From an uncultured Prevotellaceae bacterium (GTDB taxonomy: Bacteria > Bacteroidota > Bacteroidia > Bacteroidales > Bacteroidaceae), in assembly GCA_946186505.1 (NCBI GenBank), contig CAMHNI010000007.1, positions 1 through 64,000 on the forward strand: 64,000 nt of DNA. The letters run 5' to 3'. The notes under the pieces were generated by a model. That model was not told where the DNA came from and searched no databases. It saw nothing but the letters and a program-made list of their open reading frames with translations. Position 1 is the stretch's first letter, and each line of letters begins with the position of its first letter. This document shows positions 1 to 64,000 of this stretch, in pieces. Position numbers and translations under genes: made by a program.

Positions 1-32
1 TTTTTTGTAATTTTGCACCTCGTAAACATTTT

Positions 33-683
33 ATGATGAAAAAACAGATATACAATAAGTTTGATAAACGCCTGATTTCATCTTTACCGCGAGTCGTCTT
101 CGAAGGACGCATCCATGTGGTCATATCGCGTACCCAGGCCGAGAAGGCGGTCAACTATTTGTTGAGCCAGCCCATCCTTGGCGTCGATACCGAGACCCGT
201 CCGTCCTTTTCGCGTGGAACCTTCTATCATGTCTCACTGCTACAGGTCTCTACCTATGACACGTGTTTCCTTTTTAGGCTGAACATTATCGGAATGCCTC
301 CGGCCATCATACGGTTGTTGGAGGACACTACCGTGCCGAAGATTGGACTCTCGTGGCACGATGACCTGAACGGACTGCACAAGATAGGGCGGTTTGACAC
401 GGGGTTATTTATTGACATTCAGAACATTGTCAAAGACCTTGGCATCGAGGACCTCAGCCTTCAGAAACTGTATGCCAATCTTTTTGGACGACAGATCAGT
501 AAGGCACAGCGTCTGACGAACTGGGAGCGTGACATCCTGGACGAGAAACAGAAACTGTACGCAGCTACCGATGCCTGGGCCTGCATACAAATCTACGAGG
601 AACTGCAGCGACTGAAAGAAACGGGTGATTATGAACTGATAATAGCAGAAAACGATGAAGCAGATACAACTAAAACGCGGTAA
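33..683 (+). CDS. 3'-5' exonuclease domain protein, RNase D-like (DEDDy)
   Basis: Predicted 3'-5' exonuclease that trims RNA or DNA ends in the cytoplasm. The DnaQ-like fold carries the four metal-binding acids of the DEDDy class: a DTE motif near residues 52-54, an aspartate near 110-111 in the segment LSWHDDLNGL, and the YAATD motif (Y176, D180). At 216 residues it is the lone exonuclease domain without the HRDC domains of full RNase D, a common form in Bacteroidota. A promoter -7 box TAATTTTG sits at 8-15. The next gene overlaps its end by 29 bp, so the two are probably co-transcribed. An in-frame ATG at 36 is an equally good start. Confidence 0.88.
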   Translation: MMKKQIYNKFDKRLISSLPRVVFEGRIHVVISRTQAEKAVNYLLSQPILGVDTETRPSFSRGTFYHVSLLQVSTYDTCFLFRLNIIGMPPAIIRLLEDTTVPKIGLSWHDDLNGLHKIGRFDTGLFIDIQNIVKDLGIEDLSLQKLYANLFGRQISKAQRLTNWERDILDEKQKLYAATDAWACIQIYEELQRLKETGDYELIIAENDEADTTKTR

Positions 684-1830
684 GGAGGAAAGCCTCTTGC
701 GCTTCCATCCGTGGGTGTTCTCTGGGGCTATCCAGCAAATGGACCGTGACGTAGCAGACGGTGATACCGTTCGTGTGGTGACATCCTCCGGCAACTTCAT
801 TGCAGTCGGTCACTATCAAGAAGGCTCTATCGCCGTCCGCGTGCTGACATTCAGCGATGTGGATATTGATGATGCCTTCTGGGCTTCACGCTTACAGTCC
901 GCCCTGGACATGAGGCTGGCTGTGGGACTGGCCGACTCGTCTGCAAACAATACTTACCGGCTGGTGCATGGCGAGGGCGATAACCTGCCGGGACTCGTCA
1001 TTGACATCTATGGTCAGACGGCGGTGATGCAAGCTCACAGTATTGGTATGCACCGCTGCCGCAAGCAGATAGCTACGCAGTTAGTCAGGGTGATGGACAG
1101 CCGTCTGAAGCATGTCTTTTACAAGAGTGAGACAACGCTGCCTTTCATGGAAATGGAGAACGGGTTCCTGTATGGGGGTGGGGCCGACAACGATAACATA
1201 GCTGTGGAAAACGGCCTGAAATTCCATGTCGATTGGCTTCGCGGCCAGAAAACGGGCTTCTTCGTCGATCAGCGTGAGAACCGTTCGCTGCTTGAAAGAT
1301 ACGCCTGTGGGCGGCGTGTGCTCAACATGTTCTGCTACACCGGCGGCTTCTCATTCTACGCTTTGCGTGGCGGTGCAGAAATGGTTCATTCCGTGGACAG
1401 CAGTGCCAAGGCCATTGAGCTGACCAACCGCAATGTGGCCCTGAATTTCCCTGACTGCCAGCGTCATCAGGCCTTTTGTGAAGATGCGTTCAAGTTCCTG
1501 GAAGCCTCTGAACGTCAGTATGACCTGATAGTGCTTGACCCGCCAGCCTTTGCCAAGCATCGCGGGGCGTTGCATAATGCATTGAAAGGCTACACGCGCT
1601 TGAACCAGAAGGCTTTCCAGATGATTCAGCCTGGCGGACTCCTGTTTACTTTCAGTTGTTCGCAGGTGGTTACAAAGGAGCATTTCCGCAATGCAGTCTT
1701 CACGGCTGCGGCACTGGCCCGGCGTAAGGTGCGCATCCTTCACCAACTGCATCAGCCTGCCGACCATCCTGTCAACATATACCACCCCGAGGGGGAATAT
1801 CTGAAAGGACTGGTGCTATACGTCGAGTGA
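655..1830 (+). CDS. rlmI: Class I SAM-dependent rRNA methyltransferase, RlmI-like
   Basis: Likely 23S rRNA cytosine-5 methyltransferase of the RlmI/PUA-methyltransferase family. An N-terminal PUA-like RNA-binding region (about 1-75) is followed by a Rossmann methyltransferase. The conserved GQKTGFFVDQRENR segment lies before the SAM-binding motif I (VLNMFCYTGGFSFYA), and the catalytic-loop motif is LDPPAFAK. The 391-residue length fits the family. It overlaps the upstream exonuclease by 29 bp and abuts tilS, suggesting a three-gene rightward operon. The exact rRNA position is inferred from family, not seen. Confidence 0.88.
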   Translation: MKQIQLKRGKEESLLRFHPWVFSGAIQQMDRDVADGDTVRVVTSSGNFIAVGHYQEGSIAVRVLTFSDVDIDDAFWASRLQSALDMRLAVGLADSSANNTYRLVHGEGDNLPGLVIDIYGQTAVMQAHSIGMHRCRKQIATQLVRVMDSRLKHVFYKSETTLPFMEMENGFLYGGGADNDNIAVENGLKFHVDWLRGQKTGFFVDQRENRSLLERYACGRRVLNMFCYTGGFSFYALRGGAEMVHSVDSSAKAIELTNRNVALNFPDCQRHQAFCEDAFKFLEASERQYDLIVLDPPAFAKHRGALHNALKGYTRLNQKAFQMIQPGGLLFTFSCSQVVTKEHFRNAVFTAAALARRKVRILHQLHQPADHPVNIYHPEGEYLKGLVLYVE

Positions 1831-1841
1831 ATAGACTTGTG

Positions 1842-3152
1842 ATGTTAAGAAAAATTGCAGATTTCATCGGCAGAAACCATCTGCTTGACCATGCACAGAA
1901 ACATATCGTGGCGTTGAGCGGAGGGGCAGACAGTGTAGCCTTGTTGCTTGTGTTGAAGCAGCTGGACTATGATATTGAGGTAGCCCACTGTAACTTCCAA
2001 TTACGAGGAACGGAGTCAGTTCGTGACGAACAGTTCGTTGTGTCACTCTGCAAGAAACTGTCAGTTCCTTATCACTTAATCCACTTTGATACAAATATAT
2101 ACGCAAGTTTACATCAAGTAAGCCTCGAAATGGCGGCACGTGACTTGCGTTACCGTTACTTTGAACAGCTGAGGCAGGACATTGGTGCTGGTGAGGTCTG
2201 TGTGGCTCATCATCAGGATGATGCCGTGGAGACTTTATTGTTGAATCTTATACGGGGTACAGGTATTCACGGACTAACGGGCATCAGACCCCGAAACGGC
2301 CATGTGGTGCGGCCTTTGCTCTGTGTCAGCCGAATGGAGATTGTCAGTTTTCTTGATACTGCCGGACAGGATTATGTCACCGATTCGTCAAACCTTGTTC
2401 CTGATGTTGTCCGAAACAAACTGCGTCTGCAGGTCATACCCCTGTTGAAGCAGATAAGTCCCGCTGCTTCAGAGAACATTGCCCGGACAGCTGCCCGTAT
2501 GGCTGAGGCTGAGCAGATATTCAACCAGTCTGTGCGGTCTGCCCTTTCAGAACTGTATGTTGACGGCACAGTCGAGATTGCCAGCCTGTTGCGCCAGCCT
2601 TCGCCACAATATCTGATTCATGAACTGCTGACTCCTTTTGCTTTCACTCCTGCCCAGACCGTGCAGGTCTTTGAAGCCCTGAGTGGGCCGTCAGGTCGTT
2701 TGTTCCAGTCACCTACCCATGAACTTGTCATTGACAGGGAACGGCTTGTTATCGAAAAACGCAGTGAACCTGTTTCACCGCTTGTAATCCCGGAGACGGG
2801 AACCTACCGGCTTGGTGAAGTACTGAGGTTCTGTTTCGAGGTAGTAGAGGACACCACGGTCAGCCGGACGGCAGACTTGGCTACGGTCGATGCCGATAAG
2901 GCGGACTTTCCGTTGACCGTCCGTTTGGTACAGGCTGGTGACCGTTTCCATCCTTTCGGCATGAAAGGCAGCCGGCTGGTGAGTGACTATTTGACCGACC
3001 GTAAGCGTAACCTTCTTCAGAAGCGTCGGCAGTTGGTCGTGACCGATGGCTCTAATCGTATCATCTGGCTTGTCGGCGAACGTACAGACCAGCGTTTTGC
3101 CGTGGACGGACAAACCAGCCGTGTCCTGCGAATCAAGAAACTGAGTTGCTGA
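1842..3152 (+). CDS. tilS: tRNA(Ile)-lysidine synthase
   Basis: Adds lysine to C34 of the CAU-anticodon tRNA-Ile so that it reads AUA. The PP-loop ATP pyrophosphatase motif SGGADS is close to the N-terminus, followed by the typical HCNFQLRG and VAHHQDDAVET segments of the N-terminal catalytic domain. The C-terminal portion contains the TilS C-domain pattern (GDRFHPFGMKGSRLVSDYLTDRK region). I chose the ATG at 1842. A GTG at 1827 overlaps the preceding stop as GTGA and would add five residues by translational coupling. Last gene of the operon starting at 33. Confidence 0.93.
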   Translation: MLRKIADFIGRNHLLDHAQKHIVALSGGADSVALLLVLKQLDYDIEVAHCNFQLRGTESVRDEQFVVSLCKKLSVPYHLIHFDTNIYASLHQVSLEMAARDLRYRYFEQLRQDIGAGEVCVAHHQDDAVETLLLNLIRGTGIHGLTGIRPRNGHVVRPLLCVSRMEIVSFLDTAGQDYVTDSSNLVPDVVRNKLRLQVIPLLKQISPAASENIARTAARMAEAEQIFNQSVRSALSELYVDGTVEIASLLRQPSPQYLIHELLTPFAFTPAQTVQVFEALSGPSGRLFQSPTHELVIDRERLVIEKRSEPVSPLVIPETGTYRLGEVLRFCFEVVEDTTVSRTADLATVDADKADFPLTVRLVQAGDRFHPFGMKGSRLVSDYLTDRKRNLLQKRRQLVVTDGSNRIIWLVGERTDQRFAVDGQTSRVLRIKKLSC

Positions 3153-3162
3153 GATGAATATG

Positions 3163-3198
3163 AAGAGAGGGCACTTCCTGACGGGGTGCCCTCTCTTT
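3163..3198 (+). terminator. Rho-independent-type terminator after tilS
   Basis: An inverted repeat with arms AAGAGAGGGCAC and GTGCCCTCTCTTT, 11 nt loop, lies just after the tilS stop. It also serves the convergent uxaB gene on the other strand, whose stop is at 3220. Confidence 0.75.
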
Positions 3199-3219
3199 CT
3201 CGATTAGCTGTCAATTCAA

Positions 3220-4659
3220 TTACAGGATGGTCTTCACGGCTTCGAGCATACCCTTCTGCTGGATAAGGTCGAGGAAGTTCTTGACCATCATGTTCAGACC
3301 CTGGATCTTGTTCAGGTCTTCCTGCCAGATGAACTCTGCGCCAAGCACGCCGTCGGCCACCTTCTGGGTGTCGCCGGTAGCCCACAGCTCTTTCAGCAGG
3401 TCCATAATCTTCGGGTCGTCGTTGGGCACGATGTCCACGCCGTCCTGACGCTTGCCACCCTTATAGTAGGTGATGATGGCGGCCAGACCGAAGACGAGAC
3501 CCTTGGGCAGCTCGCCCTTGCGCTCTAAGTAGGTTTTCACGCCGGGCAGGTCACGGGCCTGGAACTTCGGGAACGAATTCAGCATGATGCTCGTTACCTG
3601 GTGATCTACGAACGGGTTGTCGAAACGCTCCAGCACGTCGCCGGCAAACTTCTCTAATTCGTCCATCGGAAGGTCGAGTGTCTGCATCAGCTCGTCGAAC
3701 TGCACCTTGTGGATGTACTTGCCGATAACCTCATGGTTGCAGGCATCGCGAACGATGTTCACGCCGCTGAGGAAGGCCACGGGCGACAGTACGGTATGCG
3801 GGCCGTTGAGCAGGGTGACCTTACGCTTGTGGTAAGGCTCCTCAGAGGGCACGAACAGCACGTGCAGACCGGCTTTGTCAGCGGGGAATTCGGCAGCCAC
3901 CTCGCGCGGAGCCTCGATGACCCATAGGTGGAAGTTCTCAGCCTGGACTACGAGGTTGTCACGGTAGCTGATCTTCTCCTGAATCTGGGCAATCTCCTTG
4001 CGGGGGAAGCCCGGCACGATGCGGTCAACGAGCGTGGCATAGACACCGCAAGACTCTTCAAACCACTTTTTGAACTCAACGGGCAGCTGCCACAGTTCAA
4101 TGTACTTCTCGATGCAGTCCTTCAGCACGTGGCCGTTCAGGAATATCAGCTCGCAGGGGAAAATGATCAGGCCCTTCGTGGGGTCGCCGTTGAAGGTCTG
4201 CCAGCGGCGGTACAGCAGCTGCACCAGCTTGCCGGGATATGACGAAGCAGGTTTGTCGTCGAGCTTGCAGGCGGGATCGAAGGCAATACCGGCCTCGGTG
4301 GTGTTCGAGATGACAAAGCGAATCTCTGGCTGATCTGCCAGTGCCATGAAGGCATCGTTCTGCGAATAAGGATTCAAGGCGCGGCTGATGACATCGATAC
4401 GCTCTAATGTGTTTACAGCCTTACCGTTCTCACGACCCTGCAGGTTCACATGGTACAGGCAGTCCTGGCCGTTGAGCCACTCAACCATACCTTTCTCAAT
4501 GGGCTGTACGACGACAACCGAACCGTTGAAGTCGGTCTTCTGGTCCATGTTCCAGATAATCCAATCGACAAATGCGCGGAGGAAGTTTCCCTCGCCAAAC
4601 TGAATCACTTTTTCGGGCATCACGCTCTTAGGCGCGAACTGTTTGTTTAATGGTTTCAT
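3220..4659 (-). CDS. uxaB: Tagaturonate reductase (altronate oxidoreductase)
   Basis: NAD-dependent reductase converting D-tagaturonate to D-altronate in galacturonate catabolism. It belongs to the polyol-specific long-chain dehydrogenase (mannitol dehydrogenase) family: Rossmann start FGEGNFLRAFVDW near residue 22, the internal FPCELIFLNG segment, and a C-terminal helical domain with the HKRKVTLLNGPHT lysine/asparagine/histidine active-site region. Its 479 residues fit UxaB. A -7 box TAATTTTG (4706-4713, minus strand) lies about 47 bp upstream. The pectin-degradation genes at 28-35.7 kb would supply the galacturonate. Confidence 0.9.
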   Translation of the reverse strand: MKPLNKQFAPKSVMPEKVIQFGEGNFLRAFVDWIIWNMDQKTDFNGSVVVVQPIEKGMVEWLNGQDCLYHVNLQGRENGKAVNTLERIDVISRALNPYSQNDAFMALADQPEIRFVISNTTEAGIAFDPACKLDDKPASSYPGKLVQLLYRRWQTFNGDPTKGLIIFPCELIFLNGHVLKDCIEKYIELWQLPVEFKKWFEESCGVYATLVDRIVPGFPRKEIAQIQEKISYRDNLVVQAENFHLWVIEAPREVAAEFPADKAGLHVLFVPSEEPYHKRKVTLLNGPHTVLSPVAFLSGVNIVRDACNHEVIGKYIHKVQFDELMQTLDLPMDELEKFAGDVLERFDNPFVDHQVTSIMLNSFPKFQARDLPGVKTYLERKGELPKGLVFGLAAIITYYKGGKRQDGVDIVPNDDPKIMDLLKELWATGDTQKVADGVLGAEFIWQEDLNKIQGLNMMVKNFLDLIQQKGMLEAVKTIL

Positions 4660-4721
4660 TGCTTTTGTATTTGCTTTAGATATTAATGTTTTTCCATTGC
4701 GATTGCAAAATTAGAGAAAAA

Positions 4722-4755
4722 TCCCGAAACCACCAAATAAAAAGTGATTTCGGGA
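4722..4755 (-). terminator. Terminator after uxuB
   Basis: On the minus strand the stem TCCCGAAA...TTTCGGGA is followed by TTTTTC, giving a classic intrinsic terminator between uxuB and the separate uxaB promoter. Confidence 0.75.
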
Positions 4756-4784
4756 GCGCAAAAAGTGCGTAAAGGTTTGCGGGA

Positions 4785-6371
4785 CTATCTGGCGACGACA
4801 TATTTGTGCAGCGTCTTGCGCACGGCACCGTTGCCAGCATAAAGCTCTTTCACCATACCTTCAATCTGTTCGCCCAGTCCGGCTTCATAGAGGTTGAGGC
4901 CAAAGACATCCTTGCGGCTGTAGAGGTCCTTCAGACAGCTCCAGTCCTGATCGGCCTTGCCTATCTCCAACGGAGCGACGATGGCCTGCATCTCAGCCAG
5001 CATGGGGTCGGGTGAGGGCTCAAACGGCGTACCGTCGTCCTTGATGCCCTTCAGGTAGCGGGCGTAGCCGGCCAGCGTCAGCGGGATGAGCACGAGGTTC
5101 GACATGTCGAGGCCGCGGGTCACATATTTCTTGATAGTCTCGCCGAAGCGGATGGGCAGTTTCTGGCTGGTGTCCATCGCAATGCGCTGTGGAGCATCGG
5201 GCATGAACGGGTTGGGCAGTCGGCGGTTGATGACGGCACCGATGAACTCGTAGGGGTTCAGCACGCCCGGGTCAACGACTACGGGCATGGCCTCCATATA
5301 GCCGATTTTCTGGATGAACGGGCGCAGGTCCTCGTCAGCCATCTCGGCACTGATAAGTGTATAGCCCAGCATGCAGCCGTAGATGGACATCGCCGTGTGC
5401 AGCGGGTTCAGGCAGGTGGTCACCTTCATCGTCTCTACCTTGTCAACAGTCTCGCGGGTGGTGTAGAGTGCGCCGCCGAGGTCGAGTGGGGGACGGCCAT
5501 TGGTGTAGTTGTCCTCAATGACCAGATACTGCACCTCCTCAGCGTTGACGAACGGTGCGGTGAATGTGTGCTTCTCTGTCTCGATGTAGTCGTTGTCCTC
5601 GAATCCGTCCTGTGCCAGCAGTTCCTTCACCTTCTCGTGCGGGCGCGGCGTGATCTTGTCAATCATCGACCAGGGGAAGGTGATCTTCGTTTCGTCCTTC
5701 AGGTAGTCAAGGAAAGCCTGCGGCACCAGACCGTCCTTCACCCAGCGCTCAGCGTAGGCCATGACGCCGGCTTTCACCTTGTCGCCATTGTGTGAGCAGT
5801 TGTCCATTGACTGCACCGTCAGTGGCAACTGTCCAGCATTGTAACGCTCCAACAGCAGGGCGCAGACTTTGCCCATTGCGAAAATGGGCTTCAAGCCGCG
5901 AGCCAGATCAGCCTCGTTGAACGTATAGCCCTTCTCGGTGATGGTGAACGAAATCATCTGCAAGCTCGGATTGCGGAAAACCTCCACGAGTCGGTTCCAG
6001 TCCTCGAACTGCGGGTCGGCCTTCAGGGCTTCTGTCACCGAGGCGATGACTTTTTTCTCAATGGAACCGTCGGAGCAGAGGTTCACACAGAGCGACAGGT
6101 TGTTGTAGGGCGCGTAGGCCTTGTCGATGACCTCAAAGTCAAAAGTCTCGGCCACGATAACACCACGGTCGTACTTGCCCGTGTTCAGGGCGTCGTTCAG
6201 TATTGCAGCGGGGAATGCACGGAAGATGTTACCGCCGCCGAAATGTACCCACGTCGGCTCCTTCGCTGTCTTCTCACGCACGGCCTTGATGTCAAACTTA
6301 GGAAGCTCGTAACCTTTGGCCTCCCATTCTGCGGCATTATAATTGCCTGTGAAAATGTCATTCAGTTTCAT
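4785..6371 (-). CDS. uxuB: Mannitol dehydrogenase family protein, probable fructuronate reductase
   Basis: Probable D-mannonate oxidoreductase (fructuronate to mannonate, glucuronate branch). Rossmann start VHFGGGNIFRAFPAAIL at about residue 42, central SMDNCSHNGDKV and a C-terminal domain with CLNPLHTAMSIYGCML typical of this family. At 528 residues it is the longer UxuB-type subfamily found in Bacteroidota. Its own promoter (-7 TACCTTTG at 6405-6412) and the terminator before uxaB make it a separate transcription unit, although both encode hexuronate reductases. Substrate assignment between fructuronate and another ketouronate is inferred. Confidence 0.83.
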   Translation of the reverse strand: MKLNDIFTGNYNAAEWEAKGYELPKFDIKAVREKTAKEPTWVHFGGGNIFRAFPAAILNDALNTGKYDRGVIVAETFDFEVIDKAYAPYNNLSLCVNLCSDGSIEKKVIASVTEALKADPQFEDWNRLVEVFRNPSLQMISFTITEKGYTFNEADLARGLKPIFAMGKVCALLLERYNAGQLPLTVQSMDNCSHNGDKVKAGVMAYAERWVKDGLVPQAFLDYLKDETKITFPWSMIDKITPRPHEKVKELLAQDGFEDNDYIETEKHTFTAPFVNAEEVQYLVIEDNYTNGRPPLDLGGALYTTRETVDKVETMKVTTCLNPLHTAMSIYGCMLGYTLISAEMADEDLRPFIQKIGYMEAMPVVVDPGVLNPYEFIGAVINRRLPNPFMPDAPQRIAMDTSQKLPIRFGETIKKYVTRGLDMSNLVLIPLTLAGYARYLKGIKDDGTPFEPSPDPMLAEMQAIVAPLEIGKADQDWSCLKDLYSRKDVFGLNLYEAGLGEQIEGMVKELYAGNGAVRKTLHKYVVAR

Positions 6372-6498
6372 TGCTCTGTTTCTCGCTTATTTAACAATCG
6401 ACGGCAAAGGTACAAAAAAATCCCGATTATCAGAAAATTTTCCGCAAATATTTTGGCTTACAGGAGGAATTCACATCAATCAAAAATTCACAGAGACA

Positions 6499-7095
6499 TC
6501 AAAGAGAAGCCCCGTAGTTCTTGACATATTGCAGCAACGTGTCAATATAGGGTGCAAATGGCTGGGGAAACTCGGCACGGATGTAGAACCAGTAGCCGTC
6601 CATCAGGATGTCCTTCTCGAAATAGCAGCCGCCATTCCCCATTCTTCCGGCAATCATAAAGTAGTTCTCACCCATCGACTTCGTGTTGGCCGACTTGCTC
6701 AGCTCCTGATATTTCTCTTCCAAGCTCATCTCCACCTTATCCCGATAGGCCTTCGCCATCAGTCGGATGTCCTTGTACTCCACGAACACACTACTCTCCG
6801 AAGTCCTATTCAAGTCCTTCACCATAAACTCAGGGTATCTGATGACGAAACCATATTCATAGCTTTCGTACTGCTTCCATTCACAAGAATCGAACAGTTC
6901 CTTCAGCCACCGCCCTTCATAATATCTCACATCTTTCACGACCACCGTATCATGCACGATGATGGTGTCCCCAGTAAAGACAGTGTCATGTGCCTCCTTA
7001 GTTACACCCTCCTGACCCTTTGCCGTTTCTTTATTCTGGCAGGAAAAGGCAACGCAGGCTACCAATACCATTGCTATAGGTAAAAACCTTTTCAT
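6499..7095 (-). CDS. Predicted lipoprotein of unknown function
   Basis: About 198 residues starting MKRFLPIAMVLVACVAFSC, a lipoprotein signal with lipobox VAFSC. The mature part is hydrophilic with alternating hydrophobic residues and an aromatic C-terminal half (WKQYESYEYGFVIRYPEFMV), suggesting a small beta-rich periplasmic domain. The start at 7095 overlaps the upstream stop as ATGA; another ATG at 7104 is also possible. I do not recognise the family. It is the last gene of the leftward group 11274-6499, or of a sub-unit starting at 7544. Confidence 0.7.
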   Translation of the reverse strand: MKRFLPIAMVLVACVAFSCQNKETAKGQEGVTKEAHDTVFTGDTIIVHDTVVVKDVRYYEGRWLKELFDSCEWKQYESYEYGFVIRYPEFMVKDLNRTSESSVFVEYKDIRLMAKAYRDKVEMSLEEKYQELSKSANTKSMGENYFMIAGRMGNGGCYFEKDILMDGYWFYIRAEFPQPFAPYIDTLLQYVKNYGASL

Positions 7096-7544
7096 TTCTT
7101 CCATTGATGGTTATTGCTATTTGAATTCCCATATCGTTCTTTGCGGATTTGCCCCTTCACCCATTGCTGGTCACCCTTTGTAGCGTTATTGAAAGCCATT
7201 GCAATCTGTTGCTTATCCCTACCGGCTTTGTAGCGCTCCCTCATTTCTTTACGAGTTAGGGACACGTTGCCACTCTTCTTGTCTTGGAATTCAAGAATTA
7301 GTGAATCTGTATCCATGTTCTTGATGCGCTCTTCCCGCTTCCCAACCTGCTCTTTAAACAAGGTATTAAAAACAGACACCCTAAAAGTTTTGTCTCCTAT
7401 CACCCATTTACTGTAATAGAGTGCCGTCAGTTCCCGCCTCGAAAGGTTCGGCAACATATCCACGCACTTCCTCAGTTCTTCATCATTCCATTTCGAATAG
7501 TGAAACTTTTTCACCTGCTGTAAAATGTACTCGTAGTCTGTCAT
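7092..7544 (-). CDS. Hypothetical protein, highly charged and helical
   Basis: 150 residues from ATG 7544 (MTDYEYILQQVKKF). The protein is basic and mostly helical, with a Lys/Arg-rich C-terminus ending in NNHQWKK. No motif is recognised. It is translationally coupled to the downstream lipoprotein gene (ATGA overlap). An extended reading to 7580 would start inside the inverted-repeat promoter at 7563-7596 and is unlikely. Confidence 0.65.
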   Translation of the reverse strand: MTDYEYILQQVKKFHYSKWNDEELRKCVDMLPNLSRRELTALYYSKWVIGDKTFRVSVFNTLFKEQVGKREERIKNMDTDSLILEFQDKKSGNVSLTRKEMRERYKAGRDKQQIAMAFNNATKGDQQWVKGQIRKERYGNSNSNNHQWKK

Positions 7545-7562
7545 AATGGTATAAATTAAATC

Positions 7563-7596
7563 GGTGGCAAAGATACTCACTTATATCTTTGCCACC
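7563..7596 (-). promoter_or_regulatory. 13-bp perfect inverted repeat containing a -7 box
   Basis: Arms GGTGGCAAAGATA (7563-7575) and TATCTTTGCCACC (7584-7596) flank 8 bp. The left arm read on the minus strand is a TATCTTTG -7 box 19-24 bp before ATG 7544; the right arm is the same box facing the other way. It lies 14 bp after the stop of the 7610 gene, so it could be a transcription terminator, a symmetric operator, or both. Confidence 0.55.
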
Positions 7597-7609
7597 AAGA
7601 AAAACTCCA

Positions 7610-8182
7610 TCACAAACCTTGCGAACACGGCAGTTTGCACTCCCATATTACATTGGCCCTCACCAAATCAATCATCTTGGCTTCACCTCGCTTGCCAGAG
7701 ATAGCATAATACTTTGCAACGGCTTTGGGGAGAACGCTTGAGAAAATCTTGCGGATTCTTGCGCACTTCTCATTAATGGAGTTAAGTGTAGGATTGGTTA
7801 CATCCCTGATACTTTTCTCCACCCTATCAGTCATCCCTGCTGGTCTCAACAGCAAATAGATACGTGTCAACTCTGCCCTATAATCAGGCAAACACTTCAG
7901 CACGATACCCTCTGGATGTGACAGGAACAACAGGTAGATAGCCTTCACCAACGGTTCCATCTCCACCTCTATAGGCTGCTCCCCAGAGAGCACGACCTTG
8001 TAATCCTCTGTCACTATCAGCTGTGGGAACAACTCTTCTTCATTCATTGCCGCCACAATCTCAGCATCCTCCACACCGTACGCCTTCAACTTACGTACCT
8101 TCTCTTTTACCTCGTCCAAAAGAATGGAGCAATGAAACTGCTTCAACTCTTCCATAATCAACTCCTTCATCGTGTTTTCCAT
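7610..8182 (-). CDS. Hypothetical protein encoded beside the helicase
   Basis: 190 residues. Central segment LVKAIYLLFLSHPEGIVLKCLPDYRAEL and a C-terminal region with VLPKAVAKYYAISGKRGEAKMI; predicted mostly alpha-helical, cytoplasmic. I do not recognise the family, though a protein of this kind downstream of a Pif1-like helicase looks like a conserved partner. The initiation leader (ACCACAAAAACTATGG) resembles those of the 10770 gene and the 17204 kinase. Confidence 0.7.
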   Translation of the reverse strand: MENTMKELIMEELKQFHCSILLDEVKEKVRKLKAYGVEDAEIVAAMNEEELFPQLIVTEDYKVVLSGEQPIEVEMEPLVKAIYLLFLSHPEGIVLKCLPDYRAELTRIYLLLRPAGMTDRVEKSIRDVTNPTLNSINEKCARIRKIFSSVLPKAVAKYYAISGKRGEAKMIDLVRANVIWECKLPCSQGL

Positions 8183-8213
8183 AGTTTTTGTGGTTTTAGG
8201 TTAGACATTATTG

Positions 8214-10259
8214 TTATCCTTCGAACTCCTGCTTCTTGACAAGCCGAAGCAGGTATTCCACAGCCTTTGGTGCTTTCTCTCTCGCTATTATAAGCTTATG
8301 AGTAAACTCCTCTTCAGGCATCTCAGAGTTAAAGTCATCCACTAACTCGCGAGGGTCGTTGCTTGTTTTTACCAATACCAACCTCTTCCGTTTCATTATA
8401 AAGCGGAGCGAAAGAATTGCCTTGTCGTACTTCGGCCTTACCTTTATCAGTTCTTGCATAAGGTTAAGTCCTGGATCTCCGATATGGAGCTCGTTGAGCA
8501 TAGCAATCATATAGAGCACCTTCGCATCTGGCGTTGACATGTCGAAAACGTCGCCCATCAGCACATTCACGGCATCTGCCTCTTGATAACGTTCGAGTTT
8601 GGCCAGACAACGTGACTTCACATAGAGCGCCTCCTGGCATTGGTGCTGGGCCAGCACGCTATCGACATATTCCAAAGCCTGCTCAAACTCCCCAGCATAG
8701 AGGCTCAGCAAAGCCACGAGGAACTTGGGTGCCCAATGGTCAGCCGCTTTCAATTCTGTTGGTATCTCTTTGACGCATCCAAAGAGTTTATCATCACAGA
8801 TGACGGTATCAAGAAAACGCTTGGTCTGTTGCATTGCTTCCTTTATATCTCCTTCGGCAGCCTTTTTCTGAATCAGTATCAAGTACTGCTTGGCCGCCTC
8901 ATCATAGTCGTGATGAGCCAGAAACTGATAGACAGCCTTGCCACTCTCAATCTCGCTGTTGATGACCTGTTCGTCGTTATAGCCGTTGGCATACGCCAGC
9001 ACTTCACGGCTGGTATGGGCATACTGAGGAATGATAGGACGGGAAAGGAACAGTCCTTCTAACGAACGCACACGACTTAACGCCACATAAAGCTGGCCTG
9101 CAGCAAACATGCCTCGGCTCAAATCTAAATAGAGTTTATCGAACGTCATGCCCTGACTCTTATGTACCGTTATAGCCCAAGCCAAACGCAAAGGGTACTG
9201 TGTGAAGGTACCCATCAGCTCCTTCTTCATCTTCCGGGCCTCCTTGTCATACTCATAGCTGTACGACTCCCACGAGCAGTTAGGCACCACGTATGCAGCC
9301 CCGCCATCAGTTGTCACCTGTATCTCGTCCTTGCTCAGCTTGGTGACAGTACCGATGGTGCCGTTCACCCAACGCTTCTGCTGGTCATTGCGGGTAAACA
9401 TCACTTGGGCACCCACCTTCAGTTTCAAGGTCATATCCACAGGGAAGCGTTTCTCCTCGAACTTGCCCGTCACAGTTCCTTCGTAGATGTATTCCTCAGC
9501 TTCAATCTCGGCAAGCCGCTGCTGGTTGAGGTTATCTGCCGTTCTGTTGAGCGAAGCCAGTGTGATCACCATACCATCCTCCTTTGTAGGCTGGCAAACA
9601 CGCTCGTTCAGGTGCATCAAGTTCTCCGGTGTTGTCTTGTTCAGCCGCACATTCTCCAGAATACGCAGGAAGTCCTCGTCCTCCTGACGATACACCTTCT
9701 GGAACTCAATCTTCACCAGCCTCATCCGCTTGATGACGTCTGCCTTGTAAAAGAAGAAGTCTTCCGTATGGTAGAGGTCGTGCATCAGTTCATGCTCTGC
9801 GCCCTGCTTCACTACTGGCGGCAACTGGAACATATCGCCCACAAAGATGACCTGCTTGCCACCAAAGGGCAACGACGAACGCAGCGTCTTGCGCATCGTG
9901 TAGTCTATGGCATCAATGATGTCGCAACGAACCATTGACACCTCATCGATGATAATGGTGTCTGTGTGGATTAGCGTCAGGATACGTGCCTCACTCATCT
10001 TGCCCATCGTGCCTGGCGTGCAGACATCCATAGGCAGTCCGAAGAACGAGTGGATGGTATCGCCACCTGCTAAGATGGCTGCCACACCCGTCGGTGCCAG
10101 CGTGATGAACTGCTTATCCACCATCTTCTGCACATTGCGCAAAAAGGTTGTCTTACCTGTTCCTGCCCTACCAGTAAGGAAGAAACTACTGTTGGTGTTG
10201 GCAATCAGCTCGAAAGCCATCACCTGCTGCTTGTTCTGTGTGTCGATCATGTTCTCCAT
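8214..10259 (-). CDS. Pif1/RecD-type SF1B DNA helicase with C-terminal helical repeat region
   Basis: ATP-dependent 5'-3' DNA helicase. Walker A GRAGTGKT, Walker B DTIIIDEVSM, motif III GDMFQLPPV, and C-terminal motifs TVHKSQGMTFDKLYLDLSRG and QLYVALSRVRSLEGL are all intact within residues 1-430. Residues of about 430-680 form TPR-like helical repeats (AKQYLILIQKKAAEGDIKEA; ALYVKSRCLAKLERYQEADAV), a usual Bacteroidota extension. An upstream TTG (10277) exists, but the leader GATAAGACTATGG matches that of the preceding gene, so ATG 10259 is preferred. It follows the 10264 gene by 4 bp and belongs to the operon controlled from 11352-11428. Confidence 0.88.
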   Translation of the reverse strand: MENMIDTQNKQQVMAFELIANTNSSFFLTGRAGTGKTTFLRNVQKMVDKQFITLAPTGVAAILAGGDTIHSFFGLPMDVCTPGTMGKMSEARILTLIHTDTIIIDEVSMVRCDIIDAIDYTMRKTLRSSLPFGGKQVIFVGDMFQLPPVVKQGAEHELMHDLYHTEDFFFYKADVIKRMRLVKIEFQKVYRQEDEDFLRILENVRLNKTTPENLMHLNERVCQPTKEDGMVITLASLNRTADNLNQQRLAEIEAEEYIYEGTVTGKFEEKRFPVDMTLKLKVGAQVMFTRNDQQKRWVNGTIGTVTKLSKDEIQVTTDGGAAYVVPNCSWESYSYEYDKEARKMKKELMGTFTQYPLRLAWAITVHKSQGMTFDKLYLDLSRGMFAAGQLYVALSRVRSLEGLFLSRPIIPQYAHTSREVLAYANGYNDEQVINSEIESGKAVYQFLAHHDYDEAAKQYLILIQKKAAEGDIKEAMQQTKRFLDTVICDDKLFGCVKEIPTELKAADHWAPKFLVALLSLYAGEFEQALEYVDSVLAQHQCQEALYVKSRCLAKLERYQEADAVNVLMGDVFDMSTPDAKVLYMIAMLNELHIGDPGLNLMQELIKVRPKYDKAILSLRFIMKRKRLVLVKTSNDPRELVDDFNSEMPEEEFTHKLIIAREKAPKAVEYLLRLVKKQEFEG

Positions 10260-10263
10260 AGTC

Positions 10264-10770
10264 TTATCGCTGTTCAAGTTTTGGGAGTATTTGGGTTAAA
10301 CGTGTGTTGAAGTCGGGGTCGAGGAAGCTCTTATAGCATCCTGAGATCAGTGTCTGAGCCTGTTCTGCAATCTGCTCCGCCGGAGTACAGATGCGCTGGG
10401 TCTTCATGACGCCAGTCAGGAACTCCTTTACCATCAGTTCTGACTCCTGACGGATAAACGCCTCGTTGCGGAACACCTTGTCGTAGTCGCGCTTCTGGAT
10501 CAGTTCCATCTTCTGCCCGTTGAAGGCATACAGCTCAATGCTGTCGATGTAGGTCCAACTGTGGTACAGACCCACCTTCTCAACGATGACGATACGATCG
10601 CAGAAACGTATGCCAATGTAATGGCGGTGTCCTTTATTGCTTTCGTACTCGTCGCAGATGAACATCTTCTGGCTGTTGTCCCAAGTAGGAATATGTACGC
10701 GAGGGCTGCCGTATGTAGGCAGGATGCTGTCAAACAGGCTCTTGTTGATTGCTTTGGTCAGTGTTGCCAT
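10264..10770 (-). CDS. Hypothetical protein, paralogue of the next gene upstream
   Basis: 168 residues, cytoplasmic. The central region IRFCDRIVIVEKVGLYHSW, then IELYAFNGQKMELIQKRDY and a helical stretch ending LTGVMKTQ, aligns along its length with IRLSNRLMVYYDLGQGYAYT, IKLFCFDGQKANLIAQKYW and FLEGQLKLQ of the 10828-11274 product. The two are diverged tandem duplicates of one family. No function is recognised. Start leader GACAAGACTATGG. The gene sits 57 bp downstream of its paralogue and 4 bp before the helicase. Confidence 0.72.
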   Translation of the reverse strand: MATLTKAINKSLFDSILPTYGSPRVHIPTWDNSQKMFICDEYESNKGHRHYIGIRFCDRIVIVEKVGLYHSWTYIDSIELYAFNGQKMELIQKRDYDKVFRNEAFIRQESELMVKEFLTGVMKTQRICTPAEQIAEQAQTLISGCYKSFLDPDFNTRLTQILPKLEQR

Positions 10771-10827
10771 AGTCTTGTCGGTTTTTGTGGTTGAACTTCT
10801 TGTTATCCTTTTCGCAGGCAGTCGCCC

Positions 10828-11274
10828 TTAGGCTAACTGCTTGCGTTGTGTCTCTTCTACCATGCCTCGTGCGAAGCTGGCCAGTTCCTGGTCGCTGACG
10901 TGTGCGCCCTGCAACTTCAGTTGACCTTCCAGGAAGCCTTTCAGCATCAGAATGCACTGCTCCTTGGCGAACTGCTCGTTGAAGATGCGGTAGTCACAGC
11001 CACCCCAGTACTTCTGCGCAATGAGGTTTGCCTTTTGTCCGTCGAAGCAAAACAGCTTGATGCCATTCAAGAAGGTATAGGCGTAACCCTGTCCCAGGTC
11101 GTAGTATACCATCAGCCTGTTCGAGAGACGAATCGCCTTGTAGTACATATTCCCTGCTGCGCTGGTATAGCCCTGCGACAGAAATACGTTCTTAGCAGCA
11201 TTGTAGGTCAATTGCTCTCCAGAGAGTGCTGGTAGAGCCTTCGTTGCGATGGATTGGAGTGATGTGTTCATCAT
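10828..11274 (-). CDS. Hypothetical protein, first gene of the helicase operon
   Basis: 148 residues, cytoplasmic and mixed alpha/beta, homologous to the product of 10264-10770 (shared hydrophobic beta segments and xFDGQKxxLI motif). It is the first gene after the operator/promoter at 11352-11428. Its link to the helicase and to the sensor-kinase cassette through that promoter is the best clue to its role. Family not recognised. Two adjacent ATGs (11274, 11271) are possible starts. Confidence 0.7.
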   Translation of the reverse strand: MMNTSLQSIATKALPALSGEQLTYNAAKNVFLSQGYTSAAGNMYYKAIRLSNRLMVYYDLGQGYAYTFLNGIKLFCFDGQKANLIAQKYWGGCDYRIFNEQFAKEQCILMLKGFLEGQLKLQGAHVSDQELASFARGMVEETQRKQLA

Positions 11275-11351
11275 AGTAGTTGTCCATTTTTAGTTCCCAC
11301 CACTAACGTTTCGCAGCGTCAACTCTGGGGTGGTTTCAGAGATTGACGCTG

Positions 11352-11428
11352 CAAAGATACGGCAACTTTTTGATGCTTGCAAGAAAACAAGCCTTGCGAA
11401 CGGTTCAGTTCTACCTGGAACCGTTTTC
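11352..11428 (-). promoter_or_regulatory. Promoter with upstream inverted repeat, copy 1 (helicase operon)
   Basis: Minus strand: -7 box TATCTTTG (11352-11359), -33 TTG (11380-11382), spacer 20 bp. The 32-bp block 11397-11428 carries arms AACGGTTC/GAACCGTT (11399-11406, 11418-11425) and starts 14 bp upstream of the -33 box. Copies 2 and 3 (13753-13829, 17233-17306) have the same two distances. Expected to drive the genes at 11274 and below. Confidence 0.75.
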
Positions 11429-11433
11429 AGTAT

Positions 11434-12390
11434 TCAATCTTGAAATTGCCAATTTGCTAAATTCTGTTGTTTATCCATATGCATTGCTAAGTATGGGATA
11501 AACCAAGAAATAAGTTCAATTATAGCGAAAAGAAGAGATTGTATTATTAATGTATCTTCCCTTTCTGAAACAAATTGATGCACCTCATACTGAAGACTGG
11601 CACGTTTATGGGAACCATCTTGTACCATCCTTACTATAAATTGCATCATCATGTGAAGTGGCTTAGGCAATATTTCTTCATTCAGTTTAAACTTTTCTGC
11701 TTTTGAACATAAGAATAAACTAAAATTATTAAGTGAGAGTCCTTCGGGAACTATCCCGAAATAAGCAGATACTGCATTCATGTTTTCAAGAATTTCTGAA
11801 CGGAATTGGTTGAAATACCTTTCAGTACCAGTAAGAGAGCCTTCTCGACTTTGTTTGAGCAACTCTCTGATTAGGTTATATGATTTGGCATGGCATTGTT
11901 TGTCAAATATCTGAAAGTAATTAAGTTCCTGCTTATATTGATTGTCTATTTGAAATTCCGCACTATTTATTTTATCAACATCATCTTTTATTCTATTGAG
12001 AAGTGGTAGTAATCCATTCCCCTTAAAGAAAATGGCATTGTTGTCTTTGAAATAGCTCAACTCGTCCTCATCGACGAGATCAGACAGATTTACTCGCTGT
12101 GTATAGAGGTAGAATGGTAAATGCCTGTATTCGCCTATCAACCTCATTGCTCTTCTGAGACCAGAAACAATCGTTTCATCTGAAGGAGTAAAATCTCTTG
12201 CTGTAAAGTTTGCATCGACAATTACAGCATCAATGCGATAATTGACGTTTTTCAACTTCTCTTCTAGCATGGTAGCATTATTGCATTTTACGACATCAAC
12301 ATGCAGTTTTAACAACAGTGCCTTGCTGGTTTCATCCAGCAAAGCATCTATTTCGTCATCAGCCCATATAATCTGATACGTCTTTTCCAT
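11434..12390 (-). CDS. Receiver-domain protein with unrecognised C-terminal domain (partner of HsdS-like kinase)
   Basis: 318 residues. N-terminal receiver domain (about 1-140): acidic pocket WADDEID, phospho-acceptor aspartate in AVIVDANF (about residue 58), a threonine in YLYTQR and the lysine in IFFKG. The C-terminal ~170 residues are all-helical and hydrophobic (IIQSLLFAIIELISWFIPYLA) and contain no HTH or known enzymatic motif. They align with the other receiver in this locus: GIVPEG/GILPDW, an ILP...L...TR-like helix, and the end ANWQFQD/ANWDIKD. It follows the kinase gene by 20 bp; probable phosphotransfer partner. Confidence 0.8.
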   Translation of the reverse strand: MEKTYQIIWADDEIDALLDETSKALLLKLHVDVVKCNNATMLEEKLKNVNYRIDAVIVDANFTARDFTPSDETIVSGLRRAMRLIGEYRHLPFYLYTQRVNLSDLVDEDELSYFKDNNAIFFKGNGLLPLLNRIKDDVDKINSAEFQIDNQYKQELNYFQIFDKQCHAKSYNLIRELLKQSREGSLTGTERYFNQFRSEILENMNAVSAYFGIVPEGLSLNNFSLFLCSKAEKFKLNEEILPKPLHMMMQFIVRMVQDGSHKRASLQYEVHQFVSEREDTLIIQSLLFAIIELISWFIPYLAMHMDKQQNLANWQFQD

Positions 12391-12410
12391 AAAAAATCAT
12401 TTTTTAAGAA

Positions 12411-13715
12411 TTACAACTTTAAAGGAACAGTAACCATGAATGTTGTCCACCATTCATTTTTATTCGCAGATGAAACCTCTTCGCTTATAAAGTCAAGAGT
12501 TCCTCCCATCGAAGAAACAATTTTGAATACATGACTGCCACCAAGTCCAGATCGACCTGTTTCTGAACCGAATTTCCCAGAGGTAATGTAATCGTCAATG
12601 CTAAAGTCTTTCGGCATCGGCTTTCCATTATTACCGATGGCAATAATGACAGCATTCTTACTACCAATGGAAGTTCGGTCAAGATGTATCTTGACTATGT
12701 TTCCAGAAGCTTTGGTTTTATGGAATCCATGTCTATTTGCATTATCAAGCAGACAATCCATCATAATGGCAAGAGCTGTTTCGTTAGCAAGAATAGTATT
12801 CTCTTCTTCCAACTCACCATCGTAATAGAATTCGATAGAAAAGGTCTTGGAACCATAGTTTTCCCATCCAAGAATATACCGCTCAATAAAATCAACAATG
12901 TTTATCTTTCTCTTGGGATAATCATTGAAATCGACACCATTCATCTCTATCAGGCGCTTGATATATCCAAAGTTGTCTCGGATGTAGTTAATCCTCGACT
13001 TCCCTTCATCATCTACATCTAGCGAAAGAAGTTCCAGCGCGTTATTGATGCGCGTATATGGAGTACCTAATATATGAATTAGATCTGAAGAAGTCTTCTT
13101 GAGCATTTTCCGCTCTTTTGATGCCACAATATCATCAAGGTATTTTTCCTCAGCCCTGAATTCACTTATCCTATCCCTCTGTTGTGACAGAGAAGGAATC
13201 TCGCCCTTTAAGGAAACACCATGGCTGTCACTCATATCATATAGGAAACATTCCTCCATGGTGTGACTGGCTAAATCTCCATTTGGAAGTACAAACGCCT
13301 CAAAATAAAGGGAATAATCGCGACTTTTGAGTAACTTTTCCCAAAAGCCTTGTCTACATAGGAAGAGTACGAACTCTGGAAGCAGCTTACTGAAATCAAG
13401 GTTGAAAATCAAAAAGCCTTTGGGCGAATACTTACCCTCTTCTATTTTCTCGAAGCGGGCTGCAGGCACAAAGACAGGGCTATCCTGATTGGCTATCACA
13501 TAGGCCATTCTGGGATTCTTAATGTCTAACACTAGAGCTTTTCGATCCACCTTGTGGAAGGTTCGGTCGTTAACGACTCCGTCAGAGAGTTCAGAGGGAA
13601 TAACATAGATAGAATCCCAATCCTTTGCAAAGTTATCGGCAGTAAATACCTTACCTTTAGCCTCACCAAACTTCTCGAAATTAATCACGCCCAGACTACT
13701 GCCAAGATTACTCAT
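12411..13715 (-). CDS. Sensor histidine kinase with HsdS-like N-terminal target-recognition module
   Basis: 434 residues from ATG 13715; a TTG at 13724 would add three. Residues of about 40-190 resemble one half of a type I restriction specificity subunit: VLVLDIKNPRMAYV, SPVFVPAARF, GFLIFNLDFSKLLPEFVLFL and the closing IPSLSQQRDRISEF, which mimics the HsdS pattern of xPSLxxQxxI before its long helix. A DHp helix with the phospho-acceptor motif LIHILGTPYTRI (His about 214) follows, then a GHKL ATPase domain: N-box CLLDNANRHGF, G1 GNNGKPMP, G2 GRSGLGGSHVFKIV. No membrane segment, so it is cytoplasmic. Own promoter at 13753-13829. Confidence 0.82.
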   Translation of the reverse strand: MSNLGSSLGVINFEKFGEAKGKVFTADNFAKDWDSIYVIPSELSDGVVNDRTFHKVDRKALVLDIKNPRMAYVIANQDSPVFVPAARFEKIEEGKYSPKGFLIFNLDFSKLLPEFVLFLCRQGFWEKLLKSRDYSLYFEAFVLPNGDLASHTMEECFLYDMSDSHGVSLKGEIPSLSQQRDRISEFRAEEKYLDDIVASKERKMLKKTSSDLIHILGTPYTRINNALELLSLDVDDEGKSRINYIRDNFGYIKRLIEMNGVDFNDYPKRKINIVDFIERYILGWENYGSKTFSIEFYYDGELEEENTILANETALAIMMDCLLDNANRHGFHKTKASGNIVKIHLDRTSIGSKNAVIIAIGNNGKPMPKDFSIDDYITSGKFGSETGRSGLGGSHVFKIVSSMGGTLDFISEEVSSANKNEWWTTFMVTVPLKL

Positions 13716-13752
13716 AAAAATCAAAAATTAAAATTAAACTTTATTTCGTTTG

Positions 13753-13829
13753 CAAAGGTACAACCGATTTCCGTATGCTGCAAGCATTTCAGCAATACGA
13801 ACGGTTCAGTTCTACCTGGAACCGTTTTC
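13753..13829 (-). promoter_or_regulatory. Promoter with upstream inverted repeat, copy 2 (HsdS-like kinase unit)
   Basis: Minus strand -7 TACCTTTG (13753-13760), -33 TTG (13781-13783), spacer 20 bp; inverted repeat block 13798-13829, identical over 32 bp to copy 1, begins 14 bp upstream of -33. It overlaps the last codons of the 13812-14882 gene, so part of that gene's C-terminus (NGSR) is encoded by the repeat. Confidence 0.75.
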
Positions 13830-14882
13830 CTTCTTTATTTTTGCAGCTTTATAATCTTTAATATCCCAATTGGCGGCATTATTTTCGACATTTCTATTTT
13901 CTTTCAAATAGTTTCTGTACCATAGAATGAAATCACTTATTTGAAAAGCAAAACTCTTAAGAAGCAAGGTTGAATCATTGACTTTACTTAGATACTCTTC
14001 TTTTTTCACATCTTTTTCTTCCTTATTGTCAGAATGACAAAAGGCAGGTATTATTCTAGTCATACCTCTCAGTGTTTCTTTAAGAACAGCAGGAAGAATT
14101 TGTTTTTTACATTCGATAATAACTACATCATTCCCTTTTTCATCTTTTCTCATAGCTGACATACCTGATAACAAGCAACTGGACCATTGAAGGTTTACTT
14201 GCTTACCCCAATCAGGAAGAATGCCATGTGATGACATTGAACGGAAGATATATTCCAAGACGGTACGAGCTTTCTCGAACTTGTCGTTATAGTCCTTATC
14301 CTTAATATCTTTAGGGAAGTGTATTGGCACAAGCAAATCTTCCAGAGCATTATATCCGTTGTCATCTATGCCGCACTCTTCTACTGCCTCGAAAACATGA
14401 CGATATATCTCCTGAATCTGTATACGAGGAGATTTGTAAGCATGATAACGGATTCTTCTGAACAGTTTCTCGTTATCTACATTTTTGGAATAGTACTTTT
14501 TGTTTTCGCTATCAGTCCAGTCTTTGTCCCATTGCATACGCTCATCATTGATAGAATCTGACACCTCAGACTCATCACCACCAGTTAGGACATACCATGG
14601 AATGATGTGGCCGTTTTTCTCACTCAACACAGAAATATCCTTCAGAGCCTCACGTAGAAAAACAATGGCACTATCCTTGCTGTCACGATGGTGCTTACAT
14701 TTTGCATCAAGAATGATAGCAGACCATCGATCATAGTCCCCCTCCAATGCAGCTTTTGCATCATCCCAACATGGTAAAGGGACCAATTCCAAATCAAAAC
14801 TCTCTGCTTTTAGCGGATAAGTTTCTGTCACTTTAGGGTCGTCCTCGACCCATAGAACCTGTATCAAATCATACGCTTTCAT
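13812..14882 (-). CDS. Receiver-domain protein with unrecognised C-terminal domain (partner of HsdM-like kinase)
   Basis: 356 residues. Receiver domain about 1-175: acidic pocket VEDD, phospho-acceptor in AIILDAKC, threonine in YVLTGGDES and lysine in YYSKN. The loop after the aspartate is longer than usual, with HHRDSKDS. The C-terminal half is helical (LEDLLVPIHFP, ILPAVLKETLRGMTRI, SFAFQISDFILWYRNYL) and homologous to that of the 11434-12390 receiver, ending ANWDIKD. No DNA-binding motif is obvious. The start lies 6 bp from the stop of the kinase gene, indicating an operon and a cognate pair. Confidence 0.8.
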   Translation of the reverse strand: MKAYDLIQVLWVEDDPKVTETYPLKAESFDLELVPLPCWDDAKAALEGDYDRWSAIILDAKCKHHRDSKDSAIVFLREALKDISVLSEKNGHIIPWYVLTGGDESEVSDSINDERMQWDKDWTDSENKKYYSKNVDNEKLFRRIRYHAYKSPRIQIQEIYRHVFEAVEECGIDDNGYNALEDLLVPIHFPKDIKDKDYNDKFEKARTVLEYIFRSMSSHGILPDWGKQVNLQWSSCLLSGMSAMRKDEKGNDVVIIECKKQILPAVLKETLRGMTRIIPAFCHSDNKEEKDVKKEEYLSKVNDSTLLLKSFAFQISDFILWYRNYLKENRNVENNAANWDIKDYKAAKIKKENGSR

Positions 14883-14888
14883 ACCTTA

Positions 14889-17204
14889 TTACAATTTCAA
14901 AGATCTAACAGTGTTAGAATGGTTAAACGTTAGAACATATTTAACAGGAAAATCATTATCTGGCGAAGATACAATTTCCACCTTTCCATCATATCTCTGC
15001 ATGATGTCATCTATTTCATTACACCCGATGCCATTGTGGCCATCATTATGAAGGTTGGTGGAAACTCCATACTCCAATAAAGATGCAGTGTCTCTATCGT
15101 TGGGAATTGCAGAACCATTATTGTCTATCTCAACAATCAATGCCATACCATCAACATGCCATGAGAATCGAAGTTGATAGTCATTGCGTGACTTATCGAC
15201 AAATCCATGAGCTTTAGCATTAGAAATGATGTTCTTGAATACTCGTTCTAATGCATCCTTAGGGAATAAAAATAGATTAAGAGAATCTCCCTTCCGTATG
15301 ATGACATCTCCTGTGGAGGGATCCTTAAGATCTTCAATAGCCTGATTATGGCCTGGTTCCCATGTCATGATGGGTTTAAAGTTCAACCAGCCCTTTTCGT
15401 TTTTCTTAACATAGTCCTCTATGAACTTCTCAGGGTCAATCCATTCCGGATTACCAAAAGAGAATTCTACAGATGCTATATGATCCAATGCAGGCAGCAT
15501 GTCTTTCAGACCTTGAGATATGAATTCAAACGCCTCACGAACAGTCTTTCGTTGATTACGTGAGATATTGTCATCATCATGAAGTTCGCCATTTTGCTTA
15601 ATGCGGTATGCATTTAAAGCATAGAACATAGCCTCAATGGATGTAAGAGATTGTGTCAGTGCGTGTTTACGCATACGCACAGCCTTTTTATAAAACTCAT
15701 TCTCTTGTCTTAATTCTATTTGTGAGGAAGATAGAGCTTTACAACATATGTCAGCCAGATACCTGTCTCGCTCATTGACATCATGACATGGCACAATGAT
15801 ATTATCCAAGAAAACAGGCATAAATGCCATCATATTACCATCGTAAAAATCGAAGAAAATGGCTGATATTTGCTTTGCCACAATAGGGTCAAACAGTAAA
15901 GATGTAGCATATCTTAGATCAACACCTTCTTTGGCTGTAAAACAAGCTATACAATCAAGTACTGCATATGGCAGATCGGTTTTGGCAGTTATTCCCGCAT
16001 AAACCTTTGTCCCTCCGAAAAGGAGTATACCTGCAAAGTCAACATTATAGCAGTTTGATGCAGGGTCGTCTGCATTTACGCCATATTCTACTCCCTTTTT
16101 TATCTCCTTTTGACTTATATCGGCATCCTTGAATTCATTACCAAGATTTTGTGGGATAACCAATGGTTGTTCTAAAGACACTTTTTGTACTATATGATTG
16201 AAGTCATAATTCTCTAGAAGGTTAGACAGAGGGATTCCATTCTCTGGTTTTTCTGTTAAGTAATACCCAGGAAGAAGAATCTGGGCTGAAATCTGGCTAA
16301 AATCAACCTTCTTAGATTCTTGGATTACTCTGTCTTGAATATCAACTTCCGAATGCTCCATTTTCTCTATTACCATGATGTATCGGTAAATACTATTACC
16401 TTCTGAATATTTGATAATAGATTTAATTGCTTTGTCAGCGACAAGCCTATTTCTGAATGATACAGCCTCTTCTTCCGTGCTGGCCATGAAATAAGGGTGA
16501 GATTCCATAACCATCGTTCCATTATTTGCTAATGCAGCATAGAGGGTCTCAGATGGGATAAGGAACCCTGGGAAGAAACCAGAGCCTGATATGATTATGT
16601 CTATAGTTTCTTCTTCAATTTTATCGACATTCTTGTATTGTATGCCAGCAGCGAATAAACGAATCTTCTTCAATGCAGACTCGTCATTGTCTTTATCATC
16701 GCATAAAATTACACATTGAGGAAATAGCATTGCTCCATCTCCAAGAGTGTCATTTTCGAGGTAAATTCGGCTTCCTGGCTTTGCAGTAACATACTTAGCA
16801 GCCTTTCTTATGAAAGAGTAATCTCCCTTCTTCAAATAAATAGTATTTCTAGTAGATTCACTACCATAATGCAATCCTTTTGAGAAAATGAAATCCACTG
16901 TATCTCTGAAATTCTCAATCAAAAAAGCATATTCTTCTGAATCAAGAACATCTTTCCAAAAGCATTCCTCATATTTGGAAAGTCTATCCAGAATACTTGA
17001 ATCGGCTTTTTCTCCGGCAACGTCATTATATAGTTTTATCAGAAGCTGATGATCTGTCCAACCATCTAGTCCATATTCACAAAGCCCCACTCCAAAGTCA
17101 TCATCACCTATAATGTCATAGTTTGCATGATTCTCTACATAGTTACGATACTTGGCAACAAGTGCCTCTACTGTGAAGTTGCTGTTGTTGTTTGCTGTAC
17201 GCAT
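14889..17204 (-). CDS. Sensor histidine kinase with degenerate HsdM-like methyltransferase and HsdS-like regions
   Basis: 771 residues from ATG 17204; GTG 17228 is an alternative, but the leader CCAAAAACAACGAAACTATG matches neighbouring genes. Residues of about 95-285 follow the N6-adenine methyltransferase layout of HsdM: PGSRIYLENDTLGDG where motif I DPxxGSG is expected, DIIISGSGF where NPPF/Y is expected, then GTMVMESHPYFMAS, a FRNRLV...IKSIIKYSEG segment and a final beta strand. Both catalytic motifs are altered, so it is probably inactive. Residues 310-490 resemble an HsdS recognition domain (ILLPGYYLTE...IPLSNLL). A DHp-like helix has His about 514 (KHALTQSLTSIE). GHKL ATPase: N-box NIISNAKAHGF, G1 DNNGSAIP, G2 GHNGIGCNEID. 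Cytoplasmic. Confidence 0.8.
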   Translation of the reverse strand: MRTANNNSNFTVEALVAKYRNYVENHANYDIIGDDDFGVGLCEYGLDGWTDHQLLIKLYNDVAGEKADSSILDRLSKYEECFWKDVLDSEEYAFLIENFRDTVDFIFSKGLHYGSESTRNTIYLKKGDYSFIRKAAKYVTAKPGSRIYLENDTLGDGAMLFPQCVILCDDKDNDESALKKIRLFAAGIQYKNVDKIEEETIDIIISGSGFFPGFLIPSETLYAALANNGTMVMESHPYFMASTEEEAVSFRNRLVADKAIKSIIKYSEGNSIYRYIMVIEKMEHSEVDIQDRVIQESKKVDFSQISAQILLPGYYLTEKPENGIPLSNLLENYDFNHIVQKVSLEQPLVIPQNLGNEFKDADISQKEIKKGVEYGVNADDPASNCYNVDFAGILLFGGTKVYAGITAKTDLPYAVLDCIACFTAKEGVDLRYATSLLFDPIVAKQISAIFFDFYDGNMMAFMPVFLDNIIVPCHDVNERDRYLADICCKALSSSQIELRQENEFYKKAVRMRKHALTQSLTSIEAMFYALNAYRIKQNGELHDDDNISRNQRKTVREAFEFISQGLKDMLPALDHIASVEFSFGNPEWIDPEKFIEDYVKKNEKGWLNFKPIMTWEPGHNQAIEDLKDPSTGDVIIRKGDSLNLFLFPKDALERVFKNIISNAKAHGFVDKSRNDYQLRFSWHVDGMALIVEIDNNGSAIPNDRDTASLLEYGVSTNLHNDGHNGIGCNEIDDIMQRYDGKVEIVSSPDNDFPVKYVLTFNHSNTVRSLKL

Positions 17205-17232
17205 AGTTTCGTTGTTTTTGGTTTTCACGCTG

Positions 17233-17306
17233 CAAAATTACAACCTATTTTTAATTGTTGCAAGCATTTCTGTTTCACGAACGGTTCTTTTCTCCGAAGA
17301 ACCGAT
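17233..17306 (-). promoter_or_regulatory. Promoter with upstream inverted repeat, copy 3 (HsdM-like kinase unit)
   Basis: Minus strand -7 TAATTTTG (17233-17240), -33 TTG (17261-17263), spacer 20 bp; inverted repeat arms AACGGTTC (17280-17287) and GAACCG (17299-17304) start, like the other copies, 14 bp upstream of -33. No gene ends here, so the repeat cannot simply be a terminator of an upstream gene; this argues for an operator. Confidence 0.75.
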
Positions 17307-17587
17307 TTCATTAAACGAATAGGCTGGCATTACCAGCTTGAAGTTAATGCTATAGGCATCTCAAATTTATTTTTTTACGTGCAAAGATACACATTATTTG
17401 TAATAGGTGAGCGCAGATTAATGTGTATTCATTAGATTATAACACTTTTTAAACCAATAATGTTCCATCATATCAAAATAATGCGTATCTTTGCACCAGT
17501 TTTATTGGTAGCGAGCCTATTAGAGCCATAATCAATAAAAATGGGGTGAGCAATGGTGTTCATTCCAACTTAAAATTAAAAAAGATT

Positions 17588-17785
17588 ATGGAAATAGAAA
17601 AGACGCTGTTGGTAACAGCAAAGTATGGCCCGCTCGAATTTCACGAGACAGCATGGCCGTACAACGAAAATGTGCATGACGCACAAGTTGAAGATTGTGT
17701 GAAAAGCATCTGTCGACAAATTGCCGAAACAGGAAGAGCAGAGATGACGGATGCGTTTCAGGTGACAAGTGAATTAATTGAATAG
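17588..17785 (+). CDS. Small hypothetical protein
   Basis: 65 residues from ATG 17588 (MEIEKTLLVTAKYGPLEF), acidic, soluble. A strong promoter lies upstream (-7 TATCTTTG 17486-17493) with a leader of about 90 nt. An in-frame ATG at 17546 would lengthen it by 14 polar residues but is less likely. No family recognised. It is divergent from the sensor-kinase cassette. Confidence 0.6.
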   Translation: MEIEKTLLVTAKYGPLEFHETAWPYNENVHDAQVEDCVKSICRQIAETGRAEMTDAFQVTSELIE

Positions 17786-17802
17786 TCACTTACCTCTATT
17801 TT

Positions 17803-17835
17803 CCCAAGACGGAGTTATGTTGGCTCCGCCTTGGG
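17803..17835 (+). terminator. Hairpin after the 65-residue gene
   Basis: Arms CCCAAGACGGAG and CTCCGCCTTGGG with one mismatch and a 9-nt loop, 18 bp after the stop at 17785. No T-run follows, so termination strength is uncertain. Confidence 0.5.
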
Positions 17836-18195
17836 ATGATGTCAAGTAGATTACAAACGGGCTTAATAATAACACGGCTGGTGCAGTTGGCCCCTGCAGT
17901 GACAACCAGTCTTAAAACAATGTATGCATATGAAACAATTTGTTCATCGTGCTTAGATTGAGTGTAGAAGGATCGCTCAATCGTTAATGCACAAGGTCGG
18001 AAGAATGATTCTTCCATTATCCTTCGTGTTAAGTTTCGGAAATCTCCAGTCTGCCTATCATGATTAGCTGTTGTATCCAACACTGAGCAACAAGCTCAAA
18101 TGTGAGTTTCTGTAGTTGGGGGCAGCAGAGAAAGTGAGAAAATAGAGTCAGACATATGTCATGGAGCCGAAACATTGACATCCTTAAAATCGGAA
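17836..18195. other. 360-bp stretch without a supported gene
   Basis: No open frame here has a credible start, codon use or homology. The base composition is mixed and the stretch ends at the tRNA-like structure. It could be a decayed gene or the body of an unrecognised structured RNA. Confidence 0.4.
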
Positions 18196-18257
18196 ACTGG
18201 TAAATGGGCTGTCCAGGTTGTTGCCCAGGAAGGGTGGTTCGAGTCCACCTACCAGTT
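18196..18257 (+). other. tRNA-like structure lacking a D arm
   Basis: A perfect 7-bp acceptor stem (ACTGGTA 18196-18202, TACCAGT 18250-18256), AA at the 8-9 positions, a 5-bp stem TGGGC/GCCCA (18205-18209, 18223-18227) with a 13-nt loop, a 5-nt variable segment GGAAG, and a perfect T arm GGTGG-TTCGAGT-CCACC (18233-18249). There is no D arm and no encoded CCA. Its 3' end overlaps the stop codon of the convergent WYL gene. It may be a degenerate tRNA, a tRNA mimic, or an attachment-site remnant. Confidence 0.4.
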
Positions 18258-19343
18258 CAATTTTTGAGAATACTGCATTATCTGTTTCTCAAGTACATCT
18301 TTTAACTGTTTTCTCAATGATATGGGCTGCATTACTTCAAGATACTGCCCGTAAGCAAGAATCTTGCCTCGAAGTTCACGATTAGGTTCAATCGTCAATG
18401 CAACTTCACCATAACAACCATCTTCATGTTCTCCAAAGGGAAGAATTACTCTCTGGCTATGATGCAAAGGCTTGGTAAGCAACAGACCATGCTGGTATTC
18501 CGTCTTTGTACGGATAACAACTTGCTCAATTATTGCATCTTTCTCGTGGGTTACACCTATTATGTTATTAAAGAATACCTGATAGAAGCCTTTTGGGGCA
18601 GGGATGTATTCTACACCTTCAACGATAGTGACGTCACCTACAATTCTATCCAAAGGAACATTGTATGCTTGATATGGTTCACGATTCGCTTCACCAAACA
18701 CGAACCAACGGCCATTATACTCCTTCAGGTACTGTGGATGGAATATCAGTTCAAAAGGTTCTTGTCCGAAGCGCTGATAGGAAAATCTTAGTACCTTCTT
18801 GTCGGTAATGGCCTTATTGAATACAGGCAGCAATTCAATATTCGTTAGATTCTGTTCAAGTCCAGTACGAATGTGCAAAACACCGTCTTCAGCCTCTCTC
18901 TTGGTGTCAAGCAACAGCTGAGTATTCTCAAAGAAAGCAGAAAACCAACTCGCAGGTAATATGCCTGCTGAGGCTTTGCAGAAAGAAACATAGTCTTCAA
19001 CGGATTTCTGAACGACTGCTTTGCGCTCTTCAGAAAGGGGATCATCATCACTTCCAATGTACCGGTATGCTTTTCCTTTGCTTTGACCATTATTCTCGAT
19101 ACATCCAGGACAAGCCTTCTCTAATGCCTTTAATATTTCTGGAAAAGCTTTTTTCAGCTCGCCATATCCCGTCTCGCTGTTACAGGCAATTCTATCGTAA
19201 TATCCTTTAGGTCTACCACAATATAACGCAAGTATATCAGCATAGCTGACAAACTCACGCTTCATCAGTTCCGAATAAATCAGATTCACAAACTCTGATC
19301 TAGCTCCAAATCCGGCAAAGATATTTTTCGTAGGCATATTCAT
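18249..19343 (-). CDS. WYL-domain transcriptional regulator
   Basis: 364 residues. An N-terminal winged-helix-like region (about 15-90, ELMKREFVSYADILALYCG and a following GYGELKKAFPEILKAL helix) is followed by a WYL domain (about 185-260: VLRFSYQRFGQEPFELIFHPQYLKEY, then WFVFGEA) and the WCX C-terminal extension (PFGEHEDGCYGEVALTIEPN). WYL proteins often sense nucleic-acid or nucleotide ligands and regulate defence or repair genes. Promoter -7 TATCTTTG at 19361-19368. Its position next to the kinase cassette makes it a candidate regulator of that region. A diverged fragment of the same gene type is at 21600-21845. Confidence 0.85.
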   Translation of the reverse strand: MNMPTKNIFAGFGARSEFVNLIYSELMKREFVSYADILALYCGRPKGYYDRIACNSETGYGELKKAFPEILKALEKACPGCIENNGQSKGKAYRYIGSDDDPLSEERKAVVQKSVEDYVSFCKASAGILPASWFSAFFENTQLLLDTKREAEDGVLHIRTGLEQNLTNIELLPVFNKAITDKKVLRFSYQRFGQEPFELIFHPQYLKEYNGRWFVFGEANREPYQAYNVPLDRIVGDVTIVEGVEYIPAPKGFYQVFFNNIIGVTHEKDAIIEQVVIRTKTEYQHGLLLTKPLHHSQRVILPFGEHEDGCYGEVALTIEPNRELRGKILAYGQYLEVMQPISLRKQLKDVLEKQIMQYSQKLNW

Positions 19344-19499
19344 GACGTTTTAGGATAGTGCAAAGATACACCTTTTTTTCAAAACGGCAATAAAACAACT
19401 AAGAATTTTGTAGTTTCACAAGCCTTGTTATCCGTTTTTCCTTGGAACATATAGGAATAAGGTATATCTTTGTGGCGCAAACTCAAAAAAGAAAGTATT

Positions 19500-19931
19500 A
19501 TGAAGAAGAGAATTTTGATTGGAGCGATGATGTGCTGGATGGCACTGAACGCACAGGCGCAGTATCAGTATGACAGGGCACTGCCGATGTCGACGGTGGA
19601 TCTGTACGACACCGGAGTAATGAACATGTATCTTAGTGCTTTGGCACAAACACATGCAAGGAGGCAGCAGCAGTATGAGGAACTTACCGATCAGGCAATC
19701 GAGGCTTTCAACAAAGGACGGTGGAATTATACCATCAGCTATGTCAATCAGGCTCTTAGGACAGGTTTCTACTGTGGGACGCTGTATTACATTCGTGGCT
19801 TTGCCTATGAATCGTTGGGTGACTTCAAGTCTGCCAAGAAAGACTATAAGACTGGGAAGAAATACGACTCCGTAGAGGCCGCCCAGGCTCTGGAACAGCT
19901 GAATGTTAAAATGAAACAAAGAAGGAAGTGA
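19500..19931 (+). CDS. Secreted/periplasmic protein with a TPR-like pair of helices
   Basis: 143 residues from ATG 19500 with a Sec signal (MKKRILIGAMMCWMALNAQA, cleavage after AQA). The mature part contains helices spaced as in one or two tetratricopeptide repeats: ALAQTHARRQQQYEELTDQA, then YYIRGFAYESLGDFKSAKKDY. Promoter -7 TATCTTTG at 19465-19472. It ends immediately before the repeat-protein gene, probably one transcript. Function unknown; possibly an envelope scaffold. Confidence 0.7.
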   Translation: MKKRILIGAMMCWMALNAQAQYQYDRALPMSTVDLYDTGVMNMYLSALAQTHARRQQQYEELTDQAIEAFNKGRWNYTISYVNQALRTGFYCGTLYYIRGFAYESLGDFKSAKKDYKTGKKYDSVEAAQALEQLNVKMKQRRK

Positions 19932-19969
19932 TGATCCAACATAGAATAAAAAAAAGAAAGGAACGAATT

Positions 19970-20506
19970 ATGAGAAAGATTTCAATGATGCTTATAGCCA
20001 TCACATTCGCCATCGCAGCAAACGCACAGAGTTACAATGTCGGCACATCTTCGAGATATACCGATAGTTTCGGAAACTCCATCAGTACACACCGCAATCA
20101 GTATGGGCAGACAACAGGCACTTCGTCATCGTACACCGACGCTTTTGGAAACACAACGACTACCCATCGGGACCGTTATGGCAACACCATCGGAACGTCT
20201 TCGACCTATACTGACGCTTTTGGAAACACAACGACCACCCACCGGGACCGTTATGGTAACACGACGGGAACGGCAAGAAGCTATACGGATAACTTTGGCA
20301 ATACCTCGACATCATATTCCGACGTATACGGAAGGAGCAGGGGCACTTCGAACAGTTATACCGACTGTTTCGGCAATACCACCACGAACTATCAGAACCG
20401 TTATGGTCAGTCCATTGGCTCCTCGTCAAGTTATACCGATGCCTTTGGTAATACGACAACCAATCAGCGTAGCAATAATTCAAGCACAAGTATCTGGAGT
20501 TGGTAG
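19970..20506 (+). CDS. Secreted protein made of six 25-residue tandem repeats
   Basis: 178 residues from ATG 19970. A signal peptide (MRKISMMLIAITFAIAANAQ) precedes six repeats of exactly 25 residues with the core GTSSxYTDAFGNTTTTHRDRYG, rich in Thr/Ser/Gly/Asp and aromatic residues, ending NNSSTSIWSW. Such repeats suggest an extended beta-structured surface or fibre-like protein; no named family is recognised. The 75-bp DNA repeats are themselves highly similar and are partly copied at 21845-22036. A longer start at 19928 would hide the signal peptide. Confidence 0.75.
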   Translation: MRKISMMLIAITFAIAANAQSYNVGTSSRYTDSFGNSISTHRNQYGQTTGTSSSYTDAFGNTTTTHRDRYGNTIGTSSTYTDAFGNTTTTHRDRYGNTTGTARSYTDNFGNTSTSYSDVYGRSRGTSNSYTDCFGNTTTNYQNRYGQSIGSSSSYTDAFGNTTTNQRSNNSSTSIWSW

Positions 20507-20516
20507 TAATCTTATT

Positions 20517-20547
20517 AGCGGTTGTTCGGAAATTCCGAACAACTGCT
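20517..20547 (+). terminator. Hairpin after the repeat-protein gene
   Basis: Arms AGCGGTTGTTCGGAA and TTCCGAACAACTGCT, nearly perfect with a one-base loop, 10 bp after the stop at 20506. No T-run, so the call rests on position and stem strength. Confidence 0.55.
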
Positions 20548-20593
20548 ATTGTGGGCTGACAAAGTCCAACTAATAAGTGTTTCTTATAAGTTC

Positions 20594-20622
20594 ACGAAAG
20601 TCTTCTCAGCATAATGTTCTTT
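20594..20622 (+). repeat. Imperfect direct repeat, copy A
   Basis: Shares CGAAAGxC..TCTCAGCATAATG(T/C)TCTTT with 22828-22854. The two copies flank a 2.2-kb stretch of accessory genes and each lies after the 3' end of a gene. Confidence 0.45.
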
Positions 20623-20719
20623 TCCAAAACCGGCATTAGAGAAAGCACGTGGCACAGAAATATGGAGAAAGATTTGGTTTTTCACTCTATTATCACTATC
20701 TTTGCACCCACAAACCGTA

Positions 20720-20974
20720 ATGAAGATGAAGGAGAGCAAGCCATATCCCATTGTGGAAGAAGAGGACAGTAGCTGCATGACGGCACAGGAGCCAGTGGCT
20801 GACGTAGCATACTCTTATGAAGGAACTGTAATTCCTGATGATGTGGACTATGCCCGCATCGTGAATGGTGTACTGCAGGTGACTCCTGACATTGAAGAGG
20901 AGATTGCAGAGGTGGATGGTGGAGATACAGTCTCAATGGCTGAGTTCAAAAACATGTTTGCCCGATGGCTCTGA
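20720..20974 (+). CDS. Small acidic hypothetical protein
   Basis: 84 residues from ATG 20720 (MKMKESKPYPIVEEEDSSC), strongly acidic and ending with a helix SMAEFKNMFARWL. Promoter -7 TATCTTTG at 20697-20704 leaves a very short leader. The layout (disordered acidic part then short helix) resembles an antitoxin or an adaptor, but no partner toxin is adjacent; function unknown. Confidence 0.55.
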   Translation: MKMKESKPYPIVEEEDSSCMTAQEPVADVAYSYEGTVIPDDVDYARIVNGVLQVTPDIEEEIAEVDGGDTVSMAEFKNMFARWL

Positions 20975-21104
20975 CGATTGAATTCAGCCGTCGTAGCACC
21001 AACCAGTTGCAAAAAATTCTCAGCCACTAAAGATTTATATGAGGACGTAGTATAAGAGGTATAGGTGAGTACACGCCAAGGGTGAGACAAACCATATCCT
21101 TGCA

Positions 21105-21530
21105 TTACATCGACTCGGCCATCAGGTCATTGCGACCGATAAGGCTGAAGATTGTAATCTCGTTGTCTTCGTTGAGAATGCGGAGCGTGCGAAGAACCTC
21201 GTTTAATGTAGAGCCACTGGTGGTTACATCATCAATAACCAGAACATTTTGCTGGCGAATCATTGATGACAGCTCTTCATCCATCGGCTTTGATAGTATC
21301 TCTTCTACACTACAGAGTTTGGGTTGGTTGAACCTGTAGATATAGCGTAGCATATACTGATTGACTTTAGTCCTGTTTTTGGGCATGATAACAATATCAA
21401 AGTGATAAAGATTTATCTCCTTGTGAGCGCTGTCTACGGCCCTCTGTATCGAAAGCCCCATATCATCAGCACCATCATGCTCGAAATCGAACACAAACTT
21501 CTTCTCTGTATCGTCAAATGTTACACCCAT
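21105..21530 (-). CDS. Phosphoribosyltransferase-domain protein
   Basis: 141 residues. The PRPP-binding signature VLVIDDVTTSGSTLNEVLRTL at about residues 95-115 defines a type I phosphoribosyltransferase fold, similar to short ComF-like or orotate-type proteins. The N-terminal half (FEHDGADDMGLSIQRAVDSA, FDIVIMPKNRTKVN) forms the rest of the fold. Substrate unknown. In accessory regions such proteins can act in nucleotide-linked defence, which is an inference only. Promoter -7 TATCTTTG at 21550-21557. Confidence 0.75.
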   Translation of the reverse strand: MGVTFDDTEKKFVFDFEHDGADDMGLSIQRAVDSAHKEINLYHFDIVIMPKNRTKVNQYMLRYIYRFNQPKLCSVEEILSKPMDEELSSMIRQQNVLVIDDVTTSGSTLNEVLRTLRILNEDNEITIFSLIGRNDLMAESM

Positions 21531-21599
21531 ATCATTAATAACTCGTTTGCAAAGATACGATGTTTTTATGAGAAATCAAAGAATTCTCAGAAAAATGTG

Positions 21600-21845
21600 T
21601 TATTTCTTATCAAAATAGTATTCCATCTGTCGTTTGAGGATGTCTTTTATCTGTTCTCGCAACGACATGGGCTCCATAACTTCTAGATACTGCCCGTATG
21701 CAAGAATCTTGCCTCGTAGCTCACGATTAGGTTCAATAGTTAGCGTGACTTCACCATAACAACCATCTTCATGTTCGCCAAAAGGGAGCGTTTCTTTCTG
21801 GATATGATGCAGGGGTTTGGTTAATAGTAGTCCATGTTGGTATAC
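21600..21845 (-). pseudogene. 3' fragment of a WYL-domain regulator gene
   Basis: About 80 codons align with the last 80 of the 18249-19343 WYL protein (QHGLLLTKPLHH, PFGEHEDGCYGEV, TIEPNRELRGKILAYGQYLEV). Nucleotide identity is only moderate by eye (in the 80s percent), so it came from a paralogue and not from a fresh copy of that gene. The 5' part is missing: at about 21845 the sequence switches to a fragment of the repeat-protein gene. Confidence 0.8.
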
Positions 21846-22038
21846 CCATCGCAATCAGTATGGACAGACAACTGGCACTTCGTCATCGTACACCGACGCT
21901 TTTGGAAATACGACGACCACCCATCGAGACCGTTATGGCAACACCATCGGAACGTCTTCGACCTATACTGACGCTTTTGGAAATACGACGACTACCCACC
22001 GGGACCGTTATGGTAACACGACGGGAACGGCAAGATGA
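21845..22038 (+). pseudogene. Internal fragment of the 25-residue-repeat protein gene
   Basis: About 190 bp nearly identical to 20092-20275 inside the repeat-protein gene (repeats 1-3; a handful of differences by eye). It has no signal peptide and stops right after the copied part. A 73-codon frame from 21817 runs through it, starting in the antisense of the WYL fragment, and is unlikely to be a functional gene. Confidence 0.78.
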
Positions 22039-22128
22039 AAACCAAAAGTTTTCAAAAAAGCAATTCGATTATTTGCGAATTCCGTTTCTTTTATTTATCT
22101 TTGCACGCAGAAACAGCAAAGTGCAAAC

Positions 22129-22446
22129 ATGGTAGTAACGTTCAATGAGGAATATTTGGAGAAACTCTACACTGATGGCGTGACAGGAATCAAAAAACTT
22201 AGATTTCAGCCTCAGATAGTCAGAGGATACCAAAAAGCCGTAAAGTATTTGATACAGGCTAAGCGTAAGGAAGACCTGTTCCCTTTTAAGTCGTTACACT
22301 TTGAGGCTCTGCATGGTGACAAGGAAGGTCGCTTCTCCGTTAAGGCCAACGACCAATATCGAGTTGAATTCACGCTAACCGAGACTGAAGACGAACCTGT
22401 TGTCACAATTTGCAACATTATGGAATTATCGAATCATTATAAATAG
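22129..22446 (+). CDS. higB: HigB/RelE-family toxin
   Basis: 105 residues. RelE-like mRNA interferase fold: LYTDGVTGIKKLRFQPQIV, then SLHFEALHGDKEGRFSVKANDQYRVEF and a last strand VVTICNIMELSNHYK. The central Arg/Lys-rich strand (GRFSVKANDQYRVEF) holds the presumed catalytic residues that cleave mRNA on ribosomes. It precedes the antitoxin by 8 bp, the reversed order typical of higBA. Promoter -7 TATCTTTG at 22095-22102. Confidence 0.88.
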   Translation: MVVTFNEEYLEKLYTDGVTGIKKLRFQPQIVRGYQKAVKYLIQAKRKEDLFPFKSLHFEALHGDKEGRFSVKANDQYRVEFTLTETEDEPVVTICNIMELSNHYK

Positions 22447-22454
22447 AACAAGGT

Positions 22455-22799
22455 ATGAATACGACAAAAAACATTATCGAGAATAAGATTGCCAACAACA
22501 TGACATCATCAATGCTGATTCACCCAGGCGAGATGATTAAGGACGAAATCATTGCTCGCGGTATGACACAGAAAGAACTCGCCAAACAGATGGGCGTATC
22601 ATATACTGTGTTCAATGAAATCCTAAACGGCAAGCGTCCAGTAACAACAGAATATGCATTGTTACTGGAGGCTGCCCTGGGCACAAATGCCTCAATCTGG
22701 ATTGGCTTGCAGGCAGACTATAATATGCAGAAAGCCAAACAAGACAAATCGTTCATGAAGCGTCTTGAGAAAATCAGGAAGATTGCCGCAGTCTTTTAG
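22455..22799 (+). CDS. higA: HigA-family antitoxin with HTH domain
   Basis: 114 residues. Contains the HigA signature LIHPGEMIKDEIIARGMTQKELAKQMGVSYTVFNEILNGKRPVTTEYALLL split over an XRE-type helix-turn-helix, which neutralises HigB and represses the operon. A slightly longer than usual N-terminus (MNTTKNIIENKIANNMTSSM) means an internal ATG may be the real start. The gene ends 72 bp before the left inverted repeat of the VapE element. Confidence 0.88.
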   Translation: MNTTKNIIENKIANNMTSSMLIHPGEMIKDEIIARGMTQKELAKQMGVSYTVFNEILNGKRPVTTEYALLLEAALGTNASIWIGLQADYNMQKAKQDKSFMKRLEKIRKIAAVF

Positions 22800-22827
22800 C
22801 TAAAGAACAAACATTACATTGACTGAG

Positions 22828-22854
22828 CGAAAGCCTCTCAGCATAATGCTCTTT
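22828..22854 (+). repeat. Imperfect direct repeat, copy B
   Basis: Partner of 20594-20622, located 29 bp after the higA stop and 16 bp before the left inverted repeat of the VapE element. Confidence 0.45.
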
Positions 22855-22870
22855 GGCAATGTCGTACAGA

Positions 22871-22966
22871 AATTTTTGCGTTTGAGGGTGTCAGGGTGAC
22901 AGAACGCCGATGTACAGGGCATTTGCACCCTTTTTTGAGGGTGACAAGGGTGACAGGAGGGTGACA
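22871..22966 (+). repeat. Left 96-bp inverted repeat of VapE element
   Basis: Matches the reverse complement of 25260-25355 over all 96 positions with about five mismatches. The inner end holds spaced repeats of the form GGGTGACA (AGGGTGACA-AGGGTGACA-GGAGGGTGACA), iteron-like binding sites. No start codon of a gene is nearby. Confidence 0.85.
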
Positions 22967-23042
22967 GGTTGTCATCCTCCTGTGGCGGGCATAGCGGGAT
23001 GAAAAGCCTGGGGCAAAGGACGGAAGGGAGTGGGAAGTAGGT

Positions 23043-23125
23043 GAATTCTCGAGAGAATTCAGGCGTTAGGCGGCACCTAACGGGTCGGAAAGCGGCACTT
23101 TGGCGGTAAATTCTCGAGAGAATTT
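23043..23125 (+). repeat. Two interrupted palindromes upstream of the VapE gene
   Basis: GAATTCTC-GA-GAGAATTC at 23043-23060 and AAATTCTC-GA-GAGAATTT at 23108-23125, 65 bp apart. Between them lies GTTAGGCGGC...CACTTTGGCGG, a motif also seen in the ORF-free element at 56.26-56.31 kb. Likely protein-binding sites in the leader of the VapE gene. Confidence 0.6.
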
Positions 23126-23183
23126 TGCTGCATTTGGCATACATTTTGCTGGAAGCTATGTGGAATTGTTTAACTAAGAAGGC

Positions 23184-25262
23184 ATGAAAGATATGAATAA
23201 GGTGTTGATGCGTTATCTCTACCGCCGTGAGTGGAAAGAGAAGTATGTAACTGTGTACGAGATAGCCGAGTGGACGAAATGTGGCAAGTATAAGGCCCGA
23301 GTCGATGCGGCGAGGGGGCTTAAGGAGGTGGCTATGGAGGGCGGTTTGGTCTGCGGCCCGTTGGCTGCGGAAGAACTGCCAAAGGTGATGCCCGCCAAGG
23401 GTGAGCAGGGATGTTATACAGGTCTTGTGTTGTTGTCGTTTCGTGTGGATGAGGGCGTCGAGGCGCTGGAGCGGCTGCGGCGTTCGGTGAACCTTTGGCC
23501 GCAGACGCTGCTGTCGTTTGTCGGAGCCACGGGGCGGACGCTGGAGGTGGTTTTGCCTTATAGGCTGAGTGGAGGCGGGGTACCTGCGGGGGAACCGCAG
23601 GTCGCACTGTTTCAGCAGTATGCGTATAGGCGGGCAGCGTCGTTTGCATACGGGGCGACGGGGTTCAGGCCTGAGGAGGTATTGCACGATGGAGGGGAGT
23701 TCTTCTATCTGTCTTTTGATGAGGATGTCTATTATCAGCCGGAGGCGCTACCTATTGAGATGGCACAGCCCACGGCGCCGCTGACTGATGAGTTGGCACA
23801 GATGGTTGTCAAGCCCGTGGAGTTGAAACTCGATATGGAGGTGCTGCCGGGCTATACGAAGCGTGAGATGGATGCAACGAAATTCAATTACGTCTGCCGC
23901 GAACTGGCCTATGGCCAGGAGTTGGATGAGGAGACGTACTTGATGAAACTCGCCGCCGGCTGCCGTCAGGCGGGCATCGACAAGGAGCTGGCCATCAAGG
24001 AGACCATCAGCATGGGGCTGTTCTTCCAGAAAGATATTCTGGTGCGTTCCAGCTTCAACACGGCCTACGAGGCCCATCCGTTAGGGCGCAGCAACCCGAT
24101 AGAGCGGTCGCTGATGCATCAGCAACTGCTGAAGGAGTTTCTGCGCCGCCGCTATATGTTCCGCCGCAATAGCGTGACGGGCGACCTGGAGTATCAGGAG
24201 AAATACCGCTATGCGCTGTGGTGGAAGCCGCTGACCGACGAGGCGCGTAACGACATCAACAGTGCGGCCATCGAGGAGGGTATCAAGGTGTGGCCTAAGG
24301 ACCTGGAGCGCGTGCTCGTCTCTGAGCGTACCGACACGTATGACCCTGTGCGCGAGTGGCTTGACGGTCTGCCCCATTGGGACGGCCGCGACCGCTTAGG
24401 CGAAATGGCCGACCGCGTGAAGACGCAGACGACGGGCTGGCGCGACAACTTCAAGATATGGATGCGCGCGATGGTGAGCCAGTGGCGAGCAGGGCGCGAC
24501 ACGATGTACGGTGCGCAGATGGTGCTGATGCTCGTCGGCGGTCAGGGCACGCGGAAATCGACCTTCATGCGGCTGCTACTGCCTAAGGAGCTGTCGCCAT
24601 TCTACATCGACCGCATCGACTTTGCCAACAAGAAAGAGGCGCTCAGGGCGCTGAGCCGCTTCCTGCTCATCAACATCGACGAGTACGACCAGGTGTCGAA
24701 GGCGCAGACGGCCTTCCTGAAGCACCTCATCCAGCGTACCGACGTGAAGGAGCGCAAGCTCTACTCCACCACCTTCGAGCAGAGCCAGCGCTATGCCGCC
24801 TTCTGTGCCACCACCAACTCGCTTTCACCGCTGAAGGACGAGAGCGGAAGCCGCCGCTACATGGTGGTCGAGGTGAGCGGCGTGATTGACACCGACACGC
24901 AGGGCGAACGGGCGATAGACTACCCGCAGCTGTATGCGCAGATTGTCGAGGAGATAGAGCGTGGCGAGGAGTACGCCTTCAAGGGTGAGCGCGAACAACA
25001 GATTATCGCACAAAACGCCGACTACTACGAAACGCCCAACGTGGTGAGCATCTTCGAGGATATGTTCCGCCAGCCACTGGCAGGCGATGACCCGTTGCTG
25101 CTCAGTCCGACGGAAATACTCAGCCTCATCAGGGATGAGCGTAAGATGAACGTGGTCACTCAGTCAAATGCCACGCTCATAGGCAGTTACCTCCATCGAA
25201 AGGGCTACAGGAAGGGAGTAGGAGAGAAGCGCCGCTGCTATCTCGTGGCCAGGAAAAGCTGA
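23184..25262 (+). CDS. VapE-domain primase/helicase-like protein
   Basis: 692 residues. The N-terminal ~300 residues (VTVYEIAEWTKCGKYKARVD, LLSFRVDEG, WPQTLLSFVGATGRTLEVV) resemble the BT4734-type primase-like domain. The C-terminal ~350 form a VapE/DUF3874 SF3-type ATPase: Walker A GGQGTRKST, Walker B FLLINIDEYDQ, sensor segment YAAFCATTNSLSPLKDESGSRRY. Members occur in phage satellites and mobile elements and are thought to act in element replication. The gene is bracketed by 96-bp inverted repeats; its stop codon lies inside the right one. GC content is higher than in the flanking accessory genes. Confidence 0.85.
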   Translation: MKDMNKVLMRYLYRREWKEKYVTVYEIAEWTKCGKYKARVDAARGLKEVAMEGGLVCGPLAAEELPKVMPAKGEQGCYTGLVLLSFRVDEGVEALERLRRSVNLWPQTLLSFVGATGRTLEVVLPYRLSGGGVPAGEPQVALFQQYAYRRAASFAYGATGFRPEEVLHDGGEFFYLSFDEDVYYQPEALPIEMAQPTAPLTDELAQMVVKPVELKLDMEVLPGYTKREMDATKFNYVCRELAYGQELDEETYLMKLAAGCRQAGIDKELAIKETISMGLFFQKDILVRSSFNTAYEAHPLGRSNPIERSLMHQQLLKEFLRRRYMFRRNSVTGDLEYQEKYRYALWWKPLTDEARNDINSAAIEEGIKVWPKDLERVLVSERTDTYDPVREWLDGLPHWDGRDRLGEMADRVKTQTTGWRDNFKIWMRAMVSQWRAGRDTMYGAQMVLMLVGGQGTRKSTFMRLLLPKELSPFYIDRIDFANKKEALRALSRFLLINIDEYDQVSKAQTAFLKHLIQRTDVKERKLYSTTFEQSQRYAAFCATTNSLSPLKDESGSRRYMVVEVSGVIDTDTQGERAIDYPQLYAQIVEEIERGEEYAFKGEREQQIIAQNADYYETPNVVSIFEDMFRQPLAGDDPLLLSPTEILSLIRDERKMNVVTQSNATLIGSYLHRKGYRKGVGEKRRCYLVARKS

Positions 25263-25355
25263 CACCCTCCTGTCACCCTTGACACCCTCGAAAAAGGGTG
25301 CAAACGCCCTGTACATCGGCGTTCTGTCACCCTGACACCCTCAAACACAAAAATT
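25260..25355 (-). repeat. Right 96-bp inverted repeat of VapE element
   Basis: Reverse complement of 22871-22966 with about five mismatches. It begins at the VapE stop codon and ends 7 bp before the HU-like gene. Confidence 0.85.
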
Positions 25356-25362
25356 GTAGTAT

Positions 25363-25749
25363 ATGAAATACAAAATCGTACAAGAAACTAAGCCGACGCT
25401 GAAGACTTTCGGCAAGTACAAGGCAAAGGCCATACACAATGGCGAAGTGGGCAACCACCAAATCATCAAAGAGGTGGCCGAACATTTAGGGACCTCCGAG
25501 GGCGACGTCCTCGGCGTGATGATGGGACTCTCGGCTGTCATCAACCGTCACCTGCGCCGAGGCGACAAGGTGCGACTTGACACCTGGGGACTGATGAAGC
25601 TCGAGATAGAGAGCGACAAGGTTGACCGCCCTGAGGAATTCCGTGCCAGGAAGCATATCCGCGGTGTCCGCCTTCACTTCCTGCCGGAAAGTGAGAAAGG
25701 GAAGCCGGAACTCTATCAGGACATCACATACGAAAAAGCAAAGGATTAA
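25363..25749 (+). CDS. HU-family DNA-binding protein
   Basis: 128 residues of the HU/IHF-like family used in Bacteroidota mobile and polysaccharide loci: N-terminal strand, then HQIIKEVAEHLGTSEGDVLGVMMGLSAVINRHLRRGDKVRL split over the helices, GLMKLEI, and the DNA-wrapping arm around VDRPEEFRARKHIRGVRLHF. It starts 7 bp after the right inverted repeat, immediately after the VapE gene, so it is probably part of the same functional module, bending DNA near the repeats. Confidence 0.82.
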   Translation: MKYKIVQETKPTLKTFGKYKAKAIHNGEVGNHQIIKEVAEHLGTSEGDVLGVMMGLSAVINRHLRRGDKVRLDTWGLMKLEIESDKVDRPEEFRARKHIRGVRLHFLPESEKGKPELYQDITYEKAKD

Positions 25750-25826
25750 CAGAAGTATCATCCAACGGGGGGCATGCTATCTCTCCACTCATATACTTCC
25801 TAATTTCATGATAACAGCTTTTTTAT

Positions 25827-26945
25827 CTACCAGTTAGGCGGTAGCACGATGTTCTCTACTTCATGCGCCTTATTAAAGAGCGGTGAGATTTCATCATCGG
25901 TGAATCCTGCGATGCCGCAGCCGATGCGGGTCACGAGGAATGTCAGCTCTGGGTGCTCCTTGGCGAACGCGATGAACTCGTCCACATACGGACGGATGGT
26001 CTCTACGCCACCCTGCATCGTCGGTATGCCGTAGCTCTGCCCTTGCAGCCCTACGCCCTGTCCCATGATAGCCCCAAACTTGCGGTAGGCGATGTATGCC
26101 GCTCCACCACCGTGCATTCCCTTCAGATTGCTGCCGAACACGAAAATCTCGTTCGGCTGGAGTTCCGTGATGTGCTCGGACGTAGTACGCTTGCCCGGCA
26201 AGAACTCCGGCGTAGTCCTCTCATGGATCAGATCCTCTGCAATTGAACATTCCATATCTCTGTACTCTTCGCAAGCCATCGGTGCAGGTATCGACATTTT
26301 GGCTTCGCCCGCCGTGGCCTCGCGTCTTGCATACGTCCCTATGTCCATCACCTCAGGCATATCCAGATCCATATCGAAAAACTTCTTGAAATATGGTATG
26401 ATTATGCGCTCCTTTAGCTGTTTATATTTCTGTGAAATGGCCGAGGGGGTCATACCCATTTGAGCCGCAATCTCCTTGCCCTTGAATCCGCGAAGCAGCA
26501 GCATGTCAATAATCAGCCTTTCCTGCCTGGATAGAGGAGCATGGTCGCACACGTCCTCCACCATGCGTTTGAACTGCAAACGCAGGTTGTTGCCAGCGTC
26601 AAACGACATCAGATAGTCCTCAAACGTGATGCTACCGTACTCCTTCTGGTACCACTTCAGTGCATCGAGTACCACGTAGCGGAATCCACCGATGAGCCAC
26701 GACCTCAAACTCACTTCCGGCGAATGATCCTCCAAAGGCTTCCAGTCGTGTTCCATCAGATAGAGTGCATATTGGTGAGCCAGCGACATGAAGTCCAGAT
26801 TCTCCTTCCCGCTCAGTTGATACCGTTGGTCAAACACCACGTAGCCCACTCGGCAATATCCGTAGAAGTATTCACGGATAATCGCCGTGTCACCCATGCG
26901 GAAGCCGCTCAGAATCTCCTCGTCAGACAGTTGCTGATAGTACAT
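25827..26945 (-). CDS. Sigma-70-like factor fused to a macro-like (A1S_2505-type) domain
   Basis: 372 residues. Residues of about 1-195 look like a sigma-70 family factor: an N-terminal region 2-like part and a C-terminal HTH (LSRQERLIIDMLLLRGFKGK, IAAQMGMTPSAISQKYKQLK). After a linker, residues of about 260-372 match the small macro-like domain found in phages: NEIFVFGSNLKGMHGGGAA, GQGVGLQGQSYGIPT, FLVTRIGCGIAGFTDDEISPLF. Such domains resemble ADP-ribose-binding macro folds. The fusion suggests transcription control by an ADP-ribose-type ligand; this is inference. Promoter -7 TAACTTTG at 26963-26970. Confidence 0.78.
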   Translation of the reverse strand: MYYQQLSDEEILSGFRMGDTAIIREYFYGYCRVGYVVFDQRYQLSGKENLDFMSLAHQYALYLMEHDWKPLEDHSPEVSLRSWLIGGFRYVVLDALKWYQKEYGSITFEDYLMSFDAGNNLRLQFKRMVEDVCDHAPLSRQERLIIDMLLLRGFKGKEIAAQMGMTPSAISQKYKQLKERIIIPYFKKFFDMDLDMPEVMDIGTYARREATAGEAKMSIPAPMACEEYRDMECSIAEDLIHERTTPEFLPGKRTTSEHITELQPNEIFVFGSNLKGMHGGGAAYIAYRKFGAIMGQGVGLQGQSYGIPTMQGGVETIRPYVDEFIAFAKEHPELTFLVTRIGCGIAGFTDDEISPLFNKAHEVENIVLPPNW

Positions 26946-27071
26946 GTTAGATGAATTTGCAGCAAAGTTACGAAAAAAAACGTATTCCCGCTTAATTTTT
27001 CTTCAAATTCTTCTTCAAAGAGATAAAAGACGTCTTAAATTCGAGTATTCACCATTAAAAAAGTTACGATT

Positions 27072-27716
27072 ATGAAAACGAACGAAGTAAAAGTCAAGCG
27101 TGTGTTCAATCTGATTATCGTCGATGAGAGCGGTTCGATGTCCATTATCCGTCGGCAAGCTTTCGCCGGTATGAACGAAACCCTGCAGACAGTCCGTCAG
27201 ATGCAGAAGAAGTTCCCCGACCAGGAGCAGCGCATCACCCTCGTCACTTTCGATACTGGCCACACCACCTGGCACTACGACAATATGCCAGCCTCGCATA
27301 CCGAAGATCTTGAATGGAATGCTTACTGTCCTGGTGGCGGCACACCCCTCTATGATGCGATGGGTATGGCCATCTCGAAAGTCCAGGCCCAGACGGAGGA
27401 TGACGACAATGTGCTGGTGACTGTCATCACCGACGGTGAGGAGAACAGTTCTCAGGAATGGACGCTGAAGATGATCCGCACGATGATTGAGAAGCTGAAG
27501 AAGCAACACTGGACCTTCACGCTCATCGGCACCGACAACCTCGACGTAGAGACCATGGCCCACTCCTTTGCTATCGACGAGCACCTGAAGTTCCAGCAGA
27601 GTGCGGCAGGCACTAAGGCCATGTTCGCCCGTGAACGCCGTAGCCGCGAACGCTACAACTGCCGCGTGGCCGAAGATGCAGCCATGCCTGTTGGCTCGTT
27701 CTTTGAGGAAAGCTGA
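27072..27716 (+). CDS. von Willebrand factor A domain protein
   Basis: 214 residues, cytoplasmic. Complete MIDAS metal site: DESGSMS near residue 17-23, the GGTPLYDA threonine (about residue 97) and TDGEENS (about 120). This is the TerY-like, stand-alone vWA type, used as a metal-dependent protein-interaction module. The C-terminal tail is Arg-rich (FARERRSRERYNCR). No AAA ATPase or TerD partner is adjacent. A long antisense frame covering it is a codon-bias shadow. Confidence 0.85.
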   Translation: MKTNEVKVKRVFNLIIVDESGSMSIIRRQAFAGMNETLQTVRQMQKKFPDQEQRITLVTFDTGHTTWHYDNMPASHTEDLEWNAYCPGGGTPLYDAMGMAISKVQAQTEDDDNVLVTVITDGEENSSQEWTLKMIRTMIEKLKKQHWTFTLIGTDNLDVETMAHSFAIDEHLKFQQSAAGTKAMFARERRSRERYNCRVAEDAAMPVGSFFEES

Positions 27717-27842
27717 CAGACAGTATGCCAGAAAGACAATCACGGGAACGGACGTTTCTATAGTCTGTTCCGTCGTCATTGTCGTTCTGTTTATTGAATC
27801 TTTTCCCATTTGACGCAGCAAAGATACAAAAAACTACAAAAA

Positions 27843-27880
27843 AACAGGTAAAAAAAGGCGTTGCCTCTTTATTACCTGTT
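27843..27880. terminator. Bidirectional terminator between vWA gene and pectin operon
   Basis: Outer arms AACAGGTAA/TTACCTGTT, inner pairing AAAGGC/GCCTCTT, followed by T-runs in both directions (TTTT on plus, TTTTTTT on minus). Confidence 0.75.
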
Positions 27881-27910
27881 TTTTGGTGCCGTTGTGGCGA
27901 TAATAAGGCG

Positions 27911-28060
27911 CTAACCGGCCTCGTCATAATTTCCTTCGTTGTCAATGATGATGAGTTCATCATCGTCTGTGAAAGCCTCTATAGACCCCGCCATGATCGC
28001 ATAGCGTTCATTGACGTGGTAAATGTATATGGCCGGAGGACTATATGTTGCCTTTCCCAT
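27911..28060 (-). CDS. Possible 49-residue protein overlapping the pectate lyase end
   Basis: ATG 28060 to TAG 27911, overlapping the last 20 bp of the pectate lyase gene in another frame and ending 31 bp before the terminator at 27843-27880. The product starts MGKATYSPPAIYIYHVNERY and ends with an acidic segment DDDELIIIDNEGNYDEAG. The codon composition looks protein-like, but no family is recognised and the overlap is unusual. Confidence 0.35.
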   Translation of the reverse strand: MGKATYSPPAIYIYHVNERYAIMAGSIEAFTDDDELIIIDNEGNYDEAG

Positions 28061-30782
28061 TGTTGTCTGCAAGTATTAGGTTCATTTGTTCTTTGTTCTT
28101 GATGACTTTCTTACCTTCAATAATGTATATGTCATGCTGAGGCCTCTTGGCATGCTGGCCATTGAGTTTGTAGTATCTGCCTTGACTTCCTTGAGGAATG
28201 ACGATGGTGTTGTCAATGCCGGTCACTTCCTCATTGTCAATCACGAGTCTGACGTTGACATCCTTGCCGCTGTTGTTGGCAAAGAAAGCACGGTATGCCT
28301 TGATGGTGTTGCCACCGTTGGCCTTGCTCAGTCCAGTGCTGGTTACGAGGTAGTCACCTTCGGCTATAAGATTATTACTATAGGTATATGTTCCCACAAA
28401 GTCAAAGCCTGTACCTGTAGTCATGGGTTTAGCCTCAGGAGCAATATCTACTTTTTCGAAGTCTATGCTCGTCTTTGGTGAAACAAGCTTCAGTAGGTAT
28501 GGCGTATTGGCAGTCATGGTTTCAGTTCTGGTGAAATCGAAAATGTATCCGTCACCATTCATTTGGCAAGAGAACTTGTATGCCTTTGCACCGGCCCCGA
28601 ATGCTCCTTCAATGTCGGATACGGCAAACGGCAGTACGATGCTGTTGAAACCGTCAGCGAACGAGCGTGAGAGGGTTACGTCAACAGACTGTGCAGCGGC
28701 AGGTAGGGTTGTGCTGTTCTCGTTGAGTGTCAGCCTGGCTTTGCCTTCTGAGACTTTCACATATAAAATACCGCTCTCGCCGGAACCGCGTGCTATAGTG
28801 TGTGTGCCGCTGGCAACATTAGTTATCGTATAGACGCGTACACCCTGACTGCCGGTGGGGGTGGTGGCGGACGAAACAAGCAGTTCGGTGTCGTCCAGCT
28901 TGATGGAGTAGTCGCTCCAGGTTGACTGTACGATGGTGACGGTAGCTGTTGCCGTGGTGGTGAACTGAATGATGGTCGTTCCCTCCATCTTCAGGCCTTG
29001 GTTGAACTCCAGGCCGTCGTAAGTTCCCGTAAACTTGCTGTTGAAATTGTGCTTGCCGTCACCATACGAAAAAAAACCGACGGGGTTCTCGATGTCAGAG
29101 CCGTTGAACGATACGGTACAGGTCTTGCCTTCTTGTGATGGGGTTGGGTCGTCGCCGCCGATGTTGATTTCTAATGTGTTGACGGCTTCTACTTTCGTGC
29201 CGTCGGTCTTGGTGAAGGCGGGGAAATACTCCTTGGCGGCATCCTTGGCATCGGCATTACCGTCAAGCATGATGTCCTGCACCAAGGAGTTGGCATAGAC
29301 TTCCAGATTGGTGTAGTACTTGGCGGGGTCGAGTGTGTAGGCGCTGCCGTCAGTAGCACTGTTGGGGTTCAGACCGTTAGCCGTCTCCCAGGCATCGGGT
29401 ATGCCGTCTTTGTCGGTGTCAAAGCCCGTCTCACGGCTACCCGTGCCGAAGTTGGCCTCGGTGTAGCCGTTGACATCGCTCACCTTGTCGATGCGTCCGG
29501 CCTTATTGGTAACGGACCCCTTGTAGGTGGCCGTGCCGTTGCGGGCTTCCGTGAAATAGCGCAGATCCACTTCATCGGAGTTGAGTGAGGCTCCAGCATA
29601 ACCAAGCACCTTGTCGTAGGCAGTGGCAGCTGTGTGGGTGGTCACTTCTCCCATTGGGGCCGGCTCGTCGAGCTGTATGCAGACGCAGTCAGTGCCATCG
29701 CTATTTTTTACGTAGGTTACGCCATCACCGTTGTAGTGGTTGGGGTCTGGGCTGTAGCGTTTGCCGTCTATGGTGTACGTGCCGCTGTCGTAGTTCATAT
29801 TTCCCCAGCCGGTATTGGCATTGTTGTTTATCTGGTTGCCCTCCAGATAGTAGCGGCTGGTCATTGTCCAGTATTTCGGATAGCCTTCGGCGTTGCCCGA
29901 TGCACCTACGGTGACGGTGGTTAGCTGGCTGGTGTTAGCGGCCGGTCCTGTCTTGTAGTAGTTGCCCACCATATTGATCTTGCCGCCGCCGGGACCGCCG
30001 TAGCAGCCGTTGCCGCAGTTATAGATGACGCAGTTGCGGAAATCGACGTTCTCGGCCTGCACGGCGTTCTGCCATTTATATTGGCTGTAGAGCTTATTGC
30101 CGGTATAGCCCGTCCAGTCGTAGCGGGCACCGTTGAAGCGGGGCGAACGGTTGTTGACGTGGCAGATGAGGTTGTGGTGGAACGAGGCGAGCTTGCCGCC
30201 CCAGATGCCGCCATAGCCGTGGGCACCCTTGTTGTGGCCTGCGTTGTTCAGACTCTCGCCGATGGTACACCACTGCATGGTGAAGTTGTTGTTGTCGTAG
30301 AACGAGGCCACCTCGTCGATGCTCCATGAGAACGAGCAATGGTCGATGATGATACCCGTATAGTGGCGTGCTGTCGAAGCGTCGGCACCATCGTTGACAT
30401 CCTTCTCCTGACCTCGGCGGATGCGGATGAAGCGCATAACGATATTGTTGCCGTTAGGGTTTACCGTGTAGTAGCGCAGGGTGATGCCCGGTGCGGGAGC
30501 CGTCTGTCCGAGTATGGTGGTGTTGGCACCGATGCTGACGTTGCTATTCAGGGCGATGACGCCACCCACGTCGAAGACTACTGTCTTCTTGTCGGAACCA
30601 TTGACGGCGGCACGGAACGAGCCGGTGCCGGAGTCGTTGAGATTGGTGACATGGATGATTTTTCCACCACGACCGCCCGCAGTGTAGCGTCCGTGACCTT
30701 CGGCGCCAGGAAAGGCCGGTGCCTGAGCTTGTGCGACCAACGTAAGGGTCGCAAGTGTTAGTGTCGTAATTTGTTTTTTCAT
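28041..30782 (-). CDS. Pectate lyase, polysaccharide lyase family 1, with C-terminal modules
   Basis: 913 residues, secreted (MKKQITTLTLATLTLVAQAQ signal). Residues of about 20-440 form a PL1 right-handed beta-helix: AFPGAEGHGRYTAGGRGGKI, the TGIIIDHCSFSWSIDEVASFY Ca-binding/active-site stretch and HNLICHVNNRSPRFNG. It beta-eliminates alpha-1,4-galacturonan. A linker with DKDGIPDAWE (Ca-binding TSP3-like) is followed by carbohydrate-binding-like beta domains and a C-terminal segment (YYKLNGQHAKRPQHDIYIIEGKKVI) like type IX secretion sorting domains. The start is 9 bp after the stop of the 30792-35684 gene: one operon. Confidence 0.87.
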   Translation of the reverse strand: MKKQITTLTLATLTLVAQAQAPAFPGAEGHGRYTAGGRGGKIIHVTNLNDSGTGSFRAAVNGSDKKTVVFDVGGVIALNSNVSIGANTTILGQTAPAPGITLRYYTVNPNGNNIVMRFIRIRRGQEKDVNDGADASTARHYTGIIIDHCSFSWSIDEVASFYDNNNFTMQWCTIGESLNNAGHNKGAHGYGGIWGGKLASFHHNLICHVNNRSPRFNGARYDWTGYTGNKLYSQYKWQNAVQAENVDFRNCVIYNCGNGCYGGPGGGKINMVGNYYKTGPAANTSQLTTVTVGASGNAEGYPKYWTMTSRYYLEGNQINNNANTGWGNMNYDSGTYTIDGKRYSPDPNHYNGDGVTYVKNSDGTDCVCIQLDEPAPMGEVTTHTAATAYDKVLGYAGASLNSDEVDLRYFTEARNGTATYKGSVTNKAGRIDKVSDVNGYTEANFGTGSRETGFDTDKDGIPDAWETANGLNPNSATDGSAYTLDPAKYYTNLEVYANSLVQDIMLDGNADAKDAAKEYFPAFTKTDGTKVEAVNTLEINIGGDDPTPSQEGKTCTVSFNGSDIENPVGFFSYGDGKHNFNSKFTGTYDGLEFNQGLKMEGTTIIQFTTTATATVTIVQSTWSDYSIKLDDTELLVSSATTPTGSQGVRVYTITNVASGTHTIARGSGESGILYVKVSEGKARLTLNENSTTLPAAAQSVDVTLSRSFADGFNSIVLPFAVSDIEGAFGAGAKAYKFSCQMNGDGYIFDFTRTETMTANTPYLLKLVSPKTSIDFEKVDIAPEAKPMTTGTGFDFVGTYTYSNNLIAEGDYLVTSTGLSKANGGNTIKAYRAFFANNSGKDVNVRLVIDNEEVTGIDNTIVIPQGSQGRYYKLNGQHAKRPQHDIYIIEGKKVIKNKEQMNLILADNNGKGNI

Positions 30783-30791
30783 ATAGTTTGT

Positions 30792-33700
30792 TTATTGCAT
30801 TCGTTGCAGGCCTTCCCACCGCACGTTCCATGTGCCGTCCTGCGGGAAACCGGGATTGTAGGGTATCGTGCAGCCGTCCCATCCGGCGCACATCATGGCG
30901 ATAGCCGTCAGCAGGGCACCGTTGCCAGGCAGGTAGATGCGCAGGCGGTCGGCGGTCTGGAAGTTATGGCCGTTCTTGAGGTAGGTGTTCTTCTGCGTGT
31001 CGATGAGCAGGGCTTTCAGGGCGGTCTCGGGCTGTCCGAGGCGGGCGGCGGCCATTGCCGTCATGCCATAGTCCCAGCCCCAAGTGGTGGGCCAGTTCCA
31101 GTTGTCCATTACCCAAGCGAGGGTCTTTTTGGCTGCGACAGTGTCGCAGCATAGGGGGACGGCGGGGAGGAGACCGAAGGGGGCGAGGACGGCGGGGTGG
31201 TCGTTGTGGCATTTCTCATCGAAGGTCTCGGTGGCGACGACGGGGGCGGCACCTGAGGCTACGGCATCGAAGGGGTCGAAGCTTTTCAGGCCCGTGGTCT
31301 TGCCCTTCGGCAGGCCAGCGGTGTAGATGCCATCCTTCGTCTGGGGCAGGGGTGACATGTTGCGGACGATGTCATCCCACTTGGCATTGCGGGGCTTACC
31401 CTGACGCTCGCGCCATTGGTTGGCCACACTGAGGCCGTACTGCCAATAGGCCAGTTCAAAGGGATGGTTGTAGCTGAAGTCCTTCGACATAGACTCCTGC
31501 ATGGCGGTGGCGCCTTGCAGGAAGTAGCGCTTCTTGCCAGCGGGAGAACCGCTGGCCACACTGACATAGTCGGCCATAAATGCGGCGGTGGCTTCCACTT
31601 GTTTGGCGTATTTCTTTAAAACCTCGGCAGTAGGGGTTGCCCGATAAAGCTCTTCGGCCATATAGATATAATGTGGCTGCTGCCAGATGAGGAAACTGCC
31701 CGTGTTCGAGGGGGCTTCACCAGCCCAAGGGTCGGTCATCTTCATCCAGCGCGCACCCTTGAAGCCTTGGCGCTCGGCAATCTTGCGGGCGACGGGATAG
31801 GCCGTCGTGTTGTACCAGTCGAGGACGTTGGCCACGGTTTGCGGACGGTTCCAAAGGGCGAAGTCAACGAGGTGCCACCACGCCATCTCCAAATGCGGAC
31901 GGCCAAACCACGAGTTGTAGGTGAGGCCCGTCTCCTGTGGTGGCATATTGTTTGCGCAATTCACCTGCGTCAAATACTGTGAGAGTACTACGCGGCGCTC
32001 CAGCTCCTTGGCACGCGGGTCGGTACATTGGCTGAAATCGACGATGGCCCCCTGCTGCCACCAGCTGTTCCAAACCTTGATAATGGCTTTTAGCTCCTGG
32101 TCGAAGACGAAAGCCGCCAAAGCCCCCCCTTCTGCCCCCGAGGGGGCTACATTAGTTTTGTCGGATGGAGCTATCGTGTCTCCCTCGGGGGACGAAAGGG
32201 GGGCTTTGTACTCGGCCTTGAAGGCGAGCACGTCTTCGGTTGTAGAAAGCTCGAAGTGGTGGCGGTCGCATTCCTGCAAATGGGCATCGCCCTGCCAGGT
32301 GAGGGTGAGATAGTAACTGGTGGAGTCGAGGGTATGCACGATGACGGCTGAATGCTCATGGGTAGTAATGATACGCGATGTATGCCGTTCAGGCTTCGTC
32401 CAGTCGGCGGCATCGTCGGCGTGCTTGCCCGTAGGGTAGGGGAAACGGATGGAGATAACGGCGCGACCGTCTCTCAGGAGCGGTGTCTTAATGCGGTAGA
32501 TGACGGCATCTTTGTCCTGCAAGGCGGCGGTGGTGACGTCGATGGGGGAGCCATCGACCACACTGTGTGATTCTATTTTGCCGTCGTACAACTGCAGTTC
32601 CTGACGGATATCCGTCAGGTCCTTCAGCTCAATCTTCTTGTCGTCAGCGCTCTTCATATCGAGCCCGATGATGCCGAGGTTCAGCCGATGAGGGTTTACG
32701 CGGAAATACTCGGTGGCAGCCACGTAGCGGGCACCATCGCCCTTGGAGGCTTTGTATTCTACGGCATAGACCTCGGGGTGGCCGTGACCCAGGTCGAAGC
32801 TCTTCTCGCTATCGGAGGGTGACAGGCCGTTGGTGTTTTCGAACTTATGCCATCCCCAGTCGGACATGGCTGTCAGGGGCACACCTGCCCCATATTCAAA
32901 AGGGAACGACTGTAGGCCGGTAACATCGACCGTTGTTGCAAAGTGGCCATTGCCCACCGTCAGCGAGGCCAATGGGTCGGCCTCGGTGATGATGGGGTTG
33001 TTGCGGTTGACTACAGCCTGGCGGTTAATCTCGGCGGTAGTGTTCTGTGTGTCGTAGCCCAGCATCTCCATTTCGAGAGAAGCCCAGATGAACGGGCCAA
33101 GTCCCTTGGCGTCGTTGTCGCGAATGGGCTCGCTGAGATAGTAGGCGTAGCCACCGTCGCGTCGGCTGTTCTCCTTCACCGAGCCCTTCGGGTTCACCTT
33201 CTTCATAGCGGCAACCACCTCTTCCGTGGCGGCAGGGCCAAGGCCGGCAACGCTGCAGCAGTTGGTCAGCGAAATGGTCTTGTCCTCGTTCACCTTGATG
33301 AAATTATTGATCATGCCCTTGTAGGCCTTGATGCCAGCATCGCGGTACTTCGCGCCGACGTAGCCCTTGCGGTAGGCTTTCAGTAAAGCGTAAGTGAACA
33401 TGGCTGAACAGGTGGATTCCAGGTAGTTACCTTCGCGTCCTGGTGAGTCCATTACCTGATACCACACACTGCTCTTCTTGTCCTGCCACTTCAGAATGGC
33501 GTCGAAATCCTTCGTCAGCAGGTCGATGACCTCCGAGCGGCGGCTGTAGGATTCGGGCAGGGCGTCGAGCACCTCGATGAGTGCCATCGTGTACCAACCC
33601 TGAGCGCGGCCCCAGCAATGTTGCGACAGGCCAGTCTCCTTGTCTGCCCAGAATGCCTTGCGCGTCTCGTCGTAGGCGTGGCGGTTCAGGCCGGTTTTGG

Positions 33701-35684
33701 GGTCGAGGGTGCGCTGGTAGGTGATTTTCAGCTGGTTCACGGCATCGTCGTAAATCTTGATGACATCGCCACGTTTCTGTTCCTTATTGTTGGCAACGAT
33801 GTTGGCCGTCAGACAACGATAGGGCAGTCCCATGAAAATGCCGTCGAGCCACACCTGATAGGCGTAGATGGCCTTGTGCCAGTAGACCTTGTCGGCCTTG
33901 GTGCGCGGCTGGTCCTTCAGCTGTTTCATCATCGTCTTCATGGCTATGAGGTTCTTGGCCTCGGGCCATTGTTGGTACATGCGGGTGACGAAGTGACCCG
34001 TGCGGATGTTGTCGAGGTTGTAGTCCAGGATGTTGTAGCCGCGGATGTCGCCCTTGGCGTTAATCATCGTATCGGTGTACTCCTGACAGTACTTGCGGAT
34101 GTCCTCGCCGCCATATCTAAGATAGGTGTCGAGCATGCCTTCCAGTTCGATACCCATTACGTAGCTCCACTTAGGCTTCGAGGAGAAGTCCAGCAGGTAG
34201 GATTTCGGTACGCGCTTCATCTCCGAGTAGGTCATCCACTCCGAGTAGTGCTTATAGGGCATCTCCGTCAGACAGAGCGAGCCGTTGACGAAAAGGTTGT
34301 CGTAGCGGATGTCGCGCGTCTGGCCGGTAATCTTGTTGCCTTGTGCCACACCGTCGAAGCGGCAATTCTTGATATTCACGTCATAGACATTGCAGAGGGT
34401 ATCGAGGGCTACGACGAGTACGCCGTACTTAGACTTTCCGCAGGTGACGTTCTCGACGTTGATGTTACGGACTGTCGGGTTGTAGCCGCGGCAGCAGATT
34501 TCGTTATGTTCGTAGTCGAGGTTAATCTTGACAACGGCCTCGCCGCATTGGCCCACCTTGATGTTGCGCATATTGATGTTCTCGATGACGCCGCCTCGGC
34601 ATGAGTTGGTCTTAATGCGGAGCACGCGGTCTAAGTTGGGTGAGTCCATCACGCAGTCGTGGGCATAGACGTTCTGGCAGCCGCCGCTGATCTCCGAACC
34701 GACGACCACGCCGCCGTGACCGTTCTTCATTTCGCAGTTGCGGATGATGATATTCTTGCTCGGCATATTGCGCTCCCGTCCGTCGCGGTTGCGTCCGCTC
34801 TTGATGGCAATACAGTCGTCGCCGGTATTGAAGAAGCAGTCCTCAATGAGCACGCGGTCGCAGCACTCCGGGTCGCAGCCGTCGCCGTTAGGACCGTCGT
34901 TAATCATTTTTACACGGCGCACGGTGATGTCCGTTGAGTGTAGCGGATGGATGACCCAGAAGGGCGAGCGCAGCAGCGTGACGTCCTCCAACAGGATGCG
35001 TTCGCACTTGTTGAACGACACCAACTGCGGACGCAGACCGTCCGTCGGCCCGAAAATGCGGGCGGCGGTTCTCCCACCATTTTCGTCGTACATCGGCACG
35101 CCGTCCTCGCCGTTCTTCAGCAGGCGCGGGCGGGCTTCAATCTTCTGACTGATCATGCCCTCCTTCCAGCCGAACTTTGCAGCGCCGCACCAGGGCCACC
35201 AAGTATCAACAGACCCTCCGCCGTCGATGGTACCCTTGCCCGTGACGGCAATGTCGTGGGCCTTGAAGGCATAGACGCAGGGTGACAGGTTGAAGCACTC
35301 CAATCCTTCCCATGATGTCTCAACGATGGGGTATAGCTCAGGCTCGAATACAAACTGCAGCACGGCACCTTCTTCGATGACGAGGTTGACGTGACTCTTT
35401 AGGCTGATGGCACCCGTTAAGAATGTTTTACCACCAGGTACGATGACCCGTCCGCCACCTTTCTTCGAGCACTTGTCGATGGCTTTCTGGATGGCTTTCT
35501 GATTCTGGGCTGCCGTAGCCTCGGGTTTGGCACCGTACTCGGTAATAGCATAGTCCTTGCCGTTGATTTGCGGTGCTTGGATGCTCTTTTCAATCTGTTT
35601 GTACTTTGCTTCGTCCCAACTGTTAGCATGGCTCAAGAGTGGGAACAATAGACACAGTAGTGTTAGTCGTAGAATTTTCTTCAT
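30792..35684 (-). CDS. Three-module pectin-degrading enzyme: GH28, GH105, and an (alpha/alpha)6 glycosidase-like module
   Basis: 1630 residues from ATG 35684, signal MKKILRLTLLCLLFPLLSHA. Module 1 (about 30-490): GH28 polygalacturonase beta-helix with NGDGCDP, NTGDDCIAIKSG, GHGGVVVGSE and RVLRIKT. Module 2 (about 500-890): GH105 unsaturated galacturonyl hydrolase with WGRAQGWYTMAL and STCSAMFTYALLKAYRKGY. Module 3 (about 910-1630): begins VGNGHFATTVDVTGLQSFPF and contains YNSWFGRPHLEMAWWHLVDF and GSFLIWQQPHYIYMAEEL, a six-hairpin glycosidase fold whose family I cannot name. The three activities would shorten pectin chains and hydrolyse the unsaturated ends. A repeat element (32119-32207) is translated inside module 3. 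Confidence 0.85.
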   Translation of the reverse strand: MKKILRLTLLCLLFPLLSHANSWDEAKYKQIEKSIQAPQINGKDYAITEYGAKPEATAAQNQKAIQKAIDKCSKKGGGRVIVPGGKTFLTGAISLKSHVNLVIEEGAVLQFVFEPELYPIVETSWEGLECFNLSPCVYAFKAHDIAVTGKGTIDGGGSVDTWWPWCGAAKFGWKEGMISQKIEARPRLLKNGEDGVPMYDENGGRTAARIFGPTDGLRPQLVSFNKCERILLEDVTLLRSPFWVIHPLHSTDITVRRVKMINDGPNGDGCDPECCDRVLIEDCFFNTGDDCIAIKSGRNRDGRERNMPSKNIIIRNCEMKNGHGGVVVGSEISGGCQNVYAHDCVMDSPNLDRVLRIKTNSCRGGVIENINMRNIKVGQCGEAVVKINLDYEHNEICCRGYNPTVRNINVENVTCGKSKYGVLVVALDTLCNVYDVNIKNCRFDGVAQGNKITGQTRDIRYDNLFVNGSLCLTEMPYKHYSEWMTYSEMKRVPKSYLLDFSSKPKWSYVMGIELEGMLDTYLRYGGEDIRKYCQEYTDTMINAKGDIRGYNILDYNLDNIRTGHFVTRMYQQWPEAKNLIAMKTMMKQLKDQPRTKADKVYWHKAIYAYQVWLDGIFMGLPYRCLTANIVANNKEQKRGDVIKIYDDAVNQLKITYQRTLDPKTGLNRHAYDETRKAFWADKETGLSQHCWGRAQGWYTMALIEVLDALPESYSRRSEVIDLLTKDFDAILKWQDKKSSVWYQVMDSPGREGNYLESTCSAMFTYALLKAYRKGYVGAKYRDAGIKAYKGMINNFIKVNEDKTISLTNCCSVAGLGPAATEEVVAAMKKVNPKGSVKENSRRDGGYAYYLSEPIRDNDAKGLGPFIWASLEMEMLGYDTQNTTAEINRQAVVNRNNPIITEADPLASLTVGNGHFATTVDVTGLQSFPFEYGAGVPLTAMSDWGWHKFENTNGLSPSDSEKSFDLGHGHPEVYAVEYKASKGDGARYVAATEYFRVNPHRLNLGIIGLDMKSADDKKIELKDLTDIRQELQLYDGKIESHSVVDGSPIDVTTAALQDKDAVIYRIKTPLLRDGRAVISIRFPYPTGKHADDAADWTKPERHTSRIITTHEHSAVIVHTLDSTSYYLTLTWQGDAHLQECDRHHFELSTTEDVLAFKAEYKAPLSSPEGDTIAPSDKTNVAPSGAEGGALAAFVFDQELKAIIKVWNSWWQQGAIVDFSQCTDPRAKELERRVVLSQYLTQVNCANNMPPQETGLTYNSWFGRPHLEMAWWHLVDFALWNRPQTVANVLDWYNTTAYPVARKIAERQGFKGARWMKMTDPWAGEAPSNTGSFLIWQQPHYIYMAEELYRATPTAEVLKKYAKQVEATAAFMADYVSVASGSPAGKKRYFLQGATAMQESMSKDFSYNHPFELAYWQYGLSVANQWRERQGKPRNAKWDDIVRNMSPLPQTKDGIYTAGLPKGKTTGLKSFDPFDAVASGAAPVVATETFDEKCHNDHPAVLAPFGLLPAVPLCCDTVAAKKTLAWVMDNWNWPTTWGWDYGMTAMAAARLGQPETALKALLIDTQKNTYLKNGHNFQTADRLRIYLPGNGALLTAIAMMCAGWDGCTIPYNPGFPQDGTWNVRWEGLQRMQ
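32119..32207. repeat. 89-bp inverted-repeat element inside the pectinase reading frame
   Basis: Outer arms AAAGCCCCCC... and ...GGGGGGCTTT with inner arms CCCCCGAGGG/CCCTCGGGGG. Translated in the gene as a segment with SSPEGDTIAPSDKTNVAPSG, which interrupts the module 3 sequence. The AAAGCCC ends resemble those of the element at trpE (41572-41712). Confidence 0.7.
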
Positions 35685-35699
35685 GTAAAGATATAATAA

Positions 35700-35746
35700 G
35701 TTCGTAGTTTCGTGCAAAGGTAATGCTTTTGTGCGAAACTACGAAC
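35700..35746 (-). promoter_or_regulatory. Pectin-operon promoter embedded in a 13-bp perfect inverted repeat
   Basis: Arms GTTCGTAGTTTCG (35700-35712) and CGAAACTACGAAC (35734-35746). The minus-strand -7 box TACCTTTG (35715-35722) lies between them, 16 bp before the operon start region. A bound dimer would cover the promoter, so this is a likely repressor or activator site for pectin genes. Confidence 0.65.
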
Positions 35747-35824
35747 TAATTTTGTTTTTTTATTAACGTAATCGTTTTAGGAGGATATGCAAGGAACAAT
35801 CATGGCAATATGCCGTGCTGCCTC

Positions 35825-36319
35825 TCATGCGTCGGCGAAGACTTTGCCGTCTTCCAAGGTTATGAGGAGCTTGGCATAGTCGCAGTGGAACTCATTCCTC
35901 AGACGGTCTAAATAGCGTTCACTTTCCCATTTGCACATAGGTAGGTCGTGAAGCAGATAGTTGCCGCATGTCTCGGGTGTGGTGGCAGGCACTTCCTTCT
36001 GGGTAACTATCCACTCTAAGCAGCGGATGGTCAGCTCCCGCATCTGCTGTACGGAATAGTCGCCCGTCATGACGATGTACATTCCTGTCAGGCACCCCAT
36101 AGGCCCCACATACACGACATCATCCTTGGCCGGTGAGTTACGGAACCAAGTAGCCATCAGATGCTCCATGCTGTGCATGGCTGCTGGAGCAACAGCGGGT
36201 TCCTTGTTGGGTTCTGTGATACGCAGGTCAAACGTAGTAAAGCCTTTGTCTTGTCTCGACACATAGATGCCTGGTTTCAGCTTGGTATGGTCGATGGTGA
36301 AACTTTGAATGACTTCCAT
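35825..36319 (-). CDS. luxS: S-ribosylhomocysteine lyase
   Basis: Cleaves S-ribosylhomocysteine to homocysteine and the AI-2 precursor DPD. 164 residues. Metal ligands are H49 and H53 in HSMEHLMATW and C118 in ETCGNYLLHDLP; the catalytic Cys is C76 in GPMGCLTGMY. The HSMEH motif departs slightly from the usual HTLEH but keeps both histidines. It lies 21 bp upstream of nothing on its own strand other than the pectin operon, and 21 bp after trpA, so it may be read through from the trp operon. Confidence 0.93.
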   Translation of the reverse strand: MEVIQSFTIDHTKLKPGIYVSRQDKGFTTFDLRITEPNKEPAVAPAAMHSMEHLMATWFRNSPAKDDVVYVGPMGCLTGMYIVMTGDYSVQQMRELTIRCLEWIVTQKEVPATTPETCGNYLLHDLPMCKWESERYLDRLRNEFHCDYAKLLITLEDGKVFADA

Positions 36320-36340
36320 AGTTGCTTTTTCTGATGATTG

Positions 36341-37117
36341 TTAAACGGATAATGCCTCAAATAGTTGGTCAAGGGCAGCGTCGGCGTTGCCAGTCTCATC
36401 TAACAGGGTGACGAACTTCGAGCCGATGATGGCACCGGCGGCGTTGTCCTGGGCAGCCTTGAGCGTTTGCTGGTTGCTGATGCCAAAGCCAATCATGCGG
36501 GGATTGCGCAGCTGCATCTGGTTGATGTGGCGGAAGTACTCCTGCTTTTGCTCATCGAACGACTTCTGAGCCCCGGTGATGGCGGCCGATGATACCATAT
36601 AGATGAAGCCGTCGGTGTTCTGGTCGATGAAGCGGATGCGCTCCTCCGATGTCTCGGGGGTGATGAGCATGATGACGCGCAGGTCGTACTTGTCGGCGGC
36701 GGGCTTCACGGTGTTGAGATAGTCATCGAAGGGCAGGTCGGGGATAATCATTCCGCTGACGCCACTGTCGGCGCACGACTGGCAGAACTGCTCGATGCCG
36801 TAGTGTAGGATGGGGTTCAGGTAGCCCATGAGTATCAGAGGAATATTGACCTCGTCCTTGATGGCCTTCAGTTGGGCGAAGAGGGTCTTGAGGTTCATGC
36901 CGTTTTTCAGGGCCTTCGTGGCGGCGGTCTGTATAACAGGGCCGTCGGCCAGCGGGTCACTGAAGGGGATACCTACCTCAATAAAGTCAATGCCGCGACG
37001 TTCCATCGTCTTGATCACCTCGCCTGTACCGTCAAGCGTGGGCGTACCGGCGCAGAAGTAAAGCGACAGGAGTTTGCGGTCGCCTCGCTCTGAGAATATT
37101 TGGTTTATCTTATTCAT
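36341..37117 (-). CDS. trpA: Tryptophan synthase alpha subunit
   Basis: Cleaves indole-3-glycerol phosphate to indole, which passes to TrpB. 258-residue TIM barrel with the catalytic Glu in [23 protein letters not shown] (split) and Asp in [11 protein letters not shown], plus [14 protein letters not shown]. Last trp gene; its start overlaps the trpF stop by 4 bp (ATGA). Confidence 0.95.
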
Positions 37118-37782
37118 GTCAGTTGTTCTAAGAATTGTTTAAGTTTGGAAATGTCTTTTACGCCCGGCTCGGTCTCGAAGCGTGAGTTCAGGTCGATGCC
37201 GATGCACTTGGGGTGATGGAAGCTGCGGACGCGCCCGGCATCGTCAGGGCCGATGCCGCCACTCAGCAGGAAGGGCACGTCGCCGTCGTAGGCATCGAGT
37301 ACCGACCAGTCGAACTGCTCACCGCTGCCGCCCACCGAAGGGCACTTAGTGTCGAACAGGAAGTAGTCCACGCAGTCGGCGTAGTCCTTGTATTTCGCGA
37401 TGTCGTCGCGACTACTCACCGAGATGGCCTTGATGAACTTCACGCCGGGACGGATGTCAGGGTCGAGCGTCCGGCGCAGGTTGCGGATGAGCGTCGGAGT
37501 CTCGTGGCCGTGCAGCTGTACGAGGTCGAGCTTGTAGTTGACGACGCGGGTAATGATGTTCTGTGCCATCTCATCAACGAAGACGCCGACGCGCTTGGCC
37601 TTGAAGTTGCCGATGTCAGCCCCACGATCTGGAATGATTCCTGCGTAGGTCGGAATCATCGTCACATTGCGCGGCGACTTTGCCCAGAATATCATGCCAA
37701 TCCAGTCAACTCCCAACGCAACGACCTCGCGGATGTTCTCGCCGTCGCGCATGCCACAAACTTTTACTGTCACCTTGTCCAT
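37114..37782 (-). CDS. trpF: Phosphoribosylanthranilate isomerase
   Basis: Third step of Trp synthesis from chorismate-derived PRA. 222 residues; [14 protein letters not shown] at the N-terminus with the catalytic Cys, VQLHGHE with the following strands, and [16 protein letters not shown] phosphate-binding region. ATG 37782 is chosen over an in-frame TTG at 37788. Confidence 0.93.
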
Positions 37783-37800
37783 TTGCAATTTACAGATTTT

Positions 37801-38550
37801 CTATTTACTATTTATTTGCTCGATAAAGGTATGAAGGGCAACTCCCGGGTCGGGCGTCTTCATAAATGTCTCGCCGATGAGGAATCCTTGGAAGCCTGCC
37901 TGGCGCAGCTCGCGGATGGTTTCGGGTTTTGAGATGCCACTCTCACTCACCTTTACGGCATCTTTCGGCAGCCGTTCGGCCAGTCGGAAGGAGTTCTCTA
38001 CATCAGTGACAAACGACCCGAGATTGCGGTTGTTGATGCCATAGACATCAGGCTCTAACTCGCAGTACTCCAGTTCTTCTTCGCTATGCATCTCAAGCAA
38101 CACTTCAAGCCCGAGTTCGTGGGCCGTGTGCAGAAGTGCCCGAAGCTTCTCCTTCGAAAGGCACGCCGCAATCAGCAGCACCGCCGACGCTCCACAGAGG
38201 GCTGCCTCGTAAAGCTGCATCTCGTCGATGACGAAGTTCTTGTACAGGATGGGAATCGTTACCCCCGACTGACGGGCCTCTACAATAAAACGGTCGTGCC
38301 CGCCGAAATATTGTTTGTCTGTGAGGATGCTTATTGCAACTGCACCGTTCTGCTGGTAGCTCAGCGGAATGATGTCGGCACGCCCTTCCTCCTTGATCCA
38401 GCCCTTTGACGGCGACCGGCGCTTGAACTCGGCGATGATGCCGCTGTCGCTGTCGAGCAGAGCCTGGCGCAGTGATGGTTTCTTCCGACGCATCTGCTCC
38501 AGTTCCAGCCGCTTGTGGGCTACGATTTCTTGTAGGATGTCTGTTGCCAT
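37801..38550 (-). CDS. trpC: Indole-3-glycerol phosphate synthase
   Basis: Ring-closing decarboxylase of Trp synthesis. 249 residues; IIAEFKRRSPSKGWI, AISILTDKQYFGG, LEMHSEEELEY and NNRNLGSF are the family's conserved active-site segments. Shares the operon with trpD, 5 bp downstream of its stop. Confidence 0.95.
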   Translation of the reverse strand: MATDILQEIVAHKRLELEQMRRKKPSLRQALLDSDSGIIAEFKRRSPSKGWIKEEGRADIIPLSYQQNGAVAISILTDKQYFGGHDRFIVEARQSGVTIPILYKNFVIDEMQLYEAALCGASAVLLIAACLSKEKLRALLHTAHELGLEVLLEMHSEEELEYCELEPDVYGINNRNLGSFVTDVENSFRLAERLPKDAVKVSESGISKPETIRELRQAGFQGFLIGETFMKTPDPGVALHTFIEQINSK

Positions 38551-38555
38551 GTTTG

Positions 38556-39566
38556 TTAGCTGTTCAGTTCCACAAACTTCTTGAATGTGCGCAGGGCAGC
38601 ACCGCTGTCAATTGACTCGCGGGCGATGGCGATGCACTCGTCAATGTCCTTCTGTCCACGCTCCAATACCTGGATACCGAAGGCGGCGTTGGCCAGCACG
38701 ATATTCTTCTGGGCGGGCAGGGCACGGTTCTCGAGTACGGCATCGAAAATCTGCTTGGCCTCTTCCTCAGTGGCACCACCTACAAGTTCCTCGGGTTTGG
38801 CAATTTCAAAGCCGAGGTCGCTGGGCTTGAAGATGCGTTCGTACTGGTTTGTGGTCACCTTGAAGTCACCCGTCAGCGAGATTTCGTCGTAGCCGTCGAT
38901 GCTATTGACAATACCGTAGTCGATGCCAATCTTCTGGTACACCTGTGTGTAGAGTCGCATCTGGTCGAGGTTGGCCACACCGAGCAACTGGCACTGTGGC
39001 AGGCTGGGATTGACCAGCGGACCGAGCAGGTTGAAGATAGTGGGGAACTGGAGTGCCTTGCGGATAGGACCGACGAACTTCATAGCACGGGCGAAGAGCT
39101 GTGCATGCAGATAGACAATGCCGGCTTCGTTGAGCGAGCGGTTCAGCTTGTCAATATCGTCGGTGAAGGTCACGCCGTGGTTGGCAATGACATTGCTCGC
39201 ACCGCTGGTCGATGTGGCGGCATAGTTACCATGCTTGGCCACCTTATAGCCGGCGCCGGCGATGACGAAGCAGCTTGTCGTAGAGATATTAAAGGTGTTC
39301 TTGCGGTCGCCGCCAGTGCCGACGACGTCGATGTAGCGGTCGGCATCGAGGATGGCGGGAACGCCGGTCTCAAGGATGCCGTCGCGGAATCCGAGTAGCT
39401 CTTCAACAGTGACGCCGCGCATCTGCAGGGCTGTCAGCAGGGCAGTAATCTGCTCGGTCGGGTATTCACTCTGGGTGATGCCAATCAGTATCTGTTTCAT
39501 CTCTTCACGGGAAAGTTCCTCGTGATTCAGCATCCTGTTCAGGATGTCTTTCATTGTCTGTGCCAT
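38556..39566 (-). CDS. trpD: Anthranilate phosphoribosyltransferase
   Basis: Transfers ribose phosphate from PRPP to anthranilate. 336 residues; DVVGTGGDRKNTFNIST is the PRPP-binding glycine-rich loop, KHGNYAATSTSGASNV the following signature, and GYDEISL the metal-binding segment. Separate from trpG, not fused. Confidence 0.95.
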   Translation of the reverse strand: MAQTMKDILNRMLNHEELSREEMKQILIGITQSEYPTEQITALLTALQMRGVTVEELLGFRDGILETGVPAILDADRYIDVVGTGGDRKNTFNISTTSCFVIAGAGYKVAKHGNYAATSTSGASNVIANHGVTFTDDIDKLNRSLNEAGIVYLHAQLFARAMKFVGPIRKALQFPTIFNLLGPLVNPSLPQCQLLGVANLDQMRLYTQVYQKIGIDYGIVNSIDGYDEISLTGDFKVTTNQYERIFKPSDLGFEIAKPEELVGGATEEEAKQIFDAVLENRALPAQKNIVLANAAFGIQVLERGQKDIDECIAIARESIDSGAALRTFKKFVELNS

Positions 39567-39608
39567 AACTTCTATATTATTTATTTCATTCTTTCGTTTT
39601 TCTCATTC

Positions 39609-40172
39609 TTAAAGAAACAGCCAGTTCTGTATCATCTTACGTCCATCGGGGGTAAGGACACTCTCGGGGTGGAACTGGATGCCGCGGATGTTGAGCGTTT
39701 TATGCTTGAGGGCCATGATCTGTCCCTCGTCGCTTACAGCAGTCACTTCAAGGCAGTCGGGGAAAGCTTCCTTTGATACTACCCATGAGTGGTAGCGGCC
39801 GACGGTGATGTCACGGTCAATACCGCTGAAGATGGCATCGTCAGCGATGATGTGACAGGGTGTGGCAACACCGTGGAATACGTCGCTGAGGTTTTCCAGC
39901 TTTCCGCCGAAGGCTTCGCCGATGGCCTGATGACCGAGGCAGACACCGAGTATCGGCTTTTTGCCTGCATATTCTCGGATAACGTCAAGTAGCAGACCTG
40001 CTTCTGAGGGAATACCGGGACCGGGTGACAGGATGATCTTACTGAACTCCTTGATTTCGTCAAGGTTGAACTGATCGTTGCGCAGCACCGTCACCTCGGC
40101 GCCAAGCTCTTTCACTAAGTGCGACAGGTTATAGGTGAACGAGTCGTAGTTGTCTATGATAACTATTTTCAT
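39609..40172 (-). CDS. trpG: Anthranilate synthase component II (glutamine amidotransferase)
   Basis: Supplies ammonia to TrpE. 187 residues; triad Cys in PILGVCLGHQAIGEAFG and His/Glu in IRGIQFHPESVL; oxyanion segment LSPGPGIP. Upstream of trpD by 42 bp. Confidence 0.95.
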   Translation of the reverse strand: MKIVIIDNYDSFTYNLSHLVKELGAEVTVLRNDQFNLDEIKEFSKIILSPGPGIPSEAGLLLDVIREYAGKKPILGVCLGHQAIGEAFGGKLENLSDVFHGVATPCHIIADDAIFSGIDRDITVGRYHSWVVSKEAFPDCLEVTAVSDEGQIMALKHKTLNIRGIQFHPESVLTPDGRKMIQNWLFL

Positions 40173-40197
40173 AGGGCTTGATGGGGTGTTAAAAGGG

Positions 40198-41649
40198 TTA
40201 CATTTTCTCCGCCATCAGGATGGCGCGGCGCAAGGCACCGAGTTTATTGTTCACTTCCTGCAATTCATATTCCTCGTTGCTCTTGGCGACGATGCCGCCG
40301 CCAGCCTGGAACCACAGTTCGCCGTTTCGGCTGACGAAGGTGCGGATGGTGATGGCTTGGTTCAGTGAGCCGTCGAGGCCGATGATGCCGATGCAGCCAC
40401 CGTAGGCACCGCGGTTGTGGGGCTCGTACTCAGAGATGAGTTGCATGGCACGAACCTTCGGCGCACCGCTCAGTGTTCCTGCAGGGAAGGTGTCGATGAA
40501 TGCTTTGATGGGATCAGCCTCTTTGTCAAGCTCACCGCTGACACGAGATACGAGATGGATGACGTGGGAGTAATACTGGATGTCCTTATAGTAGTCAACC
40601 TTCACCCCGTGACAGTTGCGGCTCAGGTCGTTACGGGCCAGGTCAACCAGCATGACGTGTTCGGCATTCTCCTTCGGGTCGTTTCTCAGAAATTCAGCAC
40701 CCTTGCGGTCAGCCTCTGCATCTCCCGTACGCTTTGTAGTTCCGGCAATCGGGTCGATATAGGCTTTGCGTCCCTCAATTCTACAATGTGTCTCAGGCGA
40801 AGAGCCGAAGATGCGGAAACCGCCGAAGTCGAAGTAGAAAAGGTAGGGCGAAGGGTTGATGCTTCTTAAAGCACGATACAGCTTGAAATCATCGCCTTCA
40901 TAGCGCTGGATGAAGCGGCGTGAAAGCACAATCTGGAATACGTCGCCACGCAGGCAGTGCTGTATGCCGCGGCGGATGTTGGTCTTATGTTCCTCGTCAG
41001 TCAGAGTCGAAGACACATCGCCTACAGGATGGAAGTCGTAGGCCTTGGTGCTGGCGCGGTTCATAGCTTTCATGGTGGCCTCGATGTCAGAGGCATCACC
41101 GACGGTCACTACCTTCAACTGGTTGTTATGATGGTCGAAGACGATGACCACCTTATATAATATATAGAGCACATCGGGAGCGTCGTTCTTCTCAAGTGTC
41201 TCGTCCTTCACGGCAATGTTCTCAAAGTAGCGCACGGCATTGAAGCTGGTGTAGCCGAAGAGCCCCATGCATGCAGCATCGTCGCCGCTGATATGGATGC
41301 GGTCGATGAGGGTGTGGATAGCCTCGGCAGAGCCGAACGTTGCTGATAGGGGCTGGCGCAGTGTGCTGCCGTCGGGATAGCTGACGGTGGCAATGCCGTG
41401 ACCGATGGCTACCGATGCCATAGGTCCGATGCCGATAAACGAGCGGGCGTTACTCTGGTCATGATAGTCGGAGCTCTCCATCAGTGCACTTTGTGGATAG
41501 AGGTCGCGCAGCCTCATGTAAACCCCTACAGGTGTATAGAGGTCGGCCAGTATCGTCTGGCTGGTGGTGGTGAAAGCCCACCCAAGCCCTCCCAAAGGGA
41601 GGGGTGTTTGGTTACTTGAATTTAACGTATTGTTATTCATTGTTTCCAT
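40198..41649 (-). CDS. trpE: Anthranilate synthase component I
   Basis: Makes anthranilate from chorismate and ammonia; feedback-inhibited by Trp in most species. About 483 residues from ATG 41649 (METMNNN) with the chorismate-binding domain: GDVFQIVLSRRF, GSSPETHCRIEGR, GTTKRTGDAEADRKGAEFL, VDLARNDLSR, TFPAGTLSGAPKVRAM. The N-terminus is unusual: residues of about 17-30 (TPLPLGGLGWAF) are encoded by one arm of an inserted inverted-repeat element, and the start codon lies between the arms. A longer frame to 41745 would begin inside trpB and is rejected. Confidence 0.92.
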   Translation of the reverse strand: METMNNNTLNSSNQTPLPLGGLGWAFTTTSQTILADLYTPVGVYMRLRDLYPQSALMESSDYHDQSNARSFIGIGPMASVAIGHGIATVSYPDGSTLRQPLSATFGSAEAIHTLIDRIHISGDDAACMGLFGYTSFNAVRYFENIAVKDETLEKNDAPDVLYILYKVVIVFDHHNNQLKVVTVGDASDIEATMKAMNRASTKAYDFHPVGDVSSTLTDEEHKTNIRRGIQHCLRGDVFQIVLSRRFIQRYEGDDFKLYRALRSINPSPYLFYFDFGGFRIFGSSPETHCRIEGRKAYIDPIAGTTKRTGDAEADRKGAEFLRNDPKENAEHVMLVDLARNDLSRNCHGVKVDYYKDIQYYSHVIHLVSRVSGELDKEADPIKAFIDTFPAGTLSGAPKVRAMQLISEYEPHNRGAYGGCIGIIGLDGSLNQAITIRTFVSRNGELWFQAGGGIVAKSNEEYELQEVNNKLGALRRAILMAEKM

Positions 41650-41712
41650 TTTATTGTTTCTTATTACTTCATTTGAATATCCCTCCCTCTGGGAGGGCTT
41701 GGGTGTGCTTTC
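41572..41712. repeat. 141-bp inverted-repeat element at the trpB-trpE junction
   Basis: Arms of about 37 bp: GAAAGCCCACCCAAGCCCTC... (41572-41609) and the reverse complement of GAAAGCACACCCAAGCCCTC... (41676-41712), each also containing a small GGGAGGG/CCCTCCC hairpin. One end sits on the trpB stop codon, the other is translated as TrpE N-terminus. MITE-like or REP-like. Confidence 0.75.
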
Positions 41713-42895
41713 AGCCTTTTGGCTTGTTTTTAAGGTAGGTCTCAATATCCTTGTCGCCGCGACCGCTGACGGTCAGCACCACCACATCGTCTTTCTTGAA
41801 CGTCAGCTTGCTGAGTGCCGCAATGGCGTGGGCCGACTCAATAGCGGGTATGATGCCCTCCATGCGTGTCAGCTCGTAGCCGCCGCGGATGGCCTCGTCG
41901 TCGTTGATGCTCAGCACCTGTGTGCGGCCTTGCTTGGCCATATTGCAGTGCATGGGGCCTACGCCAGGATAGTCAAGTCCTGCCGAAATAGTAAAAGCTT
42001 CCTGAATCTGGCCATCCTCGTCCTGCATCACGAGCATCTTCGCACCGTGCAGGATGCCCACGGTGCCTCGGTGGATGGTGGCTGCCGTGTAGTCGGTATC
42101 CCAACCGTGACCGCCTGCCTCGGCCAGCACAATCTTTACCCGTTCGTCGTCCATATAGTGATAGATGGTGCCGGCGGCATTGCTTCCGCCACCGATGCAG
42201 GCGATAAGGTAGTCGGGATAGTCGCGCCCAATCTTCTCTTGGAGCTGCCACTTGATTTCCTCGGAGATGACGCTCTGCATGCGAGCCACGAGGTCAGGGT
42301 AGGGGTGTGGCCCCATCGTTGAGCCTACAATATAAAAGGTGTTGGCAGGATGGCAGCACCAATCGCGGATGGCCTCGGAACAGGCATCAGAGAGTGTCAT
42401 ATTGCCCGTGCGGACAGGATGAACTTCTGCACCCAGCATCTTCATGCGCTCCACGTTCGTATGCTGGCGCTCCACGTCGGTGGCACCCATGAACACTTCG
42501 CATTGCATACCCATCAGGGCGCACACCGTGGCCGTAGCAACGCCGTGCTGTCCGGCGCCTGTCTCGGCAATGATGCGGGTCTTGCCCATCTTCTTTGCTA
42601 GCAGGATCTGTCCCACGGTGTTGTTGATCTTGTGGGCGCCCGTGTGGTTCAGGTCCTCGCGCTTCAGGTACAGTTGGCAGCCGTACTTCTCGCTCATACG
42701 GCGGGCATAGTACAGTGGGCTGGGGCGTCCTACGTAGTCACGCAGCAGCTGGTGGTACTCGTCCTTGAACTCCTGCGACTCAATAATCGGCAGATACTGC
42801 TCCTGCAGGTTCTTCACCGTTGCGTAGAGAATCTCGGGAATATATGCCCCGCCGAACTCTCCGTAAAATCCATTTTCGTCAACTTGGTACTTCAT
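41711..42895 (-). CDS. trpB: Tryptophan synthase beta subunit
   Basis: PLP enzyme joining indole and serine. 394 residues; PLP lysine in LNHTGAHKINN (about residue 88), GGGSNAAG phosphate loop, and the EVFMGATDVERQ segment. First structural gene of the operon, preceded by a leader peptide and attenuator. Confidence 0.96.
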   Translation of the reverse strand: MKYQVDENGFYGEFGGAYIPEILYATVKNLQEQYLPIIESQEFKDEYHQLLRDYVGRPSPLYYARRMSEKYGCQLYLKREDLNHTGAHKINNTVGQILLAKKMGKTRIIAETGAGQHGVATATVCALMGMQCEVFMGATDVERQHTNVERMKMLGAEVHPVRTGNMTLSDACSEAIRDWCCHPANTFYIVGSTMGPHPYPDLVARMQSVISEEIKWQLQEKIGRDYPDYLIACIGGGSNAAGTIYHYMDDERVKIVLAEAGGHGWDTDYTAATIHRGTVGILHGAKMLVMQDEDGQIQEAFTISAGLDYPGVGPMHCNMAKQGRTQVLSINDDEAIRGGYELTRMEGIIPAIESAHAIAALSKLTFKKDDVVVLTVSGRGDKDIETYLKNKPKG

Positions 42896-42932
42896 ATTTC
42901 TTTTCTTTGTGTGGTTGTTTCTGTCTGAAAGG

Positions 42933-42966
42933 AAAGAGGCCCGTCGTAAGAACGACAGGCCTCTTT
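42933..42966 (-). terminator. trp attenuator terminator hairpin
   Basis: Minus-strand stem AAAGAGGCCTGTCGT / ACGACGGGCCTCTTT with a TCTT loop, followed by CCTTTC, between the Trp-rich leader peptide and trpB. Upstream sequences of the leader (TTGGTGGTGGC and CCACCAG) can form alternative pairs as in classical attenuation. Confidence 0.8.
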
Positions 42967-43006
42967 GTATCTTTTGCTCCCTACTGGTGGGTACGTGGCT
43001 ATCTTC

Positions 43007-43063
43007 TCACGATTGTCCGAATCTTGAGTTGCGCCACCACCAATAGTTTGCTGTTCTATTCAT
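43007..43063 (-). CDS. trpL: trp operon leader peptide
   Basis: 18 codons MNRTANYWWWRNSRFGQS plus TGA, with three consecutive Trp codons, between the promoter (-7 TAATTTTG at 43095-43102, -33 TTTG at 43122-43125) and the terminator hairpin. Ribosome stalling at the Trp codons when Trp-tRNA is low would allow read-through into trpBEGDCFA. Confidence 0.85.
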   Translation of the reverse strand: MNRTANYWWWRNSRFGQS

Positions 43064-43094
43064 GTTTTTACTTGTTTTTATCTGTTTTCGGCTG

Positions 43095-43125
43095 CAAAAT
43101 TACACATTTTCTCTGAATCTGCAAA
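43095..43125 (-). promoter_or_regulatory. trp operon promoter
   Basis: -7 TAATTTTG (43095-43102), -33 TTTG (43122-43125), 19-bp spacer, minus strand. Confidence 0.75.
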
Positions 43126-43157
43126 CTTTTTGCTGACTTTTTTGAAGAAATAATAAA

Positions 43158-44399
43158 TTATTGTGCTGTATTGATAAAAGTCTGCATAAATTCATTGAGC
43201 TTCAACAGGCCGTAGCTACCGCTGACGCAACTCACCTCGTCGTACTGTTGTACGTCGTCAGGCTGGATGCTGCGGTGCCAAATGAGGAATGGTACGGGCT
43301 GGCCGACGTGGATGCGCTGTTCGACAGGTGTCAGGTGGTCTGGGAGCACGGCCATGCAGACTGGCTCGTCCCACGTGCGTACCTCATTATATATTGGCGT
43401 GATGAGCCGCTGGTCCAGATATTCGATGGTCTTCAGCTTCAGTTCCAGGTCACCGTCATGACCGGCCTCGTCGCTGGCCTCTACGTGAACAAAGACGAAG
43501 TCGTCGTGCCGTAGGGCGTCAATGGCAGCCTGTGCCTTACCCTCGTAGTTGGTGTCGGCCAGTCCTGTGGCACCCTCCACCTCGACAATCTTCAGCCCTG
43601 CGTAGTGGCCGATGCCTCGGATCAGGTCAACAGCTGAAATCACTGTACCTGACTTGACCTGCGGGTATTGGGCCATCAGCGTTTCCATGGAAGGGCGATA
43701 GCCGCCGCTCCAGGGCCAGATGCTATTGGCCTGACGCTCCCCTTTAGCAGCTTTCGCTAAGTTATAGGGGTGCTTGGCCAGCAGCAGCTGTGACTTCAGT
43801 ATCAGGTCGTTGATAAGGTCGGCCGTCTCCTGTGCTGTCATGCGTCCTTCCTCAACAGGAGCGTTGTCCTCTGCTTTTACCAGCAGGGGCTTCCACTCTT
43901 CGTTGGGATGGTCATGGGGTGGGGCACAGACAATGTGCTTGTTGCCGCCCTTGATAACCAACAGATGACGGTACTGGATACCGGTGATGAACTTTATGCG
44001 GTCGTTGCCGAGATGCTCGTCCAGATACTTGATGAGCATGTCACCGTCTTTCGTCTCCAGGTTACCTCCATTATGGGTGATAATCCTGCCGTCCTCTAAC
44101 GTGATGATGTTGCAACGGATGGCGAAGTCGTCGTCAGCCATCTCATAGCCAATCGAGGCCGCTTCAAGAGGGCCGCGCCCTTCGTACACTTTATTCAGGT
44201 CATAGCCAAGGATGGCGGTGTTGGCAACTTCCGACCCCGGGGGGAATCCCTCGGGGACGGTAATCAGTCTGCCACAGCGGCCTTCACGAGCCAGCTGGTC
44301 CATCATAGGCTTGCTGGCATATTGCAGCAGGGTCTTGCCTCCCAGTCTCTCCACGGGAAGGTCGGCCATGCCGTCACCTAATATAATAATGTGTTTCAT
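43158..44399 (-). CDS. ApgM-like phosphoglycerate mutase family protein, probable homoserine kinase analogue
   Basis: 413 residues from ATG 44399. Alkaline-phosphatase-superfamily fold of the archaeal-type cofactor-independent phosphoglycerate mutase: N-terminal IIILGDGMADLPVE with the metal aspartate, GSEVANTAILGYDL with the catalytic Ser/Thr region, EASDEAGHDGD and AVLPDHLTPVEQRIH metal-binding motifs. It follows thrA by 4 bp. In Bacteroidota lacking ThrB, this clustered paralogue is proposed to supply homoserine kinase activity; that role is inferred from context. Confidence 0.8.
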   Translation of the reverse strand: MKHIIILGDGMADLPVERLGGKTLLQYASKPMMDQLAREGRCGRLITVPEGFPPGSEVANTAILGYDLNKVYEGRGPLEAASIGYEMADDDFAIRCNIITLEDGRIITHNGGNLETKDGDMLIKYLDEHLGNDRIKFITGIQYRHLLVIKGGNKHIVCAPPHDHPNEEWKPLLVKAEDNAPVEEGRMTAQETADLINDLILKSQLLLAKHPYNLAKAAKGERQANSIWPWSGGYRPSMETLMAQYPQVKSGTVISAVDLIRGIGHYAGLKIVEVEGATGLADTNYEGKAQAAIDALRHDDFVFVHVEASDEAGHDGDLELKLKTIEYLDQRLITPIYNEVRTWDEPVCMAVLPDHLTPVEQRIHVGQPVPFLIWHRSIQPDDVQQYDEVSCVSGSYGLLKLNEFMQTFINTAQ

Positions 44400-44403
44400 T
44401 ATA

Positions 44404-46845
44404 TTAGATGTTTGCAATACTCATGATGTTGGCAAAGACACCGGCGGCCGTGACGGCGGCACCGGCACCATAGCCCTGAATGAGCATGGGGTACTCCTTA
44501 TAGCGCTCGGTGGTGAGCAGCACGATGTTGTTCGAGCCTTCCAGCGGATAGAACGGATGACCCTGTGGCACCTCTTTCAGGGCAACATTCGTCTTGCCGT
44601 TCTCCATCGTGGCCACGAAGCGCCAGCGTTTGCCCTCGGCCTCAAGCACCTTGCGGCGGGCCTCGAAGTCGGCATCCAGCTCCGGCAGCCGTTTCCAGAA
44701 GTCGTCAATGCTACCTTCAAAGTAGTCGTCTGGCACGAACAAGTGCTTCTCTACATCGTCCTGTTCCACTTTGTAGCCAGCCTCACGGGTCAGGATGACC
44801 AGCTTGCGGATGACATCCGTACCACTGAGGTCGATGCGCGGGTCGGGTTCAGAGTAGCGCTGCTCCTTGGCACGGCGTACGGTCTCTGAGAACGGTACGT
44901 CGGCGGCAATCTCGTTGAAGATGAAGTTCAGCGTGCCGCTCAGGATAGCCTCGATCTTGAGTATCTTATCACCTGAGTTGCACAGGTCGTTGATGGTGCC
45001 GATGATAGGCAGTCCGGCACCTACGTTGGTCTCGTAGCGGAACCAAACGCCGCGGTCGCGAGCCGTCTGTTTAAGCTTTATGTAGCTGTCGTAGTCGCTG
45101 GAGGCGGCTATCTTGTTGGCAGCCACCACGCTGATGTTGTGCTCCAGGAACGTCTGGTAGAGGGTGGCTATCTGACGGCTGGCTGTACAATCGACAAACA
45201 CGGAGTTGAAGATGTTCATCTTCACAATTTCGTCGCGCATGTGGTCGGTATTGGCAGGATAACCCGCACGGAGTATCTCGATGTAGTTGTTCAGGTCGAT
45301 GCCGTCGCGGTCGAGCACGAAGTTGTCAACGTCACTGATGCCCACCACGTTCAGCTTCAGGCGCTTTGTCTGCATCAGGAACTGCTGCTGTGTGCGAATC
45401 TGTTCGAGCAGCATGCCGCCCACAGTGCCGATGCCGCAGATGAAGATGTTCAGCACTTTGTACTCTGACAGGAAGAACGAGTCGTGCAGCACGTTCAGCG
45501 ATTTGCGCAGGAAGCGTCCATCGACGACGAACGAGATGTTCGTCTCTGAAGCACCTTGGGCGCAAGCAATGACCGAGATGCCGCTGCGGCCTAACGTGCC
45601 GAATAGCTTGCCGGCGATGCCAGGCGTCTGCTTCATGTTCTCGCCCACGATGGCAATAGTGGCCAGGCCACTCTCCACCTGCATGGGGTACATGGCACCA
45701 GTCTCTATCTCTTTGGCAAACTCGGCGTTCAGCACCTCGGCAGCGGCCTCGGCATCCTCGTCGCGCACGCCGATGGAGGTGGAGTTCTCTGATGAGGCCT
45801 GGCTGACCATGAATACCGAGATACCCTTGTTGGCCAGAGTGGTGAAGATGCGGCGGTTCACACCGATGACGCCCACCATCGACAGGCCCGTCACCGTGAT
45901 GAGTGTTGTGCCCTTGATGCTCGAGATACCCTTAATGGGCTTCAGGTCGTCGTCTATCTTGTCCTTGATGAGCGTTCCCGGATGCTCGGGGTTGAAGGTG
46001 TTCTTCACCTTGATGGGAATGTTTTTCACGCATACGGGATAGATGGTGGGCGGGTAGATGACCTTCGCACCGAAGTTGCATAGCTCCATAGCCTCCACGT
46101 ACGACAGTTCGTTGATGGTGTAGGCCGACTTGATGACCTTCGGGTCGGCGGTCATGAAGCCATCCACATCCGTCCATATCTCCAGTACCTCGGCGTTCAG
46201 CACGGCTGCAATGATGGAAGCCGTGTAGTCGCTTCCACCGCGGCCCAGGTTCGTCGTCTCGTGCGAATCGCGGTCACGGGCAATGAAGCCCGGCACCACA
46301 TACACTGTCTTGTCGCTCAGGTTCTTGAAAGTCTCCTTCACCAGCTGCGTCGTCAGGTCGGCGTCAATCACGTGCTTGCCCTCCTTCTTCTCCGTGCGGA
46401 TGAAGTCGCGGCTGTTCATGCGTACGCCGTTTTTCAGCATTGCAGCCACGATGTGCGAGCTCAGACGCTCGCCATAGCTGACGATGGTATCCTCCGTCTT
46501 CTTCGACAGGTCGTGAATCAGGTACACACCATAGTAAATGCTCTTCAACTGGTCGAAGAGGCTATCTACATTATTAAATAAGTCTATGCGCTTTTTCTCG
46601 TCCGTGATGATGGCCTCGATCATCTGGTGGTGACGTATCACCATCGCGTCGAATTCCTCACGATAGCGGTCGTCGCCCTGCTGGGCCATCTTGGATGTGG
46701 CAATCAGGCGGTCGGTGATACCGTCAAGTGCGCTTACTACTACTATGACAGGTTGCGTCCGAGCCTCTGTCTCCACGATTTTTTTCAAGCTAAGAATGCT
46801 TTTTACGGAACCTACGGACGTTCCGCCGAATTTCATTACTTTCAT
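44404..46845 (-). CDS. thrA: Bifunctional aspartokinase/homoserine dehydrogenase
   Basis: 813 residues. Aspartokinase domain (1-~290) begins MKVMKFGGTSVGS and contains GRGGSDYTASI; two ACT regulatory domains (about 315-460); homoserine dehydrogenase domain from about 465 begins IFICGIGTVGG and contains AANKIAASSDY and FRYETNVGAGLPII. Catalyses the first and third steps from aspartate toward threonine and methionine. The ATG at 46845 is preferred over 46857 because family members begin KVMKFGG. Promoter -7 TACCTTTG at 46912-46919. Confidence 0.93.
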   Translation of the reverse strand: MKVMKFGGTSVGSVKSILSLKKIVETEARTQPVIVVVSALDGITDRLIATSKMAQQGDDRYREEFDAMVIRHHQMIEAIITDEKKRIDLFNNVDSLFDQLKSIYYGVYLIHDLSKKTEDTIVSYGERLSSHIVAAMLKNGVRMNSRDFIRTEKKEGKHVIDADLTTQLVKETFKNLSDKTVYVVPGFIARDRDSHETTNLGRGGSDYTASIIAAVLNAEVLEIWTDVDGFMTADPKVIKSAYTINELSYVEAMELCNFGAKVIYPPTIYPVCVKNIPIKVKNTFNPEHPGTLIKDKIDDDLKPIKGISSIKGTTLITVTGLSMVGVIGVNRRIFTTLANKGISVFMVSQASSENSTSIGVRDEDAEAAAEVLNAEFAKEIETGAMYPMQVESGLATIAIVGENMKQTPGIAGKLFGTLGRSGISVIACAQGASETNISFVVDGRFLRKSLNVLHDSFFLSEYKVLNIFICGIGTVGGMLLEQIRTQQQFLMQTKRLKLNVVGISDVDNFVLDRDGIDLNNYIEILRAGYPANTDHMRDEIVKMNIFNSVFVDCTASRQIATLYQTFLEHNISVVAANKIAASSDYDSYIKLKQTARDRGVWFRYETNVGAGLPIIGTINDLCNSGDKILKIEAILSGTLNFIFNEIAADVPFSETVRRAKEQRYSEPDPRIDLSGTDVIRKLVILTREAGYKVEQDDVEKHLFVPDDYFEGSIDDFWKRLPELDADFEARRKVLEAEGKRWRFVATMENGKTNVALKEVPQGHPFYPLEGSNNIVLLTTERYKEYPMLIQGYGAGAAVTAAGVFANIMSIANI

Positions 46846-46911
46846 ATTCCTATGCAATTTATCTTGCCGCCGGTACCCCTTGACAAGTGGGGCTTACCCC
46901 GATGGCGGGTG
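46846..46911 (-). promoter_or_regulatory. thrA leader with competing GC-rich hairpins
   Basis: The short leader contains CCGCC...GGCGG outer arms and, inside, GGGG-TAAG-CCCC, whose CCCC can alternatively pair with a later GGGG. No leader peptide or T-run is seen, so a regulatory switch is only possible. Confidence 0.35.
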
Positions 46912-47073
46912 CAAAGGTACGAATAAAAAACTATAATCCGATAAAAAATGCAGATTTTTTTTGCAAACTTGGCAACGAAAAGTTTGCTGCAAGCTTATGA
47001 AAGCATCTGCAAGCATCTATATGTATATATGGAGTCAGTGCCAAAGGAACCACGTCTTGTGATTCCCTTTCTC

Positions 47074-47541
47074 TCACTTTTTCCAGAATCTGTAGGTGAT
47101 ATCCTCAAACATGCCTTCGTCGGTCTGCCTGTAGAGCCGCTGGTTGGTGGTAGGCTTGTCCAAGGGACCGAGATGACGGATGTAGGGACCGACCTTGATG
47201 TAGTCGAAGTCAGTCTTGCACACGGTCGATGGTATGCGTATGCGTCCGCTATACCATCCCACCTTCATCTGTGGATATTCCTCGTGGACGTACTGTGCCA
47301 GCAGATTAACGCCCTTCGGGTCAGCATCGCCCCCCATGAACGAGATGCAGGTGATGTCCGAACTGAATTTCTGTATGAACTCGTCAATGGCGTCGGTATC
47401 CAGAGGTAGTCCTATATCTTCCCAGAGGTAGTGGCTGTGACATCCCGGGCAGCGACATGGGCAGCCCGAGATGTTGATGGCCAGTGTCACCTCGTCGGGT
47501 ATCTCCTGGAACACGACGCCGGTGTTAACATACTTCAGCAT
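47074..47541 (-). CDS. nrdG: Anaerobic ribonucleoside-triphosphate reductase activating protein
   Basis: Radical SAM enzyme that installs the glycyl radical in NrdD. 155 residues; NISGCPCRCPGCHSHYLW holds the CxxxCxxC iron-sulfur ligand set. Overlaps the nrdD stop by 17 bp, so the two are translationally linked. Confidence 0.93.
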   Translation of the reverse strand: MLKYVNTGVVFQEIPDEVTLAINISGCPCRCPGCHSHYLWEDIGLPLDTDAIDEFIQKFSSDITCISFMGGDADPKGVNLLAQYVHEEYPQMKVGWYSGRIRIPSTVCKTDFDYIKVGPYIRHLGPLDKPTTNQRLYRQTDEGMFEDITYRFWKK

Positions 47542-49642
47542 GCTTTAGATTGGCATGGGCGTAATATCGGCGTGCAGCCTCCTCCTGGCGTGGCTGTGAG
47601 AAGTTTGAGACACGCTTCAGATAGCCGATGATGCGGGTCATGTAGTCCACGTTCTTTGAGTGGCATTTCGGACACTCGTGCAGATAGCGCTTGTCAATGG
47701 TGCCACAGTCGTTGCAAACGGTGTTCGGAATGTTGAAGGTGAAATAGTTGCAGCCTTCCTGGGCAGCCACCTTCAGCAATTGCAGATACTGCTGCTTCGA
47801 CAGGTGTTCCTCGAGGTTCATGTGCAGGGCGGAACCGCCTGTCAGGTGCTCGATGTAGGGTGCGCCGTGCAACTTGAACTTGTCGATGACGCTTAGCGAG
47901 TCATCCTCGACGACGTAGAAGTATGAGTTGTAGCAGTCACGCGGGACGAAGTAGCCGTCCTCGCGGTCCCACTTCGCGTGCTTCACACCGACGTTCTCGG
48001 CGGGAATCATCTCGCAGTTGAACATGACATCCTTCGAGCGGTACTGACGGTTGTACTTCTCGATGAGTCCTAAGATGCTCTGTACGAAGTGCAGGTAGTC
48101 GTCGTTGGGCGTAATCTTCAGTCCCATGAACTCGGCTGCTTCAACCAGTCCGTTGATGCCGATTGTCAGATACTGACGACCGATATTGATATAGCCGGCA
48201 TCAAACAGGGGCAACATGCCATGAGCCTGTAGTTCCTTCAGGTTCTCGTTGTAAGCCAGCTGAACCTTGTGACACAGGTCGATGACGGAACTCAGGTACT
48301 CGAGATAGTCTATCTGGTGGTTGACGGCGTACTGGATACAGCGGTTGAGGTTGATAGTCAATACAGACTTCGAACCAGTAGAGACGCCACCGGCACCTAA
48401 GGTGTAGCTGAACCCGTTGTCGGTAATCTCGTTGCGCAGACGGCAGCAGGAACTTAGTGAGTCGGCATTGTTGCTCATGTAGGTGAAGAAGGAGTGTCCT
48501 TCTGAATACATCTCGGCCGTGAAGTCACCCCATTCCGGGTCCTTGCATTCGCCGTTCTCGTCAGTTAGAAGAGCCATCGTCTCGACGGGGAATGTCAGCA
48601 GCGTCTTGGTGCGCTCCTTGTTGAACCACTTCATGAAGCGCTTCTGCAGCCAGCTGAGGCCGTCCCAGTCGGGCTTCGAACCGTCGGGGAAGTAGAAGTC
48701 GCCGAATATGCTTTCGAAATAGTAGCGGTCGTAGTAGGCTATGTTCCAGAACACGGCCTGGTAGTTGCGGGCACCGGTCGGCTGGTTCAGCGTATAGACA
48801 ATCTGTTCGAAATAGTCGGTGATGACTTTATCGATGGTGCGTTTCTTCAGACTCAGGTCTGCCTGCTCGTCGGCACGCTGCCAGTAGTCCAGACCGTACT
48901 CCTGGCCGATGAAGTAGTTCATGTACATCAGGAACTCCGGTGTGGCACAGGCACCGCTGAGCATGGACGACACCATAAACACCATGTTGACAAAACCGCC
49001 GCAGAACGACTTCAGGTTTGTCGGGGCTGTCGAGTTGCCGCCGATGCTGGTCGTGCCGCCTATCAGCCAGGGATACATGGTGATGGAGGCGCAGTAGTTG
49101 GCCAGTGACGTCTCGTCGTTCTTGTAAATAAAATGGTGGGTGAGCTTGTCGATATACTCGTCAGCCAGTTGCTTGCCATACATCTTCTTGATACGGTCGG
49201 TAAGCAGGCGGCGGTTCAGACGGATGAAGTTCGATTTGGGCAACTCACCAATCAGCGTGGCGATGTTTTTGTGTTCAACGTTGGCGTTGGCGTCATATTT
49301 TGAACCAGTCGCAGCATTCACCGACTCCATATATTCTGACAGGAACATCATCTTCTCGAGCGTTTCGCGGTCTTCGGTGTGCTGCTGTCGGTAAAGCATG
49401 AAGGACTTGGCCACCCGGTAGTAGCCTTCACGCATCAGTGCTTCCTCAACTTGATTCTGAATGTCCTCCACCTTGATATCTTCCTTTATATCCAAGTGGC
49501 TGATAATCTTGGAGATAGAGCCGAGGTCTGTTGGCTCGTCCACACTCTCGAACGCTTTGACGATGGCGTTCATAATCTTGTCTAAAGAAAAGCGGTCTTT
49601 AGAACCGTCGCGTTTGGTAATGGTAAAATTCTTAATTTCCAT
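47525..49642 (-). CDS. nrdD: Anaerobic ribonucleoside-triphosphate reductase
   Basis: 705 residues from ATG 49642. N-terminal ATP-cone (FTITKRDGSKDRFSLDKIMNAI), large catalytic domain with GSKSVLTINLNRC, a C-terminal zinc site with two CxxC pairs (CNDCG and CPKC), and the glycyl-radical motif RIIGYLKRVSNF. The frame is open to 49960, but the extra part lies upstream of the promoter (-7 TATCTTTG, 49760-49767) and has no ATP-cone homology. Produces dNTPs without oxygen. Confidence 0.95.
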   Translation of the reverse strand: MEIKNFTITKRDGSKDRFSLDKIMNAIVKAFESVDEPTDLGSISKIISHLDIKEDIKVEDIQNQVEEALMREGYYRVAKSFMLYRQQHTEDRETLEKMMFLSEYMESVNAATGSKYDANANVEHKNIATLIGELPKSNFIRLNRRLLTDRIKKMYGKQLADEYIDKLTHHFIYKNDETSLANYCASITMYPWLIGGTTSIGGNSTAPTNLKSFCGGFVNMVFMVSSMLSGACATPEFLMYMNYFIGQEYGLDYWQRADEQADLSLKKRTIDKVITDYFEQIVYTLNQPTGARNYQAVFWNIAYYDRYYFESIFGDFYFPDGSKPDWDGLSWLQKRFMKWFNKERTKTLLTFPVETMALLTDENGECKDPEWGDFTAEMYSEGHSFFTYMSNNADSLSSCCRLRNEITDNGFSYTLGAGGVSTGSKSVLTINLNRCIQYAVNHQIDYLEYLSSVIDLCHKVQLAYNENLKELQAHGMLPLFDAGYINIGRQYLTIGINGLVEAAEFMGLKITPNDDYLHFVQSILGLIEKYNRQYRSKDVMFNCEMIPAENVGVKHAKWDREDGYFVPRDCYNSYFYVVEDDSLSVIDKFKLHGAPYIEHLTGGSALHMNLEEHLSKQQYLQLLKVAAQEGCNYFTFNIPNTVCNDCGTIDKRYLHECPKCHSKNVDYMTRIIGYLKRVSNFSQPRQEEAARRYYAHANLKHAEVC

Positions 49643-49687
49643 TTTATATGTTTGTTTCCTTATTTGAATGCTCTCTATCGATGCAGA

Positions 49688-49751
49688 AGTTGTCCGTTTT
49701 GGAAAACTTTTCTGTCCTGCAATTTGAAAAAGTTGTCCGTTTTGGAAAACT
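49688..49751 (-). repeat. Two 21-bp direct repeats in the nrdD leader
   Basis: AGTTGTCCGTTTTGGAAAACT occurs identically at 49688-49708 and 49731-49751, 43 bp apart, just downstream of the -7 box. The inner GTTTTGGAAAAC is an interrupted palindrome. Candidate operator pair for an nrd regulator. Confidence 0.6.
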
Positions 49752-49970
49752 CTTTCGGCTGCAAAGATACAAAAAAATATTAGAACGGAAAATGTTTTGG
49801 CGAAAAAAATCTCCTTTTTTTGCAGATTACAAAAAAAGTACCCACTGTGGAATCTGGAATCTGCCAAGCCAGTCGCGATTCTGATCGCAACAGAGAATAG
49901 CGCGTACGGAAAAATATAAAGATTTTTGAAGAATTGCTGCTTTTTATTTGGCAGTTCCAAAATATTGTAT

Positions 49971-50057
49971 TACTTTTGCACTACCAATCTTTTGTAACCT
50001 GAACCTAAGAATATGACTAACACATGAGAGTGTGCTCCTGTGACAGGAGTGCACTCT
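49971..50057 (+). ncRNA. Candidate small RNA from an orphan promoter
   Basis: -7 TACTTTTG (49971-49978) with a TTTG at 49947-49950, 20-bp spacer, but no gene follows on this strand. The transcript would be about 75 nt and end in the hairpin AGAGTG-TG-CTCCTG...CAGGAG-TG-CACTCT (50027-50057). No T-run follows. Only a four-codon frame is present. Confidence 0.35.
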
Positions 50058-50069
50058 TGAAAATTCTGT

Positions 50070-50423
50070 TCAGAAAGCGCTTTCTATATGATCTATCTCC
50101 GGTTCTTCGTCCATGAGACCGACGACCGTCACGATGTCAAACCTAACATCATAGTCCATCCTGCGGTATTTCACGTAATGGTTTGCCGCCAGCTTCAGGT
50201 TTCTGATTTTCCTGAAATCCACAGCAGCCTCTGGGTCGGAAAACATCCGATTGCGTCGGGTTTTCACTTCCACAAACACCAACTCGATACCGTCCAAAGC
50301 GATGATGTCGATATCGCGATGGCCAGAATGCCAGTCGCGCTCAAGGATGACGTAGCCCTTGCGCCGCAGGAATTCCTCGGCATGGTCTTCGCCCCACTTC
50401 CCCAATTCGTTGTGTGCTGCCAT
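50070..50423 (-). CDS. yraN: YraN/UPF0102 family endonuclease-like protein
   Basis: 117 residues of the UPF0102 family with a PD-(D/E)XK-like core: GEDHAEEFLRRKGYVILERDW, HRDIDIIALDGIELVFVEVKTRRN. Member proteins resemble Holliday-junction resolvases. It is preceded by the gene encoding a small lipoprotein, with a terminator between. Confidence 0.87.
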   Translation of the reverse strand: MAAHNELGKWGEDHAEEFLRRKGYVILERDWHSGHRDIDIIALDGIELVFVEVKTRRNRMFSDPEAAVDFRKIRNLKLAANHYVKYRRMDYDVRFDIVTVVGLMDEEPEIDHIESAF

Positions 50424-50445
50424 AGTCTGTGTCTGACTTATAAAA

Positions 50446-50473
50446 AAACCGCTGAACTCTCGTCCAGCGGTTT
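50446..50473 (-). terminator. Terminator after the small lipoprotein gene
   Basis: Minus strand AAACCGCTGGACGAG...TTCAGCGGTTTTTTT: a 9-bp stem and T-run, 23 bp after the stop at 50497. Confidence 0.8.
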
Positions 50474-50496
50474 ACATTTCTAATTCGCTCAAGCTA

Positions 50497-50679
50497 TTAC
50501 TCAGCAACAGCAGCAGAATCAGCTACAACGCTGTCAGCGACTACAGAGTCAGCAACAACACTGTCAACAACCTCCTCGATAGAGTCAGTGTCAACGGGAG
50601 CAACCTGCTCAGTCTTGTTACCACATGCTGCGAATGAAACAGCAACAACAGCGGCGAATGCAAATACCAATTTCTTCAT
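50497..50679 (-). CDS. Small acidic lipoprotein with DSVVA repeats
   Basis: 60 residues: lipobox signal MKKLVFAFAAVVAVSFAAC, then NKTEQVAPVDTDSIEEVVDS and three repeats of DSVVA. Low complexity and acidic, probably an abundant outer-membrane-anchored peptide of unknown role. It has its own promoter (-7 TACCTTTG 50733-50740) and terminator, so it is monocistronic. Confidence 0.8.
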   Translation of the reverse strand: MKKLVFAFAAVVAVSFAACGNKTEQVAPVDTDSIEEVVDSVVADSVVADSVVADSAAVAE

Positions 50680-50945
50680 TTTTTTCTAAGCTTTTAAATC
50701 TGTAAAACAATCATTTGTTTATTAAAACGATGCAAAGGTAGGCATTTTTTCAATACGACGTATCGTTTTTTTTGTTTTTTTTTAGGCTGTTTTTGTAACT
50801 TTTTTGCAAATGGTTGAATATCAGTTGTTTGTGAAATGTTAAATAATGCAATAAAAATCGCCCCGGACGATATTTTGAAAAAAAAGCCTAAATTTCAGAA
50901 AAAAACAGTACCTTTGTGCGCGAAAACATCATACCTTAATTATAT

Positions 50946-52304
50946 ATGATAGATACATCGTCCTTTCAGGGGAAGAAAGCGGCCTATTTTACACTCGGTT
51001 GCAAGTTGAATTTCTCAGAGACTTCAACTTTTGCTAACATGCTCCGGCAGATGGGCGTAGTTACGGCCCAGAAAGGTGAGGCAGCTGACCTGTGTCTCAT
51101 CAACACCTGTTCAGTGACCGACGTGGCCGACCACAAGTGCAGACAGGCCATCCATCGGCTTGTACGCCAGAATCCCGGAGCCTTTGTCGTGGTGACGGGA
51201 TGCTATGCGCAGTTGGAGGCTACTACCGTCAGCAAGATTGAAGGGGTGGATCTGGTGCTCGGCTCGGACGAGAAGGCAAATCTGATACAGTTCCTGAGTG
51301 ATGCCTGGGGTGGCTGCCTTTGTGAGGCGGGTGCAGGGTCTGCTGAAGTCAGTGCGAAATACTATGTGAAGAAGACAAAGGATATCAAGTCGTTTGCACC
51401 GAGCTGTTCGAAGGGGAATCGCACAAGGTATTTCCTGAAGGTTCAAGACGGGTGTGACTATTTTTGTACTTACTGCACCATACCCTATGCCCGTGGTTTC
51501 AGCCGTAACCCGACGATAGAGTCGTTGGTACGTCAGGCAGAGGAGGCTGCCCGGGAAGGCGGGAAGGAGATTGTGCTTACGGGGGTTAATATCGGTGATT
51601 TCGGTAAGACCACTGGCGAGCGGTTTGTCGATCTTGTCAAAGCGCTTGACGGTGTTGAAGGAATCAGCCGCTACCGTATCAGTTCGTTGGAACCCGACCT
51701 GCTTTCGGACGAGCTGATAGATTTCTGCGCTTCGAGCCGGTCGTTCATGCCTCACTTCCATATTCCTCTGCAGAGTGGTAGCGACACCGTACTGAAGTTG
51801 ATGCACCGTCATTATGACAGCCATTTGTTTGCCGAAAAGATACGTCGCATCAAGGAACTGATGCCCGATGCCTTTATAGGTGTCGATGTGATGGTGGGGT
51901 GTCGGGGGGAGACACCGGAGTGCTTCGATGAGACTTTCGAGTTCCTACGTGATCTCGACGTATCGCAGTTACATGTGTTTCCCTATTCAGAGCGGCCTGG
52001 GACAGCAGCCCTGAAGATTGACTATGTGGTCAGCGGCAAGGAGAAGAAAACCCGGAGCAGGCGACTGCTAGATCTTTCGGACGAGAAGACGGTTGCCTTT
52101 TACTCCCGGTATATCGGGCATGAGGCAGAAGTGCTCTTCGAGAAGGCCCCGCGTGGTAGGGCTATGCACGGGTTTACCCGCAACTATATCCGTGTGGAGT
52201 TGCCGCCGCAGGAGTCTCGTGCAGAACTGGACAACCAGATTGTGCGTGTCCGGCTTGGTGAGTTCAATCGTGACAAGACGGCCTTATCGGCCTATATAAT
52301 ATAA
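50946..52304 (+). CDS. mtaB: tRNA (t6A37) methylthiotransferase
   Basis: Radical SAM enzyme converting t6A37 to ms2t6A37 in tRNAs. 452 residues: N-terminal UPF0004 domain with FTLGCKLNFSETSTF and CLINTCSVTDVADHKCRQ, radical SAM motif DGCDYFCTYCTIPYARG, and a C-terminal TRAM-like region. Three cysteines of the N-terminal cluster (GCKLN, NTCS, TGCYAQLE) are present. Promoter -7 TACCTTTG at 50909-50916. Confidence 0.92.
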   Translation: MIDTSSFQGKKAAYFTLGCKLNFSETSTFANMLRQMGVVTAQKGEAADLCLINTCSVTDVADHKCRQAIHRLVRQNPGAFVVVTGCYAQLEATTVSKIEGVDLVLGSDEKANLIQFLSDAWGGCLCEAGAGSAEVSAKYYVKKTKDIKSFAPSCSKGNRTRYFLKVQDGCDYFCTYCTIPYARGFSRNPTIESLVRQAEEAAREGGKEIVLTGVNIGDFGKTTGERFVDLVKALDGVEGISRYRISSLEPDLLSDELIDFCASSRSFMPHFHIPLQSGSDTVLKLMHRHYDSHLFAEKIRRIKELMPDAFIGVDVMVGCRGETPECFDETFEFLRDLDVSQLHVFPYSERPGTAALKIDYVVSGKEKKTRSRRLLDLSDEKTVAFYSRYIGHEAEVLFEKAPRGRAMHGFTRNYIRVELPPQESRAELDNQIVRVRLGEFNRDKTALSAYII

Positions 52305-52312
52305 TAAGGTGT

Positions 52313-53335
52313 ATGGACAAGCTTGCAATCGTAATTTTGAATTGGAACGGGGCGGCGATGTTGCGTCAGTATCTCCCGACGGTCTTGCTCTATTCGCAGG
52401 ATGATGCTGTGGTGTATGTAGCTGACAATGCATCGACCGACGACTCGCTGGCATTGCTGCGAGAGGAGTTCCCGACAGTGAGGCTGATTGTGCTGGACAG
52501 AAACTGGGGCTTTGCTGACGGTTACAACAAGGCCTTGAAACAGATAGATGCCCAGTATTATATGCTGCTGAACTCCGACATAGAGGTGACCCATCACTGG
52601 CTCGACCCGCTCATTGAGTTCATGGATGCCCATCCGGAGGCTGCCGCCTGTCAGCCGAAGCTTCTCAGCATCTACGACCGTGATATGTTCGAGTATGCCG
52701 GAGCCAGCGGAGGTTTCCTCGACCGCTATGGCTACCCTTTCTGTCGGGGACGCATCTTCGAGACCGTTGAGCGCGATGACGGACAATACGACAATCCGCA
52801 GGAAGTGCTTTGGGCAACGGGGGCGGCGCTGATGGTGCGTTCGTCAGACTATTGGGCTGCCGGTGGACTTGATGGCCGTTTCTTTGCCCATAACGAGGAA
52901 ATCGACCTGTGCTGGCGGTTGCGTATCCGTGGCCGCAGGATTTACTGTCTTCCTGAGAGCTTCGTCTATCATGTTGGCGGAGGTACGCTACCGAAGTCTA
53001 ATCCGATGAAGACATTCTTGAACTTCCGCAATAATCTGACTATGCTCTATAAGTGTCTGCCAGACTCCGAGCTGAAACATGTCATGCGTTGGCGTTGGTT
53101 CCTTGACTATTTGGCTGCATGGGAGATGTTGCTGCTGAAGCGAAACCTTGGCGACTTCAAGGCTGTCTGCCGTGCCCGCAGGGCTTTCAGGCACTGGCGC
53201 CGGGATTTCGACCAGGACCGCCGGGATATACAGGCTTCCCGCGTAGGCGAAAAAATACCAGAGCAACGACGGTTCTCATTGCTCTGGCAGTATTACGGAC
53301 GGGGACGCAAGACGTTCAGTACTTTACCTGAATAG
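52313..53335 (+). CDS. Glycosyltransferase family 2 protein
   Basis: 340 residues with a GT-A fold: LAIVILNWNGAAMLRQYLP, DNASTDDSLALLREEFP, the acceptor region GFADGYNKAL and the metal motif LLNSDIEV. It resembles rhamnosyl/polymer glycosyltransferases (AASGGFLDRYGYPFCRGR region; WATGAALMVR; NEEIDLCWRLR). Follows mtaB by 8 bp and overlaps the end of the convergent DUF4861 gene by 20 bp. Confidence 0.88.
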   Translation: MDKLAIVILNWNGAAMLRQYLPTVLLYSQDDAVVYVADNASTDDSLALLREEFPTVRLIVLDRNWGFADGYNKALKQIDAQYYMLLNSDIEVTHHWLDPLIEFMDAHPEAAACQPKLLSIYDRDMFEYAGASGGFLDRYGYPFCRGRIFETVERDDGQYDNPQEVLWATGAALMVRSSDYWAAGGLDGRFFAHNEEIDLCWRLRIRGRRIYCLPESFVYHVGGGTLPKSNPMKTFLNFRNNLTMLYKCLPDSELKHVMRWRWFLDYLAAWEMLLLKRNLGDFKAVCRARRAFRHWRRDFDQDRRDIQASRVGEKIPEQRRFSLLWQYYGRGRKTFSTLPE

Positions 53336-54527
53336 GCTGCTCCACTTCTTTCTTCCACATTTCGAGAAAGTCGAACCACTCCCGGGCGGAATGGTAGCCG
53401 AATTCCTCGTTGGCCGATGTGTAGATGATCTTGTAGTTCATCCGGCTACCGTCGGTCTTGACTACGAAGGCGTAGTTGTCCTTGTTGGCCGGTTCCTCGC
53501 TGACAATGAACTTCCGGGGTATGCAGACGGCCAGTCCGACGGTCTCGCGTTTCCATTTCACGGTGTCGGTCGAGGGGTAGTCGGTACCCCAGCAGCCGCG
53601 TAGCCCTTTCCTGTCGCTGAACTCCTCTGAGCCTTTCACGTTGATGACGCCCGTGGAGAAACGGTAGTCGCTGACATCTTTGTTGAAGCTAACATCTACG
53701 TCTGTATCACGGTGACCGGCATACTGGGTGTAGCGCAGGGTCATATTCACGGCAGGCTTCGAGGTGTTGGCCTGCCAGCCCCGGTCCTCCACCTCGACGA
53801 TGGTTCGCAGCGGACCGTAGGCAACCACCCGCTGAGTACGTGAGCGGACAGGATCGATCATCGTCGGCTCTTGGCCGTTCCAGCCCCGGAAGGCACCCAG
53901 CCCGAAAGTGTTGCCCACCCACAATACGTCATCTCCATAGCCTTGTTGCTTCTGTTCTTCAGATGTATAAAACTGTGTTTCATGCAGTTCCAGCCTTTTC
54001 TTAAACTTTCCGTAGAGATCCAGTGTCTGACGCTTGTCGAAGTAGATGCGGATACCGTTCAGCTCGCTCTCGAAATCCACGCCGTGGTGGTGTTGCAGGT
54101 TGTACGAGTTGGCGCAGTCGCCTCGGGCGGTGATGCTCTCGATGTAGTTGTTGTGGCGGTTTTTCTCCTTTACCTTGTCATTGCGCATCAGCATCTCGGC
54201 ATAGACGCGGGCAGGGTAGGGGCGCGGTTCCCCCTCGTGGTAGAGGGTTACGGTGTAGGTCTTCTTCTCCTTCTTTCCCAAGTCTGCGAGGAAACACAGT
54301 TCGTCGTACTGCTCGTTCTGGTCAAGGTCGTCCAACTGACAGGCAATCTCCCTGCCGTCAACCGTAACCAGTGCCGAGCGCACGTCGCCGTATTTGGCTA
54401 ACGGGATGATGACGGGCTGGTCTGTACGCTCCTGCCGTAAGGGGTTGCTGACACTGACGCTGATGGTCTCTTGTGCTGTAGTGGATAAGGCCGAGGCAAA
54501 CAATGCCCAAAAGATAGTTCGTTTCAT
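53316..54527 (-). CDS. DUF4861 family secreted protein
   Basis: 403 residues from ATG 54527 with signal MKRTIFWALFASALSTTAQ. N-terminal beta-sandwich part (ISVSVSNPLRQERTDQPVIIPL, LDDLDQNEQYDELCFLADLGKKE) and a long jelly-roll region with NLQHHHGVDFESELNGIRIYF and VAYGPLRTIVEVEDRGW. DUF4861 proteins are found in Bacteroidota polysaccharide utilisation loci with pectin or rhamnogalacturonan enzymes, consistent with the pectin genes at 28-35.7 kb. Exact activity unknown. -7 box TACTTTTG at 54552-54559. Confidence 0.8.
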   Translation of the reverse strand: MKRTIFWALFASALSTTAQETISVSVSNPLRQERTDQPVIIPLAKYGDVRSALVTVDGREIACQLDDLDQNEQYDELCFLADLGKKEKKTYTVTLYHEGEPRPYPARVYAEMLMRNDKVKEKNRHNNYIESITARGDCANSYNLQHHHGVDFESELNGIRIYFDKRQTLDLYGKFKKRLELHETQFYTSEEQKQQGYGDDVLWVGNTFGLGAFRGWNGQEPTMIDPVRSRTQRVVAYGPLRTIVEVEDRGWQANTSKPAVNMTLRYTQYAGHRDTDVDVSFNKDVSDYRFSTGVINVKGSEEFSDRKGLRGCWGTDYPSTDTVKWKRETVGLAVCIPRKFIVSEEPANKDNYAFVVKTDGSRMNYKIIYTSANEEFGYHSAREWFDFLEMWKKEVEQPIQVKY

Positions 54528-54669
54528 GTTGCTGATTTGTTTTGTAGGATACAAAAGTAATGATTTTCAAATATATTTTTATCTTTTTTAGGTTAAAATT
54601 TGGATTTTACAATAAAATTTAGTAATTTTGCACTCGAATTTAAAATAAATTCACTCAAAAGGCAAAATA

Positions 54670-55476
54670 ATGCGTTGGTTTTATACTCTAGTAATAACCC
54701 TCATGCTTTTGTGCATAGGTTGCGAATGGCATCTGACCTCTTCGGATAATGAGTCGGAAGGAAAGGTTGTCGTGGAGCGTTACGACCGCATACAAAGCCT
54801 GTACCTGACAACGGGAGATTTCTCGGCCTTGCAGCAGATGAACACTGGCTATCCCCAGCAGACCCGCACGCTGATTGAGGACGTGCTGAAAATCGGCAAG
54901 GTGAACGAGCCGGAAATCAATATCAAGCTTCTGAACTTCTATCAAGACACCACCTTGCAGACCCTGATAGCCTCTGCAGAACAGCAGTATGCCAATATGG
55001 ATGATATCAACCAGGCCATGAGCGAGGCTTTTGAGCGTCTGAAGTCAATGCTCACCGACATAGAGATTCCTGAGATATATGCCCAGATAGGATCCCTTGA
55101 CCAGAGCATCACCGTAGGAAACGGTCTTCTGGGCATCTCACTCGACAAGTATCTTGGTAAGGACTATCCGCTATATTTACGTGAGGACTACGGTTATACC
55201 GACAGTCAGCGTAGTGTCATGACGCGTGAGTACATCGTACCCGATTGTATCGGCTTCTATCTGCTCAGCCTCTATCCCATGCCCCACGACCGGTCGTTGA
55301 GCCAGATGGACCGTGATATTCACATCGGTAAGATACAGTGGGTGGTGAACAGGACGATGAACAGGCGGGTTTTCAACACGCTTTACACCCGCACTGTCGG
55401 CAACTACATGAAGAACCATCCTGACGTTACTGTTGAGCAGTTGCTCAAGAACAATAATTACAGAGAAATCCGCTGA
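54670..55476 (+). CDS. gldB: Gliding-motility/type IX secretion-associated lipoprotein GldB-like
   Basis: 268 residues with a lipoprotein signal ending LLCIGC. Contains the GldB-type stretch VGNGLLGISLDKYLGKDYPLY and LREDYGYTDSQRSVMTREYIV of zincin-like fold. Homologues are outer-membrane lipoproteins needed for gliding and related functions in Bacteroidota; in non-gliding gut species they persist with an unclear envelope role. -7 box TAATTTTG at 54623-54630. Confidence 0.82.
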   Translation: MRWFYTLVITLMLLCIGCEWHLTSSDNESEGKVVVERYDRIQSLYLTTGDFSALQQMNTGYPQQTRTLIEDVLKIGKVNEPEINIKLLNFYQDTTLQTLIASAEQQYANMDDINQAMSEAFERLKSMLTDIEIPEIYAQIGSLDQSITVGNGLLGISLDKYLGKDYPLYLREDYGYTDSQRSVMTREYIVPDCIGFYLLSLYPMPHDRSLSQMDRDIHIGKIQWVVNRTMNRRVFNTLYTRTVGNYMKNHPDVTVEQLLKNNNYREIR

Positions 55477-55489
55477 CGATCTGACAGAC

Positions 55490-56137
55490 ATGGAAAACAA
55501 ACTGAAAGCAGCACTCTTCGACCTGGACGGTGTGGTGTTCGATACCGAGCCGCAGTACACCGTATTCTGGGGCAGCCAGTGCAGGCTGTATCATCCTGAG
55601 CATCCTGGACTGGAGCATGAAATCAAAGGTTCCACGCTGACACAGATTTACGACCGGTGGTTCTCAGGACCGCTGGCTTCTGAGCAGGCGGCCATTACCC
55701 GTCGGCTTGACGAGTTTGAGGCACAGATGCAGTTTGAATATATCGCCGGCTTCGAGACCCTGATAGCCGATTTGCATGCCCACGGCGTGAAGACGGCTGT
55801 CGTGACGAGTTCCAACCAGCCGAAGATGGCAAGCGTCTATAGGGCACAACCGGCGTTCAAGAGCTTGTTTGATGCCATCTTGACGAGCGAGGACTTTGAG
55901 TACTCGAAGCCCCATCCCGACTGCTATCTGAAGGCTGCGGCTCGCTTCGGTGCCGCCCCAGAGGAGTGCATCGTCTTCGAGGACAGTTTCAACGGTCTGA
56001 AGTCGGGACGTGCCGCCGGCATGAAGGTTGTGGGCTTGGCAACCACCAACAGCCGCGAGGCCATTGCCCCGTTGTCCGACATCCAGCTCAGCGACTACGT
56101 CGGCATAGACTATCAGCAGCTCTTGGAGCTTCTCTGA
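55490..56137 (+). CDS. HAD-family hydrolase, beta-phosphoglucomutase-like
   Basis: 215 residues from ATG 55490 (MENKLKAALFDLDGVVFDTE). HAD motif I DLDGV, motif II in VVTSSNQPKM, motif III lysine in FEYSKPHPDCYLKAA, motif IV VFEDSFNGLKSGRAAG, with a helical cap domain. Probably a sugar-phosphate phosphatase or mutase; substrate unknown. 13 bp after gldB, likely same transcript. Confidence 0.87.
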   Translation: MENKLKAALFDLDGVVFDTEPQYTVFWGSQCRLYHPEHPGLEHEIKGSTLTQIYDRWFSGPLASEQAAITRRLDEFEAQMQFEYIAGFETLIADLHAHGVKTAVVTSSNQPKMASVYRAQPAFKSLFDAILTSEDFEYSKPHPDCYLKAAARFGAAPEECIVFEDSFNGLKSGRAAGMKVVGLATTNSREAIAPLSDIQLSDYVGIDYQQLLELL

Positions 56138-56167
56138 CTTTTCGCCCTTTTTTGCATTATTTGCAAA

Positions 56168-56480
56168 ACGGTCACGGTCACAGGTGTGACCATGAGACCG
56201 CTGATATTCGTAGAATTTGAAATTATTTTACATTACATAGTATCGCAGGCTAACTCTATGAGTTAGGCGGCTGGAAACGGGGAGTTTGGCGGCGGGAAAG
56301 GCATAGTTTGGCGGCTTCAAACATCCTGTTTGCAGGCTGCAAACTATGGCATGATAAGTTGCAGTAAATTAGAAAGATACAAAATAGCCGAGTAAATAGC
56401 ACTTTTGTGAATTTTATTTACAAAGTCTCTCGGGTTTCAGACCGGGCGGTCACATGGTCACAGCTGTGACCGTGACCGCT
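56168..56480. repeat. ORF-free inverted-repeat element related to the VapE element
   Basis: Arms of about 32 bp: CGGTCACGGTCACAGGTGTG... (56169-56200) and the reverse complement of 56446-56479, with few mismatches; each arm has an internal palindrome, perfect in the right arm (GGTCACAGCTGTGACC). Inside are GTTAGGCGGC and repeated GGxA(G)TTTGGCGGC motifs (56262-56315) similar to those before the VapE gene at 23064-23105. No coding frame. Confidence 0.65.
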
Positions 56481-56580
56481 CATTATACATTAAACATGCT
56501 GGGGGATTATGGGGAGATTCTGAGTGTGGACGGTGAATATCTCCTTCACTACCTTCACCAACCGGCACTACAGATTATCA

Positions 56581-56668
56581 TAAGTATGGTGTTTAGCACT
56601 CGTAAGTATGATAGTTATCACGCGTAAGTATGATAGTTATCACTCGCAAACAGCATAGTTATTAAGTC
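56581..56668 (+). repeat. Four 22-bp iterons
   Basis: TAAGTATGGTGTTTAGCACTCG, TAAGTATGATAGTTATCACGCG and TAAGTATGATAGTTATCACTCG (22-bp units, each written across its full length in the sequence) are followed by a fourth, diverged unit (CAAACAGCATAGTTATTAAG). They lie between the inverted-repeat element and nth. Iteron or tandem operator array. Confidence 0.6.
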
Positions 56669-56701
56669 TAAATTCAGGAATCGTTTATACACGACAGTTT
56701 T

Positions 56702-57340
56702 CTATTGAGGTAGTCGTTGGACGCAGACATCGTGCAGACCGCACTGCTGGCATTTCGGCCGCTGCGACGTGCAGACGTAGCGGCCGTGGAGGAGGAGCCA
56801 GTGGTGGGCCCGGGGGATGAGGTCGGCAGGAATGTGGCGCACAAGGGTCTGCTCGACCTTGAAGGGCGTGTTGTCACGCTTGCCGACAAGACCGAGGCGG
56901 TGGCTGACGCGGAAGACGTGGGTATCGACGGCCATGGCTGACTTGCCGAAGGCGACGGCCTGGATGACGTTGGCCGTCTTGCGCCCCACGCCTGGCAGCA
57001 GGAGCAGCTGGTCCATGTCCTGTGGCACCTCGCCGCCATGGTGGTTGGTCAGTGCTCGGGCCATCTCCACCAGGTGTTTCGCCTTAGCGTTGGGATAGGA
57101 TACGCTCCGTATATACTCATAGACATCCTCCGGTTCAGCCTGTGCCATCGTGTGAGCGTCCGGAAACCGGCTGAAGAGGTCGGGCGTCACGAGGTTGACG
57201 CGCTTGTCTGTACACTGTGCGCTGAGGATGACTGCCACGAGCAGCTGGAACACGCTGCCGAACTGCAGTTCGGTGTTCACTTCGGGCATCTGTTGCTGGA
57301 AGTACTGTAAAACGTGCTTGTATCGGTCTTCTCGTTTCAT
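56702..57340 (-). CDS. nth: Endonuclease III
   Basis: Base-excision-repair glycosylase/AP lyase for oxidised pyrimidines. 212 residues; catalytic Lys in LSAQCTDKRVN, helix-hairpin-helix LLLPGVGRKTANV, catalytic Asp in AVDTHVFRVSHRLGL, and the 4Fe-4S loop C-x6-C-x2-C-x5-C (CTSQRPKCQQCGLHDVC). -7 box TATCTTTG at 57358-57365. Confidence 0.95.
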   Translation of the reverse strand: MKREDRYKHVLQYFQQQMPEVNTELQFGSVFQLLVAVILSAQCTDKRVNLVTPDLFSRFPDAHTMAQAEPEDVYEYIRSVSYPNAKAKHLVEMARALTNHHGGEVPQDMDQLLLLPGVGRKTANVIQAVAFGKSAMAVDTHVFRVSHRLGLVGKRDNTPFKVEQTLVRHIPADLIPRAHHWLLLHGRYVCTSQRPKCQQCGLHDVCVQRLPQ

Positions 57341-57436
57341 AATTGCTAAAGTTTCTGCAAAGATACTAAAAAAATGAGAAATGAGAAAAGAGAAAGCAGA
57401 AATTTTAGTACCTTTGCAGGCTGATATTAAAAAGCA

Positions 57437-58720
57437 ATGATAAAACTTAGGATATTGGGCTGTCTGTTGATGGCCGCAACAATTAACGGCGCTTGGGCGC
57501 AGGGAGGCACACGGTCGCCCTACAGCCAGTTTGGCATCGGTTCTCTGAACGACCAGTCGCAGGGCATGAGCCGCGGCATGAACGGCGTGGGCTATGCCTT
57601 ACGCCAGGGCAATCAGGTGAACACGCTGAACCCGGCTTCTTACTCCAGCGTTGACTCGCTGACGATGCTGTTTGACATGGGGTTGTCCGGTCAGTTTACG
57701 CATTTCGAGGAGGGCAATGTGAAGCGCAATGCCTCGATGGCCAATGTCGAGTATCTGACAGGCTCGTTCCGTGCATGGAAAAACGTGGGTGTCTCGTTCG
57801 GCATCCTGCCTTTTTCCAGTGTGGGCTATGACTACAAGTCCACGACCAACAGTCTGCAGACGGGCACGCTCTCAGAGAGCTACTCGGGCAGCGGTGGCCT
57901 GCATCAGGTTTACCTTGGTGTCGGCTGGCGTGTGTTGAAGCCACTCTCCGTCGGTGTGAATGCCGCTTATCTCTGGGGAACCATCGACCGTAGCGTTTCG
58001 CCAGTGTCGTCCTCGGCATCAAACACACTGACAAAGAGCTATTCCACCACGGTCAACAGCTACAAGCTGGACTTCGGCGCACAGTGGGAGCAGCCTGTCG
58101 GCCGGTACGACCGGCTGACCGTCGGCGCTGTCGTGGGACTAGGGCATAACCTGAAGAACAATGCCACGATGACCATCATCAGCCAGAACACCGTGTCGAG
58201 CTTGACAGACACAACGGCCTTCACAGTGGCCGATGCTTATGCTCTGCCGCTGACTATCGGTGCCGGTGTGGCTTACAATCATGCCGGCAAGCTGACCCTC
58301 GCGGCTGACTTCTCGTTCGAGAAGTGGGCCGACGTGAAGCTCCCCGGCAATTCCGGCGGCCAGTACGAACTGCAGAAGGGGCTGCTTGAAGACCGCACGA
58401 AGGTCAATGTCGGTCTCGACTGGTTGCCTCATCCCAGTCTGCAGGGCGGCAAGTTCCTTGAACATGTCCATTACCGCCTCGGTGCCGGCTATGCCACACC
58501 TTATTATAATATAGAGGGCAAGGACGGTCCCAAGGAACTGAGTGTCAGTGCTGGTTTTGGCATTCCTATTGTCAATGGCTATAACAACCGCTCTATACTG
58601 AACCTCAGTGCTCAGTGGGTGCGTTCCTCGGCCAAGGACTTCATCACTGAGAACAGTTTCAGAATCAACATCGGCATAACGTTCAACGAACGGTGGTTCA
58701 TGAAGTGGAAGGTTGACTAA
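57437..58720 (+). CDS. Outer-membrane protein of the OmpP1/FadL-like type
   Basis: 427 residues, signal MIKLRILGCLLMAATINGAWA followed by QGGTRSPYSQFGIGSL. Alternating beta-strand pattern ending in a strand with F/W at the C-terminus (WFMKWKVD); internal repeats of GxGxxY loops. Resembles FadL-type transport barrels; ligand unknown. Promoter -7 TACCTTTG at 57409-57416. First gene of an operon with lptC and the CNNM protein. Confidence 0.8.
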   Translation: MIKLRILGCLLMAATINGAWAQGGTRSPYSQFGIGSLNDQSQGMSRGMNGVGYALRQGNQVNTLNPASYSSVDSLTMLFDMGLSGQFTHFEEGNVKRNASMANVEYLTGSFRAWKNVGVSFGILPFSSVGYDYKSTTNSLQTGTLSESYSGSGGLHQVYLGVGWRVLKPLSVGVNAAYLWGTIDRSVSPVSSSASNTLTKSYSTTVNSYKLDFGAQWEQPVGRYDRLTVGAVVGLGHNLKNNATMTIISQNTVSSLTDTTAFTVADAYALPLTIGAGVAYNHAGKLTLAADFSFEKWADVKLPGNSGGQYELQKGLLEDRTKVNVGLDWLPHPSLQGGKFLEHVHYRLGAGYATPYYNIEGKDGPKELSVSAGFGIPIVNGYNNRSILNLSAQWVRSSAKDFITENSFRINIGITFNERWFMKWKVD

Positions 58721-59423
58721 AGCCGTGAATAGAAGATTGGATTTGGTAAGGTATCATAGGCGACATGGCGTGAGGGTGCTGCTGGCACTCCTCGCTGTTC
58801 AGTTCTCGTTCCTTGCTTCCTCATGTAGCGAGGAGGCCAAGGAACACACGGCTCCGGCCATACTGGAACGCGACTCGGTGTCGATGATGACCTCCTACGG
58901 TGTCAATACGCTGATATCCGACTCAGGTGTCATCAAGTACCGCATCGTAACGGAGCGGTGGGATGTCAACACCATCCGTCAGCCCAACCGCTGGGAGTTC
59001 ATGAAAGGTGTGTTCTTCGAGCAGTTCGACGAGCAGTTTCATGTCCAGGCCTATATCCAGGCTGACACCGCATGGTATTACGATAAGCTGAAGTTGTGGA
59101 AACTCCGTGGACGTGTTCGTATCCGCAATAACAATGGTCTGGTTTACCGTAGCGAGGAGCTGTACTGGGATGGCATCCGCCATGAACTCTACTCCAACGT
59201 ATTCTCACGGGTGACCACGCCGGAGCGTACCCTGCAGGGCACTTATTTCCGTAGCAACGAGCGCATGACCCACTATACCGTCTCGAACTCCAAGGGATCG
59301 TTCGTTCCCGACGAGGACAAGGGTGATGAACAGGCCACTGCACCGGCCGATACTACCCAGCAGCAGCCACAGGCCCCCATGCGCCCGGCTGCCAGGAAAC
59401 ATGCAAAAACCACTGAACGCTGA
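58713..59423 (+). CDS. lptC: LptC-like lipopolysaccharide export protein
   Basis: 236 residues if read from the TTG at 58713; a GTG at 58725 is an in-frame alternative and there is no ATG start, an unusual feature. A hydrophobic segment with lipobox-like end (VLLALLAVQFSFLASSC) is followed by the LptC beta-jelly-roll: ITERWDVNTIRQPN, FEQFDEQFHVQAYIQADTAWYYD, LRGRVRIRNNNGLVYRSEELYWD. The C-terminus is Pro/Gln-rich and disordered. It carries LPS across the periplasm with LptA/LptB. Overlaps the previous gene by 8 bp. Confidence 0.85.
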   Translation: MTKAVNRRLDLVRYHRRHGVRVLLALLAVQFSFLASSCSEEAKEHTAPAILERDSVSMMTSYGVNTLISDSGVIKYRIVTERWDVNTIRQPNRWEFMKGVFFEQFDEQFHVQAYIQADTAWYYDKLKLWKLRGRVRIRNNNGLVYRSEELYWDGIRHELYSNVFSRVTTPERTLQGTYFRSNERMTHYTVSNSKGSFVPDEDKGDEQATAPADTTQQQPQAPMRPAARKHAKTTER

Positions 59424-59429
59424 CTTGAT

Positions 59430-60686
59430 ATGACATCACTCATTATATGTCTTGCCATCACCATGGTCTTCTCGGCCTTCTTCTCGGGCATGGAGATTGC
59501 CTTCGTCAGCAGTAACAGGCTGCTGGTTGAGATGGACAGGGAGAAGAACGGTCTGTCGCAGCGTGCCATCAGCGTGTTCTACCGGCATCCCAACAATTTT
59601 GTTTCAACGATGCTGGTGGGTAATAACATCGCGCTGGTCATCTACGGCATCCTATTTGCCCGCATCTTTGATGAGCTTTTGTTCAGCGGGCTGAGCGACG
59701 GTGCGAGGGTGACCGCCGACACCCTGCTGTCCACGGTTGTCGTGCTGTTTACGGGCGAGTTCCTGCCGAAGACCATCTTCAAGTCGAACCCTAACATGCT
59801 GCTCACCTTCTTCGCTGTTCCCGCCTTTGTCTGCTACGTGGTGCTCTATCCCATCTCGCGGTTAGCAACACTGCTCTCACGCGGTCTGATGAGGCTGGTA
59901 GGCGTCAAGATTGAGAAGGAGCAAGACGACAAGGAGTTCACCCGCATTGACCTGGACTACCTTGTGCAGAGCAGTATCGACAACGCCAAGAACGAAGCGG
60001 AAATCGAGGACGAGGTGAAGATCTTCCAGAACGCCCTGGAGTTCACCGAGACTCGGGTACGCGACTGCATGGTTCCCCGTACCGAAATTGACGCTGTCGA
60101 AGATACCTGTGACATTGAGCAGCTGAAACAGGTGTTCATTGAGAGCGGACACTCCAAGGTCATTGTCTTTCATGAGGACATCGACCACGTCATAGGCTAT
60201 ATCCACTCCTCCGAGATGTTCCACCACCCGCAGGATTGGCGGCAGGGCATCCGCCAGCTGAGTTTCGTCCCTGAGACGATGCAGGCCTCGCGCTTGATGA
60301 AAACCTTCATGCAGCAGCAGCGTTCGCTGGCCATCGTCGTCGATGAGTTTGGCGGCACCAGCGGACTGATTGCCCTGGAGGACATCGTTGAGGAGATTTT
60401 CGGCGATATTGAGGACGAGCATGACTCCAACAACTACGTGGCCAAACAGATGGATGACGGCGAGTATATGCTCTCGGCACGACTGGAGATTGAGAAGGTG
60501 AACGAGATGTTCGGTCTTGACCTGCCCGAGAGTGACGAATATATGACTGTCGGCGGTCTCATCCTGCATGAGTACCAGTCGTTCCCGAAACTGAACGAAA
60601 TCGTCAGAATCGGGCACTTTGAGTTCAAAATTATCAAGAATACGGCCACAAAAATCGAACTTGTACGATTAAAAGTTACAGAATGA
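59430..60686 (+). CDS. CNNM/CorC-family hemolysin-like membrane protein
   Basis: 418 residues. DUF21 membrane domain (about 1-190, several hydrophobic segments: LIICLAITMVFSAFFSGMEIAF, LLTFFAVPAFVCYVVLYPIS), a pair of CBS domains (about 215-330, VRDCMVPRTEIDAVEDTCDIE, GYIHSSEMFH, LAIVVDEFGGTSGLIALEDIVEEIFGDIEDEHD) and the CorC/HlyC C-terminal domain (YMLSARLEIEKVNEMFGLDLPES). The family exports magnesium or protects membranes; substrate inferred only. Confidence 0.9.
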   Translation: MTSLIICLAITMVFSAFFSGMEIAFVSSNRLLVEMDREKNGLSQRAISVFYRHPNNFVSTMLVGNNIALVIYGILFARIFDELLFSGLSDGARVTADTLLSTVVVLFTGEFLPKTIFKSNPNMLLTFFAVPAFVCYVVLYPISRLATLLSRGLMRLVGVKIEKEQDDKEFTRIDLDYLVQSSIDNAKNEAEIEDEVKIFQNALEFTETRVRDCMVPRTEIDAVEDTCDIEQLKQVFIESGHSKVIVFHEDIDHVIGYIHSSEMFHHPQDWRQGIRQLSFVPETMQASRLMKTFMQQQRSLAIVVDEFGGTSGLIALEDIVEEIFGDIEDEHDSNNYVAKQMDDGEYMLSARLEIEKVNEMFGLDLPESDEYMTVGGLILHEYQSFPKLNEIVRIGHFEFKIIKNTATKIELVRLKVTE

Positions 60687-60787
60687 GCGGTTTTTTGCTG
60701 AAAAATTTCGTCATGTCCGACATTTTTAGTAATTTTGCCGACTGATTGCGAAAAAAGAATAAATAACAAATAAAAATAAAAAGAAAA

Positions 60788-62917
60788 ATGGCAGCAATTG
60801 GAAAAATCAGAAGCTGGGGACCAGTCCTCGTATCCGTTATCGGTCTGGCCCTCTTTGCATTCATTGCCGAGGAAATGTTCCGCTCTTGTGAAGCATCAAA
60901 AAACAATGAGCGCCAGCAGGTCGGCGAAGTGTTAGGTGAAAGAATCAATGTTCAGGACTTCCAGGCTCTGGTCGATGAGTACCAGCAGGTCATCAAGATG
61001 ACTCAGGGCCGCGACAACCTGAGCGAGGACGAGCTGAACCAGGTGAAGGACCAGGTTTGGAACACCTTTGTGAGCAACAAGATCGTTGAGGATGAGGCTG
61101 AGAAACTCGGACTCACCGTTACCGACGAGGAGATGCAGAACATCCTGCGTGAGGGTACCAACCCAATGCTGGCACAGACCCCGTTCGTCAACCAGCAGAC
61201 CGGACGTTTCGATGTGACCCAGCTCCAGAAGTTCCTGAACGACTATAAGAGCAATACCAACGCCCAGCTGGCAGAGCAGTACAAAAGCATCTACGACTAC
61301 TGGCAGTTCATAGAGAAGACCCTGCGTCAGCAGACCCTGACCCAGAAGTACCAGTCGCTGTTGGCTCACTGCCTCCTGTCCAACCCCGTCAGTGCCAAGT
61401 TGGCTGTTGAAGCCCGTCAGCAGGAGAAGAACATCCTGCTCGCCGCCCTGCCATACGGTAATGTCAAGGATGACGAGGTGAAGATGAGCGATGCCGACCT
61501 CAAGGACAAGTACAATTCCGAGAAGGAGATGTTCAAGCAGTACGTCGAGACCCGTGACATCAAGTATGTCGATTTCCAGGTTCAGGCTTCTGATGCCGAC
61601 CGTGCGGAGCTGATGAAGACCCTCACGGATGCTAGCCAGAAGCTGCAGAGCGGCGCTGCCGCTGCCGAGGTCGTCCGCAAGGCTCAGTCACAGACGCCCT
61701 ATATAGGCTTCCCTGTCACCAAGAGCGCCCTGCCTTCTGACATCGCCCAGCGCATCGACTCGATGGCTGTCGGTCAGACTACGGCTCCGTTCGAGACCTC
61801 TATGGACAATACCCTCAATGTGGTGAAGCTCATCAGCAAGCAGCAGTTGCCCGACTCTATCGAGTACCGCATGATTGCTGTGGTAGGCGACAGCCCCGAG
61901 GCCATCCAGAAGCGTGCTGACAGCATCTACACCGCCCTGAAGGCTGGTGCCCCCTTCGACTCCATCGCCAAGAAGTACGGTCAGAAGGGTGACAAGCAGT
62001 GGCTTGTCTCCAACCAGTACCAGAGCCAGACCACACTCGATGCCGACACCAAGACGTATCTGACAACGCTCAACACCATGGGCGCCGGTGAGATGAAAAA
62101 CCTGCAGTTCTCACAGAACAATATCATTGCTCAGGTCACTGACCGCCGCAGCATGGTGACCAAGTACGACGTGGCTATTATCAAGCATACCATTGACTTC
62201 TCGAAGGACACCTATAGCGAGGCTTACAACAAGTTTGCCCAGTTCGTCAGCGAGAACCAGACCATCCAAGCTCTTGAGGCCAATGCCGGGAAGTTCGGCT
62301 TCAAGGTCAGCGAGCGTCCCAACATGACCAATGCTGAGCACAATGTGGCCGGCATCCGTGCTACCCGTGAGGCAATGAAGTGGATTTTCGATGCCAAGCC
62401 CGGCGATGTCAGCCCGCTGTACGAGTGCGGTTCCAACGACCACCTGCTTGTGGTTGCCCTCAACAAGGTTAACCCCATTGGCTATCGTGACCTCGATGGC
62501 GTGCGTGACATGCTGACTGCTGAGGTGCTCAGCGATAAGAAGTTCGACATGCTCAAGGGTAAGTTCGACGGTGTGAAGAGTATTGCCGACGCTCAGGCCA
62601 AGGGTGCCAAGGTTGACACGGTGAAGCACATCACCTTCGGTGCTCCTGTCTTCGTCCAGGCCACAGGTACGTCGGAGCCCGCCCTTGCCGGTGCTGTCGC
62701 ATCTGCCAAGGTTGGTTCATTCCACGCTGCTCCCGTGAAGGGTAAGGGTGGTGTCTTCGTCTTCCAGGTGATTGACGAGACCAAGCCTGAGACAGCTGTT
62801 GATGCCAAGACTGTAGAGACCCAGCTCAAGCAGCAGGCCATGCAGGCCGCAGGCCGCTTCATGCAGGAGCTTTACCAGAAGGCTGGTGTTGTCGATAAGC
62901 GCTACCTCTTCTTCTAA
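60788..62917 (+). CDS. PpiD/SurA-like peptidylprolyl isomerase
   Basis: 709 residues. A single N-terminal membrane anchor (SWGPVLVSVIGLALFAFIAEE), a SurA-N-like chaperone domain (about 35-240, QQVIKMTQGRDNLSEDELNQVK), a parvulin domain (about 350-460: IEYRMIAVVGDSPEAIQKRAD, PFDSIAKKYGQKGDKQW), and a second rotamase-like part near 520-640. Acts in the periplasm in outer-membrane protein folding. Promoter -7 TAATTTTG at 60730-60737, so it is separate from the CNNM gene. Confidence 0.9.
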   Translation: MAAIGKIRSWGPVLVSVIGLALFAFIAEEMFRSCEASKNNERQQVGEVLGERINVQDFQALVDEYQQVIKMTQGRDNLSEDELNQVKDQVWNTFVSNKIVEDEAEKLGLTVTDEEMQNILREGTNPMLAQTPFVNQQTGRFDVTQLQKFLNDYKSNTNAQLAEQYKSIYDYWQFIEKTLRQQTLTQKYQSLLAHCLLSNPVSAKLAVEARQQEKNILLAALPYGNVKDDEVKMSDADLKDKYNSEKEMFKQYVETRDIKYVDFQVQASDADRAELMKTLTDASQKLQSGAAAAEVVRKAQSQTPYIGFPVTKSALPSDIAQRIDSMAVGQTTAPFETSMDNTLNVVKLISKQQLPDSIEYRMIAVVGDSPEAIQKRADSIYTALKAGAPFDSIAKKYGQKGDKQWLVSNQYQSQTTLDADTKTYLTTLNTMGAGEMKNLQFSQNNIIAQVTDRRSMVTKYDVAIIKHTIDFSKDTYSEAYNKFAQFVSENQTIQALEANAGKFGFKVSERPNMTNAEHNVAGIRATREAMKWIFDAKPGDVSPLYECGSNDHLLVVALNKVNPIGYRDLDGVRDMLTAEVLSDKKFDMLKGKFDGVKSIADAQAKGAKVDTVKHITFGAPVFVQATGTSEPALAGAVASAKVGSFHAAPVKGKGGVFVFQVIDETKPETAVDAKTVETQLKQQAMQAAGRFMQELYQKAGVVDKRYLFF

Positions 62918-62941
62918 GATTTTAAGGATAAGATTCAATAG

Positions 62942-62969
62942 ACGCGGGTTCATATTTATGGATCCGCGT
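62942..62969 (+). terminator. Terminator after the isomerase gene
   Basis: Arms ACGCGG and CCGCGT around 16 nt, then TTTTTC. Confidence 0.7.
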
Positions 62970-63077
62970 TTTTCTTTACTTTTAGGGCCATCGCCCGACA
63001 TAATATCCTTTGTGTCCCGGTTTTATCCCGTACTAAGAAAAGTCGTTCATCGCACGTTTATTGTCGGGGAAATAAAA

Positions 63078-63102
63078 AAGAGTCCGATAGAATCGGACTC
63101 TT
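63078..63102 (-). terminator. Terminator of the tRNA-Met transcript
   Basis: Minus strand AAGAGTCCGAT...ATCGGACTCTT followed by TTTTTT, immediately after the tRNA. Confidence 0.8.
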
Positions 63103-63105
63103 GAG

Positions 63106-63178
63106 TTGCGGAGGCAGGACTCGAACATGCGACCTCCAGGTTATGAGCCTGGCGAGCTACCAACTGCTCCACTCCGCG
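63106..63178 (-). tRNA. Initiator tRNA-fMet (CAT)
   Basis: 73 nt without encoded CCA. Anticodon loop CTCATAA on a CCAGG/CCTGG stem, T arm with GTTCGAGT, acceptor CGCGGAG pairing with CTCCGC and an A at position 72, giving the C1-A72 mismatch that marks initiator tRNAs. Promoter -7 TACCTTTG at 63213-63220. Confidence 0.92.
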
Positions 63179-63319
63179 ATGTAATTCTGAGGTATTCCCC
63201 TCTTTGCGGGTGCAAAGGTACGACTTTTTTTCCATTCCAACAAATTTTCATGCTCTTTTTTTTGGTCATGTCAAATAAAAGGGGTAATTTTGCACACGAT
63301 ACTATCAATGTGCAATTAT

Positions 63320-63913
63320 ATGTCTGTATCTAAGACGAGACAATTGCTGGTGGATGTTGCCCGCCAGCTATTTGCCAAGCAAGGGCTGGAAAACACGACG
63401 ATGAACGACATTGCGCTCGCGTCGGGTAAAGGGCGTCGCACGCTCTATACCTATTTCAAGTCGAAGGAAGAAATCTACAATGCTGTTATCGAGAGTGAGC
63501 TTGAACGGCTTAGTGATAAGCTTGACGAGGTGGCAGCCAAGAAGATCCGTCCGCAGGACAAAGTCATCGAACTGATTTATACCCACCTGAGCATGATTCG
63601 TGAGACGGTGGTGCGTAATGGTAACCTGCGTGCAGAATTCTTCCGTAACATCTGGAGAGTGGAGAATGTGCGCAAGAACTTCGACGATGCCGAGATAGAC
63701 CTCTTCCGTAAGGTCTATACCGAGGGGAAGGCCGACGGCGAGTTTGACATAGACAATGTTGAGCTGGTCGCTGACATCACGCACTATTGCATCAAGGGAC
63801 TTGAAGTTCCATACATCTACGGACGCATAGCTCACGGCATGACCGAAGAGGCCACCAAGCCGCAAGTGGCCAAAGTTGTCTATGGTGCACTGGGCAAGCT
63901 GAATAAAAAGTAA
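63320..63913 (+). CDS. TetR-family transcriptional regulator
   Basis: 197 residues from ATG 63320. N-terminal HTH: RQLLVDVARQLFAKQGLENT, MNDIALASGKGRRTLYTYFK, then a helical ligand-binding domain (LSMIRETVVRNGNLRAEFFRN). Promoter -7 TAATTTTG at 63285-63292 puts the transcript start near 63298, so ATG 63290 is too early. Immediately upstream of fabG, so it may control fatty-acid genes, like FabR-type regulators. Confidence 0.87.
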   Translation: MSVSKTRQLLVDVARQLFAKQGLENTTMNDIALASGKGRRTLYTYFKSKEEIYNAVIESELERLSDKLDEVAAKKIRPQDKVIELIYTHLSMIRETVVRNGNLRAEFFRNIWRVENVRKNFDDAEIDLFRKVYTEGKADGEFDIDNVELVADITHYCIKGLEVPYIYGRIAHGMTEEATKPQVAKVVYGALGKLNKK

Positions 63914-63938
63914 AAACACTTAATATAATTTATAAGAA

Positions 63939-64000
63939 ATGGGATTATTAGAAGGAAAGACAGCGCTCATAACGGGTGCTGCACGCGGTATCGGAAAAGC
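63939..64000 (+). CDS. fabG: 3-oxoacyl-[ACP] reductase, 5' end only
   Basis: The first 20 codons (MGLLEGKTALITGAARGIGK) carry the short-chain dehydrogenase Rossmann motif TGxxxGIG. Truncated by the window end; 25 bp after the TetR gene. Confidence 0.85.
   Translation, partial: MGLLEGKTALITGAARGIGK

Follow-up and report, generated by a model that had tools for sequence, protein, structure and literature searches.

Two kinase-receiver pairs with sensors related to restriction-modification proteins, a candidate DNA-reading switch for neighbouring defence genes in Bacteroidota

Kinase-receiver pairs whose kinase has a sensor derived from restriction-modification (RM) proteins form a family carried by many Bacteroidota, frequently next to restriction genes or other defence genes. 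Two of them lie side by side in the window, the 64,000-nucleotide stretch analysed here (contig CAMHNI010000007.1 of an uncultured Prevotellaceae bacterium), in a hotspot between a gene for a WYL-domain regulator and a gene for a PIF1-type helicase. When they recognise invading DNA, such pairs likely send a signal that would switch on adjoining defences. The specific reading that the two pairs of the window are a DNA-reading two-component switch for neighbouring defence genes is given a probability of about one half. Two-component kinases sense small molecules, light, peptides or membrane stress; a kinase carrying the DNA-reading module of a restriction enzyme would instead sense the sequence or methylation of intracellular DNA. 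The first-pass annotation had already reported the order and motifs of the four genes, which are confirmed, and had proposed that DNA recognition feeds a phosphorelay, a proposal that is supported in part. It mentioned neither the WYL gene, the helicase and the palindrome nor the HsdR-like receiver output and the family's RM operons. The features, all on the minus strand, are the following.

18249..19343, minus: WYL-domain regulator, conserved upstream partner
17231..17312, minus: 82-nt element upstream of HK1, with palindrome GGTTC..GAACC and promoter-like box TAnnTTTG
14889..17204, minus: HK1, 771-aa sensor kinase with HsdM-like core, HsdS-like target recognition domain (TRD), long helix into DHp, and HATPase
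16248..17186, minus: HK1 HsdM-like region, model residues about 15-327, motif IV absent
15714..16253, minus: HK1 HsdS-like TRD, about residues 326-505
15459..15713, minus: HK1 DHp region, His522 codon at 15663-15665
14904..15458, minus: HK1 catalytic ATPase domain (N670, NNG, GxG)
13812..14882, minus: RR1, receiver (Asp59, Thr100, Lys133) and DUF4145-like helical output domain (Arg206, His283)
13751..13832, minus: 82-nt element, second copy, overlapping the 3' end of RR1, upstream of HK2
12411..13715, minus: HK2, 434-aa sensor kinase with TRD-like amino terminus, DHp (His217) and HATPase
13125..13715, minus: HK2 TRD-like region, assigned indirectly
11434..12390, minus: RR2, paralogue of RR1 (22% identity, E 1e-9)
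11350..11431, minus: 82-nt element, third copy, between RR2 and the helicase operon
10828..11274, minus: small conserved gene in the hotspot flank, paralogous to the gene at 10264..10770
10264..10770, minus: small conserved gene of the hotspot flank
8214..10277, minus: PIF1-type helicase with TPR-like carboxyl terminus, candidate partner or effector

Sensor kinases and receivers

The predicted structure of HK1, Foldseek and profile searches agree on an HsdM fold and a TRD fold joined to a complete kinase. A profile of 21 family members matches, among solved structures, EcoR124II HsdM (E 1.1e-45), an S subunit (E 1.6e-15) and a sensor kinase (E 2.2e-16). HK1 alone, compared with PDB sequences, gives one kinase at E 0.98 besides four immunoglobulin rows; HK2 alone has no match there. 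Judged from profiles and model, the sensor half of HK1 is related to HsdM and HsdS of type I restriction enzymes, as the first-pass annotation had claimed. In the model, residues 484-544 form one helix running from the TRD into DHp. The annotation's second claim, of HsdS-like regions in both kinases, holds for HK1 by fold and by profile (its TRD reaches E 3.7e-5 against HsdS, and family TRDs 1.3e-13); for HK2 it relies on indirect evidence, the TRD-like part being reached through the larger kinases (E 1.2e-6) with a weak direct match to HsdS (E 0.014). In the test of HK2, the A5 profile found no S subunit among PDB sequences at E 0.01.

The kinase core is intact, also as previously stated: the phospho-accepting His of DHp and the N and G boxes of HATPase are invariant in the 21 kinases. 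HK2 exceeds the Pfam cut-off for HATPase_c (E 6.9e-9); HK1 lies just below it (24.7 bits against 26.4) and passes for HATPase_c_5 (22.6 against 22). Methyltransferase motif IV, [NDS]PP[FYW], is found in 13/13 linked HsdM proteins against 4/30 kinases, even when scored anywhere in the kinases' amino-terminal part, and is absent from HK1. Its loss in most kinases suggests a sensor that reads without modifying. The sensors are far more variable than the kinase parts (over 7021 pairs, median identity is 26% and 29% in the former and 63% and 64% in the latter), as expected of target-recognition parts. The reverse count, of pairs with alike sensors and unlike kinases, is three, with a denominator different from that of the 341 counted the other way round. 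A word-sharing search, in which the 7998 candidates sharing most words were scored, lists at least 120 of them. Binding of DNA by the sensor is suggested by these homologies.

Fast sensor evolution would also follow from contact with a changing protein. One alternative is an enzymatically dead HsdM-HsdS bait for phage anti-restriction proteins (DNA mimics such as Ocr or ArdA), whose binding would fire the kinase. A type I-like sensor devoid of catalytic motif IV and the rapid change of the sensor agree with it, and the top Foldseek match of the HK1 model is 7eew, a methyltransferase solved with Ocr, a match that may only reflect the fold. On the other side, even the small HK2, which has no methyltransferase core, retains a TRD-like part, for which a decoy would have less use; this explanation is very unlikely. 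The least probable of the alternatives is an ordinary two-component system in which the borrowed fold senses a metabolite (such as SAM or a nucleotide) and the defence neighbourhood is incidental. The Rossmann-type core could bind small molecules, and the region of methyltransferase motif I is partly kept in some relatives; against this stand the retained and variable TRD, the WYL partner, and defence genes adjoining far above the control level (13/22 against 0/15, see below).

The receivers contain the Asp, acidic pocket and Lys of two-component receivers. Profile comparison of the carboxyl-terminal output domain of the receivers with the DUF4145 amino terminus of HsdR gives E 4.8e-4 and 1.6e-4 at a probability of 32-50%, with controls at 0.3 (reversed) and at 0.1 or worse (eight other profiles). 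Pfam scans of RR1, RR2 and the relatives included reach no cut-off, the best value being DUF4145 at E 0.07. A plain search with an HsdR amino-terminal profile finds one receiver at E 0.001 but scores a kinase better, at E 4e-4, surely by chance, so that this search alone proves nothing. The output domain appears to have a modest kinship to DUF4145, of the HEPN superfamily. Residues 155-350 of the RR1 model display no clear fold past the receiver; the best-ranked Foldseek matches are PorX, spanning the receiver and the helices that follow. Neither a DNA-binding domain in the receiver nor a cleavage module in the pair was found.

A HEPN-type output could make the receiver a phosphorylation-gated RNase, and the pair a stand-alone abortive infection system akin to a two-gene toxin module. 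Arg206 and His283 are invariant in the receivers and no RM partner is visible near some pairs, which would suit such a role. The usual HEPN motif is Rx4-6H. It is not conserved in the receivers, several relatives having another residue in place of the Arg that precedes the conserved His in RR1 and RR2; together with the modest DUF4145 kinship, this makes an RNase distinctly unlikely.

Distribution and genomic neighbourhood of the family

Two even genome samples contain 25 receiver loci; a kinase adjoins in 22 of them, the three receivers without one (L061, L062, L063) being counted as misses. A WYL gene is nearby in 16/22 kinase-receiver loci and a separate HsdM gene in 13/22, or 9/11 in the phylum sample; HsdM is not in the stretch in the other 9/22. 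WYL or HsdM occurs in none of 15 control stretches (of 20 sought; 270,316 bases, two of them short). Kinases chosen solely by their adjoining receiver match N6_Mtase in 10/11, HATPase in 10/11 and Methylase_S in 5/11 cases. The profiles for HsdM, HsdS and HsdR were trained on loci L022, L051, L052, L056 and L059. Four of these belong to the order sample, some of whose HsdM and HsdS thereby entered the training, so that this sample is not independent of the profiles; the phylum sample is.

Of 22 non-own places in the first part of the census, 16 were examined and 14 counted, six weaker ones being left out; the cut at 1e-12 removed L064 (E 1.8e-11, with WYL, kinase and receiver present) and L065 (E 5.1e-9, no kinase). 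The second yielded 12 non-own places, of which 11 were examined. The HsdM of L112 is a 240-aa piece at the stretch edge and that of L119 points the other way. The L120 pair is embedded in a type III CRISPR operon; no more than a weak ATPase is recognised by Pfam in its kinase, which was accepted on HATPase_c at E 0.0026 and not on the family's own profile. Other pairs accompany RloAB.

The census began from receivers, so lone kinases are poorly visible in it. Starting from the kinase, all 17 annotated HK1-type loci have a receiver; no kinases occurring singly in unrelated contexts were met, and the pairing proposed by the first-pass annotation stands. The HK1-type set comprises 18 loci, with L109, a fragment, left out and L096 on the same contig as L020. 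Where the contig extends far enough, WYL is upstream in 14/14 and the PIF1-type helicase downstream in 15/16. PIF1 relatives are common (42/60 genomes at E 1e-60); the helicase was rejected as a general housekeeping neighbour, its full-length orthologue at 80% or more being present in just 6 of 36 genomes of the genus, own genome included. A single-receiver search of 21 genomes had no match, even in the genome on which it was centred, and is uninformative. None of the viral contigs searched encodes a relative of HK1 or HK2, a plasmid search with HK1 gave no match, and PADLOC 2.0.0 gave none for the four window genes.

In MT835483.1 the family forms a compact WYL-kinase-receiver-HsdM-HsdS-HsdR operon, its fullest arrangement. 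The idea that this record, marked UNVERIFIED, shows a phage-borne system was dropped, since the genes upstream of the operon resemble what we take to be those of a conjugative element. Myroides plasmid pFM-G13, which is mobilizable, keeps this gene order apart from two extra genes that separate HsdS from HsdR. In an alternative role, the pair would monitor methylation of host DNA and restrain the linked RM nuclease until modification is complete, the receiver with its HsdR-like domain competing with HsdR or docking to it. The frequency of separate HsdM genes in the census, the HsdR-like output domain and a mobilizable plasmid setting, where the new host must be methylated first, accord with this role. 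It is nevertheless rather unlikely: many loci have no RM system in view, HK1-type pairs go with the helicase, and others go with RloAB or type III CRISPR.

WYL regulator and the repeated palindrome

The WYL protein of the window matches PF13280 (E 1.3e-6); at E 1, Pfam finds in it only WYL and WCX, with no HTH. The palindrome GGTTCC-N9-GGAACC precedes 9 of 13 kinases in loci with a window-type or unseen WYL protein and none of 30 in other loci, three of which (L111, L116, L118) have no WYL at all. Imperfect palindromes before HK2 of the window and HK1 of L020 escape the pattern and count as misses. The association of palindrome and WYL type seen in these sequences is confounded by the common ancestry of one genus's hotspot.

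The 82-nt element has ten matches in its own genome; of the eight with loci, the palindrome is present only at the three window sites, and the match on C73 is inside another gene. Rfam has no match over window positions 10000-21000. The element also precedes the helicase operon where this carries CRISPR cargo (L076) or lacks a kinase pair (L078). These positions and the promoter-like TAnnTTTG box fit an operator-promoter better than an integron or transposon end, an idea that was dropped, an end or recombination site being the less likely reading.

Proposed mechanism and relation to known systems

In the proposed DNA-reading switch, contact with a particular DNA site, defined by sequence or methylation state, would cause the kinase to phosphorylate its receiver. 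In a kinase dimer, two methyltransferase cores would come together with two TRDs, as in an M2S1 enzyme; closure of the dimer around DNA would then shift the long helix that leads from the TRD into DHp and trigger autophosphorylation. The phosphate would pass to the receiver, whose HsdR-like (DUF4145/HEPN-type) domain might then act by protein contact on restriction machinery, helicase machinery or the WYL regulator, turning on the neighbouring defence genes. The WYL protein of the window would bind GGTTCC-N9-GGAACC before the kinases and the helicase operon; binding at all palindromes would place the island under control as one regulon. A bolder version, advanced tentatively, is a type I enzyme rewired for signalling: an M2S1-like kinase clamp would close on its own unmethylated or foreign target and fire the phosphorelay, and the receiver would respond through a module taken over from HsdR. 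This would be the first two-component system known to be activated by DNA in a sequence-programmable way, arming restriction enzymes, helicases and CRISPR across Bacteroidota.

Detocs, a phage defence system in which a kinase-receiver pair controls a purine nucleoside phosphorylase effector, shares the pair with this family; no nucleoside phosphorylase was matched by Pfam among the genes scanned. The first-pass annotation took it for the nearest comparison, which it probably is not, CapK/CapS (EMBO J 2026) being closer in logic. As far as the accessible part of that paper describes them, these are a DNA-damage-activated kinase and a repressor upstream of immune operons, and 88 of 443 CapK genes are just downstream of a predicted RM system (PMC13373217). 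The likeness lies in a GHKL-type kinase that is DNA-activated, sits beside immune operons and controls adjoining defence genes. CapK differs in its HTH-STAS-GHKL organization, in phosphorylating a serine of a STAS-wHTH repressor and in sensing ssDNA (PMC13373217, same part), whereas the family here combines the phospho-His of a DHp domain with an HsdM-HsdS sensor and an aspartate receiver; Pfam detects no STAS in the four window genes, and the kinase partner is a receiver protein. According to the same text, ssDNA is bound directly by CapW, the WYL protein of a different system (PMC13373217); the DNA sensor may therefore be a protein other than the kinase.

WYL regulators adjoin defence genes elsewhere, BrxR/CapW controlling BREX and CBASS according to the portions available of PMC12255303 and PMC12707154; here the WYL gene differs in accompanying a kinase-receiver pair. 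Two-component genes are frequent in operons with methyltransferase-associated McrB homologues, the NxD McrB systems, for which the accessible portion of the source describes no methyltransferase/TRD-kinase fusion, unlike the family here (PMC11090510). In BREX and BREX-related loci a Schlafen RNase is fused to a minimal histidine kinase and a wHTH (PMC12839542, in part), again a histidine-kinase domain within a defence protein; that system is an RNase-kinase-wHTH fusion, while here an RM-derived sensor works with a separate receiver. PorX, the T9SS response regulator, carries a PglZ domain (same source, in part), while RR1 ends in the DUF4145-like helical domain. The sensor folds derive from type I RM, as the receiver output domain probably does, and the operon of the pair often continues with genuine HsdM, HsdS and HsdR genes; HK1 differs from a type I system in lacking motif IV and in having a kinase. 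Searches of the open-licence PMC literature found no description of an RM-derived sensor kinase-receiver architecture, in line with the earlier statement that none was known, and no biochemistry or phage test of the family; subscription papers lie outside this literature, so not found does not mean not published.

If the switch operates as proposed, it would explain how restriction systems and defence islands of Bacteroidota are switched on only when needed, and TRD swapping would yield a DNA sensor that can be programmed and that reports by phosphorylation. Genes currently labelled 'N-6 DNA methylase' and 'hypothetical protein' would also find their place; the kinase of pFM-G13 bears the former label at NCBI.

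Kinases and receivers of the window

Region 11434-17204 of the window carries four intact genes, all leftward, that code for two pairs of a sensor kinase (HK1, HK2) and its receiver (RR1, RR2):

14889-17204, minus strand, HK1, intact gene
13812-14882, minus strand, RR1, intact gene
12411-13715, minus strand, HK2, intact gene
11434-12390, minus strand, RR2, intact gene

RR1 and RR2 are paralogues over their entire length (22% identity, E 1e-9), while the part common to HK1 and HK2 in BLASTP is the ATPase domain only (27%). Plain Pfam gives this ATPase domain as the sole domain of the locus and PADLOC reports nothing on the four genes, so the locus would be taken for a plain sensor kinase.

At E 1e-3 the HK1 subfamily takes in 309 of the 7998 candidates that were scored, and it is found in 8 of 149 relatives, own genome included. 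HK2, with 186 homologues at E 1e-3, reads in its sequence as the HK1 idea minus the methyltransferase core: an N-terminus like the HsdS-type target-recognition domain (TRD), the phospho-His helical region (DHp) and the ATPase. Against the larger kinases' TRDs this N-terminus scores E 1.3e-7 (1.2e-6 with the nearest HK2 relatives left out), and against HsdS directly a weak E 0.014; a PDB search with the HK2 profile turned up no S subunit.

Gene neighbourhood and spread of the family

Like the family architecture, the gene neighbourhood is shown directly. The receiver profile detects 22 of 392 genomes in an order-level sample (E 1e-5) and 13 of 392 in a phylum-level one (E 1e-12), own genome included in each. 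Twenty-five receiver loci were examined (14 of 22 non-own places in the order sample, 11 of 12 in the phylum sample), and a kinase adjoins the receiver in 22. A WYL gene lies within the stretch in 16 of these 22 loci and a separate HsdM in 13 (9/11 in the phylum sample alone, and the profiles behind these counts are independent of that sample). Neither was present in 15 control stretches of the same genomes (270,316 bases). Loci L061, L062 and L063 have family receiver-like proteins with no kinase beside them, which may be orphan or divergent receivers.

HK1-type homologues were placed in 18 named contigs, 17 of them annotated (L096 and L020 are the identical contig). Where the contig permits, a WYL gene is found upstream (14/14) and a PIF1-type helicase like that of window 8214-10277 downstream (15/16). 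In the window's genus the WYL gene and the helicase operon form the two ends of a hotspot whose cargo is variously combined kinase-receiver pairs, RloAB (L020), AbiE (L092) or type III CRISPR (L075, L076). A YhcG-type PDDEXK nuclease (PADLOC candidate PDC-S02) recurs beside WYL and kinase genes near HK1 homologues (L094, L095, L099, L106).

Ahead of both pairs and of the helicase operon stands an element of 82 nt that contains a palindrome as well as a promoter-like box. Among the matches listed, the palindrome occurs in the own genome solely at these three sites. Where the locus has this WYL type, or its WYL lies out of view, 9 of 13 kinases have the strict pattern upstream; in other loci 0 of 30 do. 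As background, the pattern turns up 11 times in the 781,505 bases of the stretches that were fetched. On the simplest reading the palindrome would be the operator of the window-type WYL protein, with the caveat that these loci have common ancestry.

At its fullest, in MT835483.1 (L166), the cluster has six genes in a row, WYL-kinase-receiver-HsdM-HsdS-HsdR. This record is filed as bacteriophage, unverified; its sequence resembles a conjugative element bearing the operon rather than a phage. The same order plus two extra genes is found in Myroides odoratimimus on pFM-G13, a mobilizable plasmid. In the NCBI annotation of this plasmid (L167, NZ_CP037428.1 27871-31498) the receiver is a 'hypothetical protein' and the kinase goes under 'N-6 DNA methylase', while Pfam gives N6_Mtase (1e-29) and HATPase (9.7e-7) on the kinase. 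Further homologues are probably hidden in databases under these two names. At L120 (G553:C124, 6759-9974) a family pair lies within a type III CRISPR-Cas operon with confirmed Cas10/Csm1 and Csm4, with Csm genes on one side and, on the other, a gene whose match to Csx1-type CARF is weak.

Proposed mode of action

Sensing, phosphotransfer and output of the pairs we infer as follows. A dimer of the kinase, and with it two methyltransferase cores and two TRDs, would contact DNA; this contact would shift the helix that leads into the DHp, and phosphate would pass from kinase to receiver. The receiver, via its HsdR-like domain, would then act on restriction, helicase or WYL partners. This is the most likely working mode. 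One main rival is a restriction gate in which the pair watches host methylation; another is a decoy, with the sensor as bait for anti-restriction proteins; in a third the receiver is itself an RNase.

Median identity over 7021 pairs of HK1-type proteins is 26% for the methyltransferase part and 29% for the TRD, against 63% for the DHp and 64% for the ATPase. In 341 pairs the kinases are closely similar (at least 90% in the DHp and at least 85% in the ATPase); of these, 63 have a TRD under 70% and 118 a methyltransferase part under 70%. HK1 and its nearest relative share 65% in the TRD and 94% and 95% in the flanks on either side. Such fast sensor change is typical of sequence-reading domains; changing protein contacts would yield it too.

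The closest published logic is CapK/CapS, in which a GHKL kinase that is activated by DNA lies upstream of immune operons; this family differs from it in sensor, phosphoacceptor and partner (PMC13373217). Two other papers mention, respectively, operons that combine two-component genes with McrB homologues of the methyltransferase-associated kind (CoCoNuT; PMC11090510) and fusions of Schlafen RNases with a minimal histidine kinase (BREX survey; PMC12839542). Searches of open-licence literature, in the text portions they returned, gave no description of a fusion between a kinase and HsdM or HsdS. The architecture is therefore called new as far as these searches reach, and the pairs would constitute a signalling system assembled from pieces of restriction enzymes.

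Other features of the window

A 21-nt inverted repeat (17379-17399 and 17476-17496, 95%) makes up a pair of divergent promoter-like boxes, and on its right a 79-aa frame (17546-17785, plus strand) points away from HK1. A tRNA-like scrap, GGTTCGAGTCCACC, lies at about 18180-18250 directly downstream of the WYL gene; ARAGORN and Rfam gave no call there, and it is possibly an old insertion end. The single frame at 25827-26945 seems to join what we take to be a sigma-factor-like half and a macro-domain-like half. At 19928-20506 a small secreted-looking protein is built of near-perfect 'SYTDxFGNxxTTHxxRYG' repeats.
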